Assembly (NCBI RefSeq): GCF_900176365.1
Contig: NZ_FWXY01000008.1
Location: 1-64,000 of the forward strand
Source: Desulfocicer vacuolatum DSM 3385
GTDB lineage: Bacteria; Desulfobacterota; Desulfobacteria; Desulfobacterales; Desulfobacteraceae
DNA: 64,000 bases
Reading direction: 5' to 3'
Shown: positions 1 through 64,000 of the stretch, piece after piece
How the letters are laid out: each line of letters opens with the position of its first letter
How positions within the stretch are numbered: the first letter of the stretch is position 1
Notes under the pieces: model-generated
The model's database searches: none
What the model was told of the DNA's origin: nothing
The model's input: only the letters and a program-made list of their open reading frames with translations
Program-made: the position numbers and the translations under genes

Positions 1-256
1 CAATTTCGTTTTTTGGTCCTTTTACGAATTTTTTGCTTGCGTTTATTTATTTTTTTATCGATAATTCTCTTCACTCGAAATGTCCTTTTTTATGTGTAGA
101 TTTTTTTATTACGAATTAAATATATACTGTAATTAAAGGCATTTCGAGTTTTTTTTTAATATTTTTATTTAAAACACGCTTATTTTAGGTCTAAAGAGAT
201 TAAAAACACACTATATAGCATTTTGGGCTCTGATTTTAAATTTAGCGAAGGTGTTG
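1..256. other. AT-rich left edge, no gene
   Basis: No credible coding frame is visible. The stretch is much richer in A and T than the rest of the window. It holds an imperfect inverted repeat with arms of about 15 bases (left 74-89, right 135-148; core CTCGAAATG against CATTTCGAG), and the right arm runs into a T tract on the plus strand. It could terminate a plus-strand transcript or be the trace of a mobile element. The loop of about 45 bases makes a classic intrinsic terminator doubtful. Confidence 0.4.
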
Positions 257-1267
257 TCATTTTTTAATTATTTGATTTCCGGCCAATTCGTTGATGAAGC
301 CAGGCTCAATCATTTCGTCAAGATTCGGCTCGTGCGACAATTGTCCTCTGTTTAGAAAAAATCGAACGACATGCTCGCCACTGTAGTATATAGACGTCAT
401 ATTCTCTTTTTTTTTCATAGCTTCTACATTTCCTTGTAGATCTGGCTGATAAACGCCATCAATACCGTCCAGCATTTCTGCTTCAGACATGCTTTCAGCT
501 TTTGCCATTATGGCAATGGCCTCTTGTTTGTTCGTATGCACAAAGGCTCTTGCCTGTAGGATTGACTTGACTACTGCCAGTATCTTGGCGGGCCTTTTTT
601 TTATTACCTTGGAGCTAAACGCCAATACGTCTGTTATCACACCCGGTGTATCACCAGCTGTTCCAAGTATTTTATAACCCGCGTTCAAAGCCTTAACTTT
701 AGTCGGACTCCAGGTGTGTCCTGCGTCTATCCGACCTTCCTTTAAGGCTTTCAAAACATCCCCTGCAATTACATTTTTAAATCGGACATCAATTTCGCTC
801 AATCCAACGTTTTCCAATGCTTTCAAGACAAACATGTGTGAAAAGGTGTTAATACCTTCAAAGCTTACTGTTTTGCCTTTTAAATCCGTTAAAGAATTAT
901 AGTTATCCCTTCCTATAATTACATCCCCAGTGTTGGAATAATCCGCTACATAAACAATTTTTGTAGGAATATTCTGAACATTTAACATGATTACATCAGG
1001 AAGAAGCATACAGATACCATCCACCTCGCCGTTTTTATATGTTTCTCGAGAGATTGTGGCGTCTTCTTTGAAAACAAGCTCAATATCAACGTTGTTCTCC
1101 TTGAAGTATCCCTTTTCCTTAGCGATGAATAGATGCGCATAGCCTGGCCACGGATTAAGAACAATGCGTATTGAAGCGTTTTTTTTGATTTCTTCTATTT
1201 TATCAGCACAGCCGGCATTAATACAAATCAGAAGCAATACATTTACGACAATAATTGTTTTTTCCAT
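257..1267 (-). CDS. ABC-type solute-binding lipoprotein, NMT1/SsuA-like
   Basis: 336 residues. The N-terminus is a hydrophobic signal ending in a lipobox (INAGC, Cys20), so the mature protein should be a membrane-anchored lipoprotein outside the inner membrane. The body reads like the nitrate/sulfonate/taurine or THI5/NMT1 class of periplasmic binding proteins (early LNPWPGYAHLFIAKEKGYF, later DLKGKTVSFEG). A good ribosome site (AAGGAGAGG) precedes the ATG. No permease or ATPase gene is next to it, so it is solitary here. It may serve a transporter encoded elsewhere or act as a sensor component. The ligand cannot be told from sequence. Confidence 0.8.
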   Translation of the reverse strand: MEKTIIVVNVLLLICINAGCADKIEEIKKNASIRIVLNPWPGYAHLFIAKEKGYFKENNVDIELVFKEDATISRETYKNGEVDGICMLLPDVIMLNVQNIPTKIVYVADYSNTGDVIIGRDNYNSLTDLKGKTVSFEGINTFSHMFVLKALENVGLSEIDVRFKNVIAGDVLKALKEGRIDAGHTWSPTKVKALNAGYKILGTAGDTPGVITDVLAFSSKVIKKRPAKILAVVKSILQARAFVHTNKQEAIAIMAKAESMSEAEMLDGIDGVYQPDLQGNVEAMKKKENMTSIYYSGEHVVRFFLNRGQLSHEPNLDEMIEPGFINELAGNQIIKK

Positions 1268-1326
1268 AATTGCCTCTCCTTATACCATCGCCCTTATTTT
1301 TAATACTCAGGCAAACCTGCTTCCTT

Positions 1327-1665
1327 TCAAGTTTTAGGAACTCTTCCTTTTCCCCGGCATTCCAAACAATCCAATGCCCAATTTGAGGCATCATCACCCG
1401 TCCCTTTACACTTGACACACACTTCTGTGGGACCTGCAATGGAAGGAATCACCCCTTTTCCACCGCAAACGGTACAAGTCAAGGTCTTTATTGCCCCAGT
1501 ACCCCTGCAATGAACGCAAGGGGTATGATCTGCATTAACGCGTATGGTTCCTTTGCCATTGCATACACAGCATGTAGATAAATATGACATGATACCGTAG
1601 GGGTCTTTTCCAGTGCCATTACAAAATGAACATTTAATTTCCACAAAAATGGTATTAGATGCCAT
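1327..1665 (-). CDS. Small zinc-finger protein with six CXXCXGXG motifs, no J domain
   Basis: 112 residues made almost wholly of DnaJ-type zinc-binding motifs. Six are readable in order: CSFCNGTG, CCVCNGKG, CVHCRGTG, CTVCGGKG, CVKCKGTG and CLECRGKG. DnaJ itself has four such motifs, plus a J domain and substrate-binding C-domains that are all missing here. In DnaJ this region binds two zinc ions and helps hold unfolded protein. A strong ribosome site (AGGAGG) sets the start. It lies 61 bases before the lipoprotein gene and downstream of the gas-vesicle genes on the same strand, so a chaperone-like role in gas-vesicle assembly is possible but only inferred. Confidence 0.75.
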   Translation of the reverse strand: MASNTIFVEIKCSFCNGTGKDPYGIMSYLSTCCVCNGKGTIRVNADHTPCVHCRGTGAIKTLTCTVCGGKGVIPSIAGPTEVCVKCKGTGDDASNWALDCLECRGKGRVPKT

Positions 1666-1840
1666 GATAAATTCCTCCTGTTATGGCTTGGCCCTTTTGT
1701 CAAGGTAAAATAAGTTCTTGATAACTCGGAGCAGGAAAGTCTATTTAATTTTTAAATGCTGGGCGCTATTTAAAAGGATTAGATAACTATCTGGATTTAT
1801 TGTAAACTCACAAGGTGAATGGAGCCAGGCGTTTATTCTT

Positions 1841-1931
1841 TTATAAGAAATACTCCGCAAACCAAGCGTGTATTTCAAATTTTGTTGTGGGCAGGCCGAG
1901 GCCAGAACAAGGTCTGCCCGTGGCGGTTATA
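1841..1931 (+). repeat. Family-1 intergenic repeat (copy a)
   Basis: A copy of the dispersed roughly 91-bp unit: it starts TTATA-GAAATACTCCGC, has TTGTGGGC in the middle and ends CGTGGCGGTTATA. Plus orientation here means the TGAAATAC end comes first. It lies 6 bases beyond the stop codon of the GvpJ-type gene. Confidence 0.85.
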
Positions 1932-1937
1932 TTGGTT

Positions 1938-2255
1938 TCAACTGCCACTTATGGTGGCCTTTTCAAGGTGTTCAAGCCTTGAGTTTATTTTTGTCAATGT
2001 GTCGGCAATCTCATCATTTTGCGTTCCTTTATTTGGCATAAAGACAGGATTGTTCACCCACCAGTCCATTCCCATCTCCTTGGCCTTGTCAACGGAACAT
2101 ATAACCAACCTGAGCTGTATGGATAACAATTCAATATCCACCAGACTGATTTTTATATCTCCGGCAATGACGATACCTTTATCAAGTACCCGCTCCAAAA
2201 GATCGGCAATATTTGTGCTTTCTATTGAATGTTGTGCTGTTCGTTGAATGGGCAT
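1938..2255 (-). CDS. gvpJ: Gas vesicle protein, GvpA/GvpJ family
   Basis: 105 residues. Residues about 15-60 match the GvpA-superfamily core (LLERVLDKGIVIAGDIKISLVDIELLSIQ, then a hydrophobic helix). A polar tail follows that contains MDWW and a predicted short amphipathic helix, as in GvpJ-type minor proteins rather than the short shell protein GvpA. Minor GvpJ/M proteins help nucleate or cap the vesicle. A ribosome site (AAAGGA) precedes the ATG. It is the last recognisable gvp gene of the operon, separated from gvpK by a repeat-filled gap. GvpJ versus GvpM cannot be settled by eye. Confidence 0.85.
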   Translation of the reverse strand: MPIQRTAQHSIESTNIADLLERVLDKGIVIAGDIKISLVDIELLSIQLRLVICSVDKAKEMGMDWWVNNPVFMPNKGTQNDEIADTLTKINSRLEHLEKATISGS

Positions 2256-2363
2256 TTTTTTTCCTTTATGATGAATTGAGAATGGGAAAAATTATCTCTA
2301 CATTTAAAAAGCCATCACCTCCCCGGGGGGGTAGGAGTCAGAATACGGTCTGCACGTGGCGGT

Positions 2364-2454
2364 TTATATGAAATACTCCGCAAACCAGGGGTGTATTGCA
2401 AGTTTTGTTGTGGGCAGGCCGAGGCCAGAATAAGGTCTGCCCGTGGCAGTTATA
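2364..2454 (+). repeat. Family-1 intergenic repeat (copy b) with partial second unit
   Basis: A full unit, immediately preceded at about 2337-2363 by the last third of another unit in the same orientation (GAATACGGTCTG...GTGGCGG). The full copy ends in TTATA at 2450-2454, and on the minus strand the TAA inside that pentamer is the stop codon of gvpK. Confidence 0.85.
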
Positions 2455-2836
2455 AAAGTTTACCAAGAGGTCCCAGGTCCAGATTTAAATCTTCTTCTTC
2501 AAGATCAAAGAGTTTCCGCAGTCTGTCAATTTCTTCGCACTGCTGCATCAGGGTCAATCCCAGGCGTTCAATCTGATCATCATCCAGGGAGCCGGATTCA
2601 ATGCGGCGGATGGCTTGGCGCTCCAGCAGTTCATGCAACAATTTAATCAATGTCATTACCAGTTGGGCCAGACCGTTTTTGATATTTTCTTCGTCTATTT
2701 TTAATCGCTGCTGCCTTTGACCTGCAGTAACTGAGGATGAACTACAGGAGGAAGTATCGGCGTGCATTACCCTTGCAAACGCATCAATGCTGTCAGATTC
2801 TATTTTAAAATCTTTGGCTTCCGGATCTTTGATCAT
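2450..2836 (-). CDS. gvpK: Gas vesicle protein GvpK
   Basis: 128 residues with the GvpK pattern: KIDEENIKNGLAQLVMTLIKLLHELLERQAIRRIESGSL followed by D-Q-I-E-R-L-G, a leucine-rich helical region, and an acidic C-terminus. GvpK is an accessory protein needed for vesicle formation in many gvp clusters; its mechanism is not settled. The ATG overlaps the stop of the preceding GvpA-family gene (TAATG), indicating translational coupling. The stop codon lies inside a family-1 repeat, so the last residues may have been reshaped by that insertion. Confidence 0.92.
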   Translation of the reverse strand: MIKDPEAKDFKIESDSIDAFARVMHADTSSCSSSSVTAGQRQQRLKIDEENIKNGLAQLVMTLIKLLHELLERQAIRRIESGSLDDDQIERLGLTLMQQCEEIDRLRKLFDLEEEDLNLDLGPLGKLL

Positions 2837-3060
2837 TATTTTACCTCTTTCACAGCATCATTGATCTGAGAATCAAACATATGCCTTGCCGTCTCCACAG
2901 ATGTCAAAACCGCCTGGAGAGAAAGATAAATAAGGTCTATGTCTGCCACGGAAATGGTCAGTTCCCCGGTGATAACGGCCCCTTTGTTAAGCACACGATC
3001 CAGTGCCTCGCAAATGGAAATCTGTTTTGATGCATCATTATCTATGTCAATATAGGCCAT
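2836..3060 (-). CDS. Small gas vesicle protein, GvpA/GvpM/GvpS type
   Basis: 74 residues. The core (ICEALDRVLNKGAVITGELTISVADIDLIYLSLQAVLTSVE) is recognisably of the GvpA superfamily but diverged from the true GvpA at 9091-9309, as expected for a minor GvpM/S/J-type component. It overlaps gvpK by TAATG and starts 25 bases after the Get3-like gene. Its ribosome site is weak, so translation may depend on coupling. Confidence 0.82.
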   Translation of the reverse strand: MAYIDIDNDASKQISICEALDRVLNKGAVITGELTISVADIDLIYLSLQAVLTSVETARHMFDSQINDAVKEVK

Positions 3061-3085
3061 ATCAGGTCAAAAGGCTCCCCTGGGT

Positions 3086-5002
3086 TTATTCATACATATT
3101 AGCTGCAAGTTCTTTAAGGATTTCAATCCCCTGTAATTCCATTGGATTTCGATATATAACCGGTTGAATCAAGTCTGGATAGTCTGCGGCAAATTGTTTT
3201 TTGATTTTGCTTTCACGTTGAGACACAGCGGTGCACAACGGGCAATTGTCGGCATGGGTTGCCATGTTTAAAAAAACAACAGGAACATTGATATTCATGT
3301 CATGGCATGCAGACAAAAGATCCCGGGTTTCTTCAAGGGCCATATGATTTAAAATTGAAACGGCATAAAGGGCTGACTTTTCAGGATCTGTTAATATCCG
3401 CCTGAGCATCTTAAGGGACTTTGACATTTTAATCAATTTTACCGAAAGTTTTGGTAACCGGAAAAAATTTTTATATTTCAACAACAGATTAAAAATAACC
3501 TTCAACCATTGATCCATTAACTCCGGGGTCTGCAAAAGTCGAATCAAATGGCCGGTGGGGGCTGAATCCAAAATCAATAGATCACAACTGCCTGCGGAGA
3601 TGAAATCCATGGCCATGTTCAACGCCATTACCTCATCCAGTCCCGGAGGGGCCAGCTCCATGAGTTGTTCCATTACCTGTTGATCAAAGGTCAGATCAAG
3701 ACTTGATGAAAAATCTGTGAGAAAATTTTGAAGTTCATCTTCATAGGCTTTTTTTAAGGCGTTAAAATCCTTTGACGCATCAATTTCAACGGCGCTCAGA
3801 CGGGGAGTTAGTTTCACCGGGACCGGACCAATGGGTGTGTCAAAACATTGGGATAGAGAATGGGCAGGATCGGTGGAAAAAATCAGCACCTGTCTGTTTT
3901 TATTATTCTCGGCAACTCCGCATGCCGTGGCACAGGCCATGGTGGTTTTACCCACGCCGCCCTTGCCGGCAAAAATGAGCAGATTTAAATCATCCACAGG
4001 CCATGGGGCACAATTTTCAACATCAATTTGGCTGCGGGTTTCAGCGGAAACAGCATTTGCAGACTGCAGGGACGGAGTCACGGAATAAATTCCCTGCCAA
4101 AAAGTATCCGTGAGCACATCTCCCAGAATCTCCTTGGGATAAAGGGGAACTGCCCATATGTTAAGATCCGGAATTGTGTGAAAGAATTGCCCCAGGCGCT
4201 GTATTTGCCCGTGGTGCTCCCCAGCGCACACCGGGCAGTCGGTGAGGGGGTAAATTCGATTGACAATGAGATCAGTGACAGGAAATTTCCCTTTTTTCAG
4301 TCGGGACAACAGGGTTTGCGTCTCGGACAAACTTAAGGGTTCTGCCAAAAAAACCGGAACAAACCTGCATTTTTTTTTGTCAGAGAATCGTTTCTCCATG
4401 GTTTTTACTGAATTTGCAAGATCCAGCAGAAAAACGTCAATATCATCTTTCTTATAGCTCCCCTGGAATATTTTTTTCATATAACGATGTTTTGCAAGTA
4501 AAATATCAAGGGCATTGAGCCATCCATTGATGAGTTTCGGCATTTCCAGGAGACGAAGGGTATGTCCGGTGGGAGCCGTATCCACAATAACGCTTTCATA
4601 TTGTTCTGAATTAATCCATTGGGATATTTCCAGAAAAGCCATGAGTTCATCAAGGCCGGGAAGGGAGAGTTCCAGCACCTGATCAATGTCCGGCTCATCA
4701 AAAAAAGTGCCCCTGGAAGCAATCATCCGCAGTTTTTCCCGGTGATTGAGTTTAAAGGTATCAAGGGCCTTTGCCGCATCCAGTTCACGGATTTCAAGAT
4801 TGGAAGGGATATGAAAGGTGCTGATGCTGTCATTAACAGAATGGGCAGGATCTGTGGATACCAGGAGAAATGAATCCTCTGGACGGGACACGGCCAGGTT
4901 CAATGCATGGGACACGGCGCAGGTGGTTTTTCCCACCCCTCCTTTTCCGCCAAAAAAAACCAGTTTGAACATTTCTCCATTTAAGAAATGATTTGAAGTC
5001 AT
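3086..5002 (-). CDS. Tandem ArsA/Get3-like anion-transporter-family ATPase
   Basis: 638 residues made of two homologous ATPase halves. The first deviant Walker A is GGKGGVGKTT (residues 18-27); the second (GKGGVGKTT) lies near residue 345. Each half has the family switch motif (DTAPTGHTLRLL, and DSAPTGHLIRLL). Each also has a CXXC late in the half (CPVC and CPLC) followed by a Gln/Lys-rich helix, which resembles the zinc site of Get3/TRC40 membrane-protein chaperones. Its ATG overlaps the gvpG stop (ATGA) and it sits between gvpG and gvpK. No arsenic genes are nearby, so a role in handling hydrophobic gas-vesicle subunits is more likely than arsenite efflux; this is inference. Confidence 0.85.
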   Translation of the reverse strand: MTSNHFLNGEMFKLVFFGGKGGVGKTTCAVSHALNLAVSRPEDSFLLVSTDPAHSVNDSISTFHIPSNLEIRELDAAKALDTFKLNHREKLRMIASRGTFFDEPDIDQVLELSLPGLDELMAFLEISQWINSEQYESVIVDTAPTGHTLRLLEMPKLINGWLNALDILLAKHRYMKKIFQGSYKKDDIDVFLLDLANSVKTMEKRFSDKKKCRFVPVFLAEPLSLSETQTLLSRLKKGKFPVTDLIVNRIYPLTDCPVCAGEHHGQIQRLGQFFHTIPDLNIWAVPLYPKEILGDVLTDTFWQGIYSVTPSLQSANAVSAETRSQIDVENCAPWPVDDLNLLIFAGKGGVGKTTMACATACGVAENNKNRQVLIFSTDPAHSLSQCFDTPIGPVPVKLTPRLSAVEIDASKDFNALKKAYEDELQNFLTDFSSSLDLTFDQQVMEQLMELAPPGLDEVMALNMAMDFISAGSCDLLILDSAPTGHLIRLLQTPELMDQWLKVIFNLLLKYKNFFRLPKLSVKLIKMSKSLKMLRRILTDPEKSALYAVSILNHMALEETRDLLSACHDMNINVPVVFLNMATHADNCPLCTAVSQRESKIKKQFAADYPDLIQPVIYRNPMELQGIEILKELAANMYE

Positions 5003-5232
5003 TGGTCTCTTTCCTGTATTTCATCAAGGCGATCAAGAATCTGTTCTTCTCTTTCATCAAATTCTTCTTCCGTGATTTTACCGGTTTCAAGCATCATATA
5101 CAATTCGCTCAACTCTGTGGTCAATGCGTCAGATTCGTTGGTTTTTTCCTGCTGCACGGCATTATGAAGCTCCCGAAAAACCCATACCAGACTTTTTGCC
5201 GGAAAAAAAAGAATATCATCCACAAGGAACAT
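4999..5232 (-). CDS. gvpG: Gas vesicle protein GvpG
   Basis: 77 residues. The start is set at MFLVDDILFFPAKSLVWVFREL because the family begins there and an excellent ribosome site (GGGAGGTG) lies just upstream. The open frame continues another 135 bases upstream, but that part has no family similarity. The N-terminal third is hydrophobic, followed by an acidic coiled-coil-like helix (ELSELYMMLETGKITEEEFDEREEQILDRLDEI), as in GvpG. GvpG is an essential accessory protein found with GvpF/L. It overlaps the next gene by four bases. Confidence 0.9.
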   Translation of the reverse strand: MFLVDDILFFPAKSLVWVFRELHNAVQQEKTNESDALTTELSELYMMLETGKITEEEFDEREEQILDRLDEIQERDQ

Positions 5233-5397
5233 GGCACACCTCCCTGTTATTTTTCTGGAGCATGATTTTTCACTGGATGATCCGGTCTTTGGAAACGGCC
5301 CTTTCCAAGTGGGATCATTAAAATCCATAAACGGATCACCAACAATATTATCCGGGCAATTTTCCACATCTACATTGAGACGACTCCCGGTTTCAAC
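5233..5397 (-). other. Gap between gvpF/L and gvpG with a possible small ORF
   Basis: 165 bases. One minus-strand frame could encode a 40-residue peptide starting MWKIARIILLVIRLWILMI and ending at a TAA just before the gvpG ribosome site. It would be hydrophobic, then basic. A second frame stays open into gvpG. Neither has a clear ribosome site and I recognise neither, so no gene is called. Confidence 0.25.
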
Positions 5398-6156
5398 TTA
5401 CAGTTCAATCAGGATATTGACAAAATTATGGGGTGACCAAGGACCATTGTATTCAAAGGAAAAATTATTATCAAAATGTCTGGCAGATTCAAAAACACCT
5501 TCTTCAAAGCGTTTTTGATCGCTTCGGTTGATCAGACAGGCCAGACTCGTTACTTCCTGTTCGTTTCGGCATTTATTTTCTTTAATGTCGTCACAATAGT
5601 CGTCCAGAATCTCAATCACCTGATTGGTGTATTCTTCACGATTGGCATTGAGCTGCCGGTTAAACATGCGCCCCAATTCAAGTTTAGCCTCCTGACTGGG
5701 CTCTCTGTTTCCACCAAAATATTGATCCCTTGCAGCCCTTATTTCCGAATCAGTGGAAATGAAATACTCAAATATATTGGGTACATCATAGGAAATACGC
5801 ATGCCCATTTCCACCTTTCCGGAAACCGTGGCAAACTGTTCCCGGAAAACATCACGGTTGTCTGCAAGTATTTTTCTGATGGCCTGTTCTCCATCGGCAA
5901 TGATACCAAACGCCATGGGAAGAGGGGTAATCTCTTCCATTATTTTATTCAAAACAGCGTGGTGGGCCGCAATGTTTTTCCGCTGGGGTCTGATTTTTTT
6001 ATTGGGTACATCGCTCACCACAGCAGCGGTTTTGTCTTCAACAATTAAATAAACATCGGACCCATCCATACCAATGGAACCAAAAGTCTTTTCCTCCGAC
6101 GCTTCAATGATGGCGTAAAGATACCGTCCGTTGCGCTTTAAATTTTTTTTTGACAT
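5398..6156 (-). CDS. gvpF: Gas vesicle protein GvpF/GvpL family (first paralogue)
   Basis: 252 residues. Typical GvpF/L layout: an N-terminal strand (GRYLYAIIEA), a middle segment with TPLPMAFGIIADGEQAIRKIL and a charged region around KVEMGMRISYD, and the family ending NGPWSPHNFVNI. GvpF/L proteins are accessory components thought to bind GvpA before assembly. Ribosome site AAAGGA. It lies between a coiled-coil gene and gvpG. Two further paralogues lie at 11767-13346. F and L cannot be told apart by eye. Confidence 0.92.
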   Translation of the reverse strand: MSKKNLKRNGRYLYAIIEASEEKTFGSIGMDGSDVYLIVEDKTAAVVSDVPNKKIRPQRKNIAAHHAVLNKIMEEITPLPMAFGIIADGEQAIRKILADNRDVFREQFATVSGKVEMGMRISYDVPNIFEYFISTDSEIRAARDQYFGGNREPSQEAKLELGRMFNRQLNANREEYTNQVIEILDDYCDDIKENKCRNEQEVTSLACLINRSDQKRFEEGVFESARHFDNNFSFEYNGPWSPHNFVNILIEL

Positions 6157-6243
6157 ATAGCATTATCCTTTTTTTAGCACAGGATTCAGCCGCAAGCTGA
6201 AACAAACTTTTGTCTGAATGTACTTGCGCCGGAAATAGGTCTT

Positions 6244-6274
6244 TATAACTGCCACAGTCAGACCTTATTTTATC
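6244..6274 (-). repeat. Degenerate fragment of family-1 repeat
   Basis: A short stretch (TATAACTGCCAC, then CAGACCTTATTTT) matches the TATAACCGCCAC end of the family-1 unit in minus orientation. The rest of the unit is missing. It lies in the 196-base gap between the coiled-coil gene and gvpF/L. Confidence 0.45.
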
Positions 6275-6352
6275 AGTTCTACCCGCAAGAAAGCATGAAA
6301 ACCTATCCGGTTCAGCGGGATTTTCTTATACAATATATTTGGAGGCAGGCCT

Positions 6353-6664
6353 TTAATATTTGATTTTAAAACCGCCTTTAATCTCAGAGTCATGGTCCAC
6401 ATTGCTGCTTTCCAAAGCGATTGATGTGTCTCCCAGTATGCGCTGAATGTGAGCCTTCTCTTTTTCAATTTCCATGAGGCGTTGGTTAATCATGTCAATT
6501 CGTTTTTGAGCACCGGATTTCTCTTTATTTTTTCTCGCTTTTTCCATTTCAAGGCAGCTGATACGCATATATGCCATGTGGGGATGGGATACGTGATCAA
6601 CCTTGCCTGCATGGGTTTTGATATTTTGCACACCTTTAATTGATCTGTTTCGATTTTTCAGCAT
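6353..6664 (-). CDS. Small coiled-coil protein in gas-vesicle cluster
   Basis: 103 residues if started at MLKNRNRSIKGVQ, which has a ribosome site (AAAGGATA); an in-frame codon 13 residues earlier is less likely. The basic N-terminus (NIKTHAGKVDHVSHPHMAYMRISCLEMEKARKNKEK) is followed by a long charged helix likely to form a coiled coil (INQRLMEIEKEKAHIQRIL). I do not recognise a named family. Its place between gvpN and gvpF/L, with small gaps and the same strand, suggests a gas-vesicle accessory or shell-associated role. Confidence 0.7.
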   Translation of the reverse strand: MLKNRNRSIKGVQNIKTHAGKVDHVSHPHMAYMRISCLEMEKARKNKEKSGAQKRIDMINQRLMEIEKEKAHIQRILGDTSIALESSNVDHDSEIKGGFKIKY

Positions 6665-6719
6665 AGCTGTATATCCTTTTGATTTTATTATGATGCAAGG
6701 CATTAAAGCGGTTGAAAAA

Positions 6720-7670
6720 TCACAGGCTGTTTATCAATTCATCAATTTTTCTCGGCAATAAAGGCTCTCCATCGCGCGTCACCTTGGTGGTATCCACATT
6801 TAAGACATCACGGCAAATCTGTTTAAAAACAAAATTGTCTTTTGACGCTCCCCCGCCCATATGTTTTAATATTTTTCCAATGGCGATGCAGGCCCGAATG
6901 GTGGGCCGATGGTTGTTTACACCGGTTTTGCGAAGTTTCCTGACAATATCTACTATTTTTTCAGCATCTTTTTGCGGTAAATCAGATTTACTCATGGTCA
7001 CCTGTACTTCAGTATCACGATCAAAATGATCCAGCGTAATGGTAATCAATCTATCCATCATGGCATCCTGGGTTTTATGGACACCGGCGTATTCTTCGGG
7101 GTTGGAAGTAAAGATAGCCCTGAACTCGGGATGTACCTGTAAATACCCTTGATCAATATCACGCAGACTGGGAATGTTGAGTATTTTTTCTTCCAGAACA
7201 CTTAAAAATGCATTATTGGCTTCGGGTCTGGACCGGGTAAACTCATCATATACCAAGGTGCATCCCTGCTGGCAGGCAATGGTTAAACGATTGTCTGCCC
7301 AGACAGTATTCATGCTTTCTTCAGTTTTGACCACTGAATGGATATAGTTATCTACGACCTTTGCTTTTCGATATCCGGAATCTTTTCCGATGAGATCTGA
7401 GCTGCCAAATTCATCATCACCGTGTATCAGCATGACGGTTCGTTTCAGTTTTGCGGCAACGTGAAATGCCAAAGTGGTTTTACCGGTACCGGCAGGCCCT
7501 GAAAAATGAACAGGATATCCCACATGGAGGTATGCCAGGGCACGATCGGTTATATCCTTAACATAAGGGGTTTCCACAAAATCGCTGCCGGCCTCCGGTA
7601 CGACATTGTCTTGCTCAGGCGCAGACATCCGCTGCCTGGTTTCTTTCATACTGCTCATGCTTGCACTCAT
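6720..7670 (-). CDS. gvpN: Gas vesicle AAA+ ATPase GvpN
   Basis: About 316 residues when started at MSASMSSMKETRQRM, which has a clear ribosome site (AGGAGAATAAA); an ATG 21 bases earlier (7691) lacks one. MoxR/GvpN-type AAA+ domain: Walker A GPAGTGKTT near residue 58, Walker B TLVYDEFTR, sensor region AIFTSNPEEYAGVH, arginine-rich lid. GvpN is conserved in gas-vesicle clusters and is thought to act as an ATP-driven chaperone during vesicle growth. It lies between the GvpC-like gene and the small coiled-coil gene in the same operon. Confidence 0.93.
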   Translation of the reverse strand: MSASMSSMKETRQRMSAPEQDNVVPEAGSDFVETPYVKDITDRALAYLHVGYPVHFSGPAGTGKTTLAFHVAAKLKRTVMLIHGDDEFGSSDLIGKDSGYRKAKVVDNYIHSVVKTEESMNTVWADNRLTIACQQGCTLVYDEFTRSRPEANNAFLSVLEEKILNIPSLRDIDQGYLQVHPEFRAIFTSNPEEYAGVHKTQDAMMDRLITITLDHFDRDTEVQVTMSKSDLPQKDAEKIVDIVRKLRKTGVNNHRPTIRACIAIGKILKHMGGGASKDNFVFKQICRDVLNVDTTKVTRDGEPLLPRKIDELINSL

Positions 7671-7715
7671 TTTATTCTCCTGATCGGGCATTGAAAAGCA
7701 TAGGCATTTACATTG

Positions 7716-8906
7716 CTATGAAAAATCTATTGCCTGTTCAATCCAACTCTTAACATCCACCAGCCGAGAAGTTTCTCCCAATAATTCACGAAGCGCTTCC
7801 GGAGTCAACTCTCCCAATTGCTTAAATGTAAATATACCGGAAGCATTCAGCTGTTTCAGACGTCCTGGACCGATACCTGTAATATAGGTTAAATCATCTT
7901 TTTTTTTTACCTTAACATCAGTTTCTTTCTTAGACTCATCTTCTTTTTTTGCGTTAATCTCCGTTTCTTTCTTAGTTTCCTCTTCCTTTTTTACATTGAT
8001 ATCGATTTCTTTCTTGACAGTTTTCATCTCTTTTTTTTCTTCCACATCAACGGCCGGCACACTGTCTGATTTCTTCTTAGACTGCAATGATAAAGCAGAG
8101 GCTTCCTTAAATTTTTCAGGTGAAGATGGGACAGGTGTTTCAGGAACATTGTCAACTATTTTTTTTTTAAATGACCAGATAGCCCTTGCCCCGGCAAGAT
8201 CATCTGAAAAGTCTTTACGGAATAGTGCCACCTGCTCCTGGAGATCCGCCACTGACTGGACCACCTGGGCAATGAATTCCCGGCGTTCTTTTTGACTTAT
8301 CTTGCTAATTTCTTCATGGGATTCACGAAACTCGTTTTGCATTTGATATACTTTTAAGCCAAGATCCGAGACAAATTGTTTCAGTTCCTTGCCAGTACGT
8401 GCAAAATCAGACTTCATTTTTTCTGTTGCGGTAAAACGTTCCTCATTAAAGGTTTGTTTTAATGTTTCAACATCATTTTTTAAATTTGCCAAAAAAGCAG
8501 TGCGTTTTTCCTTATTTTCCTTTGAAGATTTAAAAAAATCTTCCCGAAAAACTTCCCGGGTCTGCGAAACGGTCTGGCCAAGATCAGAAACAAAAGCTCT
8601 GATATCCGACATAAAGGCATTAAGCTCTTTAACACTCTTTTCGGCATTTTCTTTGCGCTCCCGGCTAAAATCGGCTTGCATATCAGAAACGCCTGTGCTC
8701 AGTTCATTTAAGAACGTATCTCTTTTTGCTTTTTCCGTTTCAGCCATTTTCTGATGATCGTTTCGAAAACGCGCCTGCATTTCAGCTGTGTCTGATTTCA
8801 ATTCGGCAACATCTCTACCCAGATTGTTGATGAATGATCTCCTGTCACTGGACAGTCTATCAACATCTTCCCTTAAACGGGTCATATCTTCGGTAAATCG
8901 GCCCAT
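7716..8906 (-). CDS. gvpC: GvpC-like repeat protein with C-terminal helix-hairpin-helix domain
   Basis: 396 residues. Residues about 24-245 consist of six helical repeats of about 33-40 residues, each starting F-(I/L/M/V)-x-x-(L/I) (FINNLGRDVAEL, FLNELSTGVSDM, FMSDIRAFVSDL, FLANLKNDVETL, FVSDLGLKVYQM, FIAQVVQSVADL). This is the pattern of GvpC, the outer-surface stiffening protein. A Lys/Glu-rich linker with three short near-repeats (KKEEETKKETEIN type) follows. Residues about 345-390 (DDLTYITGIGPGRLKQL) form a helix-hairpin-helix domain of the kind that can bind nucleic acid or protein. Ribosome site AAGGAG. The C-terminal fusion is unusual for GvpC. Confidence 0.8.
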   Translation of the reverse strand: MGRFTEDMTRLREDVDRLSSDRRSFINNLGRDVAELKSDTAEMQARFRNDHQKMAETEKAKRDTFLNELSTGVSDMQADFSRERKENAEKSVKELNAFMSDIRAFVSDLGQTVSQTREVFREDFFKSSKENKEKRTAFLANLKNDVETLKQTFNEERFTATEKMKSDFARTGKELKQFVSDLGLKVYQMQNEFRESHEEISKISQKERREFIAQVVQSVADLQEQVALFRKDFSDDLAGARAIWSFKKKIVDNVPETPVPSSPEKFKEASALSLQSKKKSDSVPAVDVEEKKEMKTVKKEIDINVKKEEETKKETEINAKKEDESKKETDVKVKKKDDLTYITGIGPGRLKQLNASGIFTFKQLGELTPEALRELLGETSRLVDVKSWIEQAIDFS

Positions 8907-8974
8907 GGCAGTTCTCCTTAATTCTATTGAGATTACTGAAAATTGTGAGTTATCACAATACGACCATTATGGGA

Positions 8975-9022
8975 CAGGGGGCAGATTGACAGCACAAACC
9001 TGACCCCATTTTCCCGACTTTT
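8975..9022. repeat. Possible REP-like remnant between gvpA and gvpC-like gene
   Basis: On the minus strand the stretch reads AATGGGGTCAGGTTTGTGC, then TGTCAATCTGCCCCC. This resembles the GGGGTCAGGT motifs often seen around REP-associated transposases. No transposase gene is nearby and only one copy was noticed in this window. Confidence 0.3.
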
Positions 9023-9029
9023 TAACAAT

Positions 9030-9080
9030 AAAAAAGGCCTCTCCATGAATAGATCAAACTAAAATGAAAAAGCCTTTTTT
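9030..9080 (-). terminator. Terminator-like hairpin downstream of gvpA
   Basis: Eleven bases after the gvpA stop the minus strand reads AAAAAAGGC, a loop of about 33 bases, then GCCTTTTTT followed by ATTGTT. The perfect 9-bp stem with U-rich right arm looks like a partial terminator that would let gvpA be expressed more strongly than the genes behind it. Because it is symmetric it could act in both directions. The long loop lowers certainty. Confidence 0.55.
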
Positions 9081-9090
9081 ATGTCATAGA

Positions 9091-9309
9091 TCATGCAGGT
9101 GCTGCGGCTGCAGCTGTGAGGCCAATGGCTTCAGCGTATTTCAGGTAGGTCTCAACAGATGCAATAACAACTCTTGCTTCAATGGAAATCAGTTCGATTC
9201 CAACAAGGGAAATCTTTGCCCATGCATCAACAACAATACCTTTATCCAGAATACGATCAACAACTTCTGCCAGACTTGAAGAATCTGTAGTTTTTTGAAC
9301 CTTAGCCAT
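9091..9309 (-). CDS. gvpA: Major gas vesicle structural protein GvpA
   Basis: 72 residues, the usual length of GvpA. The sequence has the classic core ([30 protein letters not shown], then [22 protein letters not shown]) and a short Ala-rich tail. GvpA forms the ribbed wall of the gas vesicle. A strong ribosome site (AAGGAGATG) lies 5 bases upstream. It is the first gene of its operon, preceded by a sigma-54-like promoter and followed by a hairpin that probably limits read-through. Confidence 0.97.
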
Positions 9310-9386
9310 AATACATCTCCTTGTTAATTGTGTTAAAAAAAACCGAAGGTCTTATACCCTTCTGCTTTAAACTTAATATACTAATA

Positions 9387-9403
9387 TTCAATTTGCGTGC
9401 CAA
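9387..9403 (-). promoter_or_regulatory. Sigma-54-type promoter of gvpA
   Basis: The minus strand reads TTGGCACGCAAATTGAA. Against the sigma-54 consensus (YTGGCACGRNNNTTGCW) it keeps the GG of the -24 element and TTG of the -12 element at correct spacing, but the -12 GC is GA and one further position differs. Predicted transcription start is near 9376, giving an untranslated leader of about 67 bases before gvpA. A sigma-54 activator gene lies in the same cluster (16085-17488). Confidence 0.7.
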
Positions 9404-9490
9404 GGAGCTGTGAAAAAATAAAAAAATAATTTTCATTAAGAATTCAAACACTTAAAAGAGACAACTCGTTCTCTATTTATATGGATATTA

Positions 9491-9527
9491 TATATGGAAA
9501 TGTTATCAATGGAAACGTTTCCATATA
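9491..9527. promoter_or_regulatory. Nested dyads upstream of gvpA, probable activator binding site
   Basis: A perfect 16-bp palindrome ATGGAAACGTTTCCAT lies at 9509-9524. An outer pair, TATATGGAAA (9491-9500) and TTTCCATATA (9518-9527), overlaps it, giving three ATGGAA-type half sites. The centre is about 140 bp upstream of the predicted sigma-54 start, the distance usual for enhancer-binding NtrC-family activators. The same ATGGAA-N4-TTCCAT pattern recurs at 18241-18256. Confidence 0.65.
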
Positions 9528-9559
9528 TTAGGGGAAAGTTGTCCACGGTTCTTGTGGGA

Positions 9560-9934
9560 TCAGTGGATATTTTTCAAGACAGACAGAATTTCCTGGTTTT
9601 GAAACGGTTTTGAAATAAAATCTGAAATCAATCCCTCTTCAAGGGCTTTTCTGATTGCAGGATCATCTCTGTAAAAATATCCGGAAACCATTATAAGTCT
9701 CAGGCCCCGGGATACTTCCCGAATTTTTTTTGCCAGATCCAGCCCGTCGATATCAGGTAGTTTTGCATCCACAAAAACAGCTTTAAACGATTCTTTCCGG
9801 ATCAAGTGAAGGGCCTGCCGGCCATTTAAAGCATTTTTGGATAAAATATTGTTTTGTGCCAGAAGGTTTTGAAATGCCCAGCACATATCAGGTTCATCGT
9901 CCACAATCAGATAGATATCTTTGTGATCATTCAT
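9560..9934 (-). CDS. Single-domain response regulator
   Basis: 124 residues when started at MNDHKDIYLIVDDEPDMCW; the longer open frame upstream overlaps the kinase gene out of frame and has no meaning. It is a receiver domain only: acidic pair in IVDDEPD, phospho-acceptor Asp in AVFVDAKLPDIDGLD, switch Ser in LIMVSGYF, Lys in ISKPFQNQE. No output domain. It starts 52 bases after the PAS kinase on the same strand, so the two probably form a pair. It may relay phosphate to the DNA-binding regulator at 16085-17488 or act by protein contact. It ends about 160 bases before the gvpA promoter. Confidence 0.88.
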   Translation of the reverse strand: MNDHKDIYLIVDDEPDMCWAFQNLLAQNNILSKNALNGRQALHLIRKESFKAVFVDAKLPDIDGLDLAKKIREVSRGLRLIMVSGYFYRDDPAIRKALEEGLISDFISKPFQNQEILSVLKNIH

Positions 9935-9986
9935 GGCAGGTGTTATCTCCCCTATAAAAAAGGTTAATGGGGTATCTGTTGCGTGA

Positions 9987-11465
9987 TTACAACAGGGGCA
10001 ATCGTACGGTAAAGGTACAGCCGGAATCTTTGTTGCTTTCCACCTCAATGGTTCCCATGTGCTGCTTGACAATGGCATAGGAAATGGAAAGTCCCAGACC
10101 GGTTCCCCGCCCCACAGGAGATGTCGTGTAAAACGGATCAAATATTTTATCGATATCCTGCTTTAAAATACCGGTTCCCGTATCCATGATCCGAATCAGA
10201 ACATCCCCGCCGGATCTGGTAATGGAAAGCTCAATTTTGCCCCCATCGGGCATGGATTGAATGGCATTTAAAAAAAGATTTATCAGCACCTGTTGCAGCA
10301 TACTGGCATTGGCTGAAATAAAAATATTTTTTCTGTAAATAGTGATTTTTATTTTGATCTGCTGAATTTTAGCCTGATTATGGACCAGAGGGATGGTATC
10401 CTCCACAAGGGAGTTTAGACAAATTCTCTCCATGTGTGAATTAGTGGACGGGCGGGCAAATCGTAATAAATTTTCAATGATAATGGAGGCTCTCTGGATA
10501 CCGGTGTAAATTTTTTCACCACATTCTTTTCGAAATTCTGTACTGATATCGTCATTTTGCAAAAATTGTGCTGCGGAAGAACAGATGGCAAGGGGGTTTC
10601 TGATTTCATGGGCAATGCCCCCGGCCATCACCCCCAGGGCGGCAAATTTTTGTGATTTTAATAATTCCGCTTCCAGTTTCAGACGTTCGGTCAAATCCCG
10701 CCCCACCCCCACAATGGCAGCCGTATTGCCGTGTTCATCCTTCATGGGGGAGAAAACCCAGGACACACGGATGGTTGTTCCATCCTTTGTAATCAGTTCC
10801 CATTCCGCCTGCCGGGATTGTCTACCGTTTTTCATCTGGGTAAAAACCTCGTGCATGTCTTTTTGTTTCTCAATGGGAAGATATTCAATGAACGAACGTC
10901 CCTTCATTTCGGGAAATGTATATCCGGAAATTTTTTCCACAGCCGGATTCCAGGAAAGGATTCTCCCCCCGGTATCGGTGGAAATAATAATATCAGTGGC
11001 ACTGTCAATGATGCTGGCCAGATGTCTTTCAACCCTCTGAACCTCTTCACTGAGGCGAATTTGCTCTGTCACGTCATCCATGAGCAACATGACGTTCTCC
11101 ACCACTCCCTTCCAGGTGAACGGAAAAATTCTGTAGTAGTAAATATTCATGGGAAGGCCGGGTGAACGGTAGGACATTCGATTTCCTCCGGTGGCATTAC
11201 CGCTTTTAAAAACCCCGCGAATCTGTTGCGGAATATTCATGGTATTTAAAATAATGGTGGGAAAAATGTCAACCAGGGGAAAACCGATGGTGTTCTGGGT
11301 GCTTCTACGACTTTTTTTAAGAAAATTGTGGTTGGCTGAAATGACTTTCATGTCACGATCCAGCATCAAGACGGAACTGGGAATGGCGTCCAGAAGCATG
11401 GTGTACAGTTTTCTATGACGTTGAACTTCCGAAGAAAGGTTGTTTTCAGATACAAAAGTTTTCAT
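9987..11465 (-). CDS. PAS-domain sensor histidine kinase (NtrB/AtoS type)
   Basis: 492 residues, no membrane segment seen, so probably cytoplasmic. Order: PAS 1 (about 20-125, with NIYYYRIFPFTW), PAS 2 (about 145-265, ATDIIISTDTGGRILSWNPA), dimerisation/phospho-acceptor box (MAGGIAHEIRNPLAI, His near 286), then the ATPase domain with LINLFLNAIQSMPDGG, IMDTGTGI and GRGTGLGLSI. This architecture is typical of kinases that pair with sigma-54-dependent regulators. It sits between the second gvpF/L block and gvpA, suggesting that a cytoplasmic signal (redox, energy or ligand) controls gas-vesicle genes. Confidence 0.9.
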   Translation of the reverse strand: MKTFVSENNLSSEVQRHRKLYTMLLDAIPSSVLMLDRDMKVISANHNFLKKSRRSTQNTIGFPLVDIFPTIILNTMNIPQQIRGVFKSGNATGGNRMSYRSPGLPMNIYYYRIFPFTWKGVVENVMLLMDDVTEQIRLSEEVQRVERHLASIIDSATDIIISTDTGGRILSWNPAVEKISGYTFPEMKGRSFIEYLPIEKQKDMHEVFTQMKNGRQSRQAEWELITKDGTTIRVSWVFSPMKDEHGNTAAIVGVGRDLTERLKLEAELLKSQKFAALGVMAGGIAHEIRNPLAICSSAAQFLQNDDISTEFRKECGEKIYTGIQRASIIIENLLRFARPSTNSHMERICLNSLVEDTIPLVHNQAKIQQIKIKITIYRKNIFISANASMLQQVLINLFLNAIQSMPDGGKIELSITRSGGDVLIRIMDTGTGILKQDIDKIFDPFYTTSPVGRGTGLGLSISYAIVKQHMGTIEVESNKDSGCTFTVRLPLL

Positions 11466-11766
11466 AATTCATAACGGCTCCAAAGTTTTTTTAAACGTAA
11501 GAAACGGACCTTATTTTGACCCGGTCCTGCCCACAAAAAAGCTTGAGATACGCCCTTGGTTTGCGGCACATTTCAGGGTTGATCATAAGCTGCTCCACGT
11601 TATGAACAAGCCCCACATTTCATATGGAAAACACACTATGTGCCGGTAAATTGGAAAGCTTAGGGAGTCAGAGAATATTGTGATTTACCGCTAAGCCTCA
11701 GGCTGGAAAACCTGCTCGACAAGGAATAGGGTCACAAAAATGGCATATTGATAACGACTGATTCCC
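11466..11766. other. Gap with degenerate repeat material
   Basis: 301 bases without a gene. 11504-11576 is a diverged family-1 repeat in minus orientation (CGGACCTTATTTTGACCCGG, then TGCCCACAAAAAAGCTTGAG). 11578-11650 contains GATCATAAGCTG and CCACGTTATGAACAAGCCCC, which recur separated by about 85 bases at 59177-59310. The rest holds small hairpins (AGCCTCAGGCT) but nothing I can name. Confidence 0.5.
11504..11576 (-). repeat. Diverged family-1 repeat (copy d)
   Basis: Minus orientation. It keeps CGGACCTTATT, TGCCCACAA, AAGCTTGAGATACGCCC and TTTGCGG from the unit but has lost the TATAACCGCCAC end and the final TATTTCATATAA. Confidence 0.6.
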
Positions 11767-12567
11767 TTATGACGGGTCAGTCAAGTTGGATTCAGTGTTG
11801 ATAAAATTAAAAGGCGGCCATGGCCCGTTCATCATATGTCTGCCGGATGAAGACCCGCAAATATTCTGAAATCGGGAGCGAAACAGGGATATGTTTTTTT
11901 TTGAAATCAAAAAGAACAAAGATATCAACAATGCGTTGCCATCGGTTTTCTCAGCTCCTTGTAAAGAAAGGGAGGGGCAGTCCTTTTCCAAGGGCTGAGA
12001 CTCCTGTTTAAATTCCATATAAAGTCCCCTGAAGTGCTGGAGAATATCCCTTGTTTTTTCATGAATTTCAGGCGGAAGGCGATTTTGCTGTTCATACATC
12101 GCTTTTCTTTGTTGAAGAAATGTTGTGCCGGATATTTTTTTTGGGGATATTGCCGGTTCTTTTTTTTTAACACAGCAAGGAGAGTTGGAGATAAAACGTA
12201 CGCACATTTCCGTGCAGTCATGGAGGCGTTTTAATTGCAGGAGATATGACTTTTCATTGTTGTTCAAGGCGGTAATCATATGTGCGTACGTCCTGAAAAC
12301 AGCCGCAAACCGCATGGGTATAACCGTTCGATTCTGATGATATGAATCAATGACCCCGTGATAGGCCAGCAGGGACTTTACATGGGTGTCAGGCGGTTTG
12401 CCCAGTGTGGATACGACCCCTGAAATCTTATTGGAACAAATTTCATGCACCGGCTCGCCGTCAATGCCCGGGGGGACAAGTTTTCTTGTTTTTTCCATCT
12501 CCCCGGAAGAGAAAACGCAATAGAGCAAATGCAGAGTCAAAGTCCTTCTCCCCGGGTTGTTTTGCAA
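11767..12567 (-). CDS. gvpL: Gas vesicle protein GvpF/GvpL family (third paralogue)
   Basis: 266 residues. The N-terminal strand LTLHLLYCVFSSG and the end NGPWPPFNFIN are the family marks; the middle keeps TVIPMRFAAVFRT. It has a basic, Cys- and Ser-containing stretch (about 125-150, SNSPCCVKKKEPAISPKK) where the paralogues differ. The start codon lies 31 bases inside the preceding paralogue, so the pair is translationally linked. It is strongly diverged from the 5398-6156 copy, suggesting a separate role or partner. Confidence 0.85.
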   Translation of the reverse strand: MQNNPGRRTLTLHLLYCVFSSGEMEKTRKLVPPGIDGEPVHEICSNKISGVVSTLGKPPDTHVKSLLAYHGVIDSYHQNRTVIPMRFAAVFRTYAHMITALNNNEKSYLLQLKRLHDCTEMCVRFISNSPCCVKKKEPAISPKKISGTTFLQQRKAMYEQQNRLPPEIHEKTRDILQHFRGLYMEFKQESQPLEKDCPSLSLQGAEKTDGNALLISLFFLISKKNISLFRSRFQNICGSSSGRHMMNGPWPPFNFINTESNLTDPS

Positions 12568-13346
12568 AAACTATAAGGGGCCCAGGGCCCGGAAACAACC
12601 AGGGAAATCCCGGTTTGTGAAAATTCTTTTTCTGCCTGGGAAATCTCCTGCAAAAAGGCAGATTTGCTGTCATTATGAATTAAAAATGCAAGATTAAACA
12701 TCATCTCCAGATTATTTTTTTCTGTTTTTTCTGTGAAAAGCTCTCTGGGTGAAACTTCCGGATTTCTTTTTGTGAGATGATCCAGAAATATTCCGCAGCG
12801 CCTCTTGATCCATTGATTTATCCCGGTTTCAACCTTTTTGTTAAATTGATGCTGAGCAAAGTATTTCTTTCCGGGGGATAAACCGTCAAGCTGTTTTTTT
12901 TCTTGTTTGAACTTTGTTTTAATCAAAAATTCAAGGAGTTGTTTTCGATTAATAAATCCTTTTAAACTGTATTCGCATTTATGTTGGGTTTGATTCAGAA
13001 ACCTGGAGATCAATCCGGATTTAAGGTGCAGGGTTTCCCTGAGATTTTCCATGGACGAAAAAAGGGTGGCAAAACGCGCCGGATACACGGATGATTCCTG
13101 CATCATGCGCTCAATTACATTTTCGTGCCGCATGGCCCGGGGCCCTATCCAGTCAATATTTTTCATGTTTTCTTCAGCAGATGTCCCCACAAATGTGTTT
13201 AGAGGGATTATATTGTAAACCGCCACAAAATTCTCCAGATGTTCAAAGCAAACGGGGGTGTTTGCATCAATGCCCGTGATGCCCGGGGCATTGAATTTAT
13301 TCGCCCGCGTGACACAATAGAGATAAACTGCCTTTTTTTTTTCCAT
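12537..13346 (-). CDS. gvpL: Gas vesicle protein GvpF/GvpL family (second paralogue)
   Basis: 269 residues. N-terminal KAVYLYCVTRANKF, middle SSVYPARFATLFSS and the closing SGPWAPYSFC match GvpF/L. The sequence is rich in Lys between about 130 and 200. It follows the CDC48-like gene by 47 bases and overlaps the next paralogue. A short ribosome site (AGGTG) precedes the ATG. Confidence 0.88.
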   Translation of the reverse strand: MEKKKAVYLYCVTRANKFNAPGITGIDANTPVCFEHLENFVAVYNIIPLNTFVGTSAEENMKNIDWIGPRAMRHENVIERMMQESSVYPARFATLFSSMENLRETLHLKSGLISRFLNQTQHKCEYSLKGFINRKQLLEFLIKTKFKQEKKQLDGLSPGKKYFAQHQFNKKVETGINQWIKRRCGIFLDHLTKRNPEVSPRELFTEKTEKNNLEMMFNLAFLIHNDSKSAFLQEISQAEKEFSQTGISLVVSGPWAPYSFCKTTRGEGL

Positions 13347-13393
13347 TTTTTTAACACCTATGCCGTAATGATTCAGTAGTTCCCGGTCGTGAT

Positions 13394-15562
13394 CTAATTG
13401 TCTGTGACAGTACGTGAACTCCGCACTTCATCCATTGCCGTTTGCAATTGCGCCGGTGTAATGTGAACCGCATCATCGTCATCTTCTTTAACGGCATGGT
13501 CCCGGGTATTTTTTTCCATGTCAGCCACTTTTTTCCGGATGGCCATGAGTGCCCCCCGGTTACACGTTGCCGCAATTTCAGCACCGCTGAACCCCTCGGA
13601 ATCCCGGGCAAGATCCCCCAGGTGATCTTTAAGTTCAAAGGGCTTATGTTGAAGATGAATTTGAAAAATTTCTTTTCTATCATTTTCATCCGGCAGGGGA
13701 ATTTCAACGATTTCATCAAACCGCCCGGGCCTTAGCACCGCTGCATCCAGCATGTCCACGCGATTTGTGGCACCCAGTACCAGTACCCCTTTTAATTCAT
13801 CAATGCCGTCAAATTCTGCCAGAAATTGACTCAGCACCCGTTCCCCCACATTGGAATCGCCGGTCCCTGCGTTCCGGGTGGGCACCAAGGCATCAATTTC
13901 ATCAAAAAAAATAATACACGGAGAGGCCTGTCTGGCTTTTTTAAAAATTTCCCGAACGCCTTTTTCCGACTCTCCCACATATTTTGATATCAATTCCGGC
14001 CCTTTGACGGAGATGAAGTTGACATGGCTCTCATTGGCAATGGCCTTTGCAAGAAGGGTTTTTCCGCAACCCGGTTTCCCTGATACCAAAATACCTTTGG
14101 GGGGACGGGTACCGGCCTTTTGAAAAATCTCCGGATATTTTAAAGGCCATTCCACTGCCTCCACCAGACGTTTTTTAATGGTCCGATTTCCCCCGATGTC
14201 ATCCCATTTTACATTGGGCACTTCAATGAAAACCTCTCTAATGGCCGAAGGTTCCACCTCCCGCAGGGCAAACATGAAATCATCCATGCCGATTTCCAGA
14301 TTTTTAAGCTGCTCATAGGGTATTTGGGTCATGTTAAAATCAATGTCAGGAAGCAGACGTCTCAGGCAGATCATGGCCGATTCCCGGCACAGGGCCTCCA
14401 GATCCGCCCCCACATAGCCGTGGGTTATCTCTGCCAGGCGGGACATGTCCACATTCTTTGCCAGGGGCATTCCCCGGCTGTGAATGTCCAAAATTTCCAT
14501 GCGACCGTTTTTATCGGGTATGGGAATGGTGATTTCCCTGTCAAACCGTCCAGGTCGTCGCAGGGCAGGATCCAGGGCATTGGGAATATTGGTGGCGGCA
14601 ATGACAATGAGATTCTGCCGCCGGTTCAAGCCGTCCATGAGGGCCAGAAGCTGTGCAACCACCCGTTTCTCAACATCTCCCACCACTTTTTCCCGCTGGG
14701 GGGCAATGGCATCAATTTCATCCAGAAAAACGATGCTCGGGCCCTTGGCTGCGGCCTCTTCAAAAATTTTGCGCAGGTGCGCTTCACTTTCACCATAAAA
14801 TTTGTGAATGACTTCAGGACCGCTCACCGAAAAAAAATTGGCTTCGGTTTCATGGGCAATGGCTCTGGCAATCAGGGTTTTTCCGCACCCGGGGGGGCCA
14901 TACAAAAGCACCCCTCTGGGGGCGCCGATGCCCAGACGTTCAAACACTTCCGGAAAGCGCAAGGGCAGTTCAATCATCTCCCTGATGCGCTGCACCTGGG
15001 AACCCAGTCCGCCAATATCTTCGTATGAGATACCGGCATCTTTTTCCGCACCCTTGCGGGATTTTGATTTACCGATGATTAGCTGGGTGGTGGGGTTGAT
15101 CATCACCGGGCCCCGGGGAACGGTGGACTCAATTTTAAAATTGGCGGTACGGCTTCCAAACAAAGTGGCCCGAATGGCATCTCCGGCCTGTATGGGAAGA
15201 CCGTCCAAAAGACTTCCAATGTAATCCAGATCCCGTTTGTCCGGAGAAATATTCACCGGAACAAGCACCACGCGCTGGGCCGCACTCCATGGGATATCCC
15301 TCACTTCAACGGTTTCGTCCAGTCCGCATCCTGCATTTTCACGACTGATTCCGTCCAGCTGTACCCGGGCCTGTCCACGGACGTCCTTATATGCCGGCAT
15401 AACCTTGGCAACGGTGACCCTTTTTCCTGTTATTTCAACAATGTCGCCGAGGGATACTCCCATACGTTTCATATCTTCGGGGTCCATCCTGGCAAAGGCA
15501 CGTCCCACATCTTTTTTCAATGCCTCGGAGACCTTAAGTTTTAATGATGCAGCAGATGACAT
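13394..15562 (-). CDS. CDC48/p97-like double AAA ATPase
   Basis: 722 residues when started at MSSAASLKLKVSEALKK, which has a ribosome site (AAAGGAACG) and lies 22 bases after the Hsp20 stop; an in-frame codon 45 bases earlier would overlap that gene. Order: double-psi-barrel N-domain (about 1-85), second N subdomain (about 90-165), D1 AAA (Walker A GPPGCGKT, Walker B IVFLDEIDA, PGRFDRE), D2 AAA (Walker A GKPGCGKT, Walker B IIFFDEIDALVPTR, PGRFDE). This unfoldase family extracts or disassembles protein complexes. Its place between gvpH and the gvpL pair suggests a role in gas-vesicle assembly or turnover. Confidence 0.92.
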   Translation of the reverse strand: MSSAASLKLKVSEALKKDVGRAFARMDPEDMKRMGVSLGDIVEITGKRVTVAKVMPAYKDVRGQARVQLDGISRENAGCGLDETVEVRDIPWSAAQRVVLVPVNISPDKRDLDYIGSLLDGLPIQAGDAIRATLFGSRTANFKIESTVPRGPVMINPTTQLIIGKSKSRKGAEKDAGISYEDIGGLGSQVQRIREMIELPLRFPEVFERLGIGAPRGVLLYGPPGCGKTLIARAIAHETEANFFSVSGPEVIHKFYGESEAHLRKIFEEAAAKGPSIVFLDEIDAIAPQREKVVGDVEKRVVAQLLALMDGLNRRQNLIVIAATNIPNALDPALRRPGRFDREITIPIPDKNGRMEILDIHSRGMPLAKNVDMSRLAEITHGYVGADLEALCRESAMICLRRLLPDIDFNMTQIPYEQLKNLEIGMDDFMFALREVEPSAIREVFIEVPNVKWDDIGGNRTIKKRLVEAVEWPLKYPEIFQKAGTRPPKGILVSGKPGCGKTLLAKAIANESHVNFISVKGPELISKYVGESEKGVREIFKKARQASPCIIFFDEIDALVPTRNAGTGDSNVGERVLSQFLAEFDGIDELKGVLVLGATNRVDMLDAAVLRPGRFDEIVEIPLPDENDRKEIFQIHLQHKPFELKDHLGDLARDSEGFSGAEIAATCNRGALMAIRKKVADMEKNTRDHAVKEDDDDAVHITPAQLQTAMDEVRSSRTVTDN

Positions 15563-15584
15563 TAGGCGTTCCTTTAATTTTACG

Positions 15585-16082
15585 TTATGGCATGCATTTG
15601 ATCTCAAGAATACCGTTGTTACAAGAAATTTTCATTTTTTCCCGGGAAAATGAACGGGGCAGCAGCACCTCTTTTTTATATTTTTTATCCCCCTTTGAGG
15701 CATCAATTTCCAGCAGATCCTCATGGACATTTACCTTGATATCTTCAAGGCTGGTGCCCGGCATTTCTGCCACCACAAGAATATGATCCTTTTCTTCAAA
15801 TATATCCACAAGGGGCTCACGGACTTCATGAACAAAGGACTCTCCTGACTTCTCATCTTTTCTGATATTTCCAAAGGGCTGCACCTCAGGTTTATCCGAG
15901 CCCAGTCCCATTTTCATGGAAAAACCATATACCCCCTTGATATTATTATCTTTACCTTCAAAAGATATGGTTTTGGACAACTGTTCTCCTTTTTCTGCCA
16001 GCTCTCCCAGTTTTTCCAGAAACGTCAAAACCCCGTCAAAGGGGGACTTACTTTGTTTTTTTTCCTTTTCAGGCCTTGTCAT
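15585..16082 (-). CDS. gvpH: GvpH-type small heat-shock protein (Hsp20 family)
   Basis: 165 residues. N-terminal part (FDGVLTFLEKLGELAEKGEQLSKT, then GVYGFSMKMGLG) is typical of the GvpH proteins of gas-vesicle clusters; residues about 85-165 are an alpha-crystallin domain (PLVDIFEEKDHILVVAEMPG, closing NNGILEIKC). It should be a cytoplasmic holdase protecting hydrophobic vesicle proteins. Its ribosome site (GGAGATT) lies in the last codons of the sigma-54 regulator gene, only 2 bases of spacer, so the two are co-expressed. Confidence 0.88.
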   Translation of the reverse strand: MTRPEKEKKQSKSPFDGVLTFLEKLGELAEKGEQLSKTISFEGKDNNIKGVYGFSMKMGLGSDKPEVQPFGNIRKDEKSGESFVHEVREPLVDIFEEKDHILVVAEMPGTSLEDIKVNVHEDLLEIDASKGDKKYKKEVLLPRSFSREKMKISCNNGILEIKCMP

Positions 16083-16084
16083 TT

Positions 16085-17488
16085 TTAATCTCCATTAATT
16101 GAGATACCGTAATTTTTCAATTTGGTATGAATGGTTTTATAATCTATCTTTAACCGCCTTGCCGCCTTTGCCTTATTTCCTCCCACCTGTTGAAGTATCT
16201 TTGTTAATATCTTCTTTTCAAGAATGGAGGTATTCTGTTTTATAATCTCCTTCAGGGGTCTTCCTTCCCATGATGGAAGATCTTGTTCAGGCATTATACC
16301 GGCCATTTCCTGTTGGGGCATATCGTTCAAATCAAGGTGTTTTTCCGTGATCTCCTCATCTGCCATGAGAACGGCTCTTCTAACGGTGGATTTCAGTTGA
16401 CGTACATTCCCCGGCCATTGATATGTTATTAACCGATTCATGGCATCGGAACTGAATCCTTTTATATTTTTTTGCAGCATGACGTTGGTGGAATCGAGAA
16501 AACGTTTACTCAGGTAGGGTATATCGTCGGGTCGTTCCCTTAAGGGGGGTATGCGGATGATAAAATCATTTAATCGAAAAAAAAGATCTTTTCTAAAGAC
16601 GTCCGGGGAACATGTTTCCAAATCTCGATTGGTGGCAGCCAGAATTCTCACGTTCACAGGAATGGGCGTTGTGCCCCCCACACGGTAAATTCTTCTTTCC
16701 TGGAGGGCCCGCAATAATTTTGCCTGGGACCCCATGGACATATTAAATATTTCATCCAAAAAAAGCGTACCGTCATTGGCGGCTTCAAATTTCCCCATCT
16801 TTTGCTGCATGGCACCGGTGAAAGAGCCTTTTTCATGACCAAAAAGTTCACTCTCCAAAAGCGTTTCCGTGATGGCACCGCAGTCCAGGGCAATAAAGGG
16901 GCCATGGCTTCGGTTGCTGGCCTGGTAAATGGCTGTGGACACCAATTCTTTGCCTGAACCGGTTTCCCCTTGGATAATAACGGAAAAATCAGATTTGGCC
17001 ACCCGGTTGATCTGCATGAGCAGATCCCCGACCTGTTCGCTGTGCCCCATGAGTTTACGCAGATGAACCCGCTGATCCAGTTGTAATGACAATTGCTTGA
17101 TTTTGTTCTTAAGTCTCCGTTCCTGGCATGCCCGTTGCAATACCCTGACCACCTCATTGTGATCAAAGGGCTTTGAAAGATAATCATGGGCACCCAGCCT
17201 CATGGCTTCCACAGCCCCATGAACATCTGCAAACGCTGTGATGAGGATCACCGGCAAATCCGGATCAATTCCTTTGGATTTATTAAGAACTTCCAATCCG
17301 TTCATATGGGGCATTTTTAAATCAGATAAAACCACATCCGGCGTATATTGACGGATCTTTTCCAGGGCTTCTTTGCCATCATGGGCCGTTATGGTGGTAT
17401 AGCCTTCAGATTCCACCAACCGACATAACAGACGACATATGTCCGGTTCGTCATCCACAATTAAAATTTTGGCAGTTTTTAAATCCAT
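16085..17488 (-). CDS. Sigma-54-dependent NtrC-family response regulator
   Basis: 467 residues. Receiver domain 6-120 (phospho-acceptor in DVVLSDLKMPHMNG), AAA+ domain about 145-370 (Walker A GETGSGKE, sigma-54 contact loop GSFTGA in place of the usual GAFTGA, Walker B GTLFLDEIF, then an R-finger region), and a Fis-type helix-turn-helix at about 425-465 (GGNKAKAARRLKIDYKTIHTKL). It should activate sigma-54 promoters from a distant palindromic site. Embedded in the gas-vesicle cluster upstream of gvpH, it is the best candidate activator of the gvpA promoter at 9387-9403. Confidence 0.93.
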   Translation of the reverse strand: MDLKTAKILIVDDEPDICRLLCRLVESEGYTTITAHDGKEALEKIRQYTPDVVLSDLKMPHMNGLEVLNKSKGIDPDLPVILITAFADVHGAVEAMRLGAHDYLSKPFDHNEVVRVLQRACQERRLKNKIKQLSLQLDQRVHLRKLMGHSEQVGDLLMQINRVAKSDFSVIIQGETGSGKELVSTAIYQASNRSHGPFIALDCGAITETLLESELFGHEKGSFTGAMQQKMGKFEAANDGTLFLDEIFNMSMGSQAKLLRALQERRIYRVGGTTPIPVNVRILAATNRDLETCSPDVFRKDLFFRLNDFIIRIPPLRERPDDIPYLSKRFLDSTNVMLQKNIKGFSSDAMNRLITYQWPGNVRQLKSTVRRAVLMADEEITEKHLDLNDMPQQEMAGIMPEQDLPSWEGRPLKEIIKQNTSILEKKILTKILQQVGGNKAKAARRLKIDYKTIHTKLKNYGISINGD

Positions 17489-17575
17489 TCTGGGTATTCG
17501 CTCTCCAGTTTTATTCCATGCGATTATTCTCCACCATCTGAAACTTCTGGCCCATGGCGGATTCGTGTGAAATTT

Positions 17576-18211
17576 TTATATTTGTGTGGAACTGATCTTT
17601 CCTGCAGGACGGTAAATGGGATAAACAATTTCAATATCCGAACTGAGATAATTTTCAAGATTATGCAATATCCCCAGAAAGATAATTCCTGTTTCGCCGC
17701 TGTTAAGTGTTTGTTCGATTCTACCTGCCATGTACCGATCCCTTTGCTCTAACAGTTGTTGACTTAAAAATGACTCTGACACATTGTCATGGGGTGTCAT
17801 TTGACGCTTAATTGCTTCATACTCTTGTAGCAGAAGGGCAGGAGATTCAGTCCCCATAATGGTTGCACCTTTTTCCATGAGTTTCAAAAGCAATTGATGA
17901 TTGGGACTTCCCTGCGCCATCATATCTGTTACAATCTCTTTTTCTTTGCCGCACACGGCAAGGGCATCCTGATACAGACGAACCTTTTTATATGAAAGGG
18001 ACATATCCAAGAGGGATTGTTCAATATCCCGCCACATCTGTTTTATAACAACGGCTTTCCGTTCCACAGATGCCACACCGGACTGTCTGATGGTCTCCCT
18101 TTGAACCACCTCCTTCAATTGTCCAAAATCTTCCAGGGAATGGATAATGGGATAATAAATTAATTTTCTCTGTTTTATTTCAGATGTCATTTTATTTTTT
18201 TCTTTACTCAT
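17576..18211 (-). CDS. Hypothetical protein heading the gvp regulator operon
   Basis: 211 residues, soluble, no signal. I do not recognise a named family with confidence. The C-terminal part (LLEQRDRYMAGRIEQTL, then GETGIIFLGILHNLENYL) loosely recalls TraB/GumN-type or haem-binding-like folds with an R-D-x-x-M-A helix and a G-I-x-H turn, but this is weak. The middle is helical. It is the first gene before the sigma-54 regulator, separated by 87 bases, and its promoter region carries the ATGGAA-N4-TTCCAT dyad. A signalling or accessory role in gas-vesicle control is inferred from position only. Confidence 0.7.
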   Translation of the reverse strand: MSKEKNKMTSEIKQRKLIYYPIIHSLEDFGQLKEVVQRETIRQSGVASVERKAVVIKQMWRDIEQSLLDMSLSYKKVRLYQDALAVCGKEKEIVTDMMAQGSPNHQLLLKLMEKGATIMGTESPALLLQEYEAIKRQMTPHDNVSESFLSQQLLEQRDRYMAGRIEQTLNSGETGIIFLGILHNLENYLSSDIEIVYPIYRPAGKISSTQI

Positions 18212-18240
18212 TATCTATTTTCTCTTTTTTTGATAAAAGT

Positions 18241-18256
18241 ATGGAATTTATTCCAT
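18241..18256. promoter_or_regulatory. Palindromic operator ATGGAA-N4-TTCCAT
   Basis: ATGGAATTTATTCCAT, with 6-bp arms identical to those of the dyad upstream of gvpA (9509-9524) and a different 4-base centre. It lies 30 bases before the start codon at 18211 and downstream of a TATAAT, where binding would more likely repress than activate. It suggests that one regulator controls both gvpA and its own operon. Confidence 0.6.
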
Positions 18257-18512
18257 GGTGGCAAATACATAGTATTATAGTTTTATTACCATGCCCATAC
18301 TAAGGCTCACAATTCATTTAGGATTGAGCACGGAATAACATTCCCATTTTAAAACCTACATGTTCCATGGTCAATGAATCTGTAAACACAGTATCAACAT
18401 GTACATACAAAAAATGTGCCATATTATGATTTTGTAATGTATGGAATTGGTCTAAATTTGGCCGGGAGCGTTGTTGAGTCGTTGAATGAGCCCGGTTTAA
18501 AAAGAGTACCAC

Positions 18513-18555
18513 CATTCTAATCCGGCTTTGTTGTGGGCAAAGCCGGATCAGAATG
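18513..18555. repeat. Long hairpin built from family-1 repeat halves
   Basis: CATTCTAATCCGGCTTTG (18513-18530) and CAAAGCCGGATCAGAATG (18538-18555) pair with one mismatch over 18 bp around the loop TTGTGGG. The sequence is the core of the family-1 repeat but with the outer arms made symmetric. No T tract follows on the minus strand, so it is not a classic terminator for the kinase gene that ends at 18595. Confidence 0.6.
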
Positions 18556-18594
18556 AAAGTATTTTTGAAGACATCTAAAGGATGCCGAAGGGAA

Positions 18595-20148
18595 CTACAA
18601 TAACTCTCGAATTTTTTTAGCAAGTTCCTGGGGGGTGAAAGGCTTTTCCAAAAAAACTTCTCTTTTTTTAAAAAGATCACAGTGTCTAATGACATTGTCG
18701 ATGTGACCGGATATGTAAAGAATTTTTATATGGGGGTAGAATTCACGAACCTTTAAAACCAGTTCTTCCCCCCCCATGCCGGACATGATCACATCGGTAA
18801 TCATCAGATCCACCCGTTGGAAATTTTCCTGGAGAATCTCCAATGCGACCTTTCCACTGCTGGCTTCCAGCACGTTATAACCAAACTCCCGAAGCATTTT
18901 AAGACACAGGTTTCGAATGGGGGCATCATCCTCCACCAGAAGAATGGTTTCACTGCCCTCCAGGCAAGTATCTTGGAGCATAACAGGTTTTGTAATCAAG
19001 GATGCTTTGTTTTTACTTTCCGGAAAATAAAGTTTAAAGGTCGTTCCCAGCCCCGGCTCACTGTAAACCCATATGAATCCATTGTTTTGTTTCATTATGC
19101 CGTAAACAGAAGAGAGGCCCAGACCTGTGCCTTGGCCGACGTCTTTGGTTGTGAAAAAGGGTTCAAAAATTCGTTTGGAAGTTTCTTTGTCCATGCCGAC
19201 ACCGGTATCTGACACCAGCAGGCAAATATAGCTGCCGATTTTGGCTTCCACATCATGGCTTTCAAAATACCGCATATCCAGCTCCACACGAGCGGTCTTA
19301 AAAGTGAGTGCGCCTCCCTGGGGCATGGCGTGCATGGCATTAACAGCAAGATTCATCATTACCTGTTCAATCTGCCCGGGATCAATTTCAACCATGGGCG
19401 GTCCATCTGGACAGGAGATCATTTTCACCTCAATCCCCTCACAAATGAGACGCATGAGCATTGTCTGGATCTCCTCAAGGGCATGATCCAAGTTCAAAAT
19501 CTGGGGGTACACTGTTTGTTTACGACTGAAGGTTAACAATTGGCGTACCAGATCGGCGGCTCTTTTTCCCGCCCGTTCAATCTCTAATAACTGTTCATGG
19601 ATCTCGGTACCCGGATTTGCCCCACTCCTCATAAGCATCGCGGTATTGCCGTTGATAATGGTAAGAATATTGTTAAAATCATGGGCAATTCCCCCGGCCA
19701 GGGTGCCCAACGTTTCCATGCGCTGGGATTGTGCATTCTGGGTCTGTAGCTCCTTAAAAAGAGTAATGTCACGAAGAACGGTTAGCTTTGATATGGAATT
19801 ATCAATATTCACAATGGGCGTATTTAATACAATAAAGTGTTTTCGGCTGACGGGATCATTCAGCTCATATTCCACCGCCTGCCCCTGGATTACCTGATCA
19901 AACACACAATGGGTACAGCGCTTTTTTTCGCCATAAAAAGCCTGATAACAAATTTCTCCGGTGGCATTTCTTCCCAGATGTGCTTCCATTGCCGGGTTCA
20001 TGTATAAAATACGCTGCTCCGGTGAACAGACATATACCGGGTCTTTAATGGCTTCAATAATACTGCGGTAGCCGGATTCATGCCATTTAAGAGTATTTTT
20101 ATTTGTTTGTAACATTTTATCTTTTTCAACCTTTAATATAACTGCCAT
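18595..20148 (-). CDS. Hybrid sensor kinase: PAS, histidine kinase, receiver
   Basis: 517 residues; a second ATG 33 bases in (20115) is an alternative start. PAS at about 25-130 with a Cys pair (KKRCTHCVFD), phospho-acceptor box LGTLAGGIAHDFNNIL (His near 155), ATPase motifs (MMNLAVNAMHAMPQGG, VSDTGVGMD, GQGTGLGLSS), and a C-terminal receiver (about 400-515; DLMITDVIMSGMGGEE, phospho-acceptor Asp). No membrane segment. It is the last gene of the chemotaxis-type operon, 8 bases after the radical SAM gene. Confidence 0.9.
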   Translation of the reverse strand: MAVILKVEKDKMLQTNKNTLKWHESGYRSIIEAIKDPVYVCSPEQRILYMNPAMEAHLGRNATGEICYQAFYGEKKRCTHCVFDQVIQGQAVEYELNDPVSRKHFIVLNTPIVNIDNSISKLTVLRDITLFKELQTQNAQSQRMETLGTLAGGIAHDFNNILTIINGNTAMLMRSGANPGTEIHEQLLEIERAGKRAADLVRQLLTFSRKQTVYPQILNLDHALEEIQTMLMRLICEGIEVKMISCPDGPPMVEIDPGQIEQVMMNLAVNAMHAMPQGGALTFKTARVELDMRYFESHDVEAKIGSYICLLVSDTGVGMDKETSKRIFEPFFTTKDVGQGTGLGLSSVYGIMKQNNGFIWVYSEPGLGTTFKLYFPESKNKASLITKPVMLQDTCLEGSETILLVEDDAPIRNLCLKMLREFGYNVLEASSGKVALEILQENFQRVDLMITDVIMSGMGGEELVLKVREFYPHIKILYISGHIDNVIRHCDLFKKREVFLEKPFTPQELAKKIRELL

Positions 20149-20156
20149 GGCAGGCC

Positions 20157-21695
20157 TTATTCTGATTTTGGGGGCTTTATAAACATGGCATGGTTGGAGG
20201 TAAAAAACGGAGGATCATTCCTTAAAATAGGGGCAATGGCAGGATGTTTTTTAAATTTTTTATCCAGAAAAATACGAATTTGACGTCGATTCCATCCCAG
20301 AGGATGATTAAATCCCAGGTACAAAGAAAGATCTCCCGCGTAAAAATCATGGGTTTCAAGGAGGGGTACCTCACTGCTGAACCGGGGAAGATTAAAAATG
20401 GCCAGATTCAAAAAACTGATATTATCACTGTTATCAACCACATAGCGCAATGTCCGATGGGCTGCGGCCTCATCTTCAAAGGCTGTGCCGAACAGCAGAT
20501 ACACATAGGTGGCAATACCGGCTTTTTTTAAACAGGAGAGCACCCGGGCGGCCATGGCAAGGTCTGTTCCCTTGTTCATCTGTTCAAGGACATGGGGATC
20601 TCCCGATTCCAGGCCCAGCTTCAGCATGCGGCAACCGGATTGATACAATGCCCGGCAAAACGCCGGGTCGGCAAGATCCCGGGTGAACCGCACAAATCCG
20701 TACCAGGTAAAAGGCATGGAGCGGCCGGCAAGGGTTCTTAAAAAAGAGGGACTCACCGCATCGTCCAGAAAATGAACATGGGACCCATTCACCTGTTGTT
20801 TTAACCGGGTTAAATCATCCACAAGGTCTTTGTTTTTCTGGGGCTGATACAACGCCCCTTCCACGGTTTCAGGACAAAACCGACATTTCCGCCAATAACA
20901 GCCAATGGCCGTGCGATAGGGAATCACAGCCCCCGGGGCCAGGTACCGTTCCCAGTTGCAAAATTCAAAGTCAGGCACCACCCGATGGCAGGGGTGGGGT
21001 TTTTCATCCCACGATTTCCCCTGGGCCATGGCCACCACCGCATCCTCTCCCCTGCCCCGGATCATGGTATCAATGAGGGGAAAAAAGGGATTTTTCCATC
21101 CGGGAGCACTCATCCACGAGGAAATCAATCCTCCCCCCAGAATAATTTTTTTTCCCGGAAATGTGGCCTTGATCCACCCGGCCAGTGCAAACCCCACAAG
21201 GGCCTGGTTCAAATAGCAGATGGATATCCCCACATGGACGCTGCTGCTTTTTTCAATTTCCGGTGCCAGGGCAGACTTAAAATAACCATAAAAGGGATTG
21301 TCCTTAAAATTCCGGGCCGATGCCAGCAGGTCCTCACTTTTCACCGGAGACAGTTCTGAATCAACATAATCTGACAGCGACAGTCGGAACCTGGGGGAGC
21401 AACTCACACTGATCACCCGGTTTACATCCATGACCCGTTGACGGTAACGGCCGTTATTGGCATAAAGGTCCGGGTTTTTGAGATCTTTGATGTTATCATC
21501 AAAATGGGACAGGGCCCGGCGGGTCCAGGAATCCCCGGGCCTCTGCCGCCCATGGCGGGCAAGCCACAGCAGCCCATCAATATTGGCATCAATGGCAGTG
21601 CAGGCACATCCGTTTTGTTTCAGGGCACCGGCAAGCAGGGCCACACCGGCCGGGGGTTCACAGGGTTTTCCCAGGGGAGGGAATATCAAAATCAT
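20157..21695 (-). CDS. B12-binding-type radical SAM protein
   Basis: 512 residues. The N-terminal part begins like a cobalamin-binding domain (LIFPPLGKPCEPPAGVALLAGALKQNG) and has KKIILGGGLIS later. The cluster motif is GCYWRKCRFC, i.e. C-x4-C-x2-C rather than the usual C-x3-C-x2-C. Radical SAM barrel motifs follow (HFLDDAV, LKLGLESGD, YVYLLFGT). Ribosome site GAGG. It is embedded in a signalling operon between two hybrid kinases; its substrate is unknown. B12 binding is presumed from the fold, as I cannot place the usual D-x-H-x-x-G loop. Confidence 0.82.
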   Translation of the reverse strand: MILIFPPLGKPCEPPAGVALLAGALKQNGCACTAIDANIDGLLWLARHGRQRPGDSWTRRALSHFDDNIKDLKNPDLYANNGRYRQRVMDVNRVISVSCSPRFRLSLSDYVDSELSPVKSEDLLASARNFKDNPFYGYFKSALAPEIEKSSSVHVGISICYLNQALVGFALAGWIKATFPGKKIILGGGLISSWMSAPGWKNPFFPLIDTMIRGRGEDAVVAMAQGKSWDEKPHPCHRVVPDFEFCNWERYLAPGAVIPYRTAIGCYWRKCRFCPETVEGALYQPQKNKDLVDDLTRLKQQVNGSHVHFLDDAVSPSFLRTLAGRSMPFTWYGFVRFTRDLADPAFCRALYQSGCRMLKLGLESGDPHVLEQMNKGTDLAMAARVLSCLKKAGIATYVYLLFGTAFEDEAAAHRTLRYVVDNSDNISFLNLAIFNLPRFSSEVPLLETHDFYAGDLSLYLGFNHPLGWNRRQIRIFLDKKFKKHPAIAPILRNDPPFFTSNHAMFIKPPKSE

Positions 21696-21771
21696 TTTTT
21701 TCCTCTTGTAAACGGTTTGCCGTCACATCATGGTCAACATATCATGGCAAAAGAAGTGCAATGCATGGACC

Positions 21772-24699
21772 TTAATCATTGTCAATAATCTCGTGTCCGT
21801 CAAGCACCCCACGAACGATTTTTGCAAGCTTTCTTCGCACAATGGGCTTATCGGCAAACCCTCTGATACCCGCTTTTTTGGCTTTTTCCCGGTTGATGCG
21901 GCTGCTGTAGCCGGTGCAGATTATCACAGGCAGTTGTGGAGAAATCTTCATCATCTCCAGGGCCATGGCTTCACCGGTCATCTCCGGCATGGTCATGTCC
22001 GTGATGACCAGATCAAAGTCATCCGGGGCAGCCCGGAACATCTCCAGGGCCCTGCTGCTGATGATGCTGGTGGTCACCTGATATCCCAGGGCGGTGAGAT
22101 GGCGCTCTCCTATTTTAATGAGAGGTGCTTCATCATCCACAAATAAAATCCGCTCACTGCCCCCCGGCAACCCCTCTGCATTCCGGGGGAGTGGCGGCAA
22201 TGATGTTTTTTTCTTGATCACCGGCAGATGAATGGTGAACGCAGTCCCCTTTCCCGGGGTACTTTCAACACCCACATGTCCCCCATAGCTTTTAACAATA
22301 CTGTGAACCAGAGCAAGCCCCATGCCGGTTCCACTGCCATGACCATCCCCCCGGGTGGTAAAGTAGGGTTCAAAAATGGATTCCAGGATATCCGGGGAAA
22401 TGCCTGTGCCGGTGTCACAAACCATGATCTCAAGACAGGGTTCCCGGGAAAGTTCGGTGCCCTTGAGGGCCGTCTCTTTTTCCAGCACCACATCGCTCAT
22501 GGTCATTTCAAGGATACCGCCCGTTGCCTCCATGGCCTGGGCCGCATTGGTACAAAGGTTCATGAGCACCTGGTGCATATGGGTGGCACTGCCCATGATC
22601 AGGGATTCACTTTGAATATTTTGACGAATCTCTATTGTGGTGGGAATGGAAGAACGAATGAACTTAAGCACCTCCTTGGCAATGATGGACGGTTGCAGCG
22701 GTTTTCGAGTCTCATCGCTTTTCCGGGCAAAGGTGAGGATCTGTTTGACCAGCTCCCGGGCCCGGTTGCCCGCCTTGATCACCTCCATGAGATTTTCATG
22801 GGTCACGCTCCCCTCCCGGAGATCATCCAGGGAAAGCTCGGTGTAACCGATGATGGCTGACAGAATATTGTTAAAATCATGGGCAATGCCCCCTGCCAGG
22901 GTGCCGATGGATTCCATGCGCTGGGCCTGGCGAAAATGATATTCTGCTGCATATTTTTCCTTTTCCAGGATTTTTTGTTCGGTGATGTCCTTGGCAACCC
23001 CCCGGTATCCCATGATATTTTCATCATCGTCCAGAACAGGAATACCGTTGATGGAAAGTAAATGCCACTGCCCGACTTTATCCCTGGCCCGGGTTTCCAC
23101 ATTAAAAAAAGAGCGCTTTTCCCTCTGATATGTCAAAAAAGCGGTTTTAAGCTCCACACCCTGATTTTCACTGATCTGCTCCGGGGGGATAAACTCCCAG
23201 AAAGATCGGCCCAGCAATTCACGGCGGTCATACCCCAGCACTTTTTCCACCGAACTGCCCATGTAGGTAAAGATGCCGTCATTATCAAATTCCCACACCA
23301 GATCCCCCATGGTCATGGTGATGTCCCGGAACCGTTTTTCCGAAAGTTTCAACGCTTTTTCAGCTGTTCTGCGCCGGGTCACATCCCTGAAAATAAGCAC
23401 CACCCCCATGAGAACACCATTACTGTTTCGCACAGGTGCCGCACTGTCGGCAATGGGATATTCAGCACCGCTTCTGGAAATGAGCAAGGTGTGATTGGCA
23501 AGACCGATGACTTTGCCGGTGGCAATGACCTGGTTAGCAGGATCGGGGCACGGTTTCCGGGTAATTTCGCTGACAATGGAAAATACTGTTGCCGCCGGTT
23601 GGCCCACAGCCTCTTCTTCCCGCCAACCGGTGAGGGTTTCAGCCACGGGATTCATTAAAATCACCCTGGCGTGGCTGTCACACACCATTACGGCATCCCC
23701 AATGCCCTTGAGGGTTACCAGCAGGCGTTCTTTTTCCGCCTGGAGTTTCTGCTCGGCTTTATGGCGCAGGGCCACATCGTGGAAATGTTTCAAGGTCAGG
23801 GCAATGTCATCGGACAACTCCTGGAACAGGGCCAGTATCTCCCGGGGAATGGATCGGTCTTCCACAATGTGTATATGAAGTACGGCAATGACCCGGCCCT
23901 CAACGCACAGGGGAACAGCAACGGCACAATGACACTTACCTGCCTTAAAAAAATCCCACCACCGGCCCATCTCCGGCGGGTGATCCCTGCGATGGGTTAC
24001 CTGCATTTTACCGGTTTTCACAGCCTGTCGGGTGAGCTCCAGAGCACTCACCAAAGCGGTGGGGTCATTGGTGTATCTGGATACAAACGATTCAAATCGC
24101 TCCTTTGCCATGCCGCCATAGGCCCCTACGCTCACATGGTCAAACCCCTTGTCAACATGGGCAAACCACACCAGGGGCGCTCCCATGTCCCGGGCCAAGA
24201 TTTCCACTGACCGGGAAAAAACCGCTTCCCGGGTATCCGCCCGAACCATCATGCGGTTGATGTTACGAAGGGCATTAAAGGCCCGGGTTTTCTCCATGAG
24301 GCCTGCCTCATGTTCAATTTGTTCGGTGAAATCCCGGATAATGATAATGGCCCCCAGAAACTGCTCCTTTTCCCACAGGGGAAACAGTTTTGTTTCCTGG
24401 ATCATCTGCACCCGGCGCGTTCCCTTGACAAGGTTCAGGTCCAAAAAATGATGATGCACCAGGGGGGAAAGGATGGCGCTGCGGCTTTTTTCCAGGCAGT
24501 CTATAAGGTAATTATCTTTTTTCCGATGACAGATTTCAGGGAACAACTCCAAAAACGCCCTTCCCAACACCTCTTTTTCTTTCCATCCCGTATGTTTTTC
24601 CAACCATTTATTGAAAAAGGTGATCCTACAGGAAGTATCCACACACACCACCCCAAGGGAAAGGTGCTGGGTAAATATATTGTTCACAATATCTTTCAT
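21772..24699 (-). CDS. Multi-PAS/GAF hybrid sensor kinase with receiver
   Basis: 975 residues, cytoplasmic. Order: PAS 1 (about 10-125), GAF (about 150-305; ends LALFQELSDDIALTLKH), PAS 2 (about 320-440), PAS 3 (about 455-575), phospho-acceptor box GTLAGGIAHDFNNIL near 600, ATPase domain (LMNLCTNAAQAME, CDTGTGIS, GTGMGLAL), receiver (about 850-965; LVITDMTMPEMTG). It follows cheC in the chemotaxis operon by 25 bases. With three PAS and one GAF domain it probably integrates several intracellular signals and may feed the Che proteins encoded upstream. Confidence 0.9.
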   Translation of the reverse strand: MKDIVNNIFTQHLSLGVVCVDTSCRITFFNKWLEKHTGWKEKEVLGRAFLELFPEICHRKKDNYLIDCLEKSRSAILSPLVHHHFLDLNLVKGTRRVQMIQETKLFPLWEKEQFLGAIIIIRDFTEQIEHEAGLMEKTRAFNALRNINRMMVRADTREAVFSRSVEILARDMGAPLVWFAHVDKGFDHVSVGAYGGMAKERFESFVSRYTNDPTALVSALELTRQAVKTGKMQVTHRRDHPPEMGRWWDFFKAGKCHCAVAVPLCVEGRVIAVLHIHIVEDRSIPREILALFQELSDDIALTLKHFHDVALRHKAEQKLQAEKERLLVTLKGIGDAVMVCDSHARVILMNPVAETLTGWREEEAVGQPAATVFSIVSEITRKPCPDPANQVIATGKVIGLANHTLLISRSGAEYPIADSAAPVRNSNGVLMGVVLIFRDVTRRRTAEKALKLSEKRFRDITMTMGDLVWEFDNDGIFTYMGSSVEKVLGYDRRELLGRSFWEFIPPEQISENQGVELKTAFLTYQREKRSFFNVETRARDKVGQWHLLSINGIPVLDDDENIMGYRGVAKDITEQKILEKEKYAAEYHFRQAQRMESIGTLAGGIAHDFNNILSAIIGYTELSLDDLREGSVTHENLMEVIKAGNRARELVKQILTFARKSDETRKPLQPSIIAKEVLKFIRSSIPTTIEIRQNIQSESLIMGSATHMHQVLMNLCTNAAQAMEATGGILEMTMSDVVLEKETALKGTELSREPCLEIMVCDTGTGISPDILESIFEPYFTTRGDGHGSGTGMGLALVHSIVKSYGGHVGVESTPGKGTAFTIHLPVIKKKTSLPPLPRNAEGLPGGSERILFVDDEAPLIKIGERHLTALGYQVTTSIISSRALEMFRAAPDDFDLVITDMTMPEMTGEAMALEMMKISPQLPVIICTGYSSRINREKAKKAGIRGFADKPIVRRKLAKIVRGVLDGHEIIDND

Positions 24700-24724
24700 A
24701 ACACCGCGATCTCCTTGGTTTTCA

Positions 24725-25333
24725 TCATCCCATCATTCGTGTCTGGAGGGTTTCCACAACAGTGGTAAAATCCTTGAAACTGAGCATGACAAACAGATAT
24801 CCTTCCAGATTTTCTTCCTTAATATACATCCTGTTTTTCACCACAATGGCTTTATCAAAGGGTTTAAGTTCTGTGAGCAGATTTTCAAAATAGGTTTCTG
24901 ATATTTCCTGGGTCACCTCGGGCAGTTCAAAGCGAATTTTATCATCAATAAAGTTACTGACGGCAGACATATAAGAAACCATGATGATGTTACCGATCTC
25001 ATTAAGGGTGGAGATGCCGCTTTCGGTGATGGTGCTCACCTGCAGGGTATCACCGTAAATGGTGTTTAACAAAGAAACCCCGCACTCCCGGGAATAACAT
25101 AAAATGGTTTTGCCTTTAATTCCCCCTTTAAAATCCTGGGAAATGTACACCCCCAGGGAGGTCATTTCTTTGCGAATATAGGGCCGCACCTCATCAATAT
25201 CCATGATGTGCATATCCGGTACCTTGATCATGACCCGTGTGTTAACCAGGTTGGAAAGGGCATCGGCAGCCTCTCCCAGCCCCACATTGATCACCTCTTT
25301 CATGATATCCAGTAATATTTCAGACTGTGTCAT
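24725..25333 (-). CDS. cheC: CheC-like phosphatase
   Basis: 202 residues when started at MTQSEILLDIMKEVINVGLG, where a GGAGG site lies 4 bases upstream and the preceding receiver gene has just ended; the longer open frame would overlap that gene. CheC/CheX-type motifs: E-V-I-N-V-G-L-G-E-A-A-D-A-L-S and later TLNEIGNIIMVSYMSA, the two E-x2-N catalytic helices. CheC dephosphorylates CheY and often partners CheD, which is also in this operon. Confidence 0.88.
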   Translation of the reverse strand: MTQSEILLDIMKEVINVGLGEAADALSNLVNTRVMIKVPDMHIMDIDEVRPYIRKEMTSLGVYISQDFKGGIKGKTILCYSRECGVSLLNTIYGDTLQVSTITESGISTLNEIGNIIMVSYMSAVSNFIDDKIRFELPEVTQEISETYFENLLTELKPFDKAIVVKNRMYIKEENLEGYLFVMLSFKDFTTVVETLQTRMMG

Positions 25334-25344
25334 GGGGCCTCCGT

Positions 25345-25710
25345 TTATGTGGGCTCTGTCAGGTGTTGATTCAGGGTTTCCACCAGCTGCTCCGGATTCA
25401 GGGGTTTGGGCAAAAAGGCCCGGCACCCGATGTCCACGGCATCTGCCTGTCTGTATTTTTGTTTGTCCGTGGAGCAGATCACCACCACCAGATCCGGGTC
25501 CAGGGCCAACATTTTCCGGGCCACATCCATGCCGTCCATATCTTCCATTAAAAGATCCAGCACCACGGCATGGGGGGAATCTGATTTAAGAATTTCCAGG
25601 GCCTCCCCCCCTCCTCCGGCCTCAATGACTGAAAAATCGTGGGCTGTAAGGATATTTTTATGGATGGCCCGGGTAAAGGCAGAATCATCCACTATCAATA
25701 TTTTTTTCAT
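25345..25710 (-). CDS. cheY: CheY-like receiver protein
   Basis: 121 residues, receiver domain only: ILIVDDSAFTR, phospho-acceptor Asp in AVVLDLLMEDMDG, Thr in VVICSTDKQ, Lys in FLPKPLNPEQ. Sits between cheA and cheC with short gaps. It is probably the CheY acted on by the CheC next to it. Confidence 0.9.
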   Translation of the reverse strand: MKKILIVDDSAFTRAIHKNILTAHDFSVIEAGGGGEALEILKSDSPHAVVLDLLMEDMDGMDVARKMLALDPDLVVVICSTDKQKYRQADAVDIGCRAFLPKPLNPEQLVETLNQHLTEPT

Positions 25711-25728
25711 TTATCTCTCCTTTTTAAT

Positions 25729-27744
25729 TTAAAGTCCTGACGGATCAAGGGTCAGGGCAATGCTGCCGTCCCCCAGTAATGCCGCACTGGAAAACTGGGC
25801 AATATCTGCCAAATGATGGGCCAAAGGTTTTATTAAAACACCTTCCTTGCCCATGATCCGATCCACGGCAATGCCTTTGGCCCGGTGCCCGAAAACCGTA
25901 ATCACCAGGGTAAATACCCCGGGAATCTTTGTTCCACCCTGCCAGGTATCCGCCCGGGCATCCAGAGCATCGGCAAGGGGGGTCACCGGAATAACATCCC
26001 CCCGCCAGGGAATCACCGGGCAATTGTTCACACTGCGCACAAGATCTTTTTTTACCTGAACCGTTTCCATCACCGCAGCAACGGGAAAGGCATACACCTC
26101 CCCTGCTGCTTCACACAACAGCATCTCTGTAACGGACAAAGACACCGGCACAGTGAGTTTCACTGTACTGCCTTTGCCGGGACGGCTTAAAAAAGCAGTG
26201 TTGCCGCCGATCTGTTTAATGTCATGGGCCACGGCATCCAGGCCCACCCCGCGCCCGGATACCGGTGTGACGGTTTTAACGGTGGTGAATCCCGGCTGAA
26301 ATATCAAATTTAAAACAGCATCCCGGGAAAGGGATTCCATCTCCTTTTCTGTAATTAATTCTTTTTCCAGGGCCACCCGGAGAATCTCATTTTCATCCAG
26401 GCCCGGGCCGTCATCTGTCACAGTCACAGTGACATGACTGCCCTCCTGAACCGCAGATACATCAATGGTGCCCACGGGATCTTTATGGGATGCCATACGT
26501 TTTTCCCGGGACTCAATCCCATGATCGGAAGCATTTCGAAGCAGGTGGATTAACGGATCAATGAGCTGTTCAATGACCTTTCGATCCACCTCCACCTCTC
26601 CCCCGGAAAGAACAAGGTTGATCTCCTTGTCCCCGGCCTGGGCAAGGTTCCGGGTAATACGCTGTAAACGCTCAAACAGGGTGTCCATTTTTAAAAGCCG
26701 CAAATCCATGACACCGGTCTGCAGCTTATGGGATATTTTTTCCATGGCAGCGGCGGCAGCAGACAGCTCTTTTATCCATGGCGTGTTGTGCTGCTCCAAA
26801 GGAATTGATTGTACAATGCCGGTGAGCCGGGTTTTCACCATGGCCAGCCGGCTCACCTGGTTCATAAAGCGGTCCACATGGTCCAGGCTGATTTTCATCT
26901 CCCGGCTGAGAAGATCGGCAAACACCTCTTCCCGGGCACCGGTCCCGGGCACCGGTGCCTTTGTCAGGGCTGTCTCTTCCACGGCTTTTTCCCCGGATGA
27001 ACAGGGAGATTGACACCGGGCAAGGGCCTGTTCCAGGGCATCAATCTCATCAAGCAAAGATTCAGCACAAGAGGAATCAAGCACATTGTCGTTGCCCATG
27101 TCCACGTCCCGGACCATTTTTTCCAGCAGCATTGACAAATGGGACTGTTTTAAATAATTGGCTGCAGTTAAAAAGGTGGTTACAATCCTTGATATGGCCC
27201 CATGAACCTCTTTTGAGGCGCTGTTTCCCACAATTGTACCGATGAGTTCCCGCAACTGGGCAATGTGCTGGGTGCCGGATCGAACAAAGACCTGCATGGT
27301 GTCAAGGGGGGCATCAAAACGGCTCTTCTCCGGCGGCCCCCCCTCCCTTGAAAGGGATTTTATCTTGTTTATCTGATGATTAATATCTGTAAGATCATGG
27401 GAAACATACACTGTATCCGTAACCCGCATATTCATTGCCCGCAACAGATCCAGCCCTGTGAAAAGAACATTCAGCACCGGTTTTAACACGGGCAGGCTGC
27501 CGTTTCTCAAAGAATCCATGAGATCCTCAAGCTCATGGGCCAGGGTATTGATATCTGCAATGCCCAGATAGTCGCTATTACCCTTAATACTGTGCACTGC
27601 CCGAAAAGCCGCATGGACGGCATCGGTATCTGTTTTATCCTTTTCCAGGGTCAGCAGCATCTTTTCAAAACGGTTCAACAAAGACACCGCCTCACTCTGG
27701 AAGCGCTCTTTCATTTCCCGGGTAATTTCAATTTCATAGGCCAT
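25729..27744 (-). CDS. cheA: Chemotaxis histidine kinase CheA
   Basis: 671 residues. Hpt domain at about 1-110 (AVHSIKGNSDYLGI, phosphorylated His near 51), a variable linker with an extra helical stretch (about 150-260), dimerisation domain (MNQVSRLAMVKTRLTG), ATPase domain (LLRNASDHGIE, TVTDDGPGLDE, GRGVGLDAV) and C-terminal CheW-like domain from about 525. The usual CheY-binding P2 domain is not obvious. It should phosphorylate the two CheY proteins flanking it and CheB. Confidence 0.95.
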   Translation of the reverse strand: MAYEIEITREMKERFQSEAVSLLNRFEKMLLTLEKDKTDTDAVHAAFRAVHSIKGNSDYLGIADINTLAHELEDLMDSLRNGSLPVLKPVLNVLFTGLDLLRAMNMRVTDTVYVSHDLTDINHQINKIKSLSREGGPPEKSRFDAPLDTMQVFVRSGTQHIAQLRELIGTIVGNSASKEVHGAISRIVTTFLTAANYLKQSHLSMLLEKMVRDVDMGNDNVLDSSCAESLLDEIDALEQALARCQSPCSSGEKAVEETALTKAPVPGTGAREEVFADLLSREMKISLDHVDRFMNQVSRLAMVKTRLTGIVQSIPLEQHNTPWIKELSAAAAAMEKISHKLQTGVMDLRLLKMDTLFERLQRITRNLAQAGDKEINLVLSGGEVEVDRKVIEQLIDPLIHLLRNASDHGIESREKRMASHKDPVGTIDVSAVQEGSHVTVTVTDDGPGLDENEILRVALEKELITEKEMESLSRDAVLNLIFQPGFTTVKTVTPVSGRGVGLDAVAHDIKQIGGNTAFLSRPGKGSTVKLTVPVSLSVTEMLLCEAAGEVYAFPVAAVMETVQVKKDLVRSVNNCPVIPWRGDVIPVTPLADALDARADTWQGGTKIPGVFTLVITVFGHRAKGIAVDRIMGKEGVLIKPLAHHLADIAQFSSAALLGDGSIALTLDPSGL

Positions 27745-27806
27745 GGGATATTCCTGTCAGCTCTGTTGTCAACGGTGAAAACCGTCAAAGGGTTTGTGCA
27801 TTTTTA

Positions 27807-28178
27807 TCAACTGTCACCCACCAGAAGTTGAATCTGTGAAACCAGTTCCCGGGGATGCACCGGTTTAACCATGTACAGGTTGGCTCCGGCTTCAAATCCC
27901 TTTTGCTTATATTTGGCCTCGGACTGGGTGGTCACCACAATGATGGGGGTGGCCCGGAACGCATCATTTTCCCTTATTTTTCGAATCAGGGTATATCCGT
28001 CCATATCCGGCATGACAATATCCACCACCATGAGATCCACCGGGGTGTGATTCAATATTTCCAGGGCCTCCAGCCCCCCCTGGGCCCGGATCACCCGGTA
28101 TCCTGCGGAAAGTACCGTAAAAGAGATAATTTCCAGGGTTAATTGTGAATCATCCACAATGAGTACCGACTTTGACAT
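27807..28178 (-). CDS. cheY: CheY-like receiver protein (second)
   Basis: 123 residues: VLIVDDSQLTLE, phospho-acceptor Asp in LMVVDIVMPDMDGY, Thr in IIVVTTQSE, Lys in YMVKPVHPRE. It lies between cheR and cheA. Two different CheY proteins in one operon suggest one output and one phosphate sink, or two outputs. Confidence 0.92.
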   Translation of the reverse strand: MSKSVLIVDDSQLTLEIISFTVLSAGYRVIRAQGGLEALEILNHTPVDLMVVDIVMPDMDGYTLIRKIRENDAFRATPIIVVTTQSEAKYKQKGFEAGANLYMVKPVHPRELVSQIQLLVGDS

Positions 28179-28193
28179 CTGCCTTTTCCCCTT

Positions 28194-29012
28194 TTACTTT
28201 TGATAAACAAACATAGACCCCAGACGGGTCATATTAAACAATTTGGTGAACCGGGCCACAGATTCCACCTGGCCCAGAAACAAAAATGCACCGGGATTCA
28301 TACGTCCATGGATGTTTTCAAGCACCTTCCGCCCGGAGGTTTGATTAAAATAGATGAGCACATTTCTTAAAAAAACCAGATCATAATTTCCCAGAAGGGC
28401 CACGGAATCAGGATCATAAAGATTGACACAATGAAAGTTAACCATGTCCCGGATAGTGGCGCTCACCGTACAAAAATCCCTGTCTTCCTTAAAATAACGA
28501 TCCCTGTACACCCCGGGGGTATCCCGGAGAGATCTTGTGAAATACCGGGCAGCCCGGGCTTTGGCAAGCACCCGACGGCTGATATCTGCCCCGTCAACGG
28601 TTAAGGACCAGGTGGAAAAATCATCCAGCATTTCCCGCATGATAATGGCAAGGGTATAGGCTTCATCTCCGGAGGAACAGCCGGCGGAAAGAATGGAAAG
28701 CCTTTTATTGCCTTTTTTTTGTTTCTCAATGACAGGCAGCACCTTTTCCACCAGAAATTCCAGCTGGGGGTATTCCCGGAAAAAATAGGTTTCATGATTG
28801 ACAATGAGTAAAATTAACTGCTCCATCTCCCTTTTGGTGACATCAAAGGTCAAATAACGAAGGTAATCCTTCACCGTTAAAATATCCAATTCTTTCATGC
28901 GGCTTGACAGACGTCTGGCCAGGAAATCAACCTTGTTTTTATTGATATAAATACCTGTTTCTGAATAGATCAGTGTCGCAAATTTTTCAAATTCATGGGT
29001 GGATAGGTGCAT
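28194..29012 (-). CDS. cheR: CheR-type protein methyltransferase
   Basis: 272 residues. N-terminal helical domain (about 1-75), then LIVNHETYFFREYPQLEFL (family T-x-F-F-R-x), and the SAM-binding motif ILSAGCSSGDEAYTLAI. The later NYDLVFLRNVLIYFN is also typical. It methylates Glu residues of methyl-accepting chemotaxis proteins, countered by CheB encoded upstream. It starts 4 bases after the HEAT gene ends. Confidence 0.94.
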   Translation of the reverse strand: MHLSTHEFEKFATLIYSETGIYINKNKVDFLARRLSSRMKELDILTVKDYLRYLTFDVTKREMEQLILLIVNHETYFFREYPQLEFLVEKVLPVIEKQKKGNKRLSILSAGCSSGDEAYTLAIIMREMLDDFSTWSLTVDGADISRRVLAKARAARYFTRSLRDTPGVYRDRYFKEDRDFCTVSATIRDMVNFHCVNLYDPDSVALLGNYDLVFLRNVLIYFNQTSGRKVLENIHGRMNPGAFLFLGQVESVARFTKLFNMTRLGSMFVYQK

Positions 29013-29016
29013 GGGG

Positions 29017-30885
29017 TTATTGACTCCCGATCTTTGTTAATGCCTCCCGGGCCGCTTCCCTTACGCCCGCCGCAGGAGACTGCAAAAAAACTTTAATCTG
29101 TTCATGTAAATCAAGCTTTTTCTGTTCTCCCAGAAAATCCAGCACAGCCGCCTTGACAAGGTCGGGATATCGGGACAGCCCTTTTAAGAGATCCGGTATC
29201 ACATCCACAATGGAAAGGGCCTTGATCCCCATCATTGCCTCATATCGATTCCAGTGGTCAGGATCATTTTCCACCACCGTAAGAAGAAGGGAGGACACCG
29301 TTTCCGGTGCAAATTCCTGCAAGGCCCGGACAGCGGCCCGGCGCACCAGATCATGGGGATCATTCATGCAGGATGTCACCGCTGCCAAAACCCGGACATT
29401 GCCCTGAACCCCCAGACGGGCAACGGCTTTTTTCCGAATATCAGGGGTGTTGTGGCGGCACAGTTTCACCAGATGATTTTCAAACACAGGGCCAAGGGCC
29501 CGGGGCATCATGGTCAGGGCAAAGAGCACATCTTTGTCATCCGGAGATATGAGTCTCCGGGTGATTTCGCCTTGATGCTGCTCCATATCCATCCGGGACA
29601 AAAGATCTGCAGCCCGGTTTCGCACCGTATCTGATTGGGCTGTTGACAAATTTAAAAAAAAGGGAATGCTATCTTTGTGGGGGCGGGCACCAAGGGCATC
29701 AAGAATGCCCAGACAAATATCATCACTGTCTCCGGGCAGCTGTTCATGGAGAAAATCCCGCAGTGCGGGCATCTGGGAGTGGGTCCGCCCCCCCATGGCC
29801 ATGAGAATTTCAGGCTTAAGATCCGGGTGGGCATGGTGATAATATGACATTAAAAATTTCGCTGCCGCCGGGGTGTTTAATTTTTCCATGACAGAAATAA
29901 CGGCCATTTTCACGGCATCGGTGCTCGCGGAATCTTGCATGATGCCGTTAAAGAGGGTAAGGTCCTTTGGGTTCAGGCGGACAACGGCGCGGCACAAATC
30001 ATCAAACAAGGCGGCATTGGCCGGTTTATAAAGGGCAATCAACGGATCAAGGGCCATGGGAACCCCCAGCTGCCCCAGAAGCGCCACCGCACTTGCCACT
30101 GTGGTACGATTGGCGGTGCCAAGGCAGGCAATCAATGCATCAGGATTTATTTTTTCCCTTAGCACATCAAGTACCTGACGGGTTTTTTCGGGATTTTTCT
30201 CCAAAATCCGCACAAGCCCCCGGACGGCATGGGGAATCAAAATCTCTTCTCTGCTCTCCACAACCGAAACCAAAAAATCCACCCCGTCCACATGGGCAAT
30301 GGCTCCCACTGCCTGCACCGCACAAAAACGCACCAGAGATTCTTTACCGTGGCCAAGGGCAATGATGTGTGGAAGAACAGTCCCATTGCCGATTCTTCCC
30401 AGACTTTTCAGGGCCGCACACTGGAGCCAGGGTTCTTTATCCAGGCATTGAATCAAATGGGGTACAGCGTCTTTTATGCCGGATGATCCCAGGGCCTCGG
30501 CAGCAGCCACCCCCACGTTTACATCTTCATCAAAAAGAAACCGAATGAGATACTCCTGGGCCTCCGGGGTGCCCACCATGCGGATAATATCAAGCAGCAT
30601 TTTACGAAGATCACTGTCTGCACCCGCCATGGCCCTGCCCAGATGCACAAGAATGCCGGGACCTGATGCCACAAGAATATCCATGGCCTGTATCTGTTTT
30701 GGGGGGTCAGGGGAGGAAAGCCTTGGAATAAGGGCGGCAACCATGTCCGCCCCCTTCCGGGCCTTTAGCTCGATTACCGCCTTTTGCACCAGATCCGGAT
30801 CCGGTGCAGACAGATGTTCCACAAGGGTGGAAAGATCGTTTTGATGTTCTGGTTCCTGTTTATTATCAGGCTGTGTGGGCATCAT
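29017..30885 (-). CDS. HEAT-repeat protein in chemotaxis operon
   Basis: 622 residues made of about 16 helical HEAT-type repeats (for example VNVGVAAAEALGSSGIKDAVPHL, ESLVRFCAVQAVGAIAHVDG, HDLVRRAAVRALQEFAPE). No catalytic motif. Such solenoids act as scaffolds for protein contacts. It overlaps cheB by 20 bases and ends 4 bases before cheR, so it is tightly co-expressed with receptor-modifying enzymes. It may link receptor modification to another output; the partner is unknown. Confidence 0.85.
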   Translation of the reverse strand: MMPTQPDNKQEPEHQNDLSTLVEHLSAPDPDLVQKAVIELKARKGADMVAALIPRLSSPDPPKQIQAMDILVASGPGILVHLGRAMAGADSDLRKMLLDIIRMVGTPEAQEYLIRFLFDEDVNVGVAAAEALGSSGIKDAVPHLIQCLDKEPWLQCAALKSLGRIGNGTVLPHIIALGHGKESLVRFCAVQAVGAIAHVDGVDFLVSVVESREEILIPHAVRGLVRILEKNPEKTRQVLDVLREKINPDALIACLGTANRTTVASAVALLGQLGVPMALDPLIALYKPANAALFDDLCRAVVRLNPKDLTLFNGIMQDSASTDAVKMAVISVMEKLNTPAAAKFLMSYYHHAHPDLKPEILMAMGGRTHSQMPALRDFLHEQLPGDSDDICLGILDALGARPHKDSIPFFLNLSTAQSDTVRNRAADLLSRMDMEQHQGEITRRLISPDDKDVLFALTMMPRALGPVFENHLVKLCRHNTPDIRKKAVARLGVQGNVRVLAAVTSCMNDPHDLVRRAAVRALQEFAPETVSSLLLTVVENDPDHWNRYEAMMGIKALSIVDVIPDLLKGLSRYPDLVKAAVLDFLGEQKKLDLHEQIKVFLQSPAAGVREAAREALTKIGSQ

Positions 30886-31942
30886 GACTTAAAGCTCCTT
30901 CAATGACGTTTGCCACCTCCCGGGCGGGCACAACGGTTGTGGCAACCCCCCGGTCAATGACGGCCCGGGGCATGCCGTAAATCACGGCACTCTCTTTTGA
31001 TTCTGCAACGGTAAGCCCTCCCATGGCATGGAGTCGGGCCATGGCATGGACCCCGTCATCCCCCATGCCGGTGAGGATCACCCCCACGGTGCGGTGTTTA
31101 AAAATATCAATGGCAGTATTCAGTGTTTTTTCCACAGAAGGGACAAACATATCTTCTTTTTCAGGCAATACAATCTCAAGCATTACCCCTCCCCGGTGGG
31201 AGCGAAGCAATAAATTGCGCTCTCCGGGGCACACATACACCACACCGTTTTGCAGTTCATCGCCGTGGCGGGCTTCTTTTACGGGTAATTTGCTGTAGCT
31301 GTTCATGCGCTTTGCAAATCCACCGGTGAAGCGGGCCGGCATGTGTTGAATCACCAGCACCGGGGCGGCAAGATCCCGGGAAAGATGGGGGATGACGGCC
31401 ATGAGGGTTCTGGGCCCACCGGTGGAAACACCAATGACAACAATGCGTTCCAAGGGTCGGACAGATTTTTGTAAAATAGGTGTTGCACATACCCCGGGTA
31501 TTGTCCGCACCGGTGTGGTGCGGCTCAGGGCCAGCACATTGGCAGATGCGGCCCGACAAACGGTACGGGTAATTTTATCCTTTGCCTCCATGATGTTCCG
31601 GGAAATTTCCCCTGAAGGCTTTTCCAGAAAATCCACCGCCCCCAGTTCCAGGGCCTCAAAGGCTTCCAGGGAATCCTTCCGGGTATACCCGCTGATCATG
31701 ACACAGGGCCGGGGAGCGGTGATCATGATATGCTGGAGACAGGCAATACCGTCCATGCCCGGCAGATTCACATCAATGGTGACCACATCGGGATCAAGCC
31801 GGGAAATCATGGAAAGCCCGTCCTCGGCATCCATGGCGGCTCCCACCACCACAAGATCGTCATGGGCATTGATGATCCGGGTCAATTCCCGCCGCATAAG
31901 GGCGGAATCGTCTATGATAAGTACTTTAACGACTTGCTGCAT
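30866..31942 (-). CDS. cheB: Chemotaxis methylesterase CheB
   Basis: 358 residues. Receiver (about 1-125; DVVTIDVNLPGMDG) and C-terminal methylesterase/deamidase with the catalytic triad motifs GVSTGG (Ser), QHMPARF (His) and GMGDDG (Asp). Ribosome site AAGGATG. It removes methyl groups from the MCP when phosphorylated by CheA. Confidence 0.95.
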   Translation of the reverse strand: MQQVVKVLIIDDSALMRRELTRIINAHDDLVVVGAAMDAEDGLSMISRLDPDVVTIDVNLPGMDGIACLQHIMITAPRPCVMISGYTRKDSLEAFEALELGAVDFLEKPSGEISRNIMEAKDKITRTVCRAASANVLALSRTTPVRTIPGVCATPILQKSVRPLERIVVIGVSTGGPRTLMAVIPHLSRDLAAPVLVIQHMPARFTGGFAKRMNSYSKLPVKEARHGDELQNGVVYVCPGERNLLLRSHRGGVMLEIVLPEKEDMFVPSVEKTLNTAIDIFKHRTVGVILTGMGDDGVHAMARLHAMGGLTVAESKESAVIYGMPRAVIDRGVATTVVPAREVANVIEGALSHDAHTA

Positions 31943-31993
31943 AAAACAAACATCCTTTTGAGCATGTTTAAAATACCGGCATTCATAATGGGA

Positions 31994-32476
31994 TCATTGC
32001 CCCAATAAAATATCCGGTTGCCCGGCACAGGAAACCCGGACATTTCCGGTGGAAAGATCAAACCACATGCTTCTTCCCAGCCCCCCCAGTATATCCTCCC
32101 CCACCAGGGTAATATGATGGGCATCCAGGGCAGATTTAACCGCCTTGACATTTGCGCCACCCACATCGGGGTATGCTGAAAGAAGACCCTCAAACATGTC
32201 ACCGCCCCCGGCAATGCAGGCCGTAAAGTCACGGCCTGTCGCGGTTTGCCCCATGATTCGGGCACAAAGAATACGAACCAGGGCCGCCACGGCATGATCG
32301 GCATATTGATGAAGATTTTCATCGGGCAGGTCATCTTCTTTTTCACCCCGGGAGATGTGGGCCATCCCCCCCATTTTATGGCCACGGGCATACACGGCAA
32401 CGGCCACACAGGACCCTATGCCCCTGGTATGCAGCACATGGGGGGCCGCTGCCACCCGCAGCCCATTGGTTCTCAA
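31994..32476 (-). CDS. cheD: Receptor glutamine deamidase CheD
   Basis: 160 residues from a TTG start; no ATG in frame gives the full conserved N-terminus. Key motif HTRGIGSCVAVAVY carries the catalytic Cys, with the His in GMAHISRG and the Thr/Gly-rich FTACIAGGGDMF. CheD deamidates receptor glutamines and is a partner of CheC, which lies in the same operon. The ribosome site is poor; coupling to the CheW gene ending 26 bases upstream is likely. Confidence 0.88.
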   Translation of the reverse strand: MRTNGLRVAAAPHVLHTRGIGSCVAVAVYARGHKMGGMAHISRGEKEDDLPDENLHQYADHAVAALVRILCARIMGQTATGRDFTACIAGGGDMFEGLLSAYPDVGGANVKAVKSALDAHHITLVGEDILGGLGRSMWFDLSTGNVRVSCAGQPDILLGQ

Positions 32477-32501
32477 TGTAATGCATCTTCGGGTTTTAAT
32501 A

Positions 32502-34007
32502 TCAAAGCTCCTGATTAATCAATGCCTTTAAATCCAGCAGCATGGCAGAGGTATTGCTTTCCTCCGACAGCACCAGACCCGATAAAAACCGGGTATCTAC
32601 ATTTTTAATGATCTCCGGCGGGGCCGCAATTTTTTCGGAAGCAACCTTTACAATGCCGGAAACGCTGTCCACTTCAATGGCAAAGGGTTGTTGATTCCAA
32701 TGGATCACCACGGCCCGCCGGGAAGATGTCTTTTCCATGGAAGAATCGGAGGCCGGCACAAGATCCAGCCGGCAATGAAGATTCATCAAAGGCAGCGGCT
32801 CCCCCCGCACGGTGATAAGTCCTAAAATATGGGCCGGGGTTCCGGGGACATGTTTAACCGCTCCAACACGGATTACTTCAAAAACTTCAGCTATGGGAAG
32901 CGCAAAGGTCATATCTGCCGTTGCCACCATTAAAAGGGGCACCAAGGCCTCTTTGGGGGATTCAACAGATTCTTTGTCAGAGGATTTCATATTTATATCA
33001 TCCCTCCGGGAAAAACTATCCATTTCCCGGGTAGTCATCAGTTTAAAGGCATCCAGCAGGGTAAACATGCGGTTTTCCCCTTCGGGCATGGCAATGCCTT
33101 TGATGTGTTCCACCCCGGCTGCGGCAATACCGGGGGGCACAGGTTTAATCTCCCCGGGGGAGAGGCGAAGGAATTCACTGACACCGTCCACCTGAACACC
33201 GTATTGACATTTTTCTGTATCCACCACCACCACCCGCCCATCCCCTGAATCCAATGACGGGTCAATGCCGAGTTTTACGGAAAGATCCACCACCGGCAGC
33301 ATGCCGTCAAGGGTGGGTAAAAGCCCTGCCATGCCGGGGGGGGTGTCTGGACTTTTTTCCACCAGACCGGCCGGCACAACGGATTTCAGTAAAAAAGACT
33401 CCATGCAGAACAATTCCCGGCCTGCGGAAAAAATTAAATATTTTGTCTCATCCCGGTCAGGCGGTGCTGCAAGTTTTTGTGTCAGGCCCCCGGCAAAATG
33501 ATCATATTGATCCCGGGCCTTTTGTTTGATGTGAAGGCCTGACAACACCAATCCGTCAATGTTGAGAACATAGACAAGCTGATCATCCATCTTGGCCATG
33601 GCTGCAATAAAGGGAAATTGATCATCCGTCATCACCGGATTGACAGGCTCCATGACAGCGGCGGAAATATCCATGATATCTGCCACATGCTCCACGGATA
33701 ATCCATAAAGGACATTGCCCACTTCCACCATAACAAGGGACATGGAGCCGGATGTCAAGGAATGTGATGATTCCGGGTCTTGCTTTTCAAGATCCAGTCG
33801 TTTCACGGGGTTCAACACCGGTACAATTCTACCGTCAATGGCAGCAACACCCTCAATAAAGGCAGGTGCCCCGGGTACCCGTCTCACTTCCGGTTTTTTT
33901 ACCACGGCCTTGACCCGGGATGCCTGAACCGCATAGGCCTCCCCCCGGATCATCACCCGGGTATATTTACCTTCAGGAATGTGAGGCATTTCCGGATTTT
34001 TTTTCAT
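32502..34007 (-). CDS. cheW: Triple CheW-domain scaffold protein
   Basis: 501 residues with three CheW-like domains: about 10-165 (YTRVMIRGEAYAVQ, VPGAPAFIEGVAAIDGRIVPV), about 190-330 (TKYLIFSAGRELFCME) and about 355-500 (PLLMVATADMTFALPIAEVFEV, VPGTPAHILGLITVRGEPLP). CheW couples receptors to CheA. A three-domain version can cross-link several receptors or kinases in one array. Located between the MCP and cheD genes. Confidence 0.9.
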   Translation of the reverse strand: MKKNPEMPHIPEGKYTRVMIRGEAYAVQASRVKAVVKKPEVRRVPGAPAFIEGVAAIDGRIVPVLNPVKRLDLEKQDPESSHSLTSGSMSLVMVEVGNVLYGLSVEHVADIMDISAAVMEPVNPVMTDDQFPFIAAMAKMDDQLVYVLNIDGLVLSGLHIKQKARDQYDHFAGGLTQKLAAPPDRDETKYLIFSAGRELFCMESFLLKSVVPAGLVEKSPDTPPGMAGLLPTLDGMLPVVDLSVKLGIDPSLDSGDGRVVVVDTEKCQYGVQVDGVSEFLRLSPGEIKPVPPGIAAAGVEHIKGIAMPEGENRMFTLLDAFKLMTTREMDSFSRRDDINMKSSDKESVESPKEALVPLLMVATADMTFALPIAEVFEVIRVGAVKHVPGTPAHILGLITVRGEPLPLMNLHCRLDLVPASDSSMEKTSSRRAVVIHWNQQPFAIEVDSVSGIVKVASEKIAAPPEIIKNVDTRFLSGLVLSEESNTSAMLLDLKALINQEL

Positions 34008-34033
34008 GATCTTTTCCTCGCTTAAATCCTTGC

Positions 34034-35947
34034 TTAAATTTCATCGGCCTGGGAGGCAATTTCTTCGGCAGTTGCCGCAAGGTTTCTTGTGGCCCGGGTC
34101 TGCTGATCCGACACTGCCGCGGCCTGCTGGCAGGCCGCTGAAATTTCTTCGGAAGCTGCGGAAATGAGGTCTATTCCCTGTTGCATCCCCTCTATACCGG
34201 TAAAGGACTCCCGGGACATGCTTTCAATTTCATTGGTGCCTGAAAGCACCGTTGCCATATCGCCTTCAATGGTGGCCAATCTGCGGGTGATATCTGCGGT
34301 ATTATCCAATTCCCGGCGCACCTTGGCCCCTGCCTCTTCTATGCTGCCGGACACGGTCAAAACCGTCTCTTTAATGGAACGGATTCGATTCCCGATTTCC
34401 GGAATCTGATCCGCTGTGACATCCACGATATTTCTAATATCATCGGACACTTCGGCAAATCCCGAACCGTGGGTCCCGGCCCGCACCGATTCCACCCGGC
34501 CGATGACAGCCAGGATGGTGATCTGGTCATTGATGCTGTAAAGACGGTCAATGATATTTTCAAGGGCAAAGATCTCCTCCTCCAGCACCCTCATTTTACC
34601 GGCAGACAGCAGATTTTTCTCCACCTGATCGCCAATGCCCCGGATGATGGCAGCGGTATCGGCATCAATTTTTTTCAATAATTTTTGAAGGTCTCCGGCC
34701 TTTTCCTGATTGGTCCGGGCCAGGGTGAGAATTCCCTGCCCGGCCTGTTCCACCGATTCAATGAGACGGGCATTTTCTCCGGCGGCATTGGCTTGCTGTA
34801 TGGATGCCTGGGCAATCTGATCAATGGAGGTGCCGATCATCTGGGCCGATGCCGTGACCTGCTGTATGGTGGCGCTGAGCTCTTCTGCACTGGTGGCCAG
34901 CTCTTCGCCCACCTGGATGGAAAAGGCCTCTCCCATGAGTTGATCTGCCTGGTCTTCAATATCTTCGGCATTTTTGGTGATGGTTTCCATGACCTTGAGT
35001 TGCTGGACCAGCACAGTGTTGGATTGCTGGGTGGCAGCCATGGCCTGGTCCGCCCCTGTGGCAATTTCACGGCTGTTGTCCATGACCTTCTGGACCTGAA
35101 CCGACTGGGTCTCACTGTAATTTTTCATGACAAACCCGTCTTGTTTCAGGGCTTCAACATCCTTTGAAACATCTTTTAACGTATTAATGATTTCATTGGC
35201 CCTGTCTGCATCCATGCGGGATTGGGCAAGGGTTTCATCCAGATCAGTTTTTACTTCCGTTGCAGCATCCCCCAGGCGTGCTGTGGCTGAAACGATTTCC
35301 CGGACATTTTTTTCAGAACGTTCAGCCATTTTGCGAATTTCATCAGCCACCACGGAAAATCCTTCTCCGTGCTCTCCGGCCCGGGAGGCCTCAATACCGG
35401 CATTCAAAGAAAAAAGATTGATCTGTTCCGCGGAACTGATGATATCAGAAGCTGCGTTTTCCACCTCCGCTGACTTTGTGGTAAGGGTTTGGATGACGGC
35501 ATCCATGTCCTTATTGCTCTCAAGGGAGGCATTAACCCCGTCCACCAGCCCGGAAATCTGATTCAAGGAAGTGGTGATCATATCCTGGATCAGGGTCATT
35601 TTTTCAGAAGACACCAAGGCGTTTTGGCCCACTTTTTTTGCCACATCACCCACCTGGGCTGCGGCGGCAACACTTTTATCTGTGCTATCTGCGGCATCCA
35701 TGGCCCTGGTGCTGATATCATTCATGGTCTGTTGCAGTTCCTGCACCGATGATGCAAGCTCCTGGGACATGGAGGTCATCTCTGAAATGGCCTGGGAGAG
35801 ATTTTCCACCACGACCTGTTTTTTTTCAGCAACCCTGGCAGCTCGTCTTTTCTCTGCCCTTGCCCGGGCTTCCTTGCGCTGGTCTGCAATTATTCCCTTC
35901 AGACCGGGCGTCTCCTTACCCGGCTGGGGGGGGAGTTTCTTTTCCAT
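34034..35947 (-). CDS. Cytoplasmic methyl-accepting chemotaxis protein with duplicated signalling tip
   Basis: 637 residues when started at [15 protein letters not shown], which has a strong ribosome site (AAGGAGAGAG); the in-frame codon 42 bases earlier is less likely. No membrane segment and no sensor domain: after a basic N-terminus the whole protein is coiled coil. The usual hairpin tip is present ([19 protein letters not shown], then [12 protein letters not shown]). A second, diverged tip-like segment occurs later ([19 protein letters not shown], then [10 protein letters not shown]). It is the first gene of the Che operon. Confidence 0.9.
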
Positions 35948-36375
35948 TGCTCTCTCCTTTTTTGATACTTTTACGTCAACACGCGTCAATCATAAGTTTT
36001 CCGGTCTGACGCCACATAATGTGTTTTTTGAAATTGGAAATATCCCATGTGGTATGGGAAATGAGAACTTCGGACTCATGAAGTTAATGGTTTGATATTT
36101 TTTATTTCTACTTTACATTTTCACGGGAGGAATACCCATTTTCAATGATTGTCTTTAAAAAAATGTAAAGTATTTCCGGTAGCAGCGATCCCAATATTTA
36201 AACAACCAATCCGGACACGCATACACGAGATTACAAATAAATAATTATTTCAAAAACTTGCTACAAATCGATATCTACAAAATTAATTAATACATTATAC
36301 ATATATTCAATATTACAGGCAAATTGATTTTCATATATTAACGAAGGCTTGTTTCTTTAAAAAGAAACAAGTTGC
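35948..36375. other. AT-rich divergent gap between MCP operon and trp promoter
   Basis: 428 bases, no gene. At 36038-36085 is a short repeat (CCCATGTGGTATGGGAAATG, then GAACTTCGGACTCATG) that recurs inverted at about 63527-63564. Inverted TTTACATTTT and AAAATGTAAAG arms flank 36110-36172. The promoters of the MCP operon (minus) must lie here but no clear -35/-10 pair was picked. Confidence 0.4.
36348..36371. promoter_or_regulatory. 24-bp palindrome just upstream of the trp promoter
   Basis: CTTGTTTCTTTA followed by AAAAGAAACAAG, pairing with one mismatch. It ends 4 bases before the TTGACA of the trp promoter. It could be an operator for the trp operon or the end of another transcript. No similarity to the enterobacterial TrpR operator is claimed. 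Confidence 0.4.
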
Positions 36376-36404
36376 TTGACATTTCTTTTCCCCGCCTGTA
36401 TTTA
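36376..36404 (+). promoter_or_regulatory. Probable trp operon promoter
   Basis: TTGACA at 36376-36381, a 17-base spacer, and TATTTA at 36399-36404 as a weak -10. The -35 is perfect and the spacing ideal. Transcription would start near 36411, about 48 bases before the leader peptide. Confidence 0.6.
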
Positions 36405-36458
36405 AATTAGTAAAGACAATAAGTAAACTTTAAAAATCAAAAGGAACACCTTAAAAAA

Positions 36459-36545
36459 ATGAACAACATGACCTATACAACAAAACAATTCCAATGGTGG
36501 CACTGGTGGTGTTCTCTTTTGTATTCCGGCATGCCACAATGGTAA
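36459..36545 (+). CDS. trpL: Tryptophan operon leader peptide
   Basis: 28 codons. The peptide carries QWWHWW in the middle and one more Trp as its last residue: five Trp in 28 residues. It is preceded by AAAGGA about 14 bases upstream. Such Trp-rich leaders sense charged tRNA-Trp: a stalled ribosome prevents formation of the terminator that follows. Too short to be found by ordinary gene finders. Confidence 0.85.
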   Translation: MNNMTYTTKQFQWWHWWCSLLYSGMPQW

Positions 36546-36566
36546 ATTTATTCCTGGACATTAAAC

Positions 36567-36605
36567 AAAGACCGTGGCTGCCTGTACTGCCCGGTCTTTT
36601 TTTTT
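36567..36605 (+). terminator. trp attenuator
   Basis: AAAGACCG (36567-36574) pairs with CGGTCTTT (36592-36599) and runs into an uninterrupted T tract to 36605. The loop contains GGCTGCC. It starts 22 bases after the leader peptide stop, the usual layout for transcription attenuation. The T tract runs directly into a family-1 repeat. Confidence 0.85.
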
Positions 36606-36695
36606 ATAACTGCCATGGGCAGGCAGTATTCTGGCCTCGGCCTGCCCACAACAAAGATTGAAATACCCCCTTGATCCACGGAGTGTTTCATATAA
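36605..36695 (-). repeat. Family-1 intergenic repeat (copy f)
   Basis: Minus orientation, from TATAACTGCC to TTTCATATAA, lying between the trp attenuator and trpE. It is transcribed as part of the trpE leader whenever attenuation is relieved. Confidence 0.88.
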
Positions 36696-36725
36696 AAAAA
36701 TTAAAAACATGAACTGGAAAATAAA

Positions 36726-38267
36726 ATGATACTCAATCGCTACCCCACCAGAGAAACCTATGATTCGCTGTGCCGCACTGGTAATGTCATACCGCTTTGC
36801 GCAGAACTGCTGGCAGATACGGAAACCCCGGTGTCCATTCTCCAAAAATTTTACAAAAAAGACCAACCGCTATTTTTGCTGGAAAGTGTGGAGGGCGGCG
36901 AACACTGGGCAAGATACAGCTTCATGGGAATCTCGGCAAAAAGCCAAATCGTTGTCCTGGAAAATGACATTGAAATCACATCTGAAGATCACCGGGAAAA
37001 AATTCCCCACCACGGCGATCCCCTGGCTGTATTAAAAAAGCTCACCGAAAAATATCAACCGGCAGACATCAAAGGGCTTCCCCGGTTCTGGAGTGGACTC
37101 ACCGGGTACATGACCTATGAAATGGTCTCTTTTTTTGAAAATATCCAAACCCATCTGCCCCAGGGATCTGCCTATGCCCATTTCATCATCCCGGATGCCA
37201 TGATCATTTTTGACAATATGAAGCACACATTGACATGCCTGAGCATCTGTTATACCGATGATAAGAATAAAGACACCTGCTATGATGAGGGCATTACAGG
37301 CCTGGAAAAGATGATCGCCACCATCCAGGGTCCCACCCCGGCGGCAGTGCCATCCGCTTCATCTTCGTCTTCACCCGTGCATGGGGCCATGCCGTCGCCT
37401 CCAGACCCATCTGCTTTTTCCCTGAAGTCAGCCACCGACCATGACACCTATGTAAAAGGGGTTGAAACCATCAAGGAACACATTGTTGAGGGGGATATCA
37501 TCCAGGCGGTGTATTCCCAGCCCTTTACCTCAACGGCCCCTGTGGACCCTGTGATGCTGTACAGGGCCCAGCGCTATATCAACCCGTCTCCCTACATGTT
37601 TTTCATGAATATGGGGGACACCGCCATTGCAGGCTCTTCTCCGGAAACCATGGTACGCCTGGAAAACCGCACCGCCACCCTGCGTCCCATTGCAGGCACC
37701 CGCCCCAGGGGCAAAACAGAGCAGGAGGACCGACGTCTTGCCGATGAACTGTTAAACGATGACAAAGAACGGGCTGAACATCTCATGCTGGTGGATCTTG
37801 GCCGCAATGATCTGGGCCGGGTGGGGGAAACCGGCACGGTGCAGGTGACGGACATGATGTTTGTGGAGCGTTACTCCCATGTCATGCACCTGGTATCCAA
37901 CATCACCTGTGAACTGGAAGGTAAAAAAGATGCCTGGGATCTCCTCCGGGCCACCTTTCCTGCAGGCACCCTGTCCGGTGCCCCGAAAATAAGGGCCATG
38001 GAGATCATCTCAGCGCTGGAACAGCGTCCCCGGGGCATTTATGGCGGCGCTGCGGGATACATCTCCTTTTCCGGCAACATGGACCTTGCCATCACCATTC
38101 GCACGGCAACCGTCCGGGAAGGAAAAATGACGGTGCAGGCCGGGGCCGGTATTGTGGCAGATTCTGATCCTGAAAAAGAGTATCAGGAATGTATCAATAA
38201 AGCCAAAAGCGTGGAGCGTGCCCTGGTGCTGGCCCTGGGCCGTGACAATGGAGGTGAATCATGCTGA
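36726..38267 (+). CDS. trpE: Anthranilate synthase component I TrpE
   Basis: 513 residues. Makes anthranilate from chorismate using ammonia supplied by TrpG. N-terminal regulatory part (about 1-200, with LLESVEGGEHWARYSF, the feedback Trp-binding segment) and C-terminal chorismate-binding domain: GSSPETMVRL, IAGTRPRGKT, DLGRNDLGRV, FPAGTLSGAPK, GGAAGYISFSGNMD, QAGAGIVADSDPEKEY. An unusual Ala/Ser/Pro linker lies at about 200-235. Overlaps trpG by 7 bases. Confidence 0.96.
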   Translation: MILNRYPTRETYDSLCRTGNVIPLCAELLADTETPVSILQKFYKKDQPLFLLESVEGGEHWARYSFMGISAKSQIVVLENDIEITSEDHREKIPHHGDPLAVLKKLTEKYQPADIKGLPRFWSGLTGYMTYEMVSFFENIQTHLPQGSAYAHFIIPDAMIIFDNMKHTLTCLSICYTDDKNKDTCYDEGITGLEKMIATIQGPTPAAVPSASSSSSPVHGAMPSPPDPSAFSLKSATDHDTYVKGVETIKEHIVEGDIIQAVYSQPFTSTAPVDPVMLYRAQRYINPSPYMFFMNMGDTAIAGSSPETMVRLENRTATLRPIAGTRPRGKTEQEDRRLADELLNDDKERAEHLMLVDLGRNDLGRVGETGTVQVTDMMFVERYSHVMHLVSNITCELEGKKDAWDLLRATFPAGTLSGAPKIRAMEIISALEQRPRGIYGGAAGYISFSGNMDLAITIRTATVREGKMTVQAGAGIVADSDPEKEYQECINKAKSVERALVLALGRDNGGESC

Positions 38268-38836
38268 TTGCCGTGATTGACAACTACGACTCATTTACCT
38301 TTAATCTGGTGCATTATATTCGACAATGCGGTGCCACAGTGCATGTGTTCAGAAACGACAAAGCCACCCTGGAAGATATCACAGCATTGAATCCCGATGC
38401 CGTTGTCATCTCCCCGGGACCCGGACGGCCCCAGGATGCGGGTATCTCCATGGCAGTTATCAAGGCCTTCACCGGGAAACTGCCCATATTGGGGGTGTGC
38501 CTTGGACACCAGGCCATTGCCGCCTGTTTTGGGGGGCGCATTGTCCATGCCAAACGCATCATGCACGGCAAAACCTCCATGGTCACCGGTGATGATAAAG
38601 GTATTTTCAAGGGGTTGAAAAAACCCTTTGCTGCCATGCGGTACCACTCTCTGGCCGTGGAAGAGGCTTCTTTGCCCCAATGTCTCAGGGTTACGGCCCG
38701 CACCAATGATGGGGAGATCATGGGACTTTGCCATGTTGAACACCCCACCTGCGGGGTGCAGTTTCATCCGGAATCCATCATGACTGTTGTGGGCAAACGT
38801 TTAATCAGAAATTTTGTAAAAGGAGTAGAAAAATGA
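38261..38836 (+). CDS. trpG: Anthranilate synthase component II TrpG (glutamine amidotransferase)
   Basis: 191 residues. Class I amidotransferase: IDNYDSFTFNLVHYI at the start, nucleophile Cys in ILGVCLGHQAI, catalytic His-Glu in GVQFHPES. Supplies ammonia to TrpE. Overlaps trpD by four bases (ATGA). No phosphoribosyltransferase fusion. Confidence 0.96.
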   Translation: MLIAVIDNYDSFTFNLVHYIRQCGATVHVFRNDKATLEDITALNPDAVVISPGPGRPQDAGISMAVIKAFTGKLPILGVCLGHQAIAACFGGRIVHAKRIMHGKTSMVTGDDKGIFKGLKKPFAAMRYHSLAVEEASLPQCLRVTARTNDGEIMGLCHVEHPTCGVQFHPESIMTVVGKRLIRNFVKGVEK

Positions 38837-39852
38837 CTTTCACCGACCATCTCAATACCATTATCCGGGGCGAAGATTTAAGCCATGAACAAATGACCGC
38901 CATGATGGGGGATATTTTTTCCGGAGACATTACCGGTGCCCAGATCGGTGCATTCATGGCTGCCCTTGCCACCAAGGGGGAAACCTTTGAAGAGCTGGCA
39001 GGAGCAGCCCGGGCCATGCGCCGCAAGGCCACCCGCATCCAGACCATGACCCAACGGGTGGTGGACACCTGCGGCACCGGAGGGGATGCCTCGGGGACCT
39101 TTAATGTTTCCACCACCACCGCCTTTGTGGTGGCAGGGTGCGGGGTGTGCGTGGCCAAACACGGCAACCGCAGTATCTCCAGCAAATGCGGCAGTGCCGA
39201 TGTGCTCGAAGCCCTGGGTGTAAACCTTGGCACCGACCCTGAAGTGGTGGAAGAGGCAGTGAACGACATTGGCATCGGGTTTCTCTTTGCCCCGAAGTTT
39301 CACAGCGCCATGCGCCATGCAGCCCAGGCAAGACAGGAAGTAGGCATTAAAAGCATCTTTAACATGCTGGGTCCTCTGACCAATCCGGCCGCCACCCGGC
39401 ATCAGCTTCTGGGGGTATTTTCCCCCCAGCTCACAGAGATGTTTGCCCAGGCCCTGAAATTATTGGGTGCCAAAAGAGCGCTGGTGGTGCACGGCCATGA
39501 CGGCATGGATGAAATCACCGTGTGTGCCCCCACCCGGGTATCGGAACTCAATGACGGCATGGTGCGCACCTATGACATTGATCCCCTGGATTTTTTTGAT
39601 GACTATGCCGATGCAGCAAAAATCAAGGGCGGAGATGTGGAGACCAATGCCGCCATCACCCTTTCCGTCCTTAAGGGAGAAAAGGGACCCAAACGCAATA
39701 TTGTGCTCATCAACTCGGCAGCGGCCCTGCTGGCAGCCAATGAGGTGGATAATTTAAAACAGGGAATTGAAAAGGCCCGGCAGGCCCTGGATTCAGGCAA
39801 GGCCCTGGAAAAACTGGAAGCCCTGGCGCAATTTACACAGGAGAACGCATAG
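38833..39852 (+). CDS. trpD: Anthranilate phosphoribosyltransferase TrpD
   Basis: 339 residues, normal length. PRPP-binding motif DTCGTGGDASGTFNVST, then KHGNRSISSKCGSADVLEALG and GPLTNPA. Transfers phosphoribose to anthranilate. Stop codon ends one base before the trpC start. Confidence 0.96.
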   Translation: MTFTDHLNTIIRGEDLSHEQMTAMMGDIFSGDITGAQIGAFMAALATKGETFEELAGAARAMRRKATRIQTMTQRVVDTCGTGGDASGTFNVSTTTAFVVAGCGVCVAKHGNRSISSKCGSADVLEALGVNLGTDPEVVEEAVNDIGIGFLFAPKFHSAMRHAAQARQEVGIKSIFNMLGPLTNPAATRHQLLGVFSPQLTEMFAQALKLLGAKRALVVHGHDGMDEITVCAPTRVSELNDGMVRTYDIDPLDFFDDYADAAKIKGGDVETNAAITLSVLKGEKGPKRNIVLINSAAALLAANEVDNLKQGIEKARQALDSGKALEKLEALAQFTQENA

Positions 39853-39853
39853 C

Positions 39854-41311
39854 ATGGCACCCAAGGGATTTTTAAAAACCGTCATTGCAGAAAAAAAGAA
39901 AGACATTGCCCGGGCCATGGGCCACTGTTCCTTGAATCGCCAGAGACGTGACGCCGAGGCAAGAAAGCCCGGGGCAAGCTTTTTGTCGGCCATGGAAAAA
40001 AGCGGTCCCGGCCGGGCCGGTATCATTGCTGAAATAAAAAAAGCCTCCCCTTCCAAAGGAGACATCCGGTTGGACCTGGACCCGGCCCGCTATGCCAAAA
40101 AATATACCCGGGCCGGGGCCTGTGCCATTTCCATCCTCACAGAAGAGCATTTTTTCAAGGGCAGTCTCCACGATCTTACGGCGGTGCGCAGGGTCACGGA
40201 TCTTCCCATATTGCGAAAAGATTTCACCATTTCCGAGTATCAGATATATGAGGCGGGGGCTGCCGGGGCCGATGCCGTTTTGCTCATAGTTTCCATTCTT
40301 TCCAGACAGCAGCTACAGGAATATGTGGCACTCACCCGGGAGATTGGCATGGAACCCCTTGTGGAGATTCATTCGGAGTGGGAGCTTGAAAATGCCCTTT
40401 ATGCCAATGCAAAAATCATCGGGATTAACAATCGAAATCTGGAAACCCTTAAAACAGACACCACCGTGGCGGCCCGGGTGGTGCCCTTTTTAACCAAGGA
40501 TCAAATTCCGGTGTCGGCAAGCGGTGTATCCGGCCCGGATGATATTCAAAAGGGAATGGATGCAGGACTTTTTAATTTTCTGGTGGGGGAAAGCATTGTC
40601 CGGGCCAATGACACGGAAAAATTTATACACGATTTGATTTCAACGGGGAACACCGGCACGTCCCAACGCCTTGAGACACCCCGAATCAAGGTGTGTGGAC
40701 TTACCCGGCCCCATGAGGCTGTGGCATGTGCAGACCTTGGGGCCCATGCCGTTGGTCTTGTATTTTATCCCAAGAGCCCCCGCCATGTCACCACGGCCCA
40801 GGCAGCAGAAATTTGCCGGGCACTGCCCGGGGATATTATCACCACCGGTGTATTTGTGGATGCCACCTTTGAGTTCATCATGGCAAAGGTAAAGGCCTGT
40901 AACCTCAAGGCCGTGCAACTCCACGGCAATGAGTCACCGGAAACGGTGCTTCAACTTAAAAGTCAGGGCTTAACGGTGTTCAAGGCGCTGTTTGCAGGAA
41001 AAGAGCCCCACATTGATAAGGCAAATCAATATAAAGCGGCATCGGCCATTCTGGTGGAATACGGCAAGGGTCCCCTTCCCGGGGGAAATGCTGAAACCTG
41101 GGACTGGGGCACTGCCAAACAGTCAGGCAATGGCCACAAACTGATCATTGCCGGGGGTATCACCCCGGAAAATGTCACCGGTGTCATTAGTGCCACATCC
41201 CCCTGGGCCGTGGATGTGAGCTCCGGGGTGGAAAGCGCACCGGGGTGCAAGGACCTTGATCGGGTGAAGGGATTGATACAGGCGGTGAAAACCAGCCCTT
41301 CCGGCAGATAG
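39854..41311 (+). CDS. trpC: Fused indole-3-glycerol-phosphate synthase and phosphoribosylanthranilate isomerase
   Basis: 485 residues from MAPKGFLKTVIAEKKKDI; an upstream in-frame codon inside trpD was rejected. TrpC part about 1-265 (IIAEIKKASPSKGDIR, ISILTEEHFFKGS, LPILRKDF, IIGINNRNLETLKTD). TrpF part about 275-480 (RIKVCGLTRPHEAVAC, AVGLVFYPKSPR, VQLHGNESPETV, IAGGITPENV, VDVSSGVESAPG). The TrpC-TrpF order is as in enterobacteria. Final gene of the operon here; trpB and trpA do not follow. Confidence 0.95.
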   Translation: MAPKGFLKTVIAEKKKDIARAMGHCSLNRQRRDAEARKPGASFLSAMEKSGPGRAGIIAEIKKASPSKGDIRLDLDPARYAKKYTRAGACAISILTEEHFFKGSLHDLTAVRRVTDLPILRKDFTISEYQIYEAGAAGADAVLLIVSILSRQQLQEYVALTREIGMEPLVEIHSEWELENALYANAKIIGINNRNLETLKTDTTVAARVVPFLTKDQIPVSASGVSGPDDIQKGMDAGLFNFLVGESIVRANDTEKFIHDLISTGNTGTSQRLETPRIKVCGLTRPHEAVACADLGAHAVGLVFYPKSPRHVTTAQAAEICRALPGDIITTGVFVDATFEFIMAKVKACNLKAVQLHGNESPETVLQLKSQGLTVFKALFAGKEPHIDKANQYKAASAILVEYGKGPLPGGNAETWDWGTAKQSGNGHKLIIAGGITPENVTGVISATSPWAVDVSSGVESAPGCKDLDRVKGLIQAVKTSPSGR

Positions 41312-41328
41312 GCGCGGTCCGGTTAATT

Positions 41329-42165
41329 TTATTTTACAATCAGTTTATCTCCGGGATAGATGGTGGGCTGTTTGGAAAAATGGTTCAGTTTATGGATATT
41401 GGCCACGGTGGTTCCATATTTTTTACTGATGCTGTAAAGGGTTTCCCCTTTTTTAACCACGTGATACACCCGCGAAGGCGTTGCTTTTTTGATAACTTTG
41501 GGGGCTGTTTTTTTAAAAGTCATTTTTTTCATGCCGGTTTTAACCGTGGGTGTTTGAGCAGTGGGGGTAACAGATGACACCGGGGCCTTGTCCGTTGCTT
41601 TTTGAACCATATTATCATACGAGGTCTGTGTCTTTGACACCTGTGCGCCGGAGATGCTTTTCCCCTTTTTAAGTTCCAGATTTTTCATGCGGTCCAGCAA
41701 CCCGGCCACTTGAAGGTCCAGTTTATCGATATTCTCCGTGGAGATGTTGAACTTGGTGGACATGGAGTTTTCCACCCGATCCAGTCGTCCCGTAAAAACA
41801 GCCAGATCTGTTCCCGAAGCTGCCGGGGGGCTCTGGATCGTGGAAAATTTTTGTGAAATTTCAGCCAGGGAAATTTCAAGCTTGTCCAGTCGTTTTTCCA
41901 GAAGTGAAATCTTTGTCATCCCATCCTCCACAGGGGGCGCTTCACTGTTTTCCAAAGGGCTGCCCGGGTCATCTGATGCAAACAAAAAAAACAGCCCAAC
42001 CACCAGAAAAACAATGACCACCCCCGCCACCACCACAATTTTCATACTGGTGTTCCCATTATTCTTTCGCCGGGAGTACCGTGCATTGGGAGGGCGGGGG
42101 GTATCATCCATACCGTGTTGGTCTATGCGAAACCGTTCATCAATGGAGGAATTTTCTTCGTTCAC
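41329..42165 (-). CDS. Membrane-anchored LysM-domain protein
   Basis: 278 residues. Cytoplasmic N-terminus (about 1-39), one membrane helix (VVVAGVVIVFLVVGLFFLFA, about 43-64), a coiled-coil region (about 80-170), a Lys/Thr-rich linker, and a single LysM domain at the C-terminus (RVYHVVKKGETLYSISKKYG, ending IYPGDKLIVK). LysM binds peptidoglycan, so the protein should tie the inner membrane to the cell wall. Convergent with trpCF, 17 bases apart. Confidence 0.88.
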   Translation of the reverse strand: MNEENSSIDERFRIDQHGMDDTPRPPNARYSRRKNNGNTSMKIVVVAGVVIVFLVVGLFFLFASDDPGSPLENSEAPPVEDGMTKISLLEKRLDKLEISLAEISQKFSTIQSPPAASGTDLAVFTGRLDRVENSMSTKFNISTENIDKLDLQVAGLLDRMKNLELKKGKSISGAQVSKTQTSYDNMVQKATDKAPVSSVTPTAQTPTVKTGMKKMTFKKTAPKVIKKATPSRVYHVVKKGETLYSISKKYGTTVANIHKLNHFSKQPTIYPGDKLIVK

Positions 42166-42518
42166 TTCAAATCTCCCGTATATTAGATTTTTGTTATGGA
42201 CAGCATAATGCCATTTGGCTCCGCGTCTACGACCCTATATTCGTTGTGTCTCCCAGGACATGTGGGGTATAAGAAAAATAGAGACATCCTTGAACATTAA
42301 GTGCATCTATACTTTTATTGCCAGCTCAGGCCAGACTTGTCAACTATGTAAAAACAAAATTTGATTTCTTGCAAAGACTACACTATTAAATTTCAAGCAG
42401 GTTTCATCAAGAAGTTTAAACGATTTCTCCATTCTCATAATTCAATGGCCCCATGCCGTTATCTCTTTTAAAGGGGGACATTTAAAAATCAATCAACACT
42501 GGTAAAAAATGAACTTGA
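42166..42518. other. Gap with family-2 repeat
   Basis: 353 bases. Besides the family-2 element at 42190-42268 nothing beyond short AT-rich direct and inverted repeats (for example TTTCAAGCAGG, AAGAAGTTTAAACG) is visible. No gene. Confidence 0.4.
42190..42268 (-). repeat. Family-2 repeat, head part only
   Basis: On the minus strand: CATGTCCTGGGAGACACAAC, GAATATAGGGTCGTAGACGC, GGAGCCAAATGGCATTATGC. The same head occurs at 51486 and 56477 (plus strand). The long-hairpin part that follows in those copies is absent here. Confidence 0.75.
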
Positions 42519-43442
42519 TTACTTTTTCATAAAAAAACGGGCGTCTTCCATTAAATCGGTGAATGCATCAAACGCCTGCCAGAAAAAAGACAAAATCGAT
42601 TCTGATTCATTAAGAATTTCATGCCGGGCCCCGGGAACGGAAAGAAAGATCCCATTGGACAGATTCCGGCATAATTTTTCCTGGGCCCGGCAGGAAACCA
42701 CCCGATCCTGGGCAGCAGATAAAAGCAGCACAGGGGCGCTTATCTGTTGGGCCACGCCTTTGACTTTCAAAGTGTCAATGGAATCAAAAGCCGCCTTGAG
42801 CCACCCCCAGGTGACCCCTCCCAGGACAAGGTCTCGATTTTTTTCAATGCAAAGATGTTCCTGCCAAAACCCCCGGGGATCATGGGTAAGGGGATTCCCG
42901 GAAAACTTAACAGCATCTCTATTATAGTCTGTGTTTCCCGGGACATAACACGTTTCCATGCCCCAGCGCACCATCTGTCTTGCCAGAATCCCGGCCAGGG
43001 GGCGCGGAATGGGGGCCGTGACGATATCCACCATGGGGGATACCAGTACGGCCTTTTTTATCTGTGTTCCCCGGCATGCCAGAAATCTCAGAGCAATGTG
43101 TCCCCCCATGGAATGGGCCAGGACAGTTACAGGAAGCCCCAGGGGAGCCACCACTGTGGTGTAAAAAAAAAACAGATCATCCAGGTAGCATTGAAAGGAC
43201 TTGATATGGCCTTTATCTCTATTTTCAAGCTCCCTGACAGACAGTCCCTGCCCCCGCCAGTCCAGACTGATCACATGAAAATTTCTTTCAACAAGCTTTT
43301 CCACCACTGCTTGATATTTTTCCATGAATTCCGATCGTCCATTTAATAATAAAATACATCCTTTGGGATTGCCATGGGCTATCTTTGCCACGCCATAACG
43401 CATTAACTGACCATCCCCTGCCCTGAAATAATTAAATTCCAT
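42519..43442 (-). CDS. Alpha/beta hydrolase, monoacylglycerol-lipase-like
   Basis: 307 residues. Fold motifs: ISLDWRGQGLS, nucleophile elbow LAHSMGGHIALR (Ser), acid in LLSAAQDRVVS (Asp), and His in VPGARHEILNE. Similar to lysophospholipase L2/monoglyceride lipase. No signal peptide, so cytoplasmic or peripheral. Divergent from the 94-residue gene to its right. Confidence 0.9.
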   Translation of the reverse strand: MEFNYFRAGDGQLMRYGVAKIAHGNPKGCILLLNGRSEFMEKYQAVVEKLVERNFHVISLDWRGQGLSVRELENRDKGHIKSFQCYLDDLFFFYTTVVAPLGLPVTVLAHSMGGHIALRFLACRGTQIKKAVLVSPMVDIVTAPIPRPLAGILARQMVRWGMETCYVPGNTDYNRDAVKFSGNPLTHDPRGFWQEHLCIEKNRDLVLGGVTWGWLKAAFDSIDTLKVKGVAQQISAPVLLLSAAQDRVVSCRAQEKLCRNLSNGIFLSVPGARHEILNESESILSFFWQAFDAFTDLMEDARFFMKK

Positions 43443-43512
43443 TTCTATGTCACCCCTTTTTTATGCTATATACGATCAAAAACCATTTTAAAAAAACAGG
43501 AATTAGCCCCCA

Positions 43513-43797
43513 ATGAAGCAATCTGATTTAAATACATCCTTAAAAGAACAAAAAAAAGATACCCACCGGTTCATACACCGTTATAAGGGCCTGGGAGCCT
43601 TTGGAATGAACCGAAAAACCGATGAAGAAACCATCATGTTTTATCTTCAAAAATTTTCCGAAGATTCTTTTATGGCGCATCTGATACCGCTTCTTGACGA
43701 TGAGGAGCTGGATGAAATTTACACCCTCATCCACCGGTTGTTAAAGCGGCACATCTCCGAATACCAATACCACGCTCTCTTTTTAAAGGATAGGTAA
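43513..43797 (+). CDS. Conserved small protein next to phosphodiesterase
   Basis: 94 residues, soluble. Not assigned to a named family. It has a basic N-terminus (HRFIHRYKGLGAFGMNRKTDEETIMFYLQKF) and an acidic, helical C-terminal half (LLDDEELDEIYTLIHRLLKRHISEY). Four bases separate it from the phosphodiesterase gene, so the two form an operon. Confidence 0.7.
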   Translation: MKQSDLNTSLKEQKKDTHRFIHRYKGLGAFGMNRKTDEETIMFYLQKFSEDSFMAHLIPLLDDEELDEIYTLIHRLLKRHISEYQYHALFLKDR

Positions 43798-43801
43798 AAC
43801 C

Positions 43802-44329
43802 ATGTCCAGACTTCTCATCAGCGCCGATGTCCATGGCAGCTATGCCACATGGATGACCTTAAAATCACTTCTTAAGCCGGATGATATACTGGTGGTTGCA
43901 GGAGATCTCTTTGATACCCGGTATGGTAGATGGGGCTCTCCGGATTTTCAGCCCGATCATATCCGCGAGAGTCTCAAAGATATGAAAAACAAGCTGTATT
44001 ATGTATATGGCAACTGTGATGATCCCTCCTATTATCCCGGACACGTCCATAATTTGACATTTGAATACATGGGGCTTCATATCTTTCTCCACCATGGCCA
44101 TGCCTACCTTAAGGAGCATTTATCCAGGATAGATCTCATTATCCAGGGGCATACCCATTTGCCCTCCCTGGAAAAAAAACAGGATACATTGTTTATCAAC
44201 CCCGGCTCTCTCACCTCTCCCCGCAATGGACTTTATACCTATGGCATTGTGGACACCGACAAGATTCAACTCATGAATATAAAAACAAACACTGAATTAA
44301 TATCATTTCCAATCCATCCTTATTCGTAA
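43802..44329 (+). CDS. yfcE: YfcE/MJ0936-type metallophosphoesterase
   Basis: 175 residues. Metal-binding motifs in order: SADVHG, GDLFDTR, YGNCDDP (the N-C-D of the family), HHGH, GHTHLPS, NPGSLTSPR. Predicted phosphodiesterase acting on small substrates; the true substrate is unknown for most members. Confidence 0.92.
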   Translation: MSRLLISADVHGSYATWMTLKSLLKPDDILVVAGDLFDTRYGRWGSPDFQPDHIRESLKDMKNKLYYVYGNCDDPSYYPGHVHNLTFEYMGLHIFLHHGHAYLKEHLSRIDLIIQGHTHLPSLEKKQDTLFINPGSLTSPRNGLYTYGIVDTDKIQLMNIKTNTELISFPIHPYS

Positions 44330-44461
44330 TCTTTGGTAATAAAAAGTTATATTTTTCTATTTTCCGCGACAAATCAGCCAATATCCTTGACTTTCAGCTC
44401 AATTATAAATATTTTAAAAATTCTTTTGAATCTCGTCAGTCATAAATTCTATCCTGTTTTT

Positions 44462-44638
44462 TTATATGAAATACGCCACAAATCAAAGGTGTATTTCAAA
44501 CTTCGTTGTGGGTAGAGCCGGATCAAAGTACGGTCCGCCCGTGGCGGTTATATGAAATACTCCGCAAGTCAAAGGCGTATTTCAAGCTTCGCTGTGGGAA
44601 GAGCCGGATCAAAGTACGGTCCGCCCGTGGCGGTTATA
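44462..44638 (+). repeat. Tandem pair of family-1 repeats (copies g1, g2)
   Basis: Two nearly identical units in the same orientation, 44462-44552 and 44548-44638, sharing TTATA at the junction. The two differ at a few positions (for example GTGGGTAGAGCC versus GTGGGAAGAGCC). They fill most of the gap before tupA. Confidence 0.92.
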
Positions 44639-44655
44639 CCAACCCAAAACATTTC

Positions 44656-44696
44656 ATGTTTTTCAGAACATCCCGGTGAATCCATGGGATTACCGG
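44656..44696 (+). promoter_or_regulatory. Hairpins directly before the tupA ribosome site
   Basis: An imperfect palindrome (ATGTT, six bases, AACAT; 44656-44671) is followed by a strong hairpin, CCGGTGAATCC (44673-44683) with GGATTACCGG (44687-44696). The second ends 3 bases before AAAAGGAG of tupA. It may control tupA translation or bind a regulator. It does not match the molybdenum-cofactor riboswitch. Confidence 0.4.
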
Positions 44697-44716
44697 ATGA
44701 AAAAGGAGTCACAAAA

Positions 44717-45547
44717 ATGAAAAAATTCTTATCCACCACCCTGGCCATCATTGTTTCCATGCTGGTACTCACCGGTATCAGCACCCAGGCTGCAGAAAAA
44801 TCACTGACAATGGCCACCACCACCAGCACAGACAACACCGGCCTTCTGGACTATCTTATGCCGCATTTTACCAAAGAAACCGGTATTGAAATAAAATGGA
44901 CTGCCACAGGTACGGGAAAAGCCTTGAAACTGGGTTCTAAATGCGATGTGGATGTGCTCCTGGTTCATGCCCCGGGTGCTGAAAAAAAATTCATTGATCA
45001 AGGTTTTGGAAAAGACCGAAAAGAGATCATGTACAACGATTTTGTCATCATCGGCCCCAAGGATGACCCGGCAGGTGTTAAGGGCAAAAGCGTGGCCCGG
45101 GCCCTGGATACCATCCGTGATGCCAATGCTGCCTTTGCCAGCCGGGGGGATGATTCCGGAACCAACAAAAAAGAGAAAATTCTCTGGAAACAGACCGGTA
45201 AAGCCCTTCCTGAAAAAGAAACCTGGTATATTCAGACCGGGCAGGGCATGCTGGCCACCATTAATGTGTGTGAGGAACGAAAGGCCTACACCATGACCGA
45301 CCGTGGTACCTATATCAAATATCAGTCCCAGAAAGGCGGAGATGCTCCCCTGGTGGTTTTGGTGGAAGGGGATGACATTTTGCTCAATCAGTACAGTGTT
45401 TTGACACTGAACCCGGGGAACTGCCCCAATGCAAAATATGATCTTGCCATGGCCTTTTCCGACTGGATGGCCGGAAAAAGTGCCCAGACCTTTATCAAGA
45501 ATTTCCGGCTGCTGGACAAAAAATTATTTATTCCCAACGCCAAATAA
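44717..45547 (+). CDS. tupA: Tungstate-binding periplasmic protein TupA
   Basis: 276 residues. Start chosen at MKKFLSTTLAIIV with AAAAGGAG upstream; the longer open frame runs back into repeat DNA. Signal peptide to about residue 25 (ISTQA-A). Tup motifs: MATTTSTDNTGLLDYL near the N-terminus and FASRGDDSGT, which form the oxyanion site and separate tungstate-specific TupA from ModA/WtpA. Needed for tungsten enzymes such as formate dehydrogenases and aldehyde oxidoreductases. Confidence 0.94.
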   Translation: MKKFLSTTLAIIVSMLVLTGISTQAAEKSLTMATTTSTDNTGLLDYLMPHFTKETGIEIKWTATGTGKALKLGSKCDVDVLLVHAPGAEKKFIDQGFGKDRKEIMYNDFVIIGPKDDPAGVKGKSVARALDTIRDANAAFASRGDDSGTNKKEKILWKQTGKALPEKETWYIQTGQGMLATINVCEERKAYTMTDRGTYIKYQSQKGGDAPLVVLVEGDDILLNQYSVLTLNPGNCPNAKYDLAMAFSDWMAGKSAQTFIKNFRLLDKKLFIPNAK

Positions 45548-45577
45548 CAAAATCAAATCTGAGGATTTCATCGGTCA

Positions 45578-46264
45578 ATGGATTTTATCATTCAAGGTTT
45601 TTTTCAAGCGATTCATCTGCTCACCGCCGGAGACAGCTCCACCTGGTCTGCGGTGTCTGCAACCTTGAAGGTCTCTTCCCTTTCCATGCTGTTCAGTGTC
45701 ATGGCAGGTCTTCCCTGTGGTTTTTTCCTGGGATACTTTGATTTTAAAGGAAAGCGGGGGATCAGAACCCTTCTTGATACCATGCTGGCGTTGCCCACGG
45801 TGTTCATTGGTCTGATGATCTATGCTCTGATATCCAGCCGGGGCCCCCTGGGGGATTTTCATCTTTTGTTTACCCTGGGGGGCATTGCCATGGGGCAGTC
45901 CATTCTGGCCTTTCCCATTATCACGGCCCTTACGGCTTCCGCCGTTGAAACCATTGATGCCCAGTTAAAATTGACTTTAATTTCACTGGGTGCCGGTAAA
46001 AAAGACATCATGCTCACCTGCATGTGGGAGGTGCGTTACGGCATTGTGGCGGCCCTGGTTACGGCCTATGGCAGGGTGATGACCGAGGTGGGTATTTCCA
46101 TGATGGTGGGGGGGAATATCAAGTGGCACACCAGAACCATCACCACGGCCATTGCACTGGAGACCGGCAAAGGAATGTTTGCCAACGGCATTGCACTGGG
46201 CCTTGTGCTGGTGACCATTGCTTTTGGGGTTAACATATCTTTGTTCTTTCTCAGAAAACGATAA
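45578..46264 (+). CDS. tupB: Tungstate ABC transporter permease TupB
   Basis: 228 residues with about five to six membrane segments and the permease motif region (TLISLGAGKKDIMLTCMWEVRYGIVAALVTAYGRVMTEVGI). Begins 30 bases after tupA. Forms the channel with TupC. Confidence 0.93.
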   Translation: MDFIIQGFFQAIHLLTAGDSSTWSAVSATLKVSSLSMLFSVMAGLPCGFFLGYFDFKGKRGIRTLLDTMLALPTVFIGLMIYALISSRGPLGDFHLLFTLGGIAMGQSILAFPIITALTASAVETIDAQLKLTLISLGAGKKDIMLTCMWEVRYGIVAALVTAYGRVMTEVGISMMVGGNIKWHTRTITTAIALETGKGMFANGIALGLVLVTIAFGVNISLFFLRKR

Positions 46265-46562
46265 ATTAAGTGAATATGGGACATTGGTCAAACATTTACA
46301 TTATCAACCCGGATATTTACATATTCTGGCACACTTCATATGCGGTATCCTTCACATGACCCAAAAAATAGTTTACACTCTGTTGGAAGCTTACCCTCAA
46401 AATGGAGACATTGCTCTGAAAAGTGTAAAGCAGAAATGAAACATGCCTCATATCACTGCAAAAATAGTTTACACTTTTTTAAAAAAGTTCCAGAAAAGGG
46501 AGTCTTTAGAAGGTGTAAAGTCGTTATAAAAGATGACCACAGTTTTAAAATTACAGGTAAAA
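46265..46562. other. Gap between tupB and tupC with two TTTACAC inverted repeats
   Basis: 298 bases. Two units of about 55 bases begin with AAAATAGTTTACACT: arms TTTACACT (46372-46379) with AGTGTAAA (46422-46429), and TTTACACT (46468-46475) with GGTGTAAA (46512-46519). Left arms are 96 bases apart. Such a long, structured gap inside a transporter operon is unexpected. They may be operators, or a small repeat element. Confidence 0.5.
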
Positions 46563-47687
46563 ATGGCCACCTCTTCCATATATCTCCTTAAAAATATCGT
46601 TCAGGCATACAAGGGAAAAACAGCCTTGGACATTCCCAATCTGAGCATTGCTCCCGGTTCCATCACCGGACTCATGGGACCCAACGGCAGTGGTAAAAGC
46701 ACCCTGCTGAAACTGCTTGCCTTTGTATCATCACCGGTAAAAGGCACGCTTTTTTTTAACGGCAAAGAGGAAGTGCCCTTTTCCCCAAAGGTGCGGTTTG
46801 ATATTACCCTATTAACCCAGACCCCGTACCTGCTCAAACGATCGGTGCATGACAATATCACCCATGGATTGAAAATCAGGGGAAAGGCCCATGGTCGAAA
46901 AGATCCTACAGTGTGCAGACAGGTCAGAAACGTCATGGCCCGGGTGGGGCTTTCCCATGATGAATTTGCCCACCGCATGGATTATGAACTTTCCGGCGGC
47001 GAGGCACAACGGGTGGCCATGGCAGCCCGTCTTATTTTAAAACCCCGGGTGCTGCTGCTGGATGAACCCACAGCCAGTGTGGATGTGAACAGTGCCGCAC
47101 TGATCCGTCGGGCAGCCCTTTATGCCAGAAAAACCTGGGGAACCACCATCATCATTGCCAGCCACGACCATGAGTGGCTCCAGGGAGCCTGTGACCGTCT
47201 TCTTCAATTGTACCATGGCAAAATATTCCAGGCAGGTTCAAAAAACATCATTCCCGGCCCCTTTGTCCGGGATGATAAAGGATTTTATCGTCCGTTATCT
47301 GCCAACGGCAGTGGACAAACCCTCCGACTGACAACCCCGCCCCATGACAAAGCCTCGGCCCTCTTGAAAACCCAGGATATCAACATAACCGTCCGGGAGC
47401 CTTCCCTTTCAACAAAAAAAAAGCTGAAGAAAGCCCCTGACATAGCCACTGCACCATCCATACAGAAATCGAACAAGATTTTAAAAGAAAATAAATTTCA
47501 CACAATTGAAGGCAAGGTTCTGCGTCTCATGGGGGATAAAAAGCGGGGACATATTACAATGGTCATTAAGGTCAATGAAATGAACTTTACCATCCAGATG
47601 GCCCCGGAAACGGTGATTCAATGTAAATTGCTTCCCGGGGCCCGGGTGATGTTAACCTATTGTCTGAGTGATATTGAATGGATCTAA
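46563..47687 (+). CDS. tupC: Tungstate ABC transporter ATPase TupC with C-terminal extension
   Basis: 374 residues from MATSSIYLLKN; an ATG 30 bases earlier (46533) is possible. Walker A GPNGSGKST at 39-47, signature LSGGEAQRV, Walker B VLLLDEPTASVD, H-loop IASHDHEW. After about residue 230 a low-complexity Lys/Thr/Ser linker leads to a C-terminal beta-rich domain (VLRLMGDKKRGHITMVIKVN, ETVIQCKLLPGARVMLTY) that recalls molybdate/tungstate-binding MOP/TOBE domains. Confidence 0.9.
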   Translation: MATSSIYLLKNIVQAYKGKTALDIPNLSIAPGSITGLMGPNGSGKSTLLKLLAFVSSPVKGTLFFNGKEEVPFSPKVRFDITLLTQTPYLLKRSVHDNITHGLKIRGKAHGRKDPTVCRQVRNVMARVGLSHDEFAHRMDYELSGGEAQRVAMAARLILKPRVLLLDEPTASVDVNSAALIRRAALYARKTWGTTIIIASHDHEWLQGACDRLLQLYHGKIFQAGSKNIIPGPFVRDDKGFYRPLSANGSGQTLRLTTPPHDKASALLKTQDINITVREPSLSTKKKLKKAPDIATAPSIQKSNKILKENKFHTIEGKVLRLMGDKKRGHITMVIKVNEMNFTIQMAPETVIQCKLLPGARVMLTYCLSDIEWI

Positions 47688-47708
47688 GGGACATTGCATC
47701 CCATGAAT

Positions 47709-48113
47709 TCACCGTTTTTTTTGTTCCACCGACTCCAGATCCCTCAGGGCAAGGTAAAAAGCACCCACTGCCAGCTGGGCGCAATGCTCTTCATGGGCGG
47801 GAAGGGTTTTTAAAAAAGCAGACACATCTTCGTGGGTGATGCTCCACAACGTTTCCATGGATTTATCCTTTGTCAGTTCAATAACGGCATTGGCACAGGC
47901 ATTGGTGTTGACACATCCGTCAATATCATAGGAGATGGAGGTGATCTTTTTATCTGTTGCCATGATAAAAAACTCCACAGTATCCCCGCACTCTCCGGTG
48001 CGTTTGCCATAACCGTCGGCATGGGTCACCCGCTCCTGGTAATCATGTTTTAATGCCATCTCAAGATATTCCAGGGAATGATCCTGCCAGAAATCAATTT
48101 TTTTCTGTTCCAT
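47709..48113 (-). CDS. IscU/NifU-N-like Fe-S scaffold protein
   Basis: 134 residues. Conserved Cys contexts: GECGDTVEFF, YDIDGCVNTNACANAV and EEHCAQLA, as in NifU N-terminal/IscU-like scaffolds. Family members assemble Fe-S clusters and pass them to target proteins. No NifS/IscS partner nearby. The first Gly-Glu-Cys-Gly replaces the usual Gly-x-x-x-Gly-x-Cys-Gly-Asp only slightly. Confidence 0.82.
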   Translation of the reverse strand: MEQKKIDFWQDHSLEYLEMALKHDYQERVTHADGYGKRTGECGDTVEFFIMATDKKITSISYDIDGCVNTNACANAVIELTKDKSMETLWSITHEDVSAFLKTLPAHEEHCAQLAVGAFYLALRDLESVEQKKR

Positions 48114-48244
48114 CTCTACTCACTCATTTTAAAATATTTAAAGCCATGGTAGGCTTATGTATCCCCTGGGGGATAAAAACATTACTAACACAAACATAGA
48201 ATATTATCACCGGGTACATTGCTTTTCAAGGAGAATTACCATCC

Positions 48245-49273
48245 ATGTTGCATTTTATCATGGCGATGAAGAAATTTTTTCGGTTGCTGAGACACCATAA
48301 TATGCATCGGGCACTCATCTTTGTTCTGATTGTCATTGTGGGAGGAAGTGCTCTTTTATGCTATCTTGAAAAAAATCTTACCTTTTTTGATGCCATGTGG
48401 TGGTCCATTGTCACCATGACCACAGTGGGGTATGGAGATATTTCTCCTGCAACCCTGGGCGGCAGAATTGTTGCCACCATTGTCATGCTCAGCGGCATTG
48501 GTCTCTTGGGTCTTGTGACTGCCACCATTGCCGGAATTGTTATTGAAAACAGATTATTGGAGAAACGAGGAATGAAGCAGACCCACATCGTGGATCATTT
48601 TATTATCTGTGGTTGGAACTTCAGGGGTAAAACCATTATTTCAGAAATGAAGGTTGACCCCAAATGCCGGAAGATACCCATTGTGGTCATTGCCGATGTG
48701 GATGAGCTTCCGGAACAGGGGGAGCATCTGATTTTCATTAAAGGTCTGGTGGACCGTGAAAGCCTTGAAAAAGCCAATGCACATGCCGCTTCTGCCGCCA
48801 TTGTATTATCCGACGATGCCCTGGAGACCTATGCCCGGGATGCCAAAGCCATTCTTTCCACCATGACCATTAAAAATCATCATCCAGACCTTTATACCTG
48901 CGTGGAACTCATGGACCCTTCCAACATGGAGCATTGCCGGATGGCCAGGGCCGATGAAATCATTGTTGTGGGAGAACTGTCCACAAACCTTCTGGTCCAG
49001 GCGGCCCTGGACCACGGCATCACCCGCCTGGTCAGTGAACTGGTGAGCAATAGATACGGCCACGACCTTTACAAACTTAAATGCCCGCCTTATCTTGTGG
49101 GCAAATCTTTTTTCCGGGTGATGTGTGACCTCAAGGAAAAGCACAATATCATCTGCATCGGCATTGAAGATGCGTCGGGTACAACATTGACCGCCAACCC
49201 TGATAATGACCATATTCTCAATGAAAATGATTTCTTAATGGTCATTTCATGGGACAGACCGGAAATAAGCTAA
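48245..49273 (+). CDS. Two-TM potassium channel with RCK/TrkA-N domain
   Basis: 342 residues. Two membrane helices (about 22-40 and 76-97) flank the pore with selectivity filter TVGYGD at 60-65. The cytoplasmic part begins with a nucleotide-binding TrkA-N/RCK domain (HFIICGWNFRGKTII, about 118-230) and ends with a TrkA-C-like domain. MthK-like; channel opening should depend on a ligand such as Ca2+ or a nucleotide. Confidence 0.93.
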   Translation: MLHFIMAMKKFFRLLRHHNMHRALIFVLIVIVGGSALLCYLEKNLTFFDAMWWSIVTMTTVGYGDISPATLGGRIVATIVMLSGIGLLGLVTATIAGIVIENRLLEKRGMKQTHIVDHFIICGWNFRGKTIISEMKVDPKCRKIPIVVIADVDELPEQGEHLIFIKGLVDRESLEKANAHAASAAIVLSDDALETYARDAKAILSTMTIKNHHPDLYTCVELMDPSNMEHCRMARADEIIVVGELSTNLLVQAALDHGITRLVSELVSNRYGHDLYKLKCPPYLVGKSFFRVMCDLKEKHNIICIGIEDASGTTLTANPDNDHILNENDFLMVISWDRPEIS

Positions 49274-49388
49274 ACCATGGGTCCATTCAACTCTTTGGTA
49301 TTTGTTATTTTACCGAAAAGCATAAAATTTAACAATACAACCAAGATACCGACCTGGACCCCATGATTAATCAAACAAGGAGAATGCA

Positions 49389-49778
49389 ATGGAAGACAAA
49401 TTCAGCCTTATTAAAGAATTTTTGCAGGAAATGTCCATCTCAATCATCAAAGAAGACCCGGCAGAAGAGCTTGTGGTGGTGGAAGACGAAGAAAACGGTA
49501 TTAAAAACATGGTCATTGACTGCGAGGCCCCCATTGTGGTCCTGGAGCAGGTCATCATGAAGGTACCTGGAAAGACAGAACAATTTTACAAAAGACTGCT
49601 GCAGCTCAACCGAGAACTGGTCCATGGTGCCTTTGTGTTGGACTCAGATGAGCAATTCGTCATTTTCCGGGACACCCTTCAACTGGAAAACCTTGATAGA
49701 AACGAACTTGAAGGTTCCATCCATGCTTTGACCCTGGCACTGTCTGAATATGGTGCAGAACTTCTTGAATATGTTTAA
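49389..49778 (+). CDS. YbjN/CesT-like protein
   Basis: 129 residues, acidic, soluble. The pattern (DKFSLIKEFLQEM, then QFYKRLLQLNRELVHGAFVLDSDEQFVIFRDTL) matches YbjN-type proteins with a type III secretion chaperone-like fold. Such genes often travel with pspA and DUF4178 genes, which follow here. Ribosome site AAGGAGAATGCA. Role probably in envelope stress; function not established. Confidence 0.78.
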   Translation: MEDKFSLIKEFLQEMSISIIKEDPAEELVVVEDEENGIKNMVIDCEAPIVVLEQVIMKVPGKTEQFYKRLLQLNRELVHGAFVLDSDEQFVIFRDTLQLENLDRNELEGSIHALTLALSEYGAELLEYV

Positions 49779-50104
49779 TCAATAAAATAAGTGATCAACC
49801 GTCTTTTTTTTATAAGAAAGTAATTTTAAGTATCATAATTTCAGACACATACAGAATGATAGAACCCTTGGGATATTTTTATAATAGACTTTCATTATTT
49901 GTTGTGATGCAGCGCATCATGGCCGTTATATGAAATACTCCTCAAATCAGAGGCGTATTTCAAGCTTCGTTGTGGGCAAAGCCGGATCATAATACGGTCC
50001 GCCGTGGCGGTTATATTGACGGATAAGGGATTCCGGTTTCCTCCCATTATCCCCAAACCCCGGAATATCAAAACATAATCAATTAAGAGGTAAGGAGATA
50101 TACC
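49779..50104. other. Gap before pspA: repeat copy h and palindrome
   Basis: 326 bases. A TATAAT lies at 49880-49885, and a palindrome TGATGCAGCGCATCA at 49905-49919 follows about 20 bases later, as an operator might. A family-1 unit occupies 49926-50015. The pspA ribosome site (GGTAAGGAGATA) ends the gap. Confidence 0.45.
49926..50015 (+). repeat. Family-1 intergenic repeat (copy h)
   Basis: Plus orientation, TTATATGAAATACTCC to CGTGGCGGTTATA. One C is missing in the usual GTCCGCCCGTGG (reads GTCCGCCGTGG). Confidence 0.9.
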
Positions 50105-50809
50105 ATGTCATTTTTCAAAAGATTGTTTAAAGTAGGAGAGTCCAACGCCCATGCAATTGTGGACAAAATGGAAGACCCCATCAAAATGACGGAGCAGGGT
50201 ATCCGGGATCTTAAAAAAGATCTCACCGCTGCCATGCAGGGCCTTGCCGAAGTAAAAGGCATTGCCATTCGCACCCGAAAAGAAGCAGACAAGAAAAAAC
50301 ATCTGGCCTCGGACTATGAAAGAAAGGCCATGCTGCTGCTTAAAAAAATGCAGAGCAATGAAATGCCGGCTGACGAGGCAGAGCGTCTGGCAACAGAAGC
50401 ATTGAACCGAAAAGAAGAAAATGCCACAGATGCCCAGCGCCTTGATAAAGAAGCAACGGCCCATGAAACAAGGGCCAATGATCTTCAATCCAAGGTCAAT
50501 AAACTCAAATCCACCATCACCTCCTATGAAAATGATCTTATTACCTTAAAGGCCCGGGCAAGAACCGCCTCTTCCACCAAAAAAATCAATGCCCAGCTGG
50601 CCAACATTGATTCTTCATCCACCATTGGCATGCTGGAAAAAATGAAAGCCCGGGTGGAAGAAGATGAGTCCCTGGCCCAGGCATATGGTGAAGTGGCAAA
50701 CTCCGGCGGCTCCATTGATTCGGAGATTGATGCGGCCCTGGGTGGTGCAGAAAGTGCTGATGCCTCGGAAAGTCTTCTTGAACTCAAAAAAAGGATGGGG
50801 ATCTCCTGA
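50105..50809 (+). CDS. pspA: PspA/IM30 family protein
   Basis: 234 residues, almost wholly alpha-helical. It opens with an amphipathic helix (MSFFKRLFKVGESNAHAIVDKMEDPIKM), as in PspA/Vipp1. A long coiled coil follows up to about 175, then a short acidic tail with a final helix (ESLLELKKRMG). PspA/Vipp1 proteins form ESCRT-III-like polymers that stabilise the membrane. Followed by a DUF4178 gene 16 bases away. Confidence 0.92.
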   Translation: MSFFKRLFKVGESNAHAIVDKMEDPIKMTEQGIRDLKKDLTAAMQGLAEVKGIAIRTRKEADKKKHLASDYERKAMLLLKKMQSNEMPADEAERLATEALNRKEENATDAQRLDKEATAHETRANDLQSKVNKLKSTITSYENDLITLKARARTASSTKKINAQLANIDSSSTIGMLEKMKARVEEDESLAQAYGEVANSGGSIDSEIDAALGGAESADASESLLELKKRMGIS

Positions 50810-50825
50810 TCTCTGGAACTCAACC

Positions 50826-51383
50826 ATGGGCTTAATGGATTTTTTAAAAAAAAAAAAAGAGGATAAGGGACCCGATCCCTTGTCGGGTCTTACTCTGGAT
50901 ACCCTGAAAAAAGGTTATTACCTGGATTATGACATGAAGACCTGGGAGGTGATGGCAGCCAATACCTATGACTGGGGTAACCGGGACATCACCTATGAGT
51001 GGCAGCTGCAATGCCACGATGATACCCTTTTCCTGGAAATGGAAAATGATGATGAGATGTTCTGGTCCATCAGCCGCAAGGTGGCGCTGCGGAAACTGGA
51101 TCAGCGCATCATCACAACCCTTAAAAATGGAGGAGATCCACCGGAGACCCTTCCCTTTGAAGGGGAGGTGTTCTACCTGGAAGAGACGGCCGGGGGACAT
51201 TTTTATGCCAATGGAACAACCCAGGGTCGGGAGATGATCCAGTGGTGCTACGAAGATGATTCAGGAACACGGTATCTCACCATTGAACAATGGGGGGAGA
51301 CCGAATTTGAGTTGTATCTGGGTAAAAAGGTGGAGGAGTATCAATTTTCTGATATTCTTCCGTCGGGGCAATCTGAGATATAA
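50826..51383 (+). CDS. DUF4178 protein
   Basis: 185 residues from MGLMDFLKKKKEDKGP; the longer open frame overlaps pspA and is rejected. Beta-rich, acidic: YLDYDMKTWEVMAANTYDWG, then TYEWQLQCHDDTLFLEME. This family is regularly encoded next to PspA. Soluble, function unknown, probably part of the same envelope-stress module. Confidence 0.8.
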   Translation: MGLMDFLKKKKEDKGPDPLSGLTLDTLKKGYYLDYDMKTWEVMAANTYDWGNRDITYEWQLQCHDDTLFLEMENDDEMFWSISRKVALRKLDQRIITTLKNGGDPPETLPFEGEVFYLEETAGGHFYANGTTQGREMIQWCYEDDSGTRYLTIEQWGETEFELYLGKKVEEYQFSDILPSGQSEI

Positions 51384-51391
51384 ATTTTTCC

Positions 51392-51484
51392 TTATAACCG
51401 CCACGGGCGGAGCGCATTCTGACCTCGTTCCGCCCACAACAAAGTTAGAAATACTCCCCTGGTTAATGGAGTGTTTTATATAAA
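51392..51484 (-). repeat. Family-1 intergenic repeat (copy i)
   Basis: Minus orientation, TTATAACCGCCACGGGCGG to GTGTTTTATATAA. It lies 8 bases beyond the DUF4178 stop codon. Confidence 0.9.
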
Positions 51485-51485
51485 C

Positions 51486-51665
51486 GTGCATGTCCTGGAG
51501 GACACAACGAATAGTGGGGCGTAGACGCGGAGCCAAATGGTATTATACCGCCGCCCCCCGGATGGGCAATGGGCCCCCCGGACCGGAACTGTAGACAGCA
51601 CAATTGTCCGGTTCCTATTACCCATCGGAGGGGCGGCTCTGCTGAGGTTGGCTGTGAACATCCAG
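51486..51665 (+). repeat. Family-2 repeat with long hairpin
   Basis: Head GCATGTCCTGGAGGACACAA, GGGCGTAGACGCGGAGCC, then a hairpin: left arm 51550-51570 (GCCGCCCCCCGGATGGGCAAT) and right arm 51617-51637 pair over 18 of 21 positions. Inside lies CCGGACCGGAACTGTAGACA, conserved base for base with the copy at 56477 and able to form a second stem (GGACCGG with CCGGTTCC). Confidence 0.75.
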
Positions 51666-51829
51666 CACCTAAGGGAGGCAGATCTTATTGATTTACCATT
51701 TACAAAATTCAGACCACCATATTTTGTGGGTGACACATTGGATAAACGGTAAACTTAAAACTGCTGACTCCCTAATGCCCGGCACCCAGTACCCAGTACC
51801 GGCGTTTTCATATAAAAAAATCACCTTAA

Positions 51830-53041
51830 CTACCCTCTTATCACCCGGATGCTTTCAGGATCTATGGCGAGCTCCACCGTTTCTCCCCTTTCAGGAAGCC
51901 TGCCCCGGGCCGGAACATCAAAGGAAAACCAACGCCCAAACAGTGTCTTAATTCGAATTTTCACCACACTTCCCTGAAAAAAAACATCTTCAAGAGTTCC
52001 GAAAATTCTGTTTTTTATCTTCTCAGCTTCAACATTTTTTTTTATCTTATTTTGACCATTTTCATTGGTGCATGTATCCGTAGAGCGTTGCTTTGCAGAT
52101 ATTACCCCCCCCCGGGGTCTATGATTGCTGTTATTTAAAAATTTTTCCTGTGATTGATCATGGCCATTGAATGGAACAAGGGTGCCTCCATCGGGCAAAA
52201 ATAAAAGAGATGCATTATCTTTATGGCCCGCCCTTTCCATGGCAGGCATGGAAAAAAAGGATCTGCCTTGTTCATGGTCAATGCACACCTCCCCTTTGTC
52301 CGTAAAGGAGATACCCTTGTTAACAATGTTTTGAAAACCAAGAAAATCAGCCACTGTCCGGCCGGCAGGATGGTTGTAAAGTGCCACCGGAGAATCCACC
52401 TGCTCCACCCGGCCCCGATCCATGACGCAGATGCGATGGGCAACGGCAAACGCCTCTTGTTGATCATGGGTAACAAGAATGGTGGTTATGCGGGTTTTAT
52501 CCAATATGGTGCAAAGATCAGACAACAGACGCTCCCGGAGCAGCCTGTCAAGGGCGGCCAAAGGTTCATCCAGCATGATCAACTCAGGTGCCGGAGCCAG
52601 GGTTCTGGCCAGGGCCACCCGCTGGCGTTCACCGCCGGACAGCTCTGAGATGCGCCGTTTTCCATGCATGGGCAATCCCACCAGCTCCAGCATTTCCGCC
52701 ACTCGATGTTCAATTTCCCCCTTTGTTTTCTTTTTCATTTCCAGTCCAAAGGCAATGTTTTGAAATACATTTCTATGGGGAAACAAGGCGAAATCCTGGA
52801 ACATCATGCCAAAATTGCGTTCATGGGAAGGAAGCGGCTTGATGTTCCTGCCCCGGAACAGCACCTTACCCCCATGGGAGGCGTCAAGGCCTGCCACAAT
52901 GCGCAACAGCGTTGTCTTGCCACATCCCGAAGGACCTAAAAGGCAAAGGCGTTCCCCCCGGTCCATGGACAGGGTCACCGAATGGAGGATGGTCTCGCCC
53001 CCCATGCAGCTTGAAATATTTTGTAACGACAATTCTTTCAT
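51830..53041 (-). CDS. thiQ: Thiamine ABC transporter ATPase ThiQ-like, with C-terminal TOBE region
   Basis: 403 residues from MKELSLQNISSCMGG; the in-frame start at 53095 would overlap the permease. Walker A GPSGCGKTT, Q-loop MMFQDFALFPH, signature LSGGERQRVALA, Walker B LIMLDEPLAALD. Classic ThiQ is about 230 residues; here a C-terminal half follows with an AT-rich, Asn/Lys/Ser-rich insert (about 310-350) and a TOBE-like end (GSVVKIRIKTLFGRWFSFDV). Last gene of the thiBPQ operon. Confidence 0.85.
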   Translation of the reverse strand: MKELSLQNISSCMGGETILHSVTLSMDRGERLCLLGPSGCGKTTLLRIVAGLDASHGGKVLFRGRNIKPLPSHERNFGMMFQDFALFPHRNVFQNIAFGLEMKKKTKGEIEHRVAEMLELVGLPMHGKRRISELSGGERQRVALARTLAPAPELIMLDEPLAALDRLLRERLLSDLCTILDKTRITTILVTHDQQEAFAVAHRICVMDRGRVEQVDSPVALYNHPAGRTVADFLGFQNIVNKGISFTDKGEVCIDHEQGRSFFSMPAMERAGHKDNASLLFLPDGGTLVPFNGHDQSQEKFLNNSNHRPRGGVISAKQRSTDTCTNENGQNKIKKNVEAEKIKNRIFGTLEDVFFQGSVVKIRIKTLFGRWFSFDVPARGRLPERGETVELAIDPESIRVIRG

Positions 53042-53057
53042 TTCAACTCTCAATTTT

Positions 53058-54695
53058 TTAAAACCCTTCATGACCCCGGGGTCTGAGTTTTTCAATGACC
53101 ATGAAACCTGTGGCTGTAACCAGCATTAAAAGGGAAGACACCGCCATGGCCTGACCATAATTGGTGGCTCCGGGCTGGCCCAGAAAACGGTAAATGGCCA
53201 CAGGAATGGTGGCATACTCGGGCCGGGCCGTGAACAGGGTGGCACCAAATTCGCCAAGACTGACGGTAAAGGCAAATACAGCCCCCACGGTGAGGGCCCG
53301 TGCAATGATGGGCAGATCCACATGGACCCAGACCTTTCCGGGTGAGGCCCCCAGCATGCCTGCCGCTTCCCTCAGGGCATGGGGGATGGATCGCAGGGCC
53401 GGCAATACCGATCTCACCACAAAGGGAAAGGCCACCAGGGTATGCACCACCGGCACCAGGAAAGGAGATGTCCGAAGGTTCAACGGCGGGGTGTCCAGGG
53501 TAATAATCATCCCAAATCCCAGCGTCACAGCAGAGGTGGACAGGGGCAGCATGAACAACGGGTCAAGAAAACGGGCAAAACGCCCCCTGGCCCCATGGAT
53601 CACCATGGCTGCACATCCCCCCACCGCCAGGGCCATGGCCAGGGTGGCCGTGGCAAACATCAAAGAGTTTCCCATGGCTCTCACAGGCGGCACATAAAAT
53701 ATGGAGCCGGACACATTATAAAAAAGGGAGCGATAAAAAATAAAGGAGAGGCTCCCCTCATACCACAAAGATTTGATAACCAGGGCCAGCATGGGACACA
53801 GACAAAAACAGATAATAAATCCCACACATCCCGCCACCATGCTTTTTTCCATCAAACCCCACGGAGGACGGGCAGACAACGTCTCGGTTTCCGGAGAAAA
53901 TTGAACAAGGCGTTTTTGCAGGCTCGTATAAATCCACATCAGGGCAAAGGTGATCACAATCTGAAGCAAAGAGAGCATTGCAGCCACGGGCAGGTTAAAC
54001 AGGTGGGCGGCCTGGCGGTAAATCTCCACTTCAATGGTGGAAAATCCCGGTCCCCCCAGAATAAGGATCACCCCAAAACTGGAAAAACAGAAGATGAAAA
54101 CCAGAAACGAGGCGGCAAAAATTGCCGGTTTTAAAAGAGGCAGTGTTATTTTGAAAAAAATCTGCACAGGCCTTGCCCCCAGCATGGCACCGGCCTCCTT
54201 CATCTGGGGACCAATGGCGGACCAGAATCCCACAGTGATACGCAACACCACGGAAAAATTATAAAACATGTGAGCCACAAAAATCATGACAAGGCACTGG
54301 TCCGGGGCCATGTTTCCCAGAATCCCTTTCTCTCCGGCCAGGGCCTGGAAGGCGGCAGCCACAACAATGGTGGGCAAAACAAAGGGGATGGTGGCAAGGG
54401 TCATGAACACTTTTTTCCACCTGAAATGAAAAGTGGCCATGACATAGGCGCAGGGAAGCGCAATGACAAGCGTCAATGCCGTGGAAACCCCTGCCTGCCA
54501 CAGGGTGAACCACACAATGCCTGCCATGCGTTTTGATTGAACCACATATCCGGAACTTGACAACGATAATCCCCCCTGGCTGAAAAAACTCTTAAAAAAA
54601 ATGCCGGCCAAGGGGTAAAAATAGAACAAAGATAAAAACACCAAAGGAATCACCCCGGCCAACACCCCGGGGGAAAGGATAACGCCTTTTTTCAT
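53058..54695 (-). CDS. thiP: Thiamine ABC transporter permease ThiP-like
   Basis: 545 residues from MKKGVILSPGVLAGV; start overlaps the thiB stop (TAATG). About twelve membrane helices in two homologous halves, each with the permease loop (EAGAMLGARPVQIFFKITLPLL near 180; EAAGMLGASPGKVWVHVDLPII near 465). This two-domain layout is typical of ThiP and iron(III) permeases; the riboswitch and ThiB neighbour favour thiamine. Confidence 0.9.
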   Translation of the reverse strand: MKKGVILSPGVLAGVIPLVFLSLFYFYPLAGIFFKSFFSQGGLSLSSSGYVVQSKRMAGIVWFTLWQAGVSTALTLVIALPCAYVMATFHFRWKKVFMTLATIPFVLPTIVVAAAFQALAGEKGILGNMAPDQCLVMIFVAHMFYNFSVVLRITVGFWSAIGPQMKEAGAMLGARPVQIFFKITLPLLKPAIFAASFLVFIFCFSSFGVILILGGPGFSTIEVEIYRQAAHLFNLPVAAMLSLLQIVITFALMWIYTSLQKRLVQFSPETETLSARPPWGLMEKSMVAGCVGFIICFCLCPMLALVIKSLWYEGSLSFIFYRSLFYNVSGSIFYVPPVRAMGNSLMFATATLAMALAVGGCAAMVIHGARGRFARFLDPLFMLPLSTSAVTLGFGMIITLDTPPLNLRTSPFLVPVVHTLVAFPFVVRSVLPALRSIPHALREAAGMLGASPGKVWVHVDLPIIARALTVGAVFAFTVSLGEFGATLFTARPEYATIPVAIYRFLGQPGATNYGQAMAVSSLLMLVTATGFMVIEKLRPRGHEGF

Positions 54696-55819
54696 TACAG
54701 CATCAACTCCGTCCATTGGCTGAGCCAAAGATCTCTATGGGATTGAATGCGTCCGGGTGAAAGGGTGGCAGGTTCCTTTGTAATGGCGGCGTGTTCCTGA
54801 AAAACCTGGGGTAAAGATGCTTTTTTATTGGCAGGAAATACAAACATCTGCAAAGGAATATCTGCCTGAAACGACGGGGAAAGCAGAAAATCCAGCAAGG
54901 CCCGGGCAAGGGATTCCTGCTTTGTGCCCTTGAGGATACCGGCAAATTCAATCTGACGAAAGGCAGATCCATGGCCAATGACCACGCCTGTGGGGCTCTG
55001 GGCCGGTTTTTCCTTGGCATAAAACACTTCTGCCGCAGGGCTTGAAGCGTAACTCACCACCAGGGGACGGTCACCGTCGGAAGCTGCGGAAAATTTTCCC
55101 CAATAGGCCTCTTTCCAGCCGCTGGTGATCAACACATCATTTGCCTTAAGCTGTTTCCAGAATTCAAGATATCCATCTTCTCCAAAACGGCTGACGGTGG
55201 CCAAAAGAAAGGCAAGGCCCGGGGATGAGGTGGCCGGATTTTCAATGACCAGCAATCCCTTGTACCGGGGTTTTATCAAATCTTCCAGCATGGTGGGGGG
55301 CAGCATGTCATGGTTTTGAAACCACTGCCTGTCGTAATTGATACACACATCTCCGAAATCAACGGGCAAAAGCCCTTGTGAGGGGTCAAGCTTAAGGGCG
55401 TCATCCACATGGGAAAGATGAACCGATGGGTGGGGCATGAACATGTCCGCAGCCAGGGCCCGGCTTAAAAAGGTATTGTCAATGCCGTAAAAAACATCGG
55501 CAAGTGGGTTGTTTCTGGATAAAATAGCCTTGTTCAGAGCCTCTCCTGCATCTCCTGCCTTTAAGAATATCACCTTGGCATTGTGTTCTTTTTCAAAAAG
55601 GGCAATGACCTCAGCGCTGACACTGAAACTGTCATGTGTCATGAGGGTGATCTCTTTTATCTCCCGGGGTTCCGGTGTCTTTACCTCTGTTTCTGATTGC
55701 GCTGACGCAGCAGATGGTGACGGGGATGATGTGGTTTCTTTTTTTTCACTGTCCCGGGAACAGCCGCACATGACACACACACTTAACACTAAGAAAAAAA
55801 CGCCAAAACGTATTTTCAT
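54695..55819 (-). CDS. thiB: Thiamine-binding lipoprotein ThiB-like
   Basis: 374 residues. Lipoprotein signal with lipobox (VMCGC, Cys20), then a Ser/Thr/Glu-rich linker to about 50. Binding domain begins ITLMTHDSFSVSAEVIALFE, the ThiB signature, with NPLADVFYGIDNTFLSRAL and GLLPVDFGDVCINYD. Delivers thiamine or its phosphates to ThiP/ThiQ. First gene after a TPP riboswitch. Confidence 0.92.
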   Translation of the reverse strand: MKIRFGVFFLVLSVCVMCGCSRDSEKKETTSSPSPSAASAQSETEVKTPEPREIKEITLMTHDSFSVSAEVIALFEKEHNAKVIFLKAGDAGEALNKAILSRNNPLADVFYGIDNTFLSRALAADMFMPHPSVHLSHVDDALKLDPSQGLLPVDFGDVCINYDRQWFQNHDMLPPTMLEDLIKPRYKGLLVIENPATSSPGLAFLLATVSRFGEDGYLEFWKQLKANDVLITSGWKEAYWGKFSAASDGDRPLVVSYASSPAAEVFYAKEKPAQSPTGVVIGHGSAFRQIEFAGILKGTKQESLARALLDFLLSPSFQADIPLQMFVFPANKKASLPQVFQEHAAITKEPATLSPGRIQSHRDLWLSQWTELML

Positions 55820-55894
55820 TTTTTATCTCCTTTGCAAAAAAAAACCATTGACCGTTCCGGAACAGGCGGGAACAAATTCAATGGATCGTCATTA

Positions 55895-55980
55895 CGCCTT
55901 ATCCCTACACCGGCATTCTCCAGATCAGGCAGGCATTTGGTATTCAAACTAAAACCAAACCCGTGGCAAGTCAAGGGATA
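55895..55980 (-). ncRNA. TPP riboswitch (THI box) upstream of thiB
   Basis: The 3' half on the minus strand matches the THI-box consensus very well: GCCTGATCTGGAGAATGCC followed by GGTGTAGGGATAAG. The 5' half is shortened: GGGTTTGG, TTTGAATACCAAATG stands where GGGGTGC...CTGAGA...ATACCC is expected and the optional P3 stem is missing. Terminal helix UAUCCCU with AGGGAUA can pair. It is about 75 bases before thiB; location fits ligand control of thiamine uptake. Confidence 0.75.
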
Positions 55981-56064
55981 TTCCCCATTTTCAAACATTA
56001 TAACCCCATTGTTATTTTGATACGACAATTCCAAAATGAGAATTTACATAGCAGGTATTTGCTC

Positions 56065-56093
56065 TTGACTTAACCCATATAAACGAATAAAAT
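56065..56093 (+). promoter_or_regulatory. Probable sigma-70 promoter of the 104-residue protein gene
   Basis: TTGACT (56065-56070), 17-base spacer, TAAAAT (56088-56093). Good match and spacing; transcription start near 56100, 60 bases before the ATG at 56161. Confidence 0.6.
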
Positions 56094-56160
56094 CGAAACG
56101 TTATTGAGTGGAGTTGTTAACAGCCATGTACTATAAATGCCCCCGGGCAAGGAGAACACC

Positions 56161-56475
56161 ATGTACGAAATCATAGCCAACCCAGAAGATTATCAAATAG
56201 ATGACCTGATCAACGGCACCGGAAACGCTCCCATGGAATTTTCCCAGGACGAGCGGCAGAAATGGGCAGCTGAGATCGACGAATTCAGTGAAAAACTCAT
56301 TGGCTTTTCTGAAAAATCAAAGGAACTGTCCAAGGTTCTGTCCAGTGCAACCACCATTGCAACCACCCCGGCTTCTTTGAAAACCTTAAAAATTCAGTTG
56401 TTCAATATCAATGATGCGTTAAACAATGCCCTTGACATTGCCGGGAAACTGGAATCAGACATTATTTCCAAATAA
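56161..56475 (+). CDS. Small hypothetical protein
   Basis: 104 residues from MYEIIANPEDYQIDD, with AAGGAGAACACC upstream; an in-frame codon 24 bases earlier has no such site. Acidic, soluble, largely helical (EFSEKLIGFSEKSKELSKVL, then LKIQLFNINDALNNALDIAGKL). Not recognised. Own promoter; followed at once by a family-2 repeat. Confidence 0.7.
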   Translation: MYEIIANPEDYQIDDLINGTGNAPMEFSQDERQKWAAEIDEFSEKLIGFSEKSKELSKVLSSATTIATTPASLKTLKIQLFNINDALNNALDIAGKLESDIISK

Positions 56476-56476
56476 C

Positions 56477-56625
56477 GGGCATGTCCTGGCAGACACAACG
56501 AATATAGAAAATGGTATTATGCCGCCCCCCCGAGGGGTAATGGTTCCGGACCGGAACTGTAGACAGCTTGATTGGCCGGTTCCTATTACCCCTCGGGGGG
56601 GAGGCTCTTCCGAGGCAAACTTGAA
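56477..56625 (+). repeat. Family-2 repeat with perfect 17-bp hairpin
   Basis: Head GGGCATGTCCTGGCAGACAC as in the other copies but shorter (lacking the CGTAGACGCGGAGCC part). Left arm CCCCCCCGAGGGGTAAT (56525-56541) pairs perfectly with ATTACCCCTCGGGGGGG (56585-56601). The loop keeps CCGGACCGGAACTGTAGACA. Starts one base after the stop of the preceding gene, so it could also terminate that transcript, though without a T tract. Confidence 0.78.
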
Positions 56626-56638
56626 GGCGACCTTTTCA

Positions 56639-56681
56639 CATAACTGCCACGGGCAGACCGTATTCTAATCCGACTCTATAA
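56639..56681 (-). repeat. Partial family-1 repeat (copy j)
   Basis: Only the first half of the unit in minus orientation (CATAACTGCCACGGGCAGAC to AATCCGACTCTATA). It lies just beyond the stop of the YkgJ-like gene. Confidence 0.7.
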
Positions 56682-56687
56682 AAAACA

Positions 56688-57221
56688 TTATACCCCTGCC
56701 GACAGACGGCAAAATTTAGATTCCATCTCATTTCTCAATCGTTTTATCTGATTTAATTTTTCCATGAAATGCTTCCCGTTTACACCATTCCCCGACATGA
56801 AAATCTGTTTTTGGGCCGGACAAAGATACCAGGTACATACAAAAGGCCGCTCCAGCCGGGACAGAAGACACCCGGTGGGTAAAAGCTTATGACATTGAAG
56901 GTGCCCGGTGGGATCTTTGTGCTTGGCAATCTGTCCTGCGGGCAATCTGCCAAAGGCAAAATAAAGGTATAAAAGATCCTTGAAATCATACCAGATGGTG
57001 GCTTTTTGACAGCAAATATCCTCACAATTGATGCAGGTGACAGTGCACAGATCATCCATGGGCCGGGACAGACTTTCAAATAGTTCTGAAATCTGCCTTG
57101 CATGTTGAACAACCGGATCAAGGGCTGTGGCGTGAACCCTTTTGACGGTATCAAAAAAAAGCGTTATCTCCTGCCACTCTTTCTCATTGTGCCAGGGAAT
57201 GCATGTTGTTTGACTGGTCAT
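56688..57221 (-). CDS. YkgJ-like cysteine-cluster protein
   Basis: 177 residues with the family cysteines: CINCEDICCQ in the middle, then CHKLLPTGCLLS and FVCTWYLCPAQ. Members are predicted to bind iron or zinc, or a cluster, through these cysteines; function unknown. Soluble. The C-terminal part is a basic helix. Confidence 0.82.
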   Translation of the reverse strand: MTSQTTCIPWHNEKEWQEITLFFDTVKRVHATALDPVVQHARQISELFESLSRPMDDLCTVTCINCEDICCQKATIWYDFKDLLYLYFAFGRLPAGQIAKHKDPTGHLQCHKLLPTGCLLSRLERPFVCTWYLCPAQKQIFMSGNGVNGKHFMEKLNQIKRLRNEMESKFCRLSAGV

Positions 57222-57353
57222 GATAAATTAAGCATCCTTCCGTTACAAATCAGGAACACAGAATAAGATCTATATCCAAAAGCTATAACAGCGTTCAACT
57301 GTAGATAAGCAGCGGGATCCTGTCAAGGATGGAATTAATCCCATTGTTATTCA

Positions 57354-57530
57354 TATAACCGCCACGGGCAGACCGTATTCTGATCCGGCTCCGCCCACAA
57401 CAAAGCTTGAAATACACCCCTGATTTGCGGAGTATTTCATATAAACCGCCACGGGCGGACTTTATTCTGACCCGGTTCCACCCACAACGAAGTTTACATA
57501 CATCCTTGATTTGCGACGTGTTTCATATAA
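57354..57530 (-). repeat. Tandem pair of family-1 repeats (copies k1, k2)
   Basis: Two units in minus orientation, about 57354-57444 and 57440-57530, sharing TATAA at the junction. The second is more diverged (GAAGTTTACATACATCC in place of AAGCTTGAAATACACCC). They fill the 380-base gap between the YkgJ-like gene and the DUF4405-like gene. Confidence 0.9.
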
Positions 57531-57601
57531 AAAAAGACTTTGCTCAAATCAAGGGATTTTGCTAAATGTATTTACATTCGTTAACCGATCTGGGAGGCCA
57601 T

Positions 57602-58441
57602 ATGAACATCAGAAAAATCACATCATTAACCCTGCTCATCAGCTTTGTGCTGCTGATCGTTACTTCTGTTATTTTGTATATTGTTCCCCAAGGAAGAGTG
57701 GCCTACTGGGCTGACTGGCATCTTTTGGGCCTGTCCAAGACCCAGTGGGGAAATTTGCACATTAACCTGGGTGTTCTCATGCTCATGGCCGGTTTGCTCC
57801 ACATTTACTACAATTGGAAACCCGTCACAGCCTATCTTAAAAACAAAGCAAAACAGATGAAGGTGTTTACCCCTTCATTTAACGTGGCCCTGGCCGTCAC
57901 CCTGTTCACCGCCATTGGCACCTATTATGAAATTCCGCCCATGAGCGTCATTATTTATGTGGGTGAAGCCATCAAGGACAAGGGAGCCGTGAAGTATGGT
58001 GAGCCCCCCTATGGCCATGCAGAGTTATCCTCTTTAAAACTGTTTTCCAAAAAACAGGATCTGGATCTGAATAAAAGTCTGCAACTGCTCACGGATGCCG
58101 GTTTGTCCGTTACAGGTCCAGAAGAAACCCTTGCCGCCATTGCCAGAGCCAATAACATCACCCCCATGCAGGTGTATGACGTTATTAAGCCGGCTCTGAA
58201 GCAAGAAAGAACAGATGTCAACCCCGCCTTTCCTGATTCCCCACCCCCGGGATTCGGAAACATGACCCTTGCGGCTGTATGCAGCCGGTATCACCTGGCA
58301 ATTCCCACCGTTATCCGGGAATTGAAAAAAAAAAGCATCCATGCAACAGCAGAGCACACCGTCAAAGAAATTGCTAAAAACAATGGCATGGAACCCATGA
58401 CTGTTTTTGAAGCCCTTAATGGACTTTTTATGAAAAAGTAG
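57602..58441 (+). CDS. Membrane protein, DUF4405-like
   Basis: 279 residues from MNIRKITSLTLLISF, with GGGAGG upstream; the longer frame is rejected. Three membrane helices (about 7-28, 53-72 and 97-117) with His residues (ADWHLLGLS, NLHINLGVLM, GLLHIYYNW), as in DUF4405/cytochrome-b-like membrane proteins that could bind haem. The soluble C-terminal half contains two related helical segments of about 55 residues (LDLNKSLQLLTDAGLSVTG... and TLAAVCSRYHLAIPTVIREL...). Function unknown. Confidence 0.8.
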   Translation: MNIRKITSLTLLISFVLLIVTSVILYIVPQGRVAYWADWHLLGLSKTQWGNLHINLGVLMLMAGLLHIYYNWKPVTAYLKNKAKQMKVFTPSFNVALAVTLFTAIGTYYEIPPMSVIIYVGEAIKDKGAVKYGEPPYGHAELSSLKLFSKKQDLDLNKSLQLLTDAGLSVTGPEETLAAIARANNITPMQVYDVIKPALKQERTDVNPAFPDSPPPGFGNMTLAAVCSRYHLAIPTVIRELKKKSIHATAEHTVKEIAKNNGMEPMTVFEALNGLFMKK

Positions 58442-58503
58442 CAAGGTGTGGTGGGCCGGGTAAAAGAGATTCTCTCCAAAGCAGATCAAGGCAAATCAAA
58501 TAG

Positions 58504-59172
58504 ATGAAGCATTCCAGCAAAAACCGACTGATGCCCCGGCACCAGGCATTATTTACCAAAGAAACCCTGTTTGACAAAATCGCAAGGAGCGTATGCCGGG
58601 CAGGTACCCTGCCCCGTAAAGAGTTATATGAGGCCTGGGAAACCGCCAGACGGGTGCGACGAAGGTACAAAGGAGGAAGAGTGGTGGATCTTGCCTGCGG
58701 CCATGGCCTGCTGGGGCATATCATGCTTATCCTTGATAACACATCGGATCATGCCCTGTGCATTGACAGAAAACTGCCGGACAATGCACGGAAACTCTCC
58801 CAGACCTTGCTGACAGACTGGCCCCGGCTGGTGGGAAAAATCCATTTTAAGGAGATGGACATTGAGGACATAACAATTTATTCCCATGATGTGGTGGTGT
58901 CGGCCCATGCCTGCGGCAGCCTGACCGATGTGATCATTGACAAGGCGATTATGGGCAATGCCCGGTTGGCGGTGTTGCCCTGCTGCCATAATCTTAAAAC
59001 CTGCCCCACGGGCAATCTCACCCCATGGATGGAACCTACTTTGGCTGTGGATGCAGTGCGGGCCATGAAACTCCAGTCCCGGGGCTATGACATTTTCACC
59101 GCTAAAATCCCCGATACCATAACCCCTAAAAATCGACTGCTCATGGGGCATCCGCGATCCCGTGACGAATAA
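58504..59172 (+). CDS. SAM-dependent methyltransferase-like protein
   Basis: 222 residues. SAM-binding motif VVDLACGHGLLGHIML at about 60-75; later VVSAHACGSLTDVII and LAVLPCCHNLKTC, which resemble the Methyltransf_32/Trm13-like group. Substrate unknown; a tRNA or rRNA target is possible from the group but not shown. Starts 62 bases after the DUF4405-like gene. Confidence 0.82.
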   Translation: MKHSSKNRLMPRHQALFTKETLFDKIARSVCRAGTLPRKELYEAWETARRVRRRYKGGRVVDLACGHGLLGHIMLILDNTSDHALCIDRKLPDNARKLSQTLLTDWPRLVGKIHFKEMDIEDITIYSHDVVVSAHACGSLTDVIIDKAIMGNARLAVLPCCHNLKTCPTGNLTPWMEPTLAVDAVRAMKLQSRGYDIFTAKIPDTITPKNRLLMGHPRSRDE

Positions 59173-59653
59173 AATAGTATGGGCTTGGTCATAACGTGGG
59201 CCATTTTGTAATGAAACCTTCAGTATAACTAATTAACATCTCTAATTACAGTATTTTTCGGTTGATAAAGTTTGGTCTCACGTATGGTGGCCCAGCTTAT
59301 GATCATCCCAAACGTATCAACTCCAATCCGATAATCTCTTCCAAATAACAGCCATGGGCAGACCGTATTTTGATCTGGATCTGCCCACAACAAAGTTCGA
59401 GACACGCTCCCTTATTTCCGGATTATTTCATATAATCGCCACGGGCGGACCGTATTCTGATCCGGTTCCACCCACAACAAAAATTGAAATACACCCCTGA
59501 CTCACAGAGTATTTCTTATAAAAAAACAAAGGTTTTAAAAGACCTCACAATGTGTGATTGACCATGAACATTTGCCATTCTGAATAGAAAACAGACTATG
59601 GTGAGTTCAAAAAAACAGGAAAAGCATTCCTCATTTACAGCTTAAGGCTATGA
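59173..59653. other. 481-base gap with repeats
   Basis: 59177-59310 holds GGGCTTGGTCATAACGTGG and, about 85 bases on, GGCCCAGCTTATGATCATCC; together these rebuild the contiguous sequence seen inverted at 11578-11625. Then follow two family-1 units. The last 130 bases hold nothing recognised. Confidence 0.5.
59344..59521 (-). repeat. Tandem pair of family-1 repeats (copies l1, l2)
   Basis: Units at about 59344-59435 and 59431-59521, minus orientation, sharing TATAA. The first is diverged (CAGCCATGGGCAGACC, GAGACACGCTCCC). Confidence 0.88.
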
Positions 59654-60151
59654 TCAGGAATTACCGATATCCTTTAAAACTTTTTTGACCAAATTTCCGT
59701 CAGCCTGTTTCCCAAAATGTTTCATGACAGCCCCCATGGCCTGCATGGGGCTTTTGAACTTGGAAAAATCGACATTATCCTGTATCCACTGCTTAATTTC
59801 AGCAGGGGTGGCCATCTGGGGAAGATAGGTGTTTAAAAGCTCCAGGTAATCCGACGTACTCTGTTTTTTAATTTCAAGCACTGTTTTCTCAGATTTGGCA
59901 AATTTACGGATAATATCCAAAATATCATCGTCGGTTATCTCATCAGGGGTCTTCACCCGGGTGGTTTTTTTCCCGCTTTCCAGGGTCATGGAAACGGTAA
60001 GATTGGGGTAAGCACCTATGATAAGGCGCATGGTGTCCCGAACATCGGTGTCTTTATGAATCATGGCCTGCTTCATATCCTGACGGATTTTATCGTACAG
60101 GGATATTTCCATTGAAGCATTCCATCCATAGGCTGGTATAATATCTGACAT
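59654..60151 (-). CDS. GatB/YqeY-domain protein
   Basis: 165 residues from MSDIIPAYGWNASMEI, or 152 from the internal ATG at 60112 (MEISLYDKIRQDMKQAM), which fits the usual YqeY length better. Family motifs: IRQDMKQAMIHKDTDVRDTMRLIIGA, TDDDILDIIRKFAK, then SPMQAMGAVMKHFG. YqeY resembles the tail domain of GatB and may bind tRNA; role unclear. The upstream frame extends into a family-1 repeat and is not coding. Confidence 0.85.
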   Translation of the reverse strand: MSDIIPAYGWNASMEISLYDKIRQDMKQAMIHKDTDVRDTMRLIIGAYPNLTVSMTLESGKKTTRVKTPDEITDDDILDIIRKFAKSEKTVLEIKKQSTSDYLELLNTYLPQMATPAEIKQWIQDNVDFSKFKSPMQAMGAVMKHFGKQADGNLVKKVLKDIGNS

Positions 60152-60170
60152 TGGCTCTATTTTTCCTTTT

Positions 60171-60325
60171 TTATAACCGCCACGGGCGGGACCGTATTCC
60201 GATCCGGTTCCACCCACAACAAAGCTTGAAAAATACCCCTGATTCACGGAGTATTTCATATAAACTGCCACGGGCATACCCGATTTAGATTTCGATCCGC
60301 CCACAACAAACCTTCAAAAATTTGA
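60171..60325 (-). repeat. Tandem pair of family-1 repeats (copies m1, m2)
   Basis: First unit 60171-60263 complete; second 60259-60325 keeps only its first two thirds and is diverged (CGGGCATACCCGATTTAG). Confidence 0.85.
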
Positions 60326-60548
60326 AAGAACATAGCACAGTAAAAAAAAGTCTGCCATAATGTTGTATTAATAAAACGGCAAAATAAGCCTGTTATTGAC
60401 ATCATGTCCAATGAAGCGTTTAATGGTCCTGTCATTTTTTCAAAAATAGACAAAAATGAGCATGATTCGCTCCCAGGCAAGACCCATAAATCCTTTATTT
60501 TATTACCAAAAACGCACACATCCAAACAAAAGAAAGGAATCCATTGAT

Positions 60549-61352
60549 ATGACAAAATTTAATAATACCATGGATGTTTTCAAATTATTGGAAAAAACCA
60601 ATTGCCGCAAATGCAACAAACCCACATGTCTTGCCTTTGCAGCAGCAGTCTTTCAAGGACAGAGATCTTTAAGTGAATGTCCTTTCATTGGTAAAGATAT
60701 CCTTAAGGCCTATGGGAATAAAAATGATAAAAAAAAATCCGGCCCTGACCGGGATTATGCAAAAGTGATGGCCCGTTTAAAAGAAAATATTAAACAGACG
60801 GATCTTAAATCCAGAGCAAAAATACTGGGGGGAAAATTTTCCAATAACCGGTTAACCATCAAAATTCTGGGAAAAGATTTCTCTGTTGATATAAAGGGTG
60901 AAATTTCCACGGATATCCATGTCAACCGATGGATTGCTCCGCCTGTGCTAAATTATATTTTGTCAAGCAAGGGCCTTGCATTAACCGAAAAATGGGTGCC
61001 CTTTCGGGAGCTTGAAACATCCAAGGATTGGGCCCATTTTTTTGAACACCAATGCGTTAAGCGGTTTAAAAAAATAGCAGATTCAAGCTCATCTTTTTTT
61101 GAAAATATCATTGAAATTTTCAACGGCAAACCCGTTGAAAATCATTATGAAGCAGACATTGCCCTGATCATCAAACCGCTGCCGCTGTTGCCCATGCTCA
61201 TCTGTTACAACAATCCCGAAGAAGAAATGGAGTCGGATTTAAACCTTTTTTTCGACAGTACTGCTGACAAAAATCTGCCAAGTGCCAACATTTACACCCT
61301 CAGCACAGGGCTGGCAAATATGCTTGAAAAGCTGGCAATCACCCATGCATAA
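60549..61352 (+). CDS. DUF3786-type protein with N-terminal four-Cys Fe-S domain (first)
   Basis: 267 residues from MTKFNNTMDVFKLLEKTN with AAAGGAA upstream. The N-terminal part CRKCNKPTCLAFA...CPF has the C-x2-C-x4-C-xn-C spacing of the small 4Fe-4S domain found in corrinoid Fe-S proteins and ferredoxin-like electron carriers. The rest (about 85-267) is DUF3786-like: FSVDIKGEISTDIHVNRWIAPPVLNYIL. Found mainly in anaerobes, function unknown. The stop codon lies in the first bases of a family-1 repeat. A paralogue follows. Confidence 0.8.
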   Translation: MTKFNNTMDVFKLLEKTNCRKCNKPTCLAFAAAVFQGQRSLSECPFIGKDILKAYGNKNDKKKSGPDRDYAKVMARLKENIKQTDLKSRAKILGGKFSNNRLTIKILGKDFSVDIKGEISTDIHVNRWIAPPVLNYILSSKGLALTEKWVPFRELETSKDWAHFFEHQCVKRFKKIADSSSSFFENIIEIFNGKPVENHYEADIALIIKPLPLLPMLICYNNPEEEMESDLNLFFDSTADKNLPSANIYTLSTGLANMLEKLAITHA

Positions 61353-61523
61353 TCGCCACGCCAGTCCTTATTTTGATCCGGCTCTGCCACAAAAAAACTT
61401 GAAATCCCCCCTTTGTTTGTGGAGTATTTCATATAACCGCCACGGGCGGACCGCATTCTGACCTCGCTCCGCCCACAACAAAGCTTGAAATACTCCCCTG
61501 GTTAACGGAGTATTTCATATAAA
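61349..61523 (-). repeat. Tandem pair of family-1 repeats (copies n1, n2)
   Basis: Units about 61349-61435 and 61431-61523. The first supplies the TAA stop of the preceding gene. The second ends in TTTCATATAA followed by an A tract. Confidence 0.88.
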
Positions 61524-61568
61524 AAAAATATTCAATCAAGTGAGATCTAACACAAGGAACACGCTTCA

Positions 61569-62381
61569 ATGTCACACATCAACAATCCCATGGAAATTTA
61601 TAAATTACTCAATGGTTCCAACTGCAAAGAGTGCAATGAACAGACCTGCCTGGCATTTGCCGTGGCTGTGTTTAAGGAAAAAAAACCGATACATGCATGT
61701 CCTCATCTGGATAAAAAAGTGCTTGAGCAGTATGGCGGGGTTGTTGAAAAGCCCAATACCGTTGATGAATATAAAGCAGAAGCCATTGAAATGCTAAAAA
61801 GAAAGATATCTTTGATTGATCTTTCCAAAGCAGCCCAACGACTGGGTGCACGATTTTCTGACAACAGGCTGACCATAAAAATTTTTGGTAAAAAATTCAG
61901 TATTGACACCAGGGGCAACCTGTCATCTGAAGTTCACATCAATGCATATATGGTGGTACCGGCATTGAATTACATCTTGAACGGATCAGGGAAATCTCCC
62001 CAGGGAAACTGGATCACATTCAGAGAGTTAAAGGGTGGGCCTTCCCGGTATGCTCATTTTCAACAACGGTGTGAAAAGCCCCTGAAACGTCTGGCTGATA
62101 CATACACCGATCTTTTTAAAGATATGCTGGAAATTTTTGATGGGAAAAAAATTGTCAGTAATATTGATTCTGATATTTCAATTATTTTGCATCCTCTGCC
62201 GCTTTTTCCCATAATGATTTGTTATTGGAAGCCAGAAGAAGGGCTTGAATCTGCCCTTCACATCTATTTTGATGCCTCATCTGATGATAATCTTGACATT
62301 GAGTCCAACTACACCCTTAACGAAGGCATTGCTTTAATGTTTGAAAAAATTGCCCTGCATCATGGTGCTCAGAATCAGTGA
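61569..62381 (+). CDS. DUF3786-type protein with N-terminal four-Cys Fe-S domain (second)
   Basis: 270 residues. Same layout as the gene to its left: CKECNEQTCLAFA...CPH at the N-terminus and then FSIDTRGNLSSEVHINAYMV, with matching C-terminal part (LPLFPIMICYWKPEEGLESALHIYFD). The pair clearly arose by duplication; identity is moderate. They are separated by two family-1 repeats. Confidence 0.82.
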   Translation: MSHINNPMEIYKLLNGSNCKECNEQTCLAFAVAVFKEKKPIHACPHLDKKVLEQYGGVVEKPNTVDEYKAEAIEMLKRKISLIDLSKAAQRLGARFSDNRLTIKIFGKKFSIDTRGNLSSEVHINAYMVVPALNYILNGSGKSPQGNWITFRELKGGPSRYAHFQQRCEKPLKRLADTYTDLFKDMLEIFDGKKIVSNIDSDISIILHPLPLFPIMICYWKPEEGLESALHIYFDASSDDNLDIESNYTLNEGIALMFEKIALHHGAQNQ

Positions 62382-62387
62382 GAATTT

Positions 62388-62425
62388 TTTTTACAAACCC
62401 AACAAGTATCTTGTTTGTAAAAAAT
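62388..62425. terminator. Bidirectional terminator-like hairpin
   Basis: TTTTTTACAAAC (62388-62399) pairs perfectly with GTTTGTAAAAAA (62414-62425), 12 bp around a 14-base loop, 6 bases after the stop of the second DUF3786-type gene. The symmetric A/T arms mean that on the plus strand the U tract lies within the stem, so strength is uncertain. Confidence 0.55.
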
Positions 62426-62477
62426 CAAACCATCATTTGCAATAAAATTTTTTGAAAATTTCAGAGAAATACTAAGA

Positions 62478-63050
62478 ATGAAAAAAAGATGTACATGGTG
62501 TGGTAGAGACCCACTATATATGGCTTATCATGATCATGATTGGGGTGTTCCTGTTCACGATGACCGTTTGTTATTTGAATTTTTAACTTTAGAAGGAGCA
62601 CAGGCTGGCCTGAACTGGTTAACAATCTTAAAAAAACGAGAAAATTACAGAAAAGCGTTTAATTACTTTGATCTCGAGACCATAGCCAACTATTCTCAAA
62701 ATAACATAGAGCGTCTTTTAGCTGATTCAGGGATTGTACGAAATAGATTAAAAATTGAGTCAACCATCAAGAACGCACGGGGTGTCCTTAAAATCCAGGA
62801 GGAAGCAGGCTCATTGGACGCATACCTTTGGCGCTATGTTGAAGGCATTCCCAAACAAAATCAATGGATGTCTATTTCAGAAGTTCCCGTAAAAACAAAA
62901 ACATCTGAAATGATGAGTAAGGATTTAAAGACACGCGGATTCAATTTTGTGGGTCCAACGATATGTTATGCATTTATGCAGGCAACTGGAATGGTTAACG
63001 ACCACACAACGGATTGTTTTAGACACAAAGAACTCTACTTCAAAGCTTGA
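62478..63050 (+). CDS. tag: DNA-3-methyladenine glycosylase I
   Basis: 190 residues, the usual length. CTWCGRDPLYMAYHDHDWGVP near the N-terminus (Zn-binding Cys4-type and base-contacting residues), LLFEFLTLEGAQAGLNW, and C-terminal GMVNDHTTDCFRH with the Zn-binding His and Cys. It removes 3-methyladenine from DNA. The sequence is richer in A and T than the genes to its left, hinting at transfer. Confidence 0.95.
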   Translation: MKKRCTWCGRDPLYMAYHDHDWGVPVHDDRLLFEFLTLEGAQAGLNWLTILKKRENYRKAFNYFDLETIANYSQNNIERLLADSGIVRNRLKIESTIKNARGVLKIQEEAGSLDAYLWRYVEGIPKQNQWMSISEVPVKTKTSEMMSKDLKTRGFNFVGPTICYAFMQATGMVNDHTTDCFRHKELYFKA

Positions 63051-63705
63051 ATAACATCGAATAAAAAAATAGTTGAAATAACGAAAATGAAATTTACAAA
63101 TTTTATTCACGCGGGAATGTATGCCAACGTCCATATCGCTGTGCTGTTTTATTAAAGTGTCTGCTATATTTATTACTTAACTTTCGGGCTTCATTTCAAA
63201 GCCGGCATTTTTAAATGCACCGATGGGCTCAGTGTGCCGACGGGATCAGGCTTTTGTTATTGATGTTATCGATCAAGGCTTTTGCCAACGAAAAAAGCCT
63301 CGATAATGTCAATAACGAAAGCCAGACCCCACCACGAAATGCGAATACCGAAAGTTGAGTTTATTAAAAATGAGTTTACAATCATTTTTAATGTTGATAT
63401 GCCTTTTAAATTGATACGCAAAAGGCATGTTTTCCACAAAGCAAGGACCTTGAATCCGAATTGAACAGCAAATTCTAACTTCTAAAAAAATATGATTAGC
63501 ATCAAAATATACTCAACTATAATTAACCCATAAGTCCGAAGTTATCATTTTCATACCACATGGAAAATTTTTTAATTTAAAAAGAACACATTATATGGTG
63601 TCAAGTGAAAGAACTTATGACTGGCGGATAATTAACTCAAATCGAATTAACTAATTTAACCTTTTGGGAAAAACTCCAACCACTATCTCAAGCTTTAACC
63701 ACATA
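63051..63705. other. 655-base AT-rich gap, no clear gene
   Basis: A minus-strand frame (about 63298-63390) gives a short hydrophobic peptide including FGIRISWWGLAFVIDII, which looks like the remnant of a membrane protein, but no start or family can be supported. A short repeat (ACTTATGGGTTAAT with CATGTGGTATGAAAATG on the minus strand) lies at about 63527-63564 and matches 36038-36085. Confidence 0.4.
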
Positions 63706-64000
63706 ATGAAAATGCAAAGAATGGCATCCATGATCAAACACTTATGCGTTACAATTATCTTATTTTTCATATATTTTTGTGTATCACCGCCTGGAATTAA
63801 CGCCAATCCTTCGGATAATATATTACGTTTCGGATACCATATCAGTCAAATGGGAAATTTTGATCCCCATCTGGCCACAGCCTCCCAAGACCGAATTATG
63901 GCAGACCTCATATTTAACGGCCTTTTAAGGTATGTACCGGGACAGGTTCCAAAAATTGAACCGGATCTGGCAAAGGAAATGCCGACGTTCCACATGGTCA
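63706..64000 (+). CDS. Family-5 extracellular solute-binding protein, N-terminal part
   Basis: 98 residues seen; the gene runs off the window. A hydrophobic signal (about 10-36, VTIILFFIYFCVSPPG) is followed by ILRFGYHISQ, then NFDPHLATASQDRIMADLIF and NGLLRYVPG, the pattern of peptide/nickel (SBP_bac_5) binding proteins. Later ATGs (residues 3, 6, 9) are also possible starts. Ligand unknown. Confidence 0.8.
   Translation, partial: MKMQRMASMIKHLCVTIILFFIYFCVSPPGINANPSDNILRFGYHISQMGNFDPHLATASQDRIMADLIFNGLLRYVPGQVPKIEPDLAKEMPTFHMV

Follow-up and report, generated by a model that had tools for sequence, protein, structure and literature searches.

A conserved dyad before gas-vesicle operons, the predicted recognition site of their NtrC-type activator

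The gas-vesicle cluster and its regulator operon

The window, meaning the whole stretch of 64,000 nucleotides analysed here (Desulfocicer vacuolatum DSM 3385, contig NZ_FWXY01000008.1, positions 1 to 64,000), carries a gas-vesicle cluster, with all genes concerned on the minus strand. The gvpA gene (9091–9309, 72 aa) was recognized by Pfam PF00741 and NCBIfam NF006874. It is preceded by a sigma-54-type −24/−12 promoter, TGGCACGCAAATTGAA (9387–9402, minus strand). A hairpin with a U-rich end lies directly 3′ of gvpA (9030–9090; −19.5 kcal/mol, z −4.1); it could act as a partial terminator, holding gvpA mRNA above that of the downstream genes. After gvpA comes a coiled, repeat-like 396-aa protein (7716–8906) with two Pfam hits, both below cut-off, perhaps in a GvpC role. 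Also inside the cluster is a tandem ArsA/GET3-type ATPase (3086–5002). Of the 20 further clusters compared below that have a window-type (type-A) activator, at least 10 encode a relative of this ATPase.

The first gene of the regulator operon is orf211 (17576–18211), whose product has a weak C-terminal TraB/PrgY match below the Pfam cut-off. It is followed by an NtrC-type sigma-54 activator (16085–17488; receiver, AAA+ with GSFTGA, Fis-type HTH), the predicted ligand of both dyads described below. Then come a gvpH-like Hsp20 protein (15585–16082), a CDC48-type AAA ATPase with an uncertain first codon (13394–15607), two GvpF/L proteins (12537–13346 and 11767–12567), a PAS histidine kinase at the gvrB position (9987–11465) and a receiver-only response regulator at the gvrC position (9560–9934). 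Judging by gene order and spacing, orf211 through the receiver-only gene appear to form one operon. The original prediction had described it as the operon encoding the activator; the activator is indeed encoded there, but as the second gene, behind that of the 211-aa orf211 protein.

A strong hairpin at 18502–18566 (minus strand; −33.5 kcal/mol, z −8.2), the probable terminator of the upstream kinase gene, sets the regulator operon apart from that gene, so its promoter most likely lies between the hairpin and 18212. This interval holds a sigma-54-like promoter candidate, TGGCACATTTTTTGTA (18406–18421, minus strand), a sigma-70-like candidate, TTGACC-17-TAAAAT (18374–18346, minus strand), and a lone TATAAT (18274–18279). 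Measured against the GG-N10-GC consensus, both sigma-54 candidates deviate at −12, reading GG-N10-GA at gvpA and GG-N10-GT at orf211. GC is present in 13 of the 20 gvpA regions compared below.

Occurrence of the dyad in the window and the genome

One dyad, ATGGAA-N4-TTCCAT, had been proposed to precede both operons with different central bases. We found it in both places: at 9509–9524, 5′ of gvpA, with ACGT in the centre, and at 18241–18256 with TTTA. The second dyad lies upstream of the regulator operon as proposed, but its distance to the ATG at 18211 is 29 bases and not 30. The gvpA dyad, a predicted enhancer, has its centre ~140 bases before the predicted sigma-54 start. A weaker copy (9 of 12 bases; 9494–9509), shifted by 15 nt start to start, is a possible tandem site. 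Relative to the sigma-54-like candidate of the regulator operon, the other dyad lies near +146. Reading the dyad as an RNA hairpin was rejected, since the gvpA dyad stands 5′ of the promoter candidate.

The window contained two dyads against a shuffle mean of 0.05, and none of 100 shuffles reached two. In the own genome (G000) there were three perfect dyads in 5,035,799 bases and none of the reversed control; frequent random occurrence, named beforehand as evidence against the prediction, was thus not seen. The third dyad is intergenic on another contig (C63:290701), flanked by frames that by eye resemble a pilin gene and a transposase. As background we used 79 genomes of the family without a gvpA hit, which held 114 perfect dyads in ~342.6 Mb (0.33 per Mb). 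At this rate ~1.7 dyads are predicted for the G000 genome, and the chance of one perfect site in each of two short regions is ~1e-8. Chance does not account for two of the three genomic copies lying in the short leaders of a single cluster.

Conservation of the dyad across clusters

Clusters were gathered by orf211 and GvpA searches from samples of the window's own family, order, class and phylum, 17 genome handles and one extra locus. The set comprises 21 clusters with a type-A activator, the window included, of which 20 have a usable gvpA upstream region (G678 contributes none). Near-perfect dyads (at least 11 of 12 bases) were counted in 24 stretches (396,001 bases) from the 21 clusters. 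Some fetched stretches are outside this count, such as a separate gvpA locus of G705 with an 11/12 dyad at −207. Shuffle tests used 450 bases of upstream region, a span that excludes the gvpA dyad of G287, 621 bases off.

Of the 24 near-perfect dyads in these 396 kb, 23 stood directly 5′ of gvpA or orf211 (21 of 22 with G000 left out), against 0.87 expected anywhere at equal base frequencies. The sole exception lies inside a kinase gene of G287. With G000 excluded, a dyad of at least 11/12 was found in 11 of 19 gvpA regions (shuffle mean 0.065) and in 6 of 20 orf211 regions (shuffle mean 0.035). The orf211 dyad of G731, at −367 and far from the gene, was taken as chance; it is in the shuffle-test count and out of the Fisher table given below. 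A threshold of 9/12 was of no use at orf211, where 12 of 20 regions reached it against a shuffle mean of 5.6 (maximum 11), and we therefore relied on cut-offs of at least 10 and 11. A motif-free count of exact spaced dyads, G000 included, ranked TGGAA-N4-TTCCA at the top of both sets (9 of 20 gvpA and 7 of 21 orf211 regions). Many dyads had a second copy alongside, often matching 9–10 of 12 bases and mostly 14 or 20–22 nt away start to start.

Aligned over their length, the upstream regions scarcely exceed shuffled sequence. Over the last 250 bases, sites included, median identity among 20 clusters was 0.51 at gvpA (0.49 shuffled) and 0.49 at orf211 (0.49 shuffled). Pairs above the shuffled maximum numbered at least 10 of 190 at gvpA, and one clearly exceeded it at orf211 (G731/G397, 0.75).

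The dyad is not found everywhere. Seven of the 20 gvpA regions were below 11/12. At orf211, 11 of the 21 clusters lacked a dyad matching at least 10/12 close to the gene; G402 carries one farther along, after orf211 but before the activator gene. In the activator tree the closest neighbour of G000 is G070; its activator is very similar, and neither of its two upstream regions had a dyad reaching 10/12. In this cluster, where both dyads are absent, the gene at the gvpA position (L051, 12087–12227) is strongly diverged (57–60 percent), and the cluster is perhaps decaying or re-wired. Among type-B clusters, 2 of 15 (G479 and G599) had a dyad matching 11 or more of 12 bases at most 700 bp from gvpA.

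From 44 records of plasmid-borne gvpA, five were examined, and one had the dyad: on a plasmid of the gammaproteobacterium Thiodictyon syntrophicum, a perfect copy stands at −331 from gvpA, with a sigma-54-type promoter at −207. In Methylocella, Methylosinus, Spartinivicinus and Octadecabacter the plasmid gvpA had no upstream dyad of at least 10/12.

Further copies were seen in two genomes of the set. In G491, perfect dyads lie ~280 bases 5′ of extra gvpA copies (C88 (L175), 474–489; C89, 473–488). In G351, the orf211 dyad module recurs on a separate contig (C370 (L158), 1650–2150); there it stands, by eye, 5′ of a sigma-54-like TGGCATGGGCTCTGCT and of an open frame resembling a sensor kinase. 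This kinase-like frame is a possible third member of the regulon.

Position of the dyad relative to promoters

Sigma-54-type promoters matching at least 9 of 11 bases were found in 19 of 20 gvpA regions (shuffles of 19: mean 1.1, maximum 7), beginning 72–107 bases 5′ of the start codon. In 11 of the 14 genomes that could be measured, G000 among them, the dyad centre lies at −118 to −176 from the predicted start; in G472, G709 and G491 it is 270–330 bases before it. A dyad, often in tandem, 100–200 bases upstream, as is usual for a sigma-54 enhancer, is thus present at gvpA.

At the regulator operon the order is reversed. Sigma-54-like candidates of at least 9/11 were found 5′ of orf211 in 9 of the 21 clusters (shuffles of 20: mean 1.2, maximum 5), and in all seven clusters that could be measured the dyad lies downstream, at +86 to +202 from the predicted start. 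The usual upstream position of an enhancer is therefore not found here. Candidate and dyad tend to occur together: 7 of the 10 clusters with a nearby dyad have an orf211 promoter candidate, compared with 2 of the 11 without (Fisher p = 0.03), a modest effect among related clusters. The table was compiled by hand, and its 21 entries cannot count as independent (G709 and G491 belong to the same genus); G288, G160 and G472, which have only weaker candidates at orf211 (8/11), were scored as having no promoter.

We also considered the dyad as an ordinary upstream enhancer of a promoter inside orf211. This was rejected: on the coding strand, from the dyad position to the activator gene, none of the 21 clusters had a sigma-54 candidate of at least 9/11. 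On the opposite strand, a candidate was found within orf211 in 4 of the 21 clusters.

The activator and the orf211 protein

The activator is an enhancer-binding protein of the NtrC family, with PF00072, PF00158 and PF02954 all above cut-off. Its GAFTGA loop reads GSFTGA in G000, and the serine is also present in G070, G288 and G491. Across the type-A activators, 17 of 21 read G[AS]FTGA, four depart from GxFTGA (two GAFTDA, one GAFTSA and one GAYTGA), and all 21 have the phosphorylatable aspartate. They form one clade (support 99/97) with an almost constant HTH (GNKAKAAR..IDYKT). Two alphaproteobacterial activators, which read [IM]DYKTYRTK, both come from clusters without the dyad, and in G479 and G599, the type-B clusters that carry the dyad, the helix residues differ again; HTH and site thus show no clean covariation. 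When the activator was used as a query against plasmids, the top matches were mostly paralogues (AtoC, ZraR and the like).

Relatives of orf211 were found in both types of gas-vesicle cluster examined, and 19 sequences share 18 invariant columns. Viewed as another possible DNA-binding protein, orf211 gave a weak TraB/PrgY match in 10 of the 19 and a Myb-like model in one. A profile search of the PDB returned a single match (E 0.62), and the AlphaFold model was poor (pLDDT 56).

Discussion

The type of switch proposed here is already known. In the available excerpts on Serratia sp. ATCC 39006, the operon gvrA...gvrC is required for gvpA1 transcription, GvrA is NtrC-like, the gvpA1 start mapped by 5′RACE follows a sigma-54 consensus, and a sigma-70 consensus stands at gvrA (PMC4982088); an rpoN mutant is described, with reference to a thesis, as lowered in gvpA1 expression but not in that of gvrA (PMC11778176). 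The window resembles GvrA-GvrB-GvrC, as far as these excerpts describe it, in the order of the regulator genes and in a gvpA operon of its own behind a sigma-54-type promoter sequence (PMC4982088, PMC11778176). It differs in the extra first gene, orf211, in the dyad at both operons, and in the sigma-54-like candidate of the regulator operon, where Serratia gvrA is described in part of that literature as sigma-70 dependent. Excerpts of the Serratia gas-vesicle papers, mostly open access (PMC4982088, PMC5601083, PMC11778176), yielded no statement on a binding site of GvrA. In the mostly open-access literature we found no earlier report of the dyad or of its odd position at a regulator operon.

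The dyads recur 5′ of gas-vesicle operons in many relatives and so are most likely where the activator encoded alongside them docks. We consider it probable that the dyad is the recognition site of this GvrA-type, NtrC-type protein, serving as the enhancer of gvpA and, most likely, as a self-activating enhancer in the leader of the activator's own operon. The activator would be switched on by signals relayed by two further products of its operon, the PAS kinase and the receiver-only protein. It would then bind the gvpA dyad, often beside a weaker second copy, ~120–175 bases upstream of the sigma-54 start, and open the promoter by looping. It would also bind its own operon's leader dyad, most likely an enhancer downstream of the sigma-54-like promoter that provides positive feedback, with road-block repression as the second choice. 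The part of the original prediction that had one regulator acting at both sites and activating gvpA from afar agrees well with the conservation of the dyad and the sigma-54 geometry, and on these sequence grounds gvpA is likely activated through an upstream enhancer. The claim that the regulator probably limits its own operon did not find support as stated: the dyad lies 3′ of the sigma-54-like promoter candidate, and the two tend to co-occur. At ~90–200 bases 3′ of the orf211 promoter, a leader enhancer fits at least as well as repression, and the predicted effect leans to activation from the leader. FleQ, a sigma-54 activator acting downstream of the promoter, binds the leaders of Pseudomonas flagellar operons. 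The likeness lies in the place of the activator site; the difference is that the FleQ system is flagellar.

Several observations count against this explanation: the −12 deviations of both G000 promoter candidates, G070 with neither dyad, the dyad-poor orf211 and gvpA regions, the departures from GxFTGA, and the unclean covariation of HTH and site, with G479 and G599 carrying the dyad. The sigma-70 consensus and rpoN independence of gvrA in Serratia, as given in the excerpts, speak by analogy against self-activation as a general rule.

The same activator could instead bind both dyads and repress its own operon by road-blocking a sigma-70 (or sigma-54) promoter 5′ of the leader dyad, which we regard as rather unlikely. 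In the window the promoter candidates stand 5′ of the dyad and the gene 3′ of it, some of these candidates are sigma-70-like, and the Serratia gvrA promoter offers a sigma-70 precedent (PMC4982088, in excerpt). A further precedent is Caulobacter FlbD, which is described in the available part of PMC3930126 as activating some genes and repressing fliF through the same type of motif. The likeness of FlbD/ftr, as described there, is that a single NtrC-type protein uses one motif at several operons, activating some and repressing others (PMC3930126); unlike the window system, FlbD is flagellar and has FliX as a partner. If the dyad were an operator at a sigma-70 promoter, it should also turn up in the 12 clusters that have no sigma-54 candidate of at least 9/11 at orf211, but nine of these have no nearby dyad either, which tells against self-repression.

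It seems improbable that both dyads are instead targets of some other transcription factor, encoded elsewhere, that controls the two operons jointly. The adjacent activator gene is no proof of binding, and G070 keeps the activator without the dyad. Against such a factor stand the count of three dyads in a genome of 5 Mb and the location of non-gas-vesicle sites, 11 of 15 examined (14 from relatives, one from the own genome) lying inside open frames of at least 80 codons. Dyad and activator clade co-occur both in the window's phylum and in a metagenome-assembled genome labelled Myxococcota by the tree tool. We regard it as next to impossible that the dyad is a palindrome arisen by chance, or that it reflects common descent of the upstream regions and has no function: dyads do arise by chance at ~0.33 per Mb and some close upstream pairs can still be aligned, yet the comparative counts, the motif-free ranking and a median upstream identity near that of shuffled sequence contradict it.

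Returning to the activator as the ligand of both dyads, a wider version of this reading is tentative and somewhat doubtful: that GvrA-type activators of several phyla share one dyad, used as upstream enhancer of gvpA and as enhancer in the leader of their own sigma-54 operon, which would make a positive-feedback, all-or-none buoyancy switch.

Gas-vesicle clusters have been moved between hosts as ultrasound reporters, and in the available part of PMC10344784 unrecognised regulators appear as a possible cause of failed expression. The dyad provides a concrete candidate site for a type of regulator on which, by genetic evidence, gas vesicles in Serratia depend. The dyad of the regulator operon would be a comparatively supported case of a sigma-54 activator site 3′ of its promoter, and the motif predicts which operons may respond to such activators in many related genomes.
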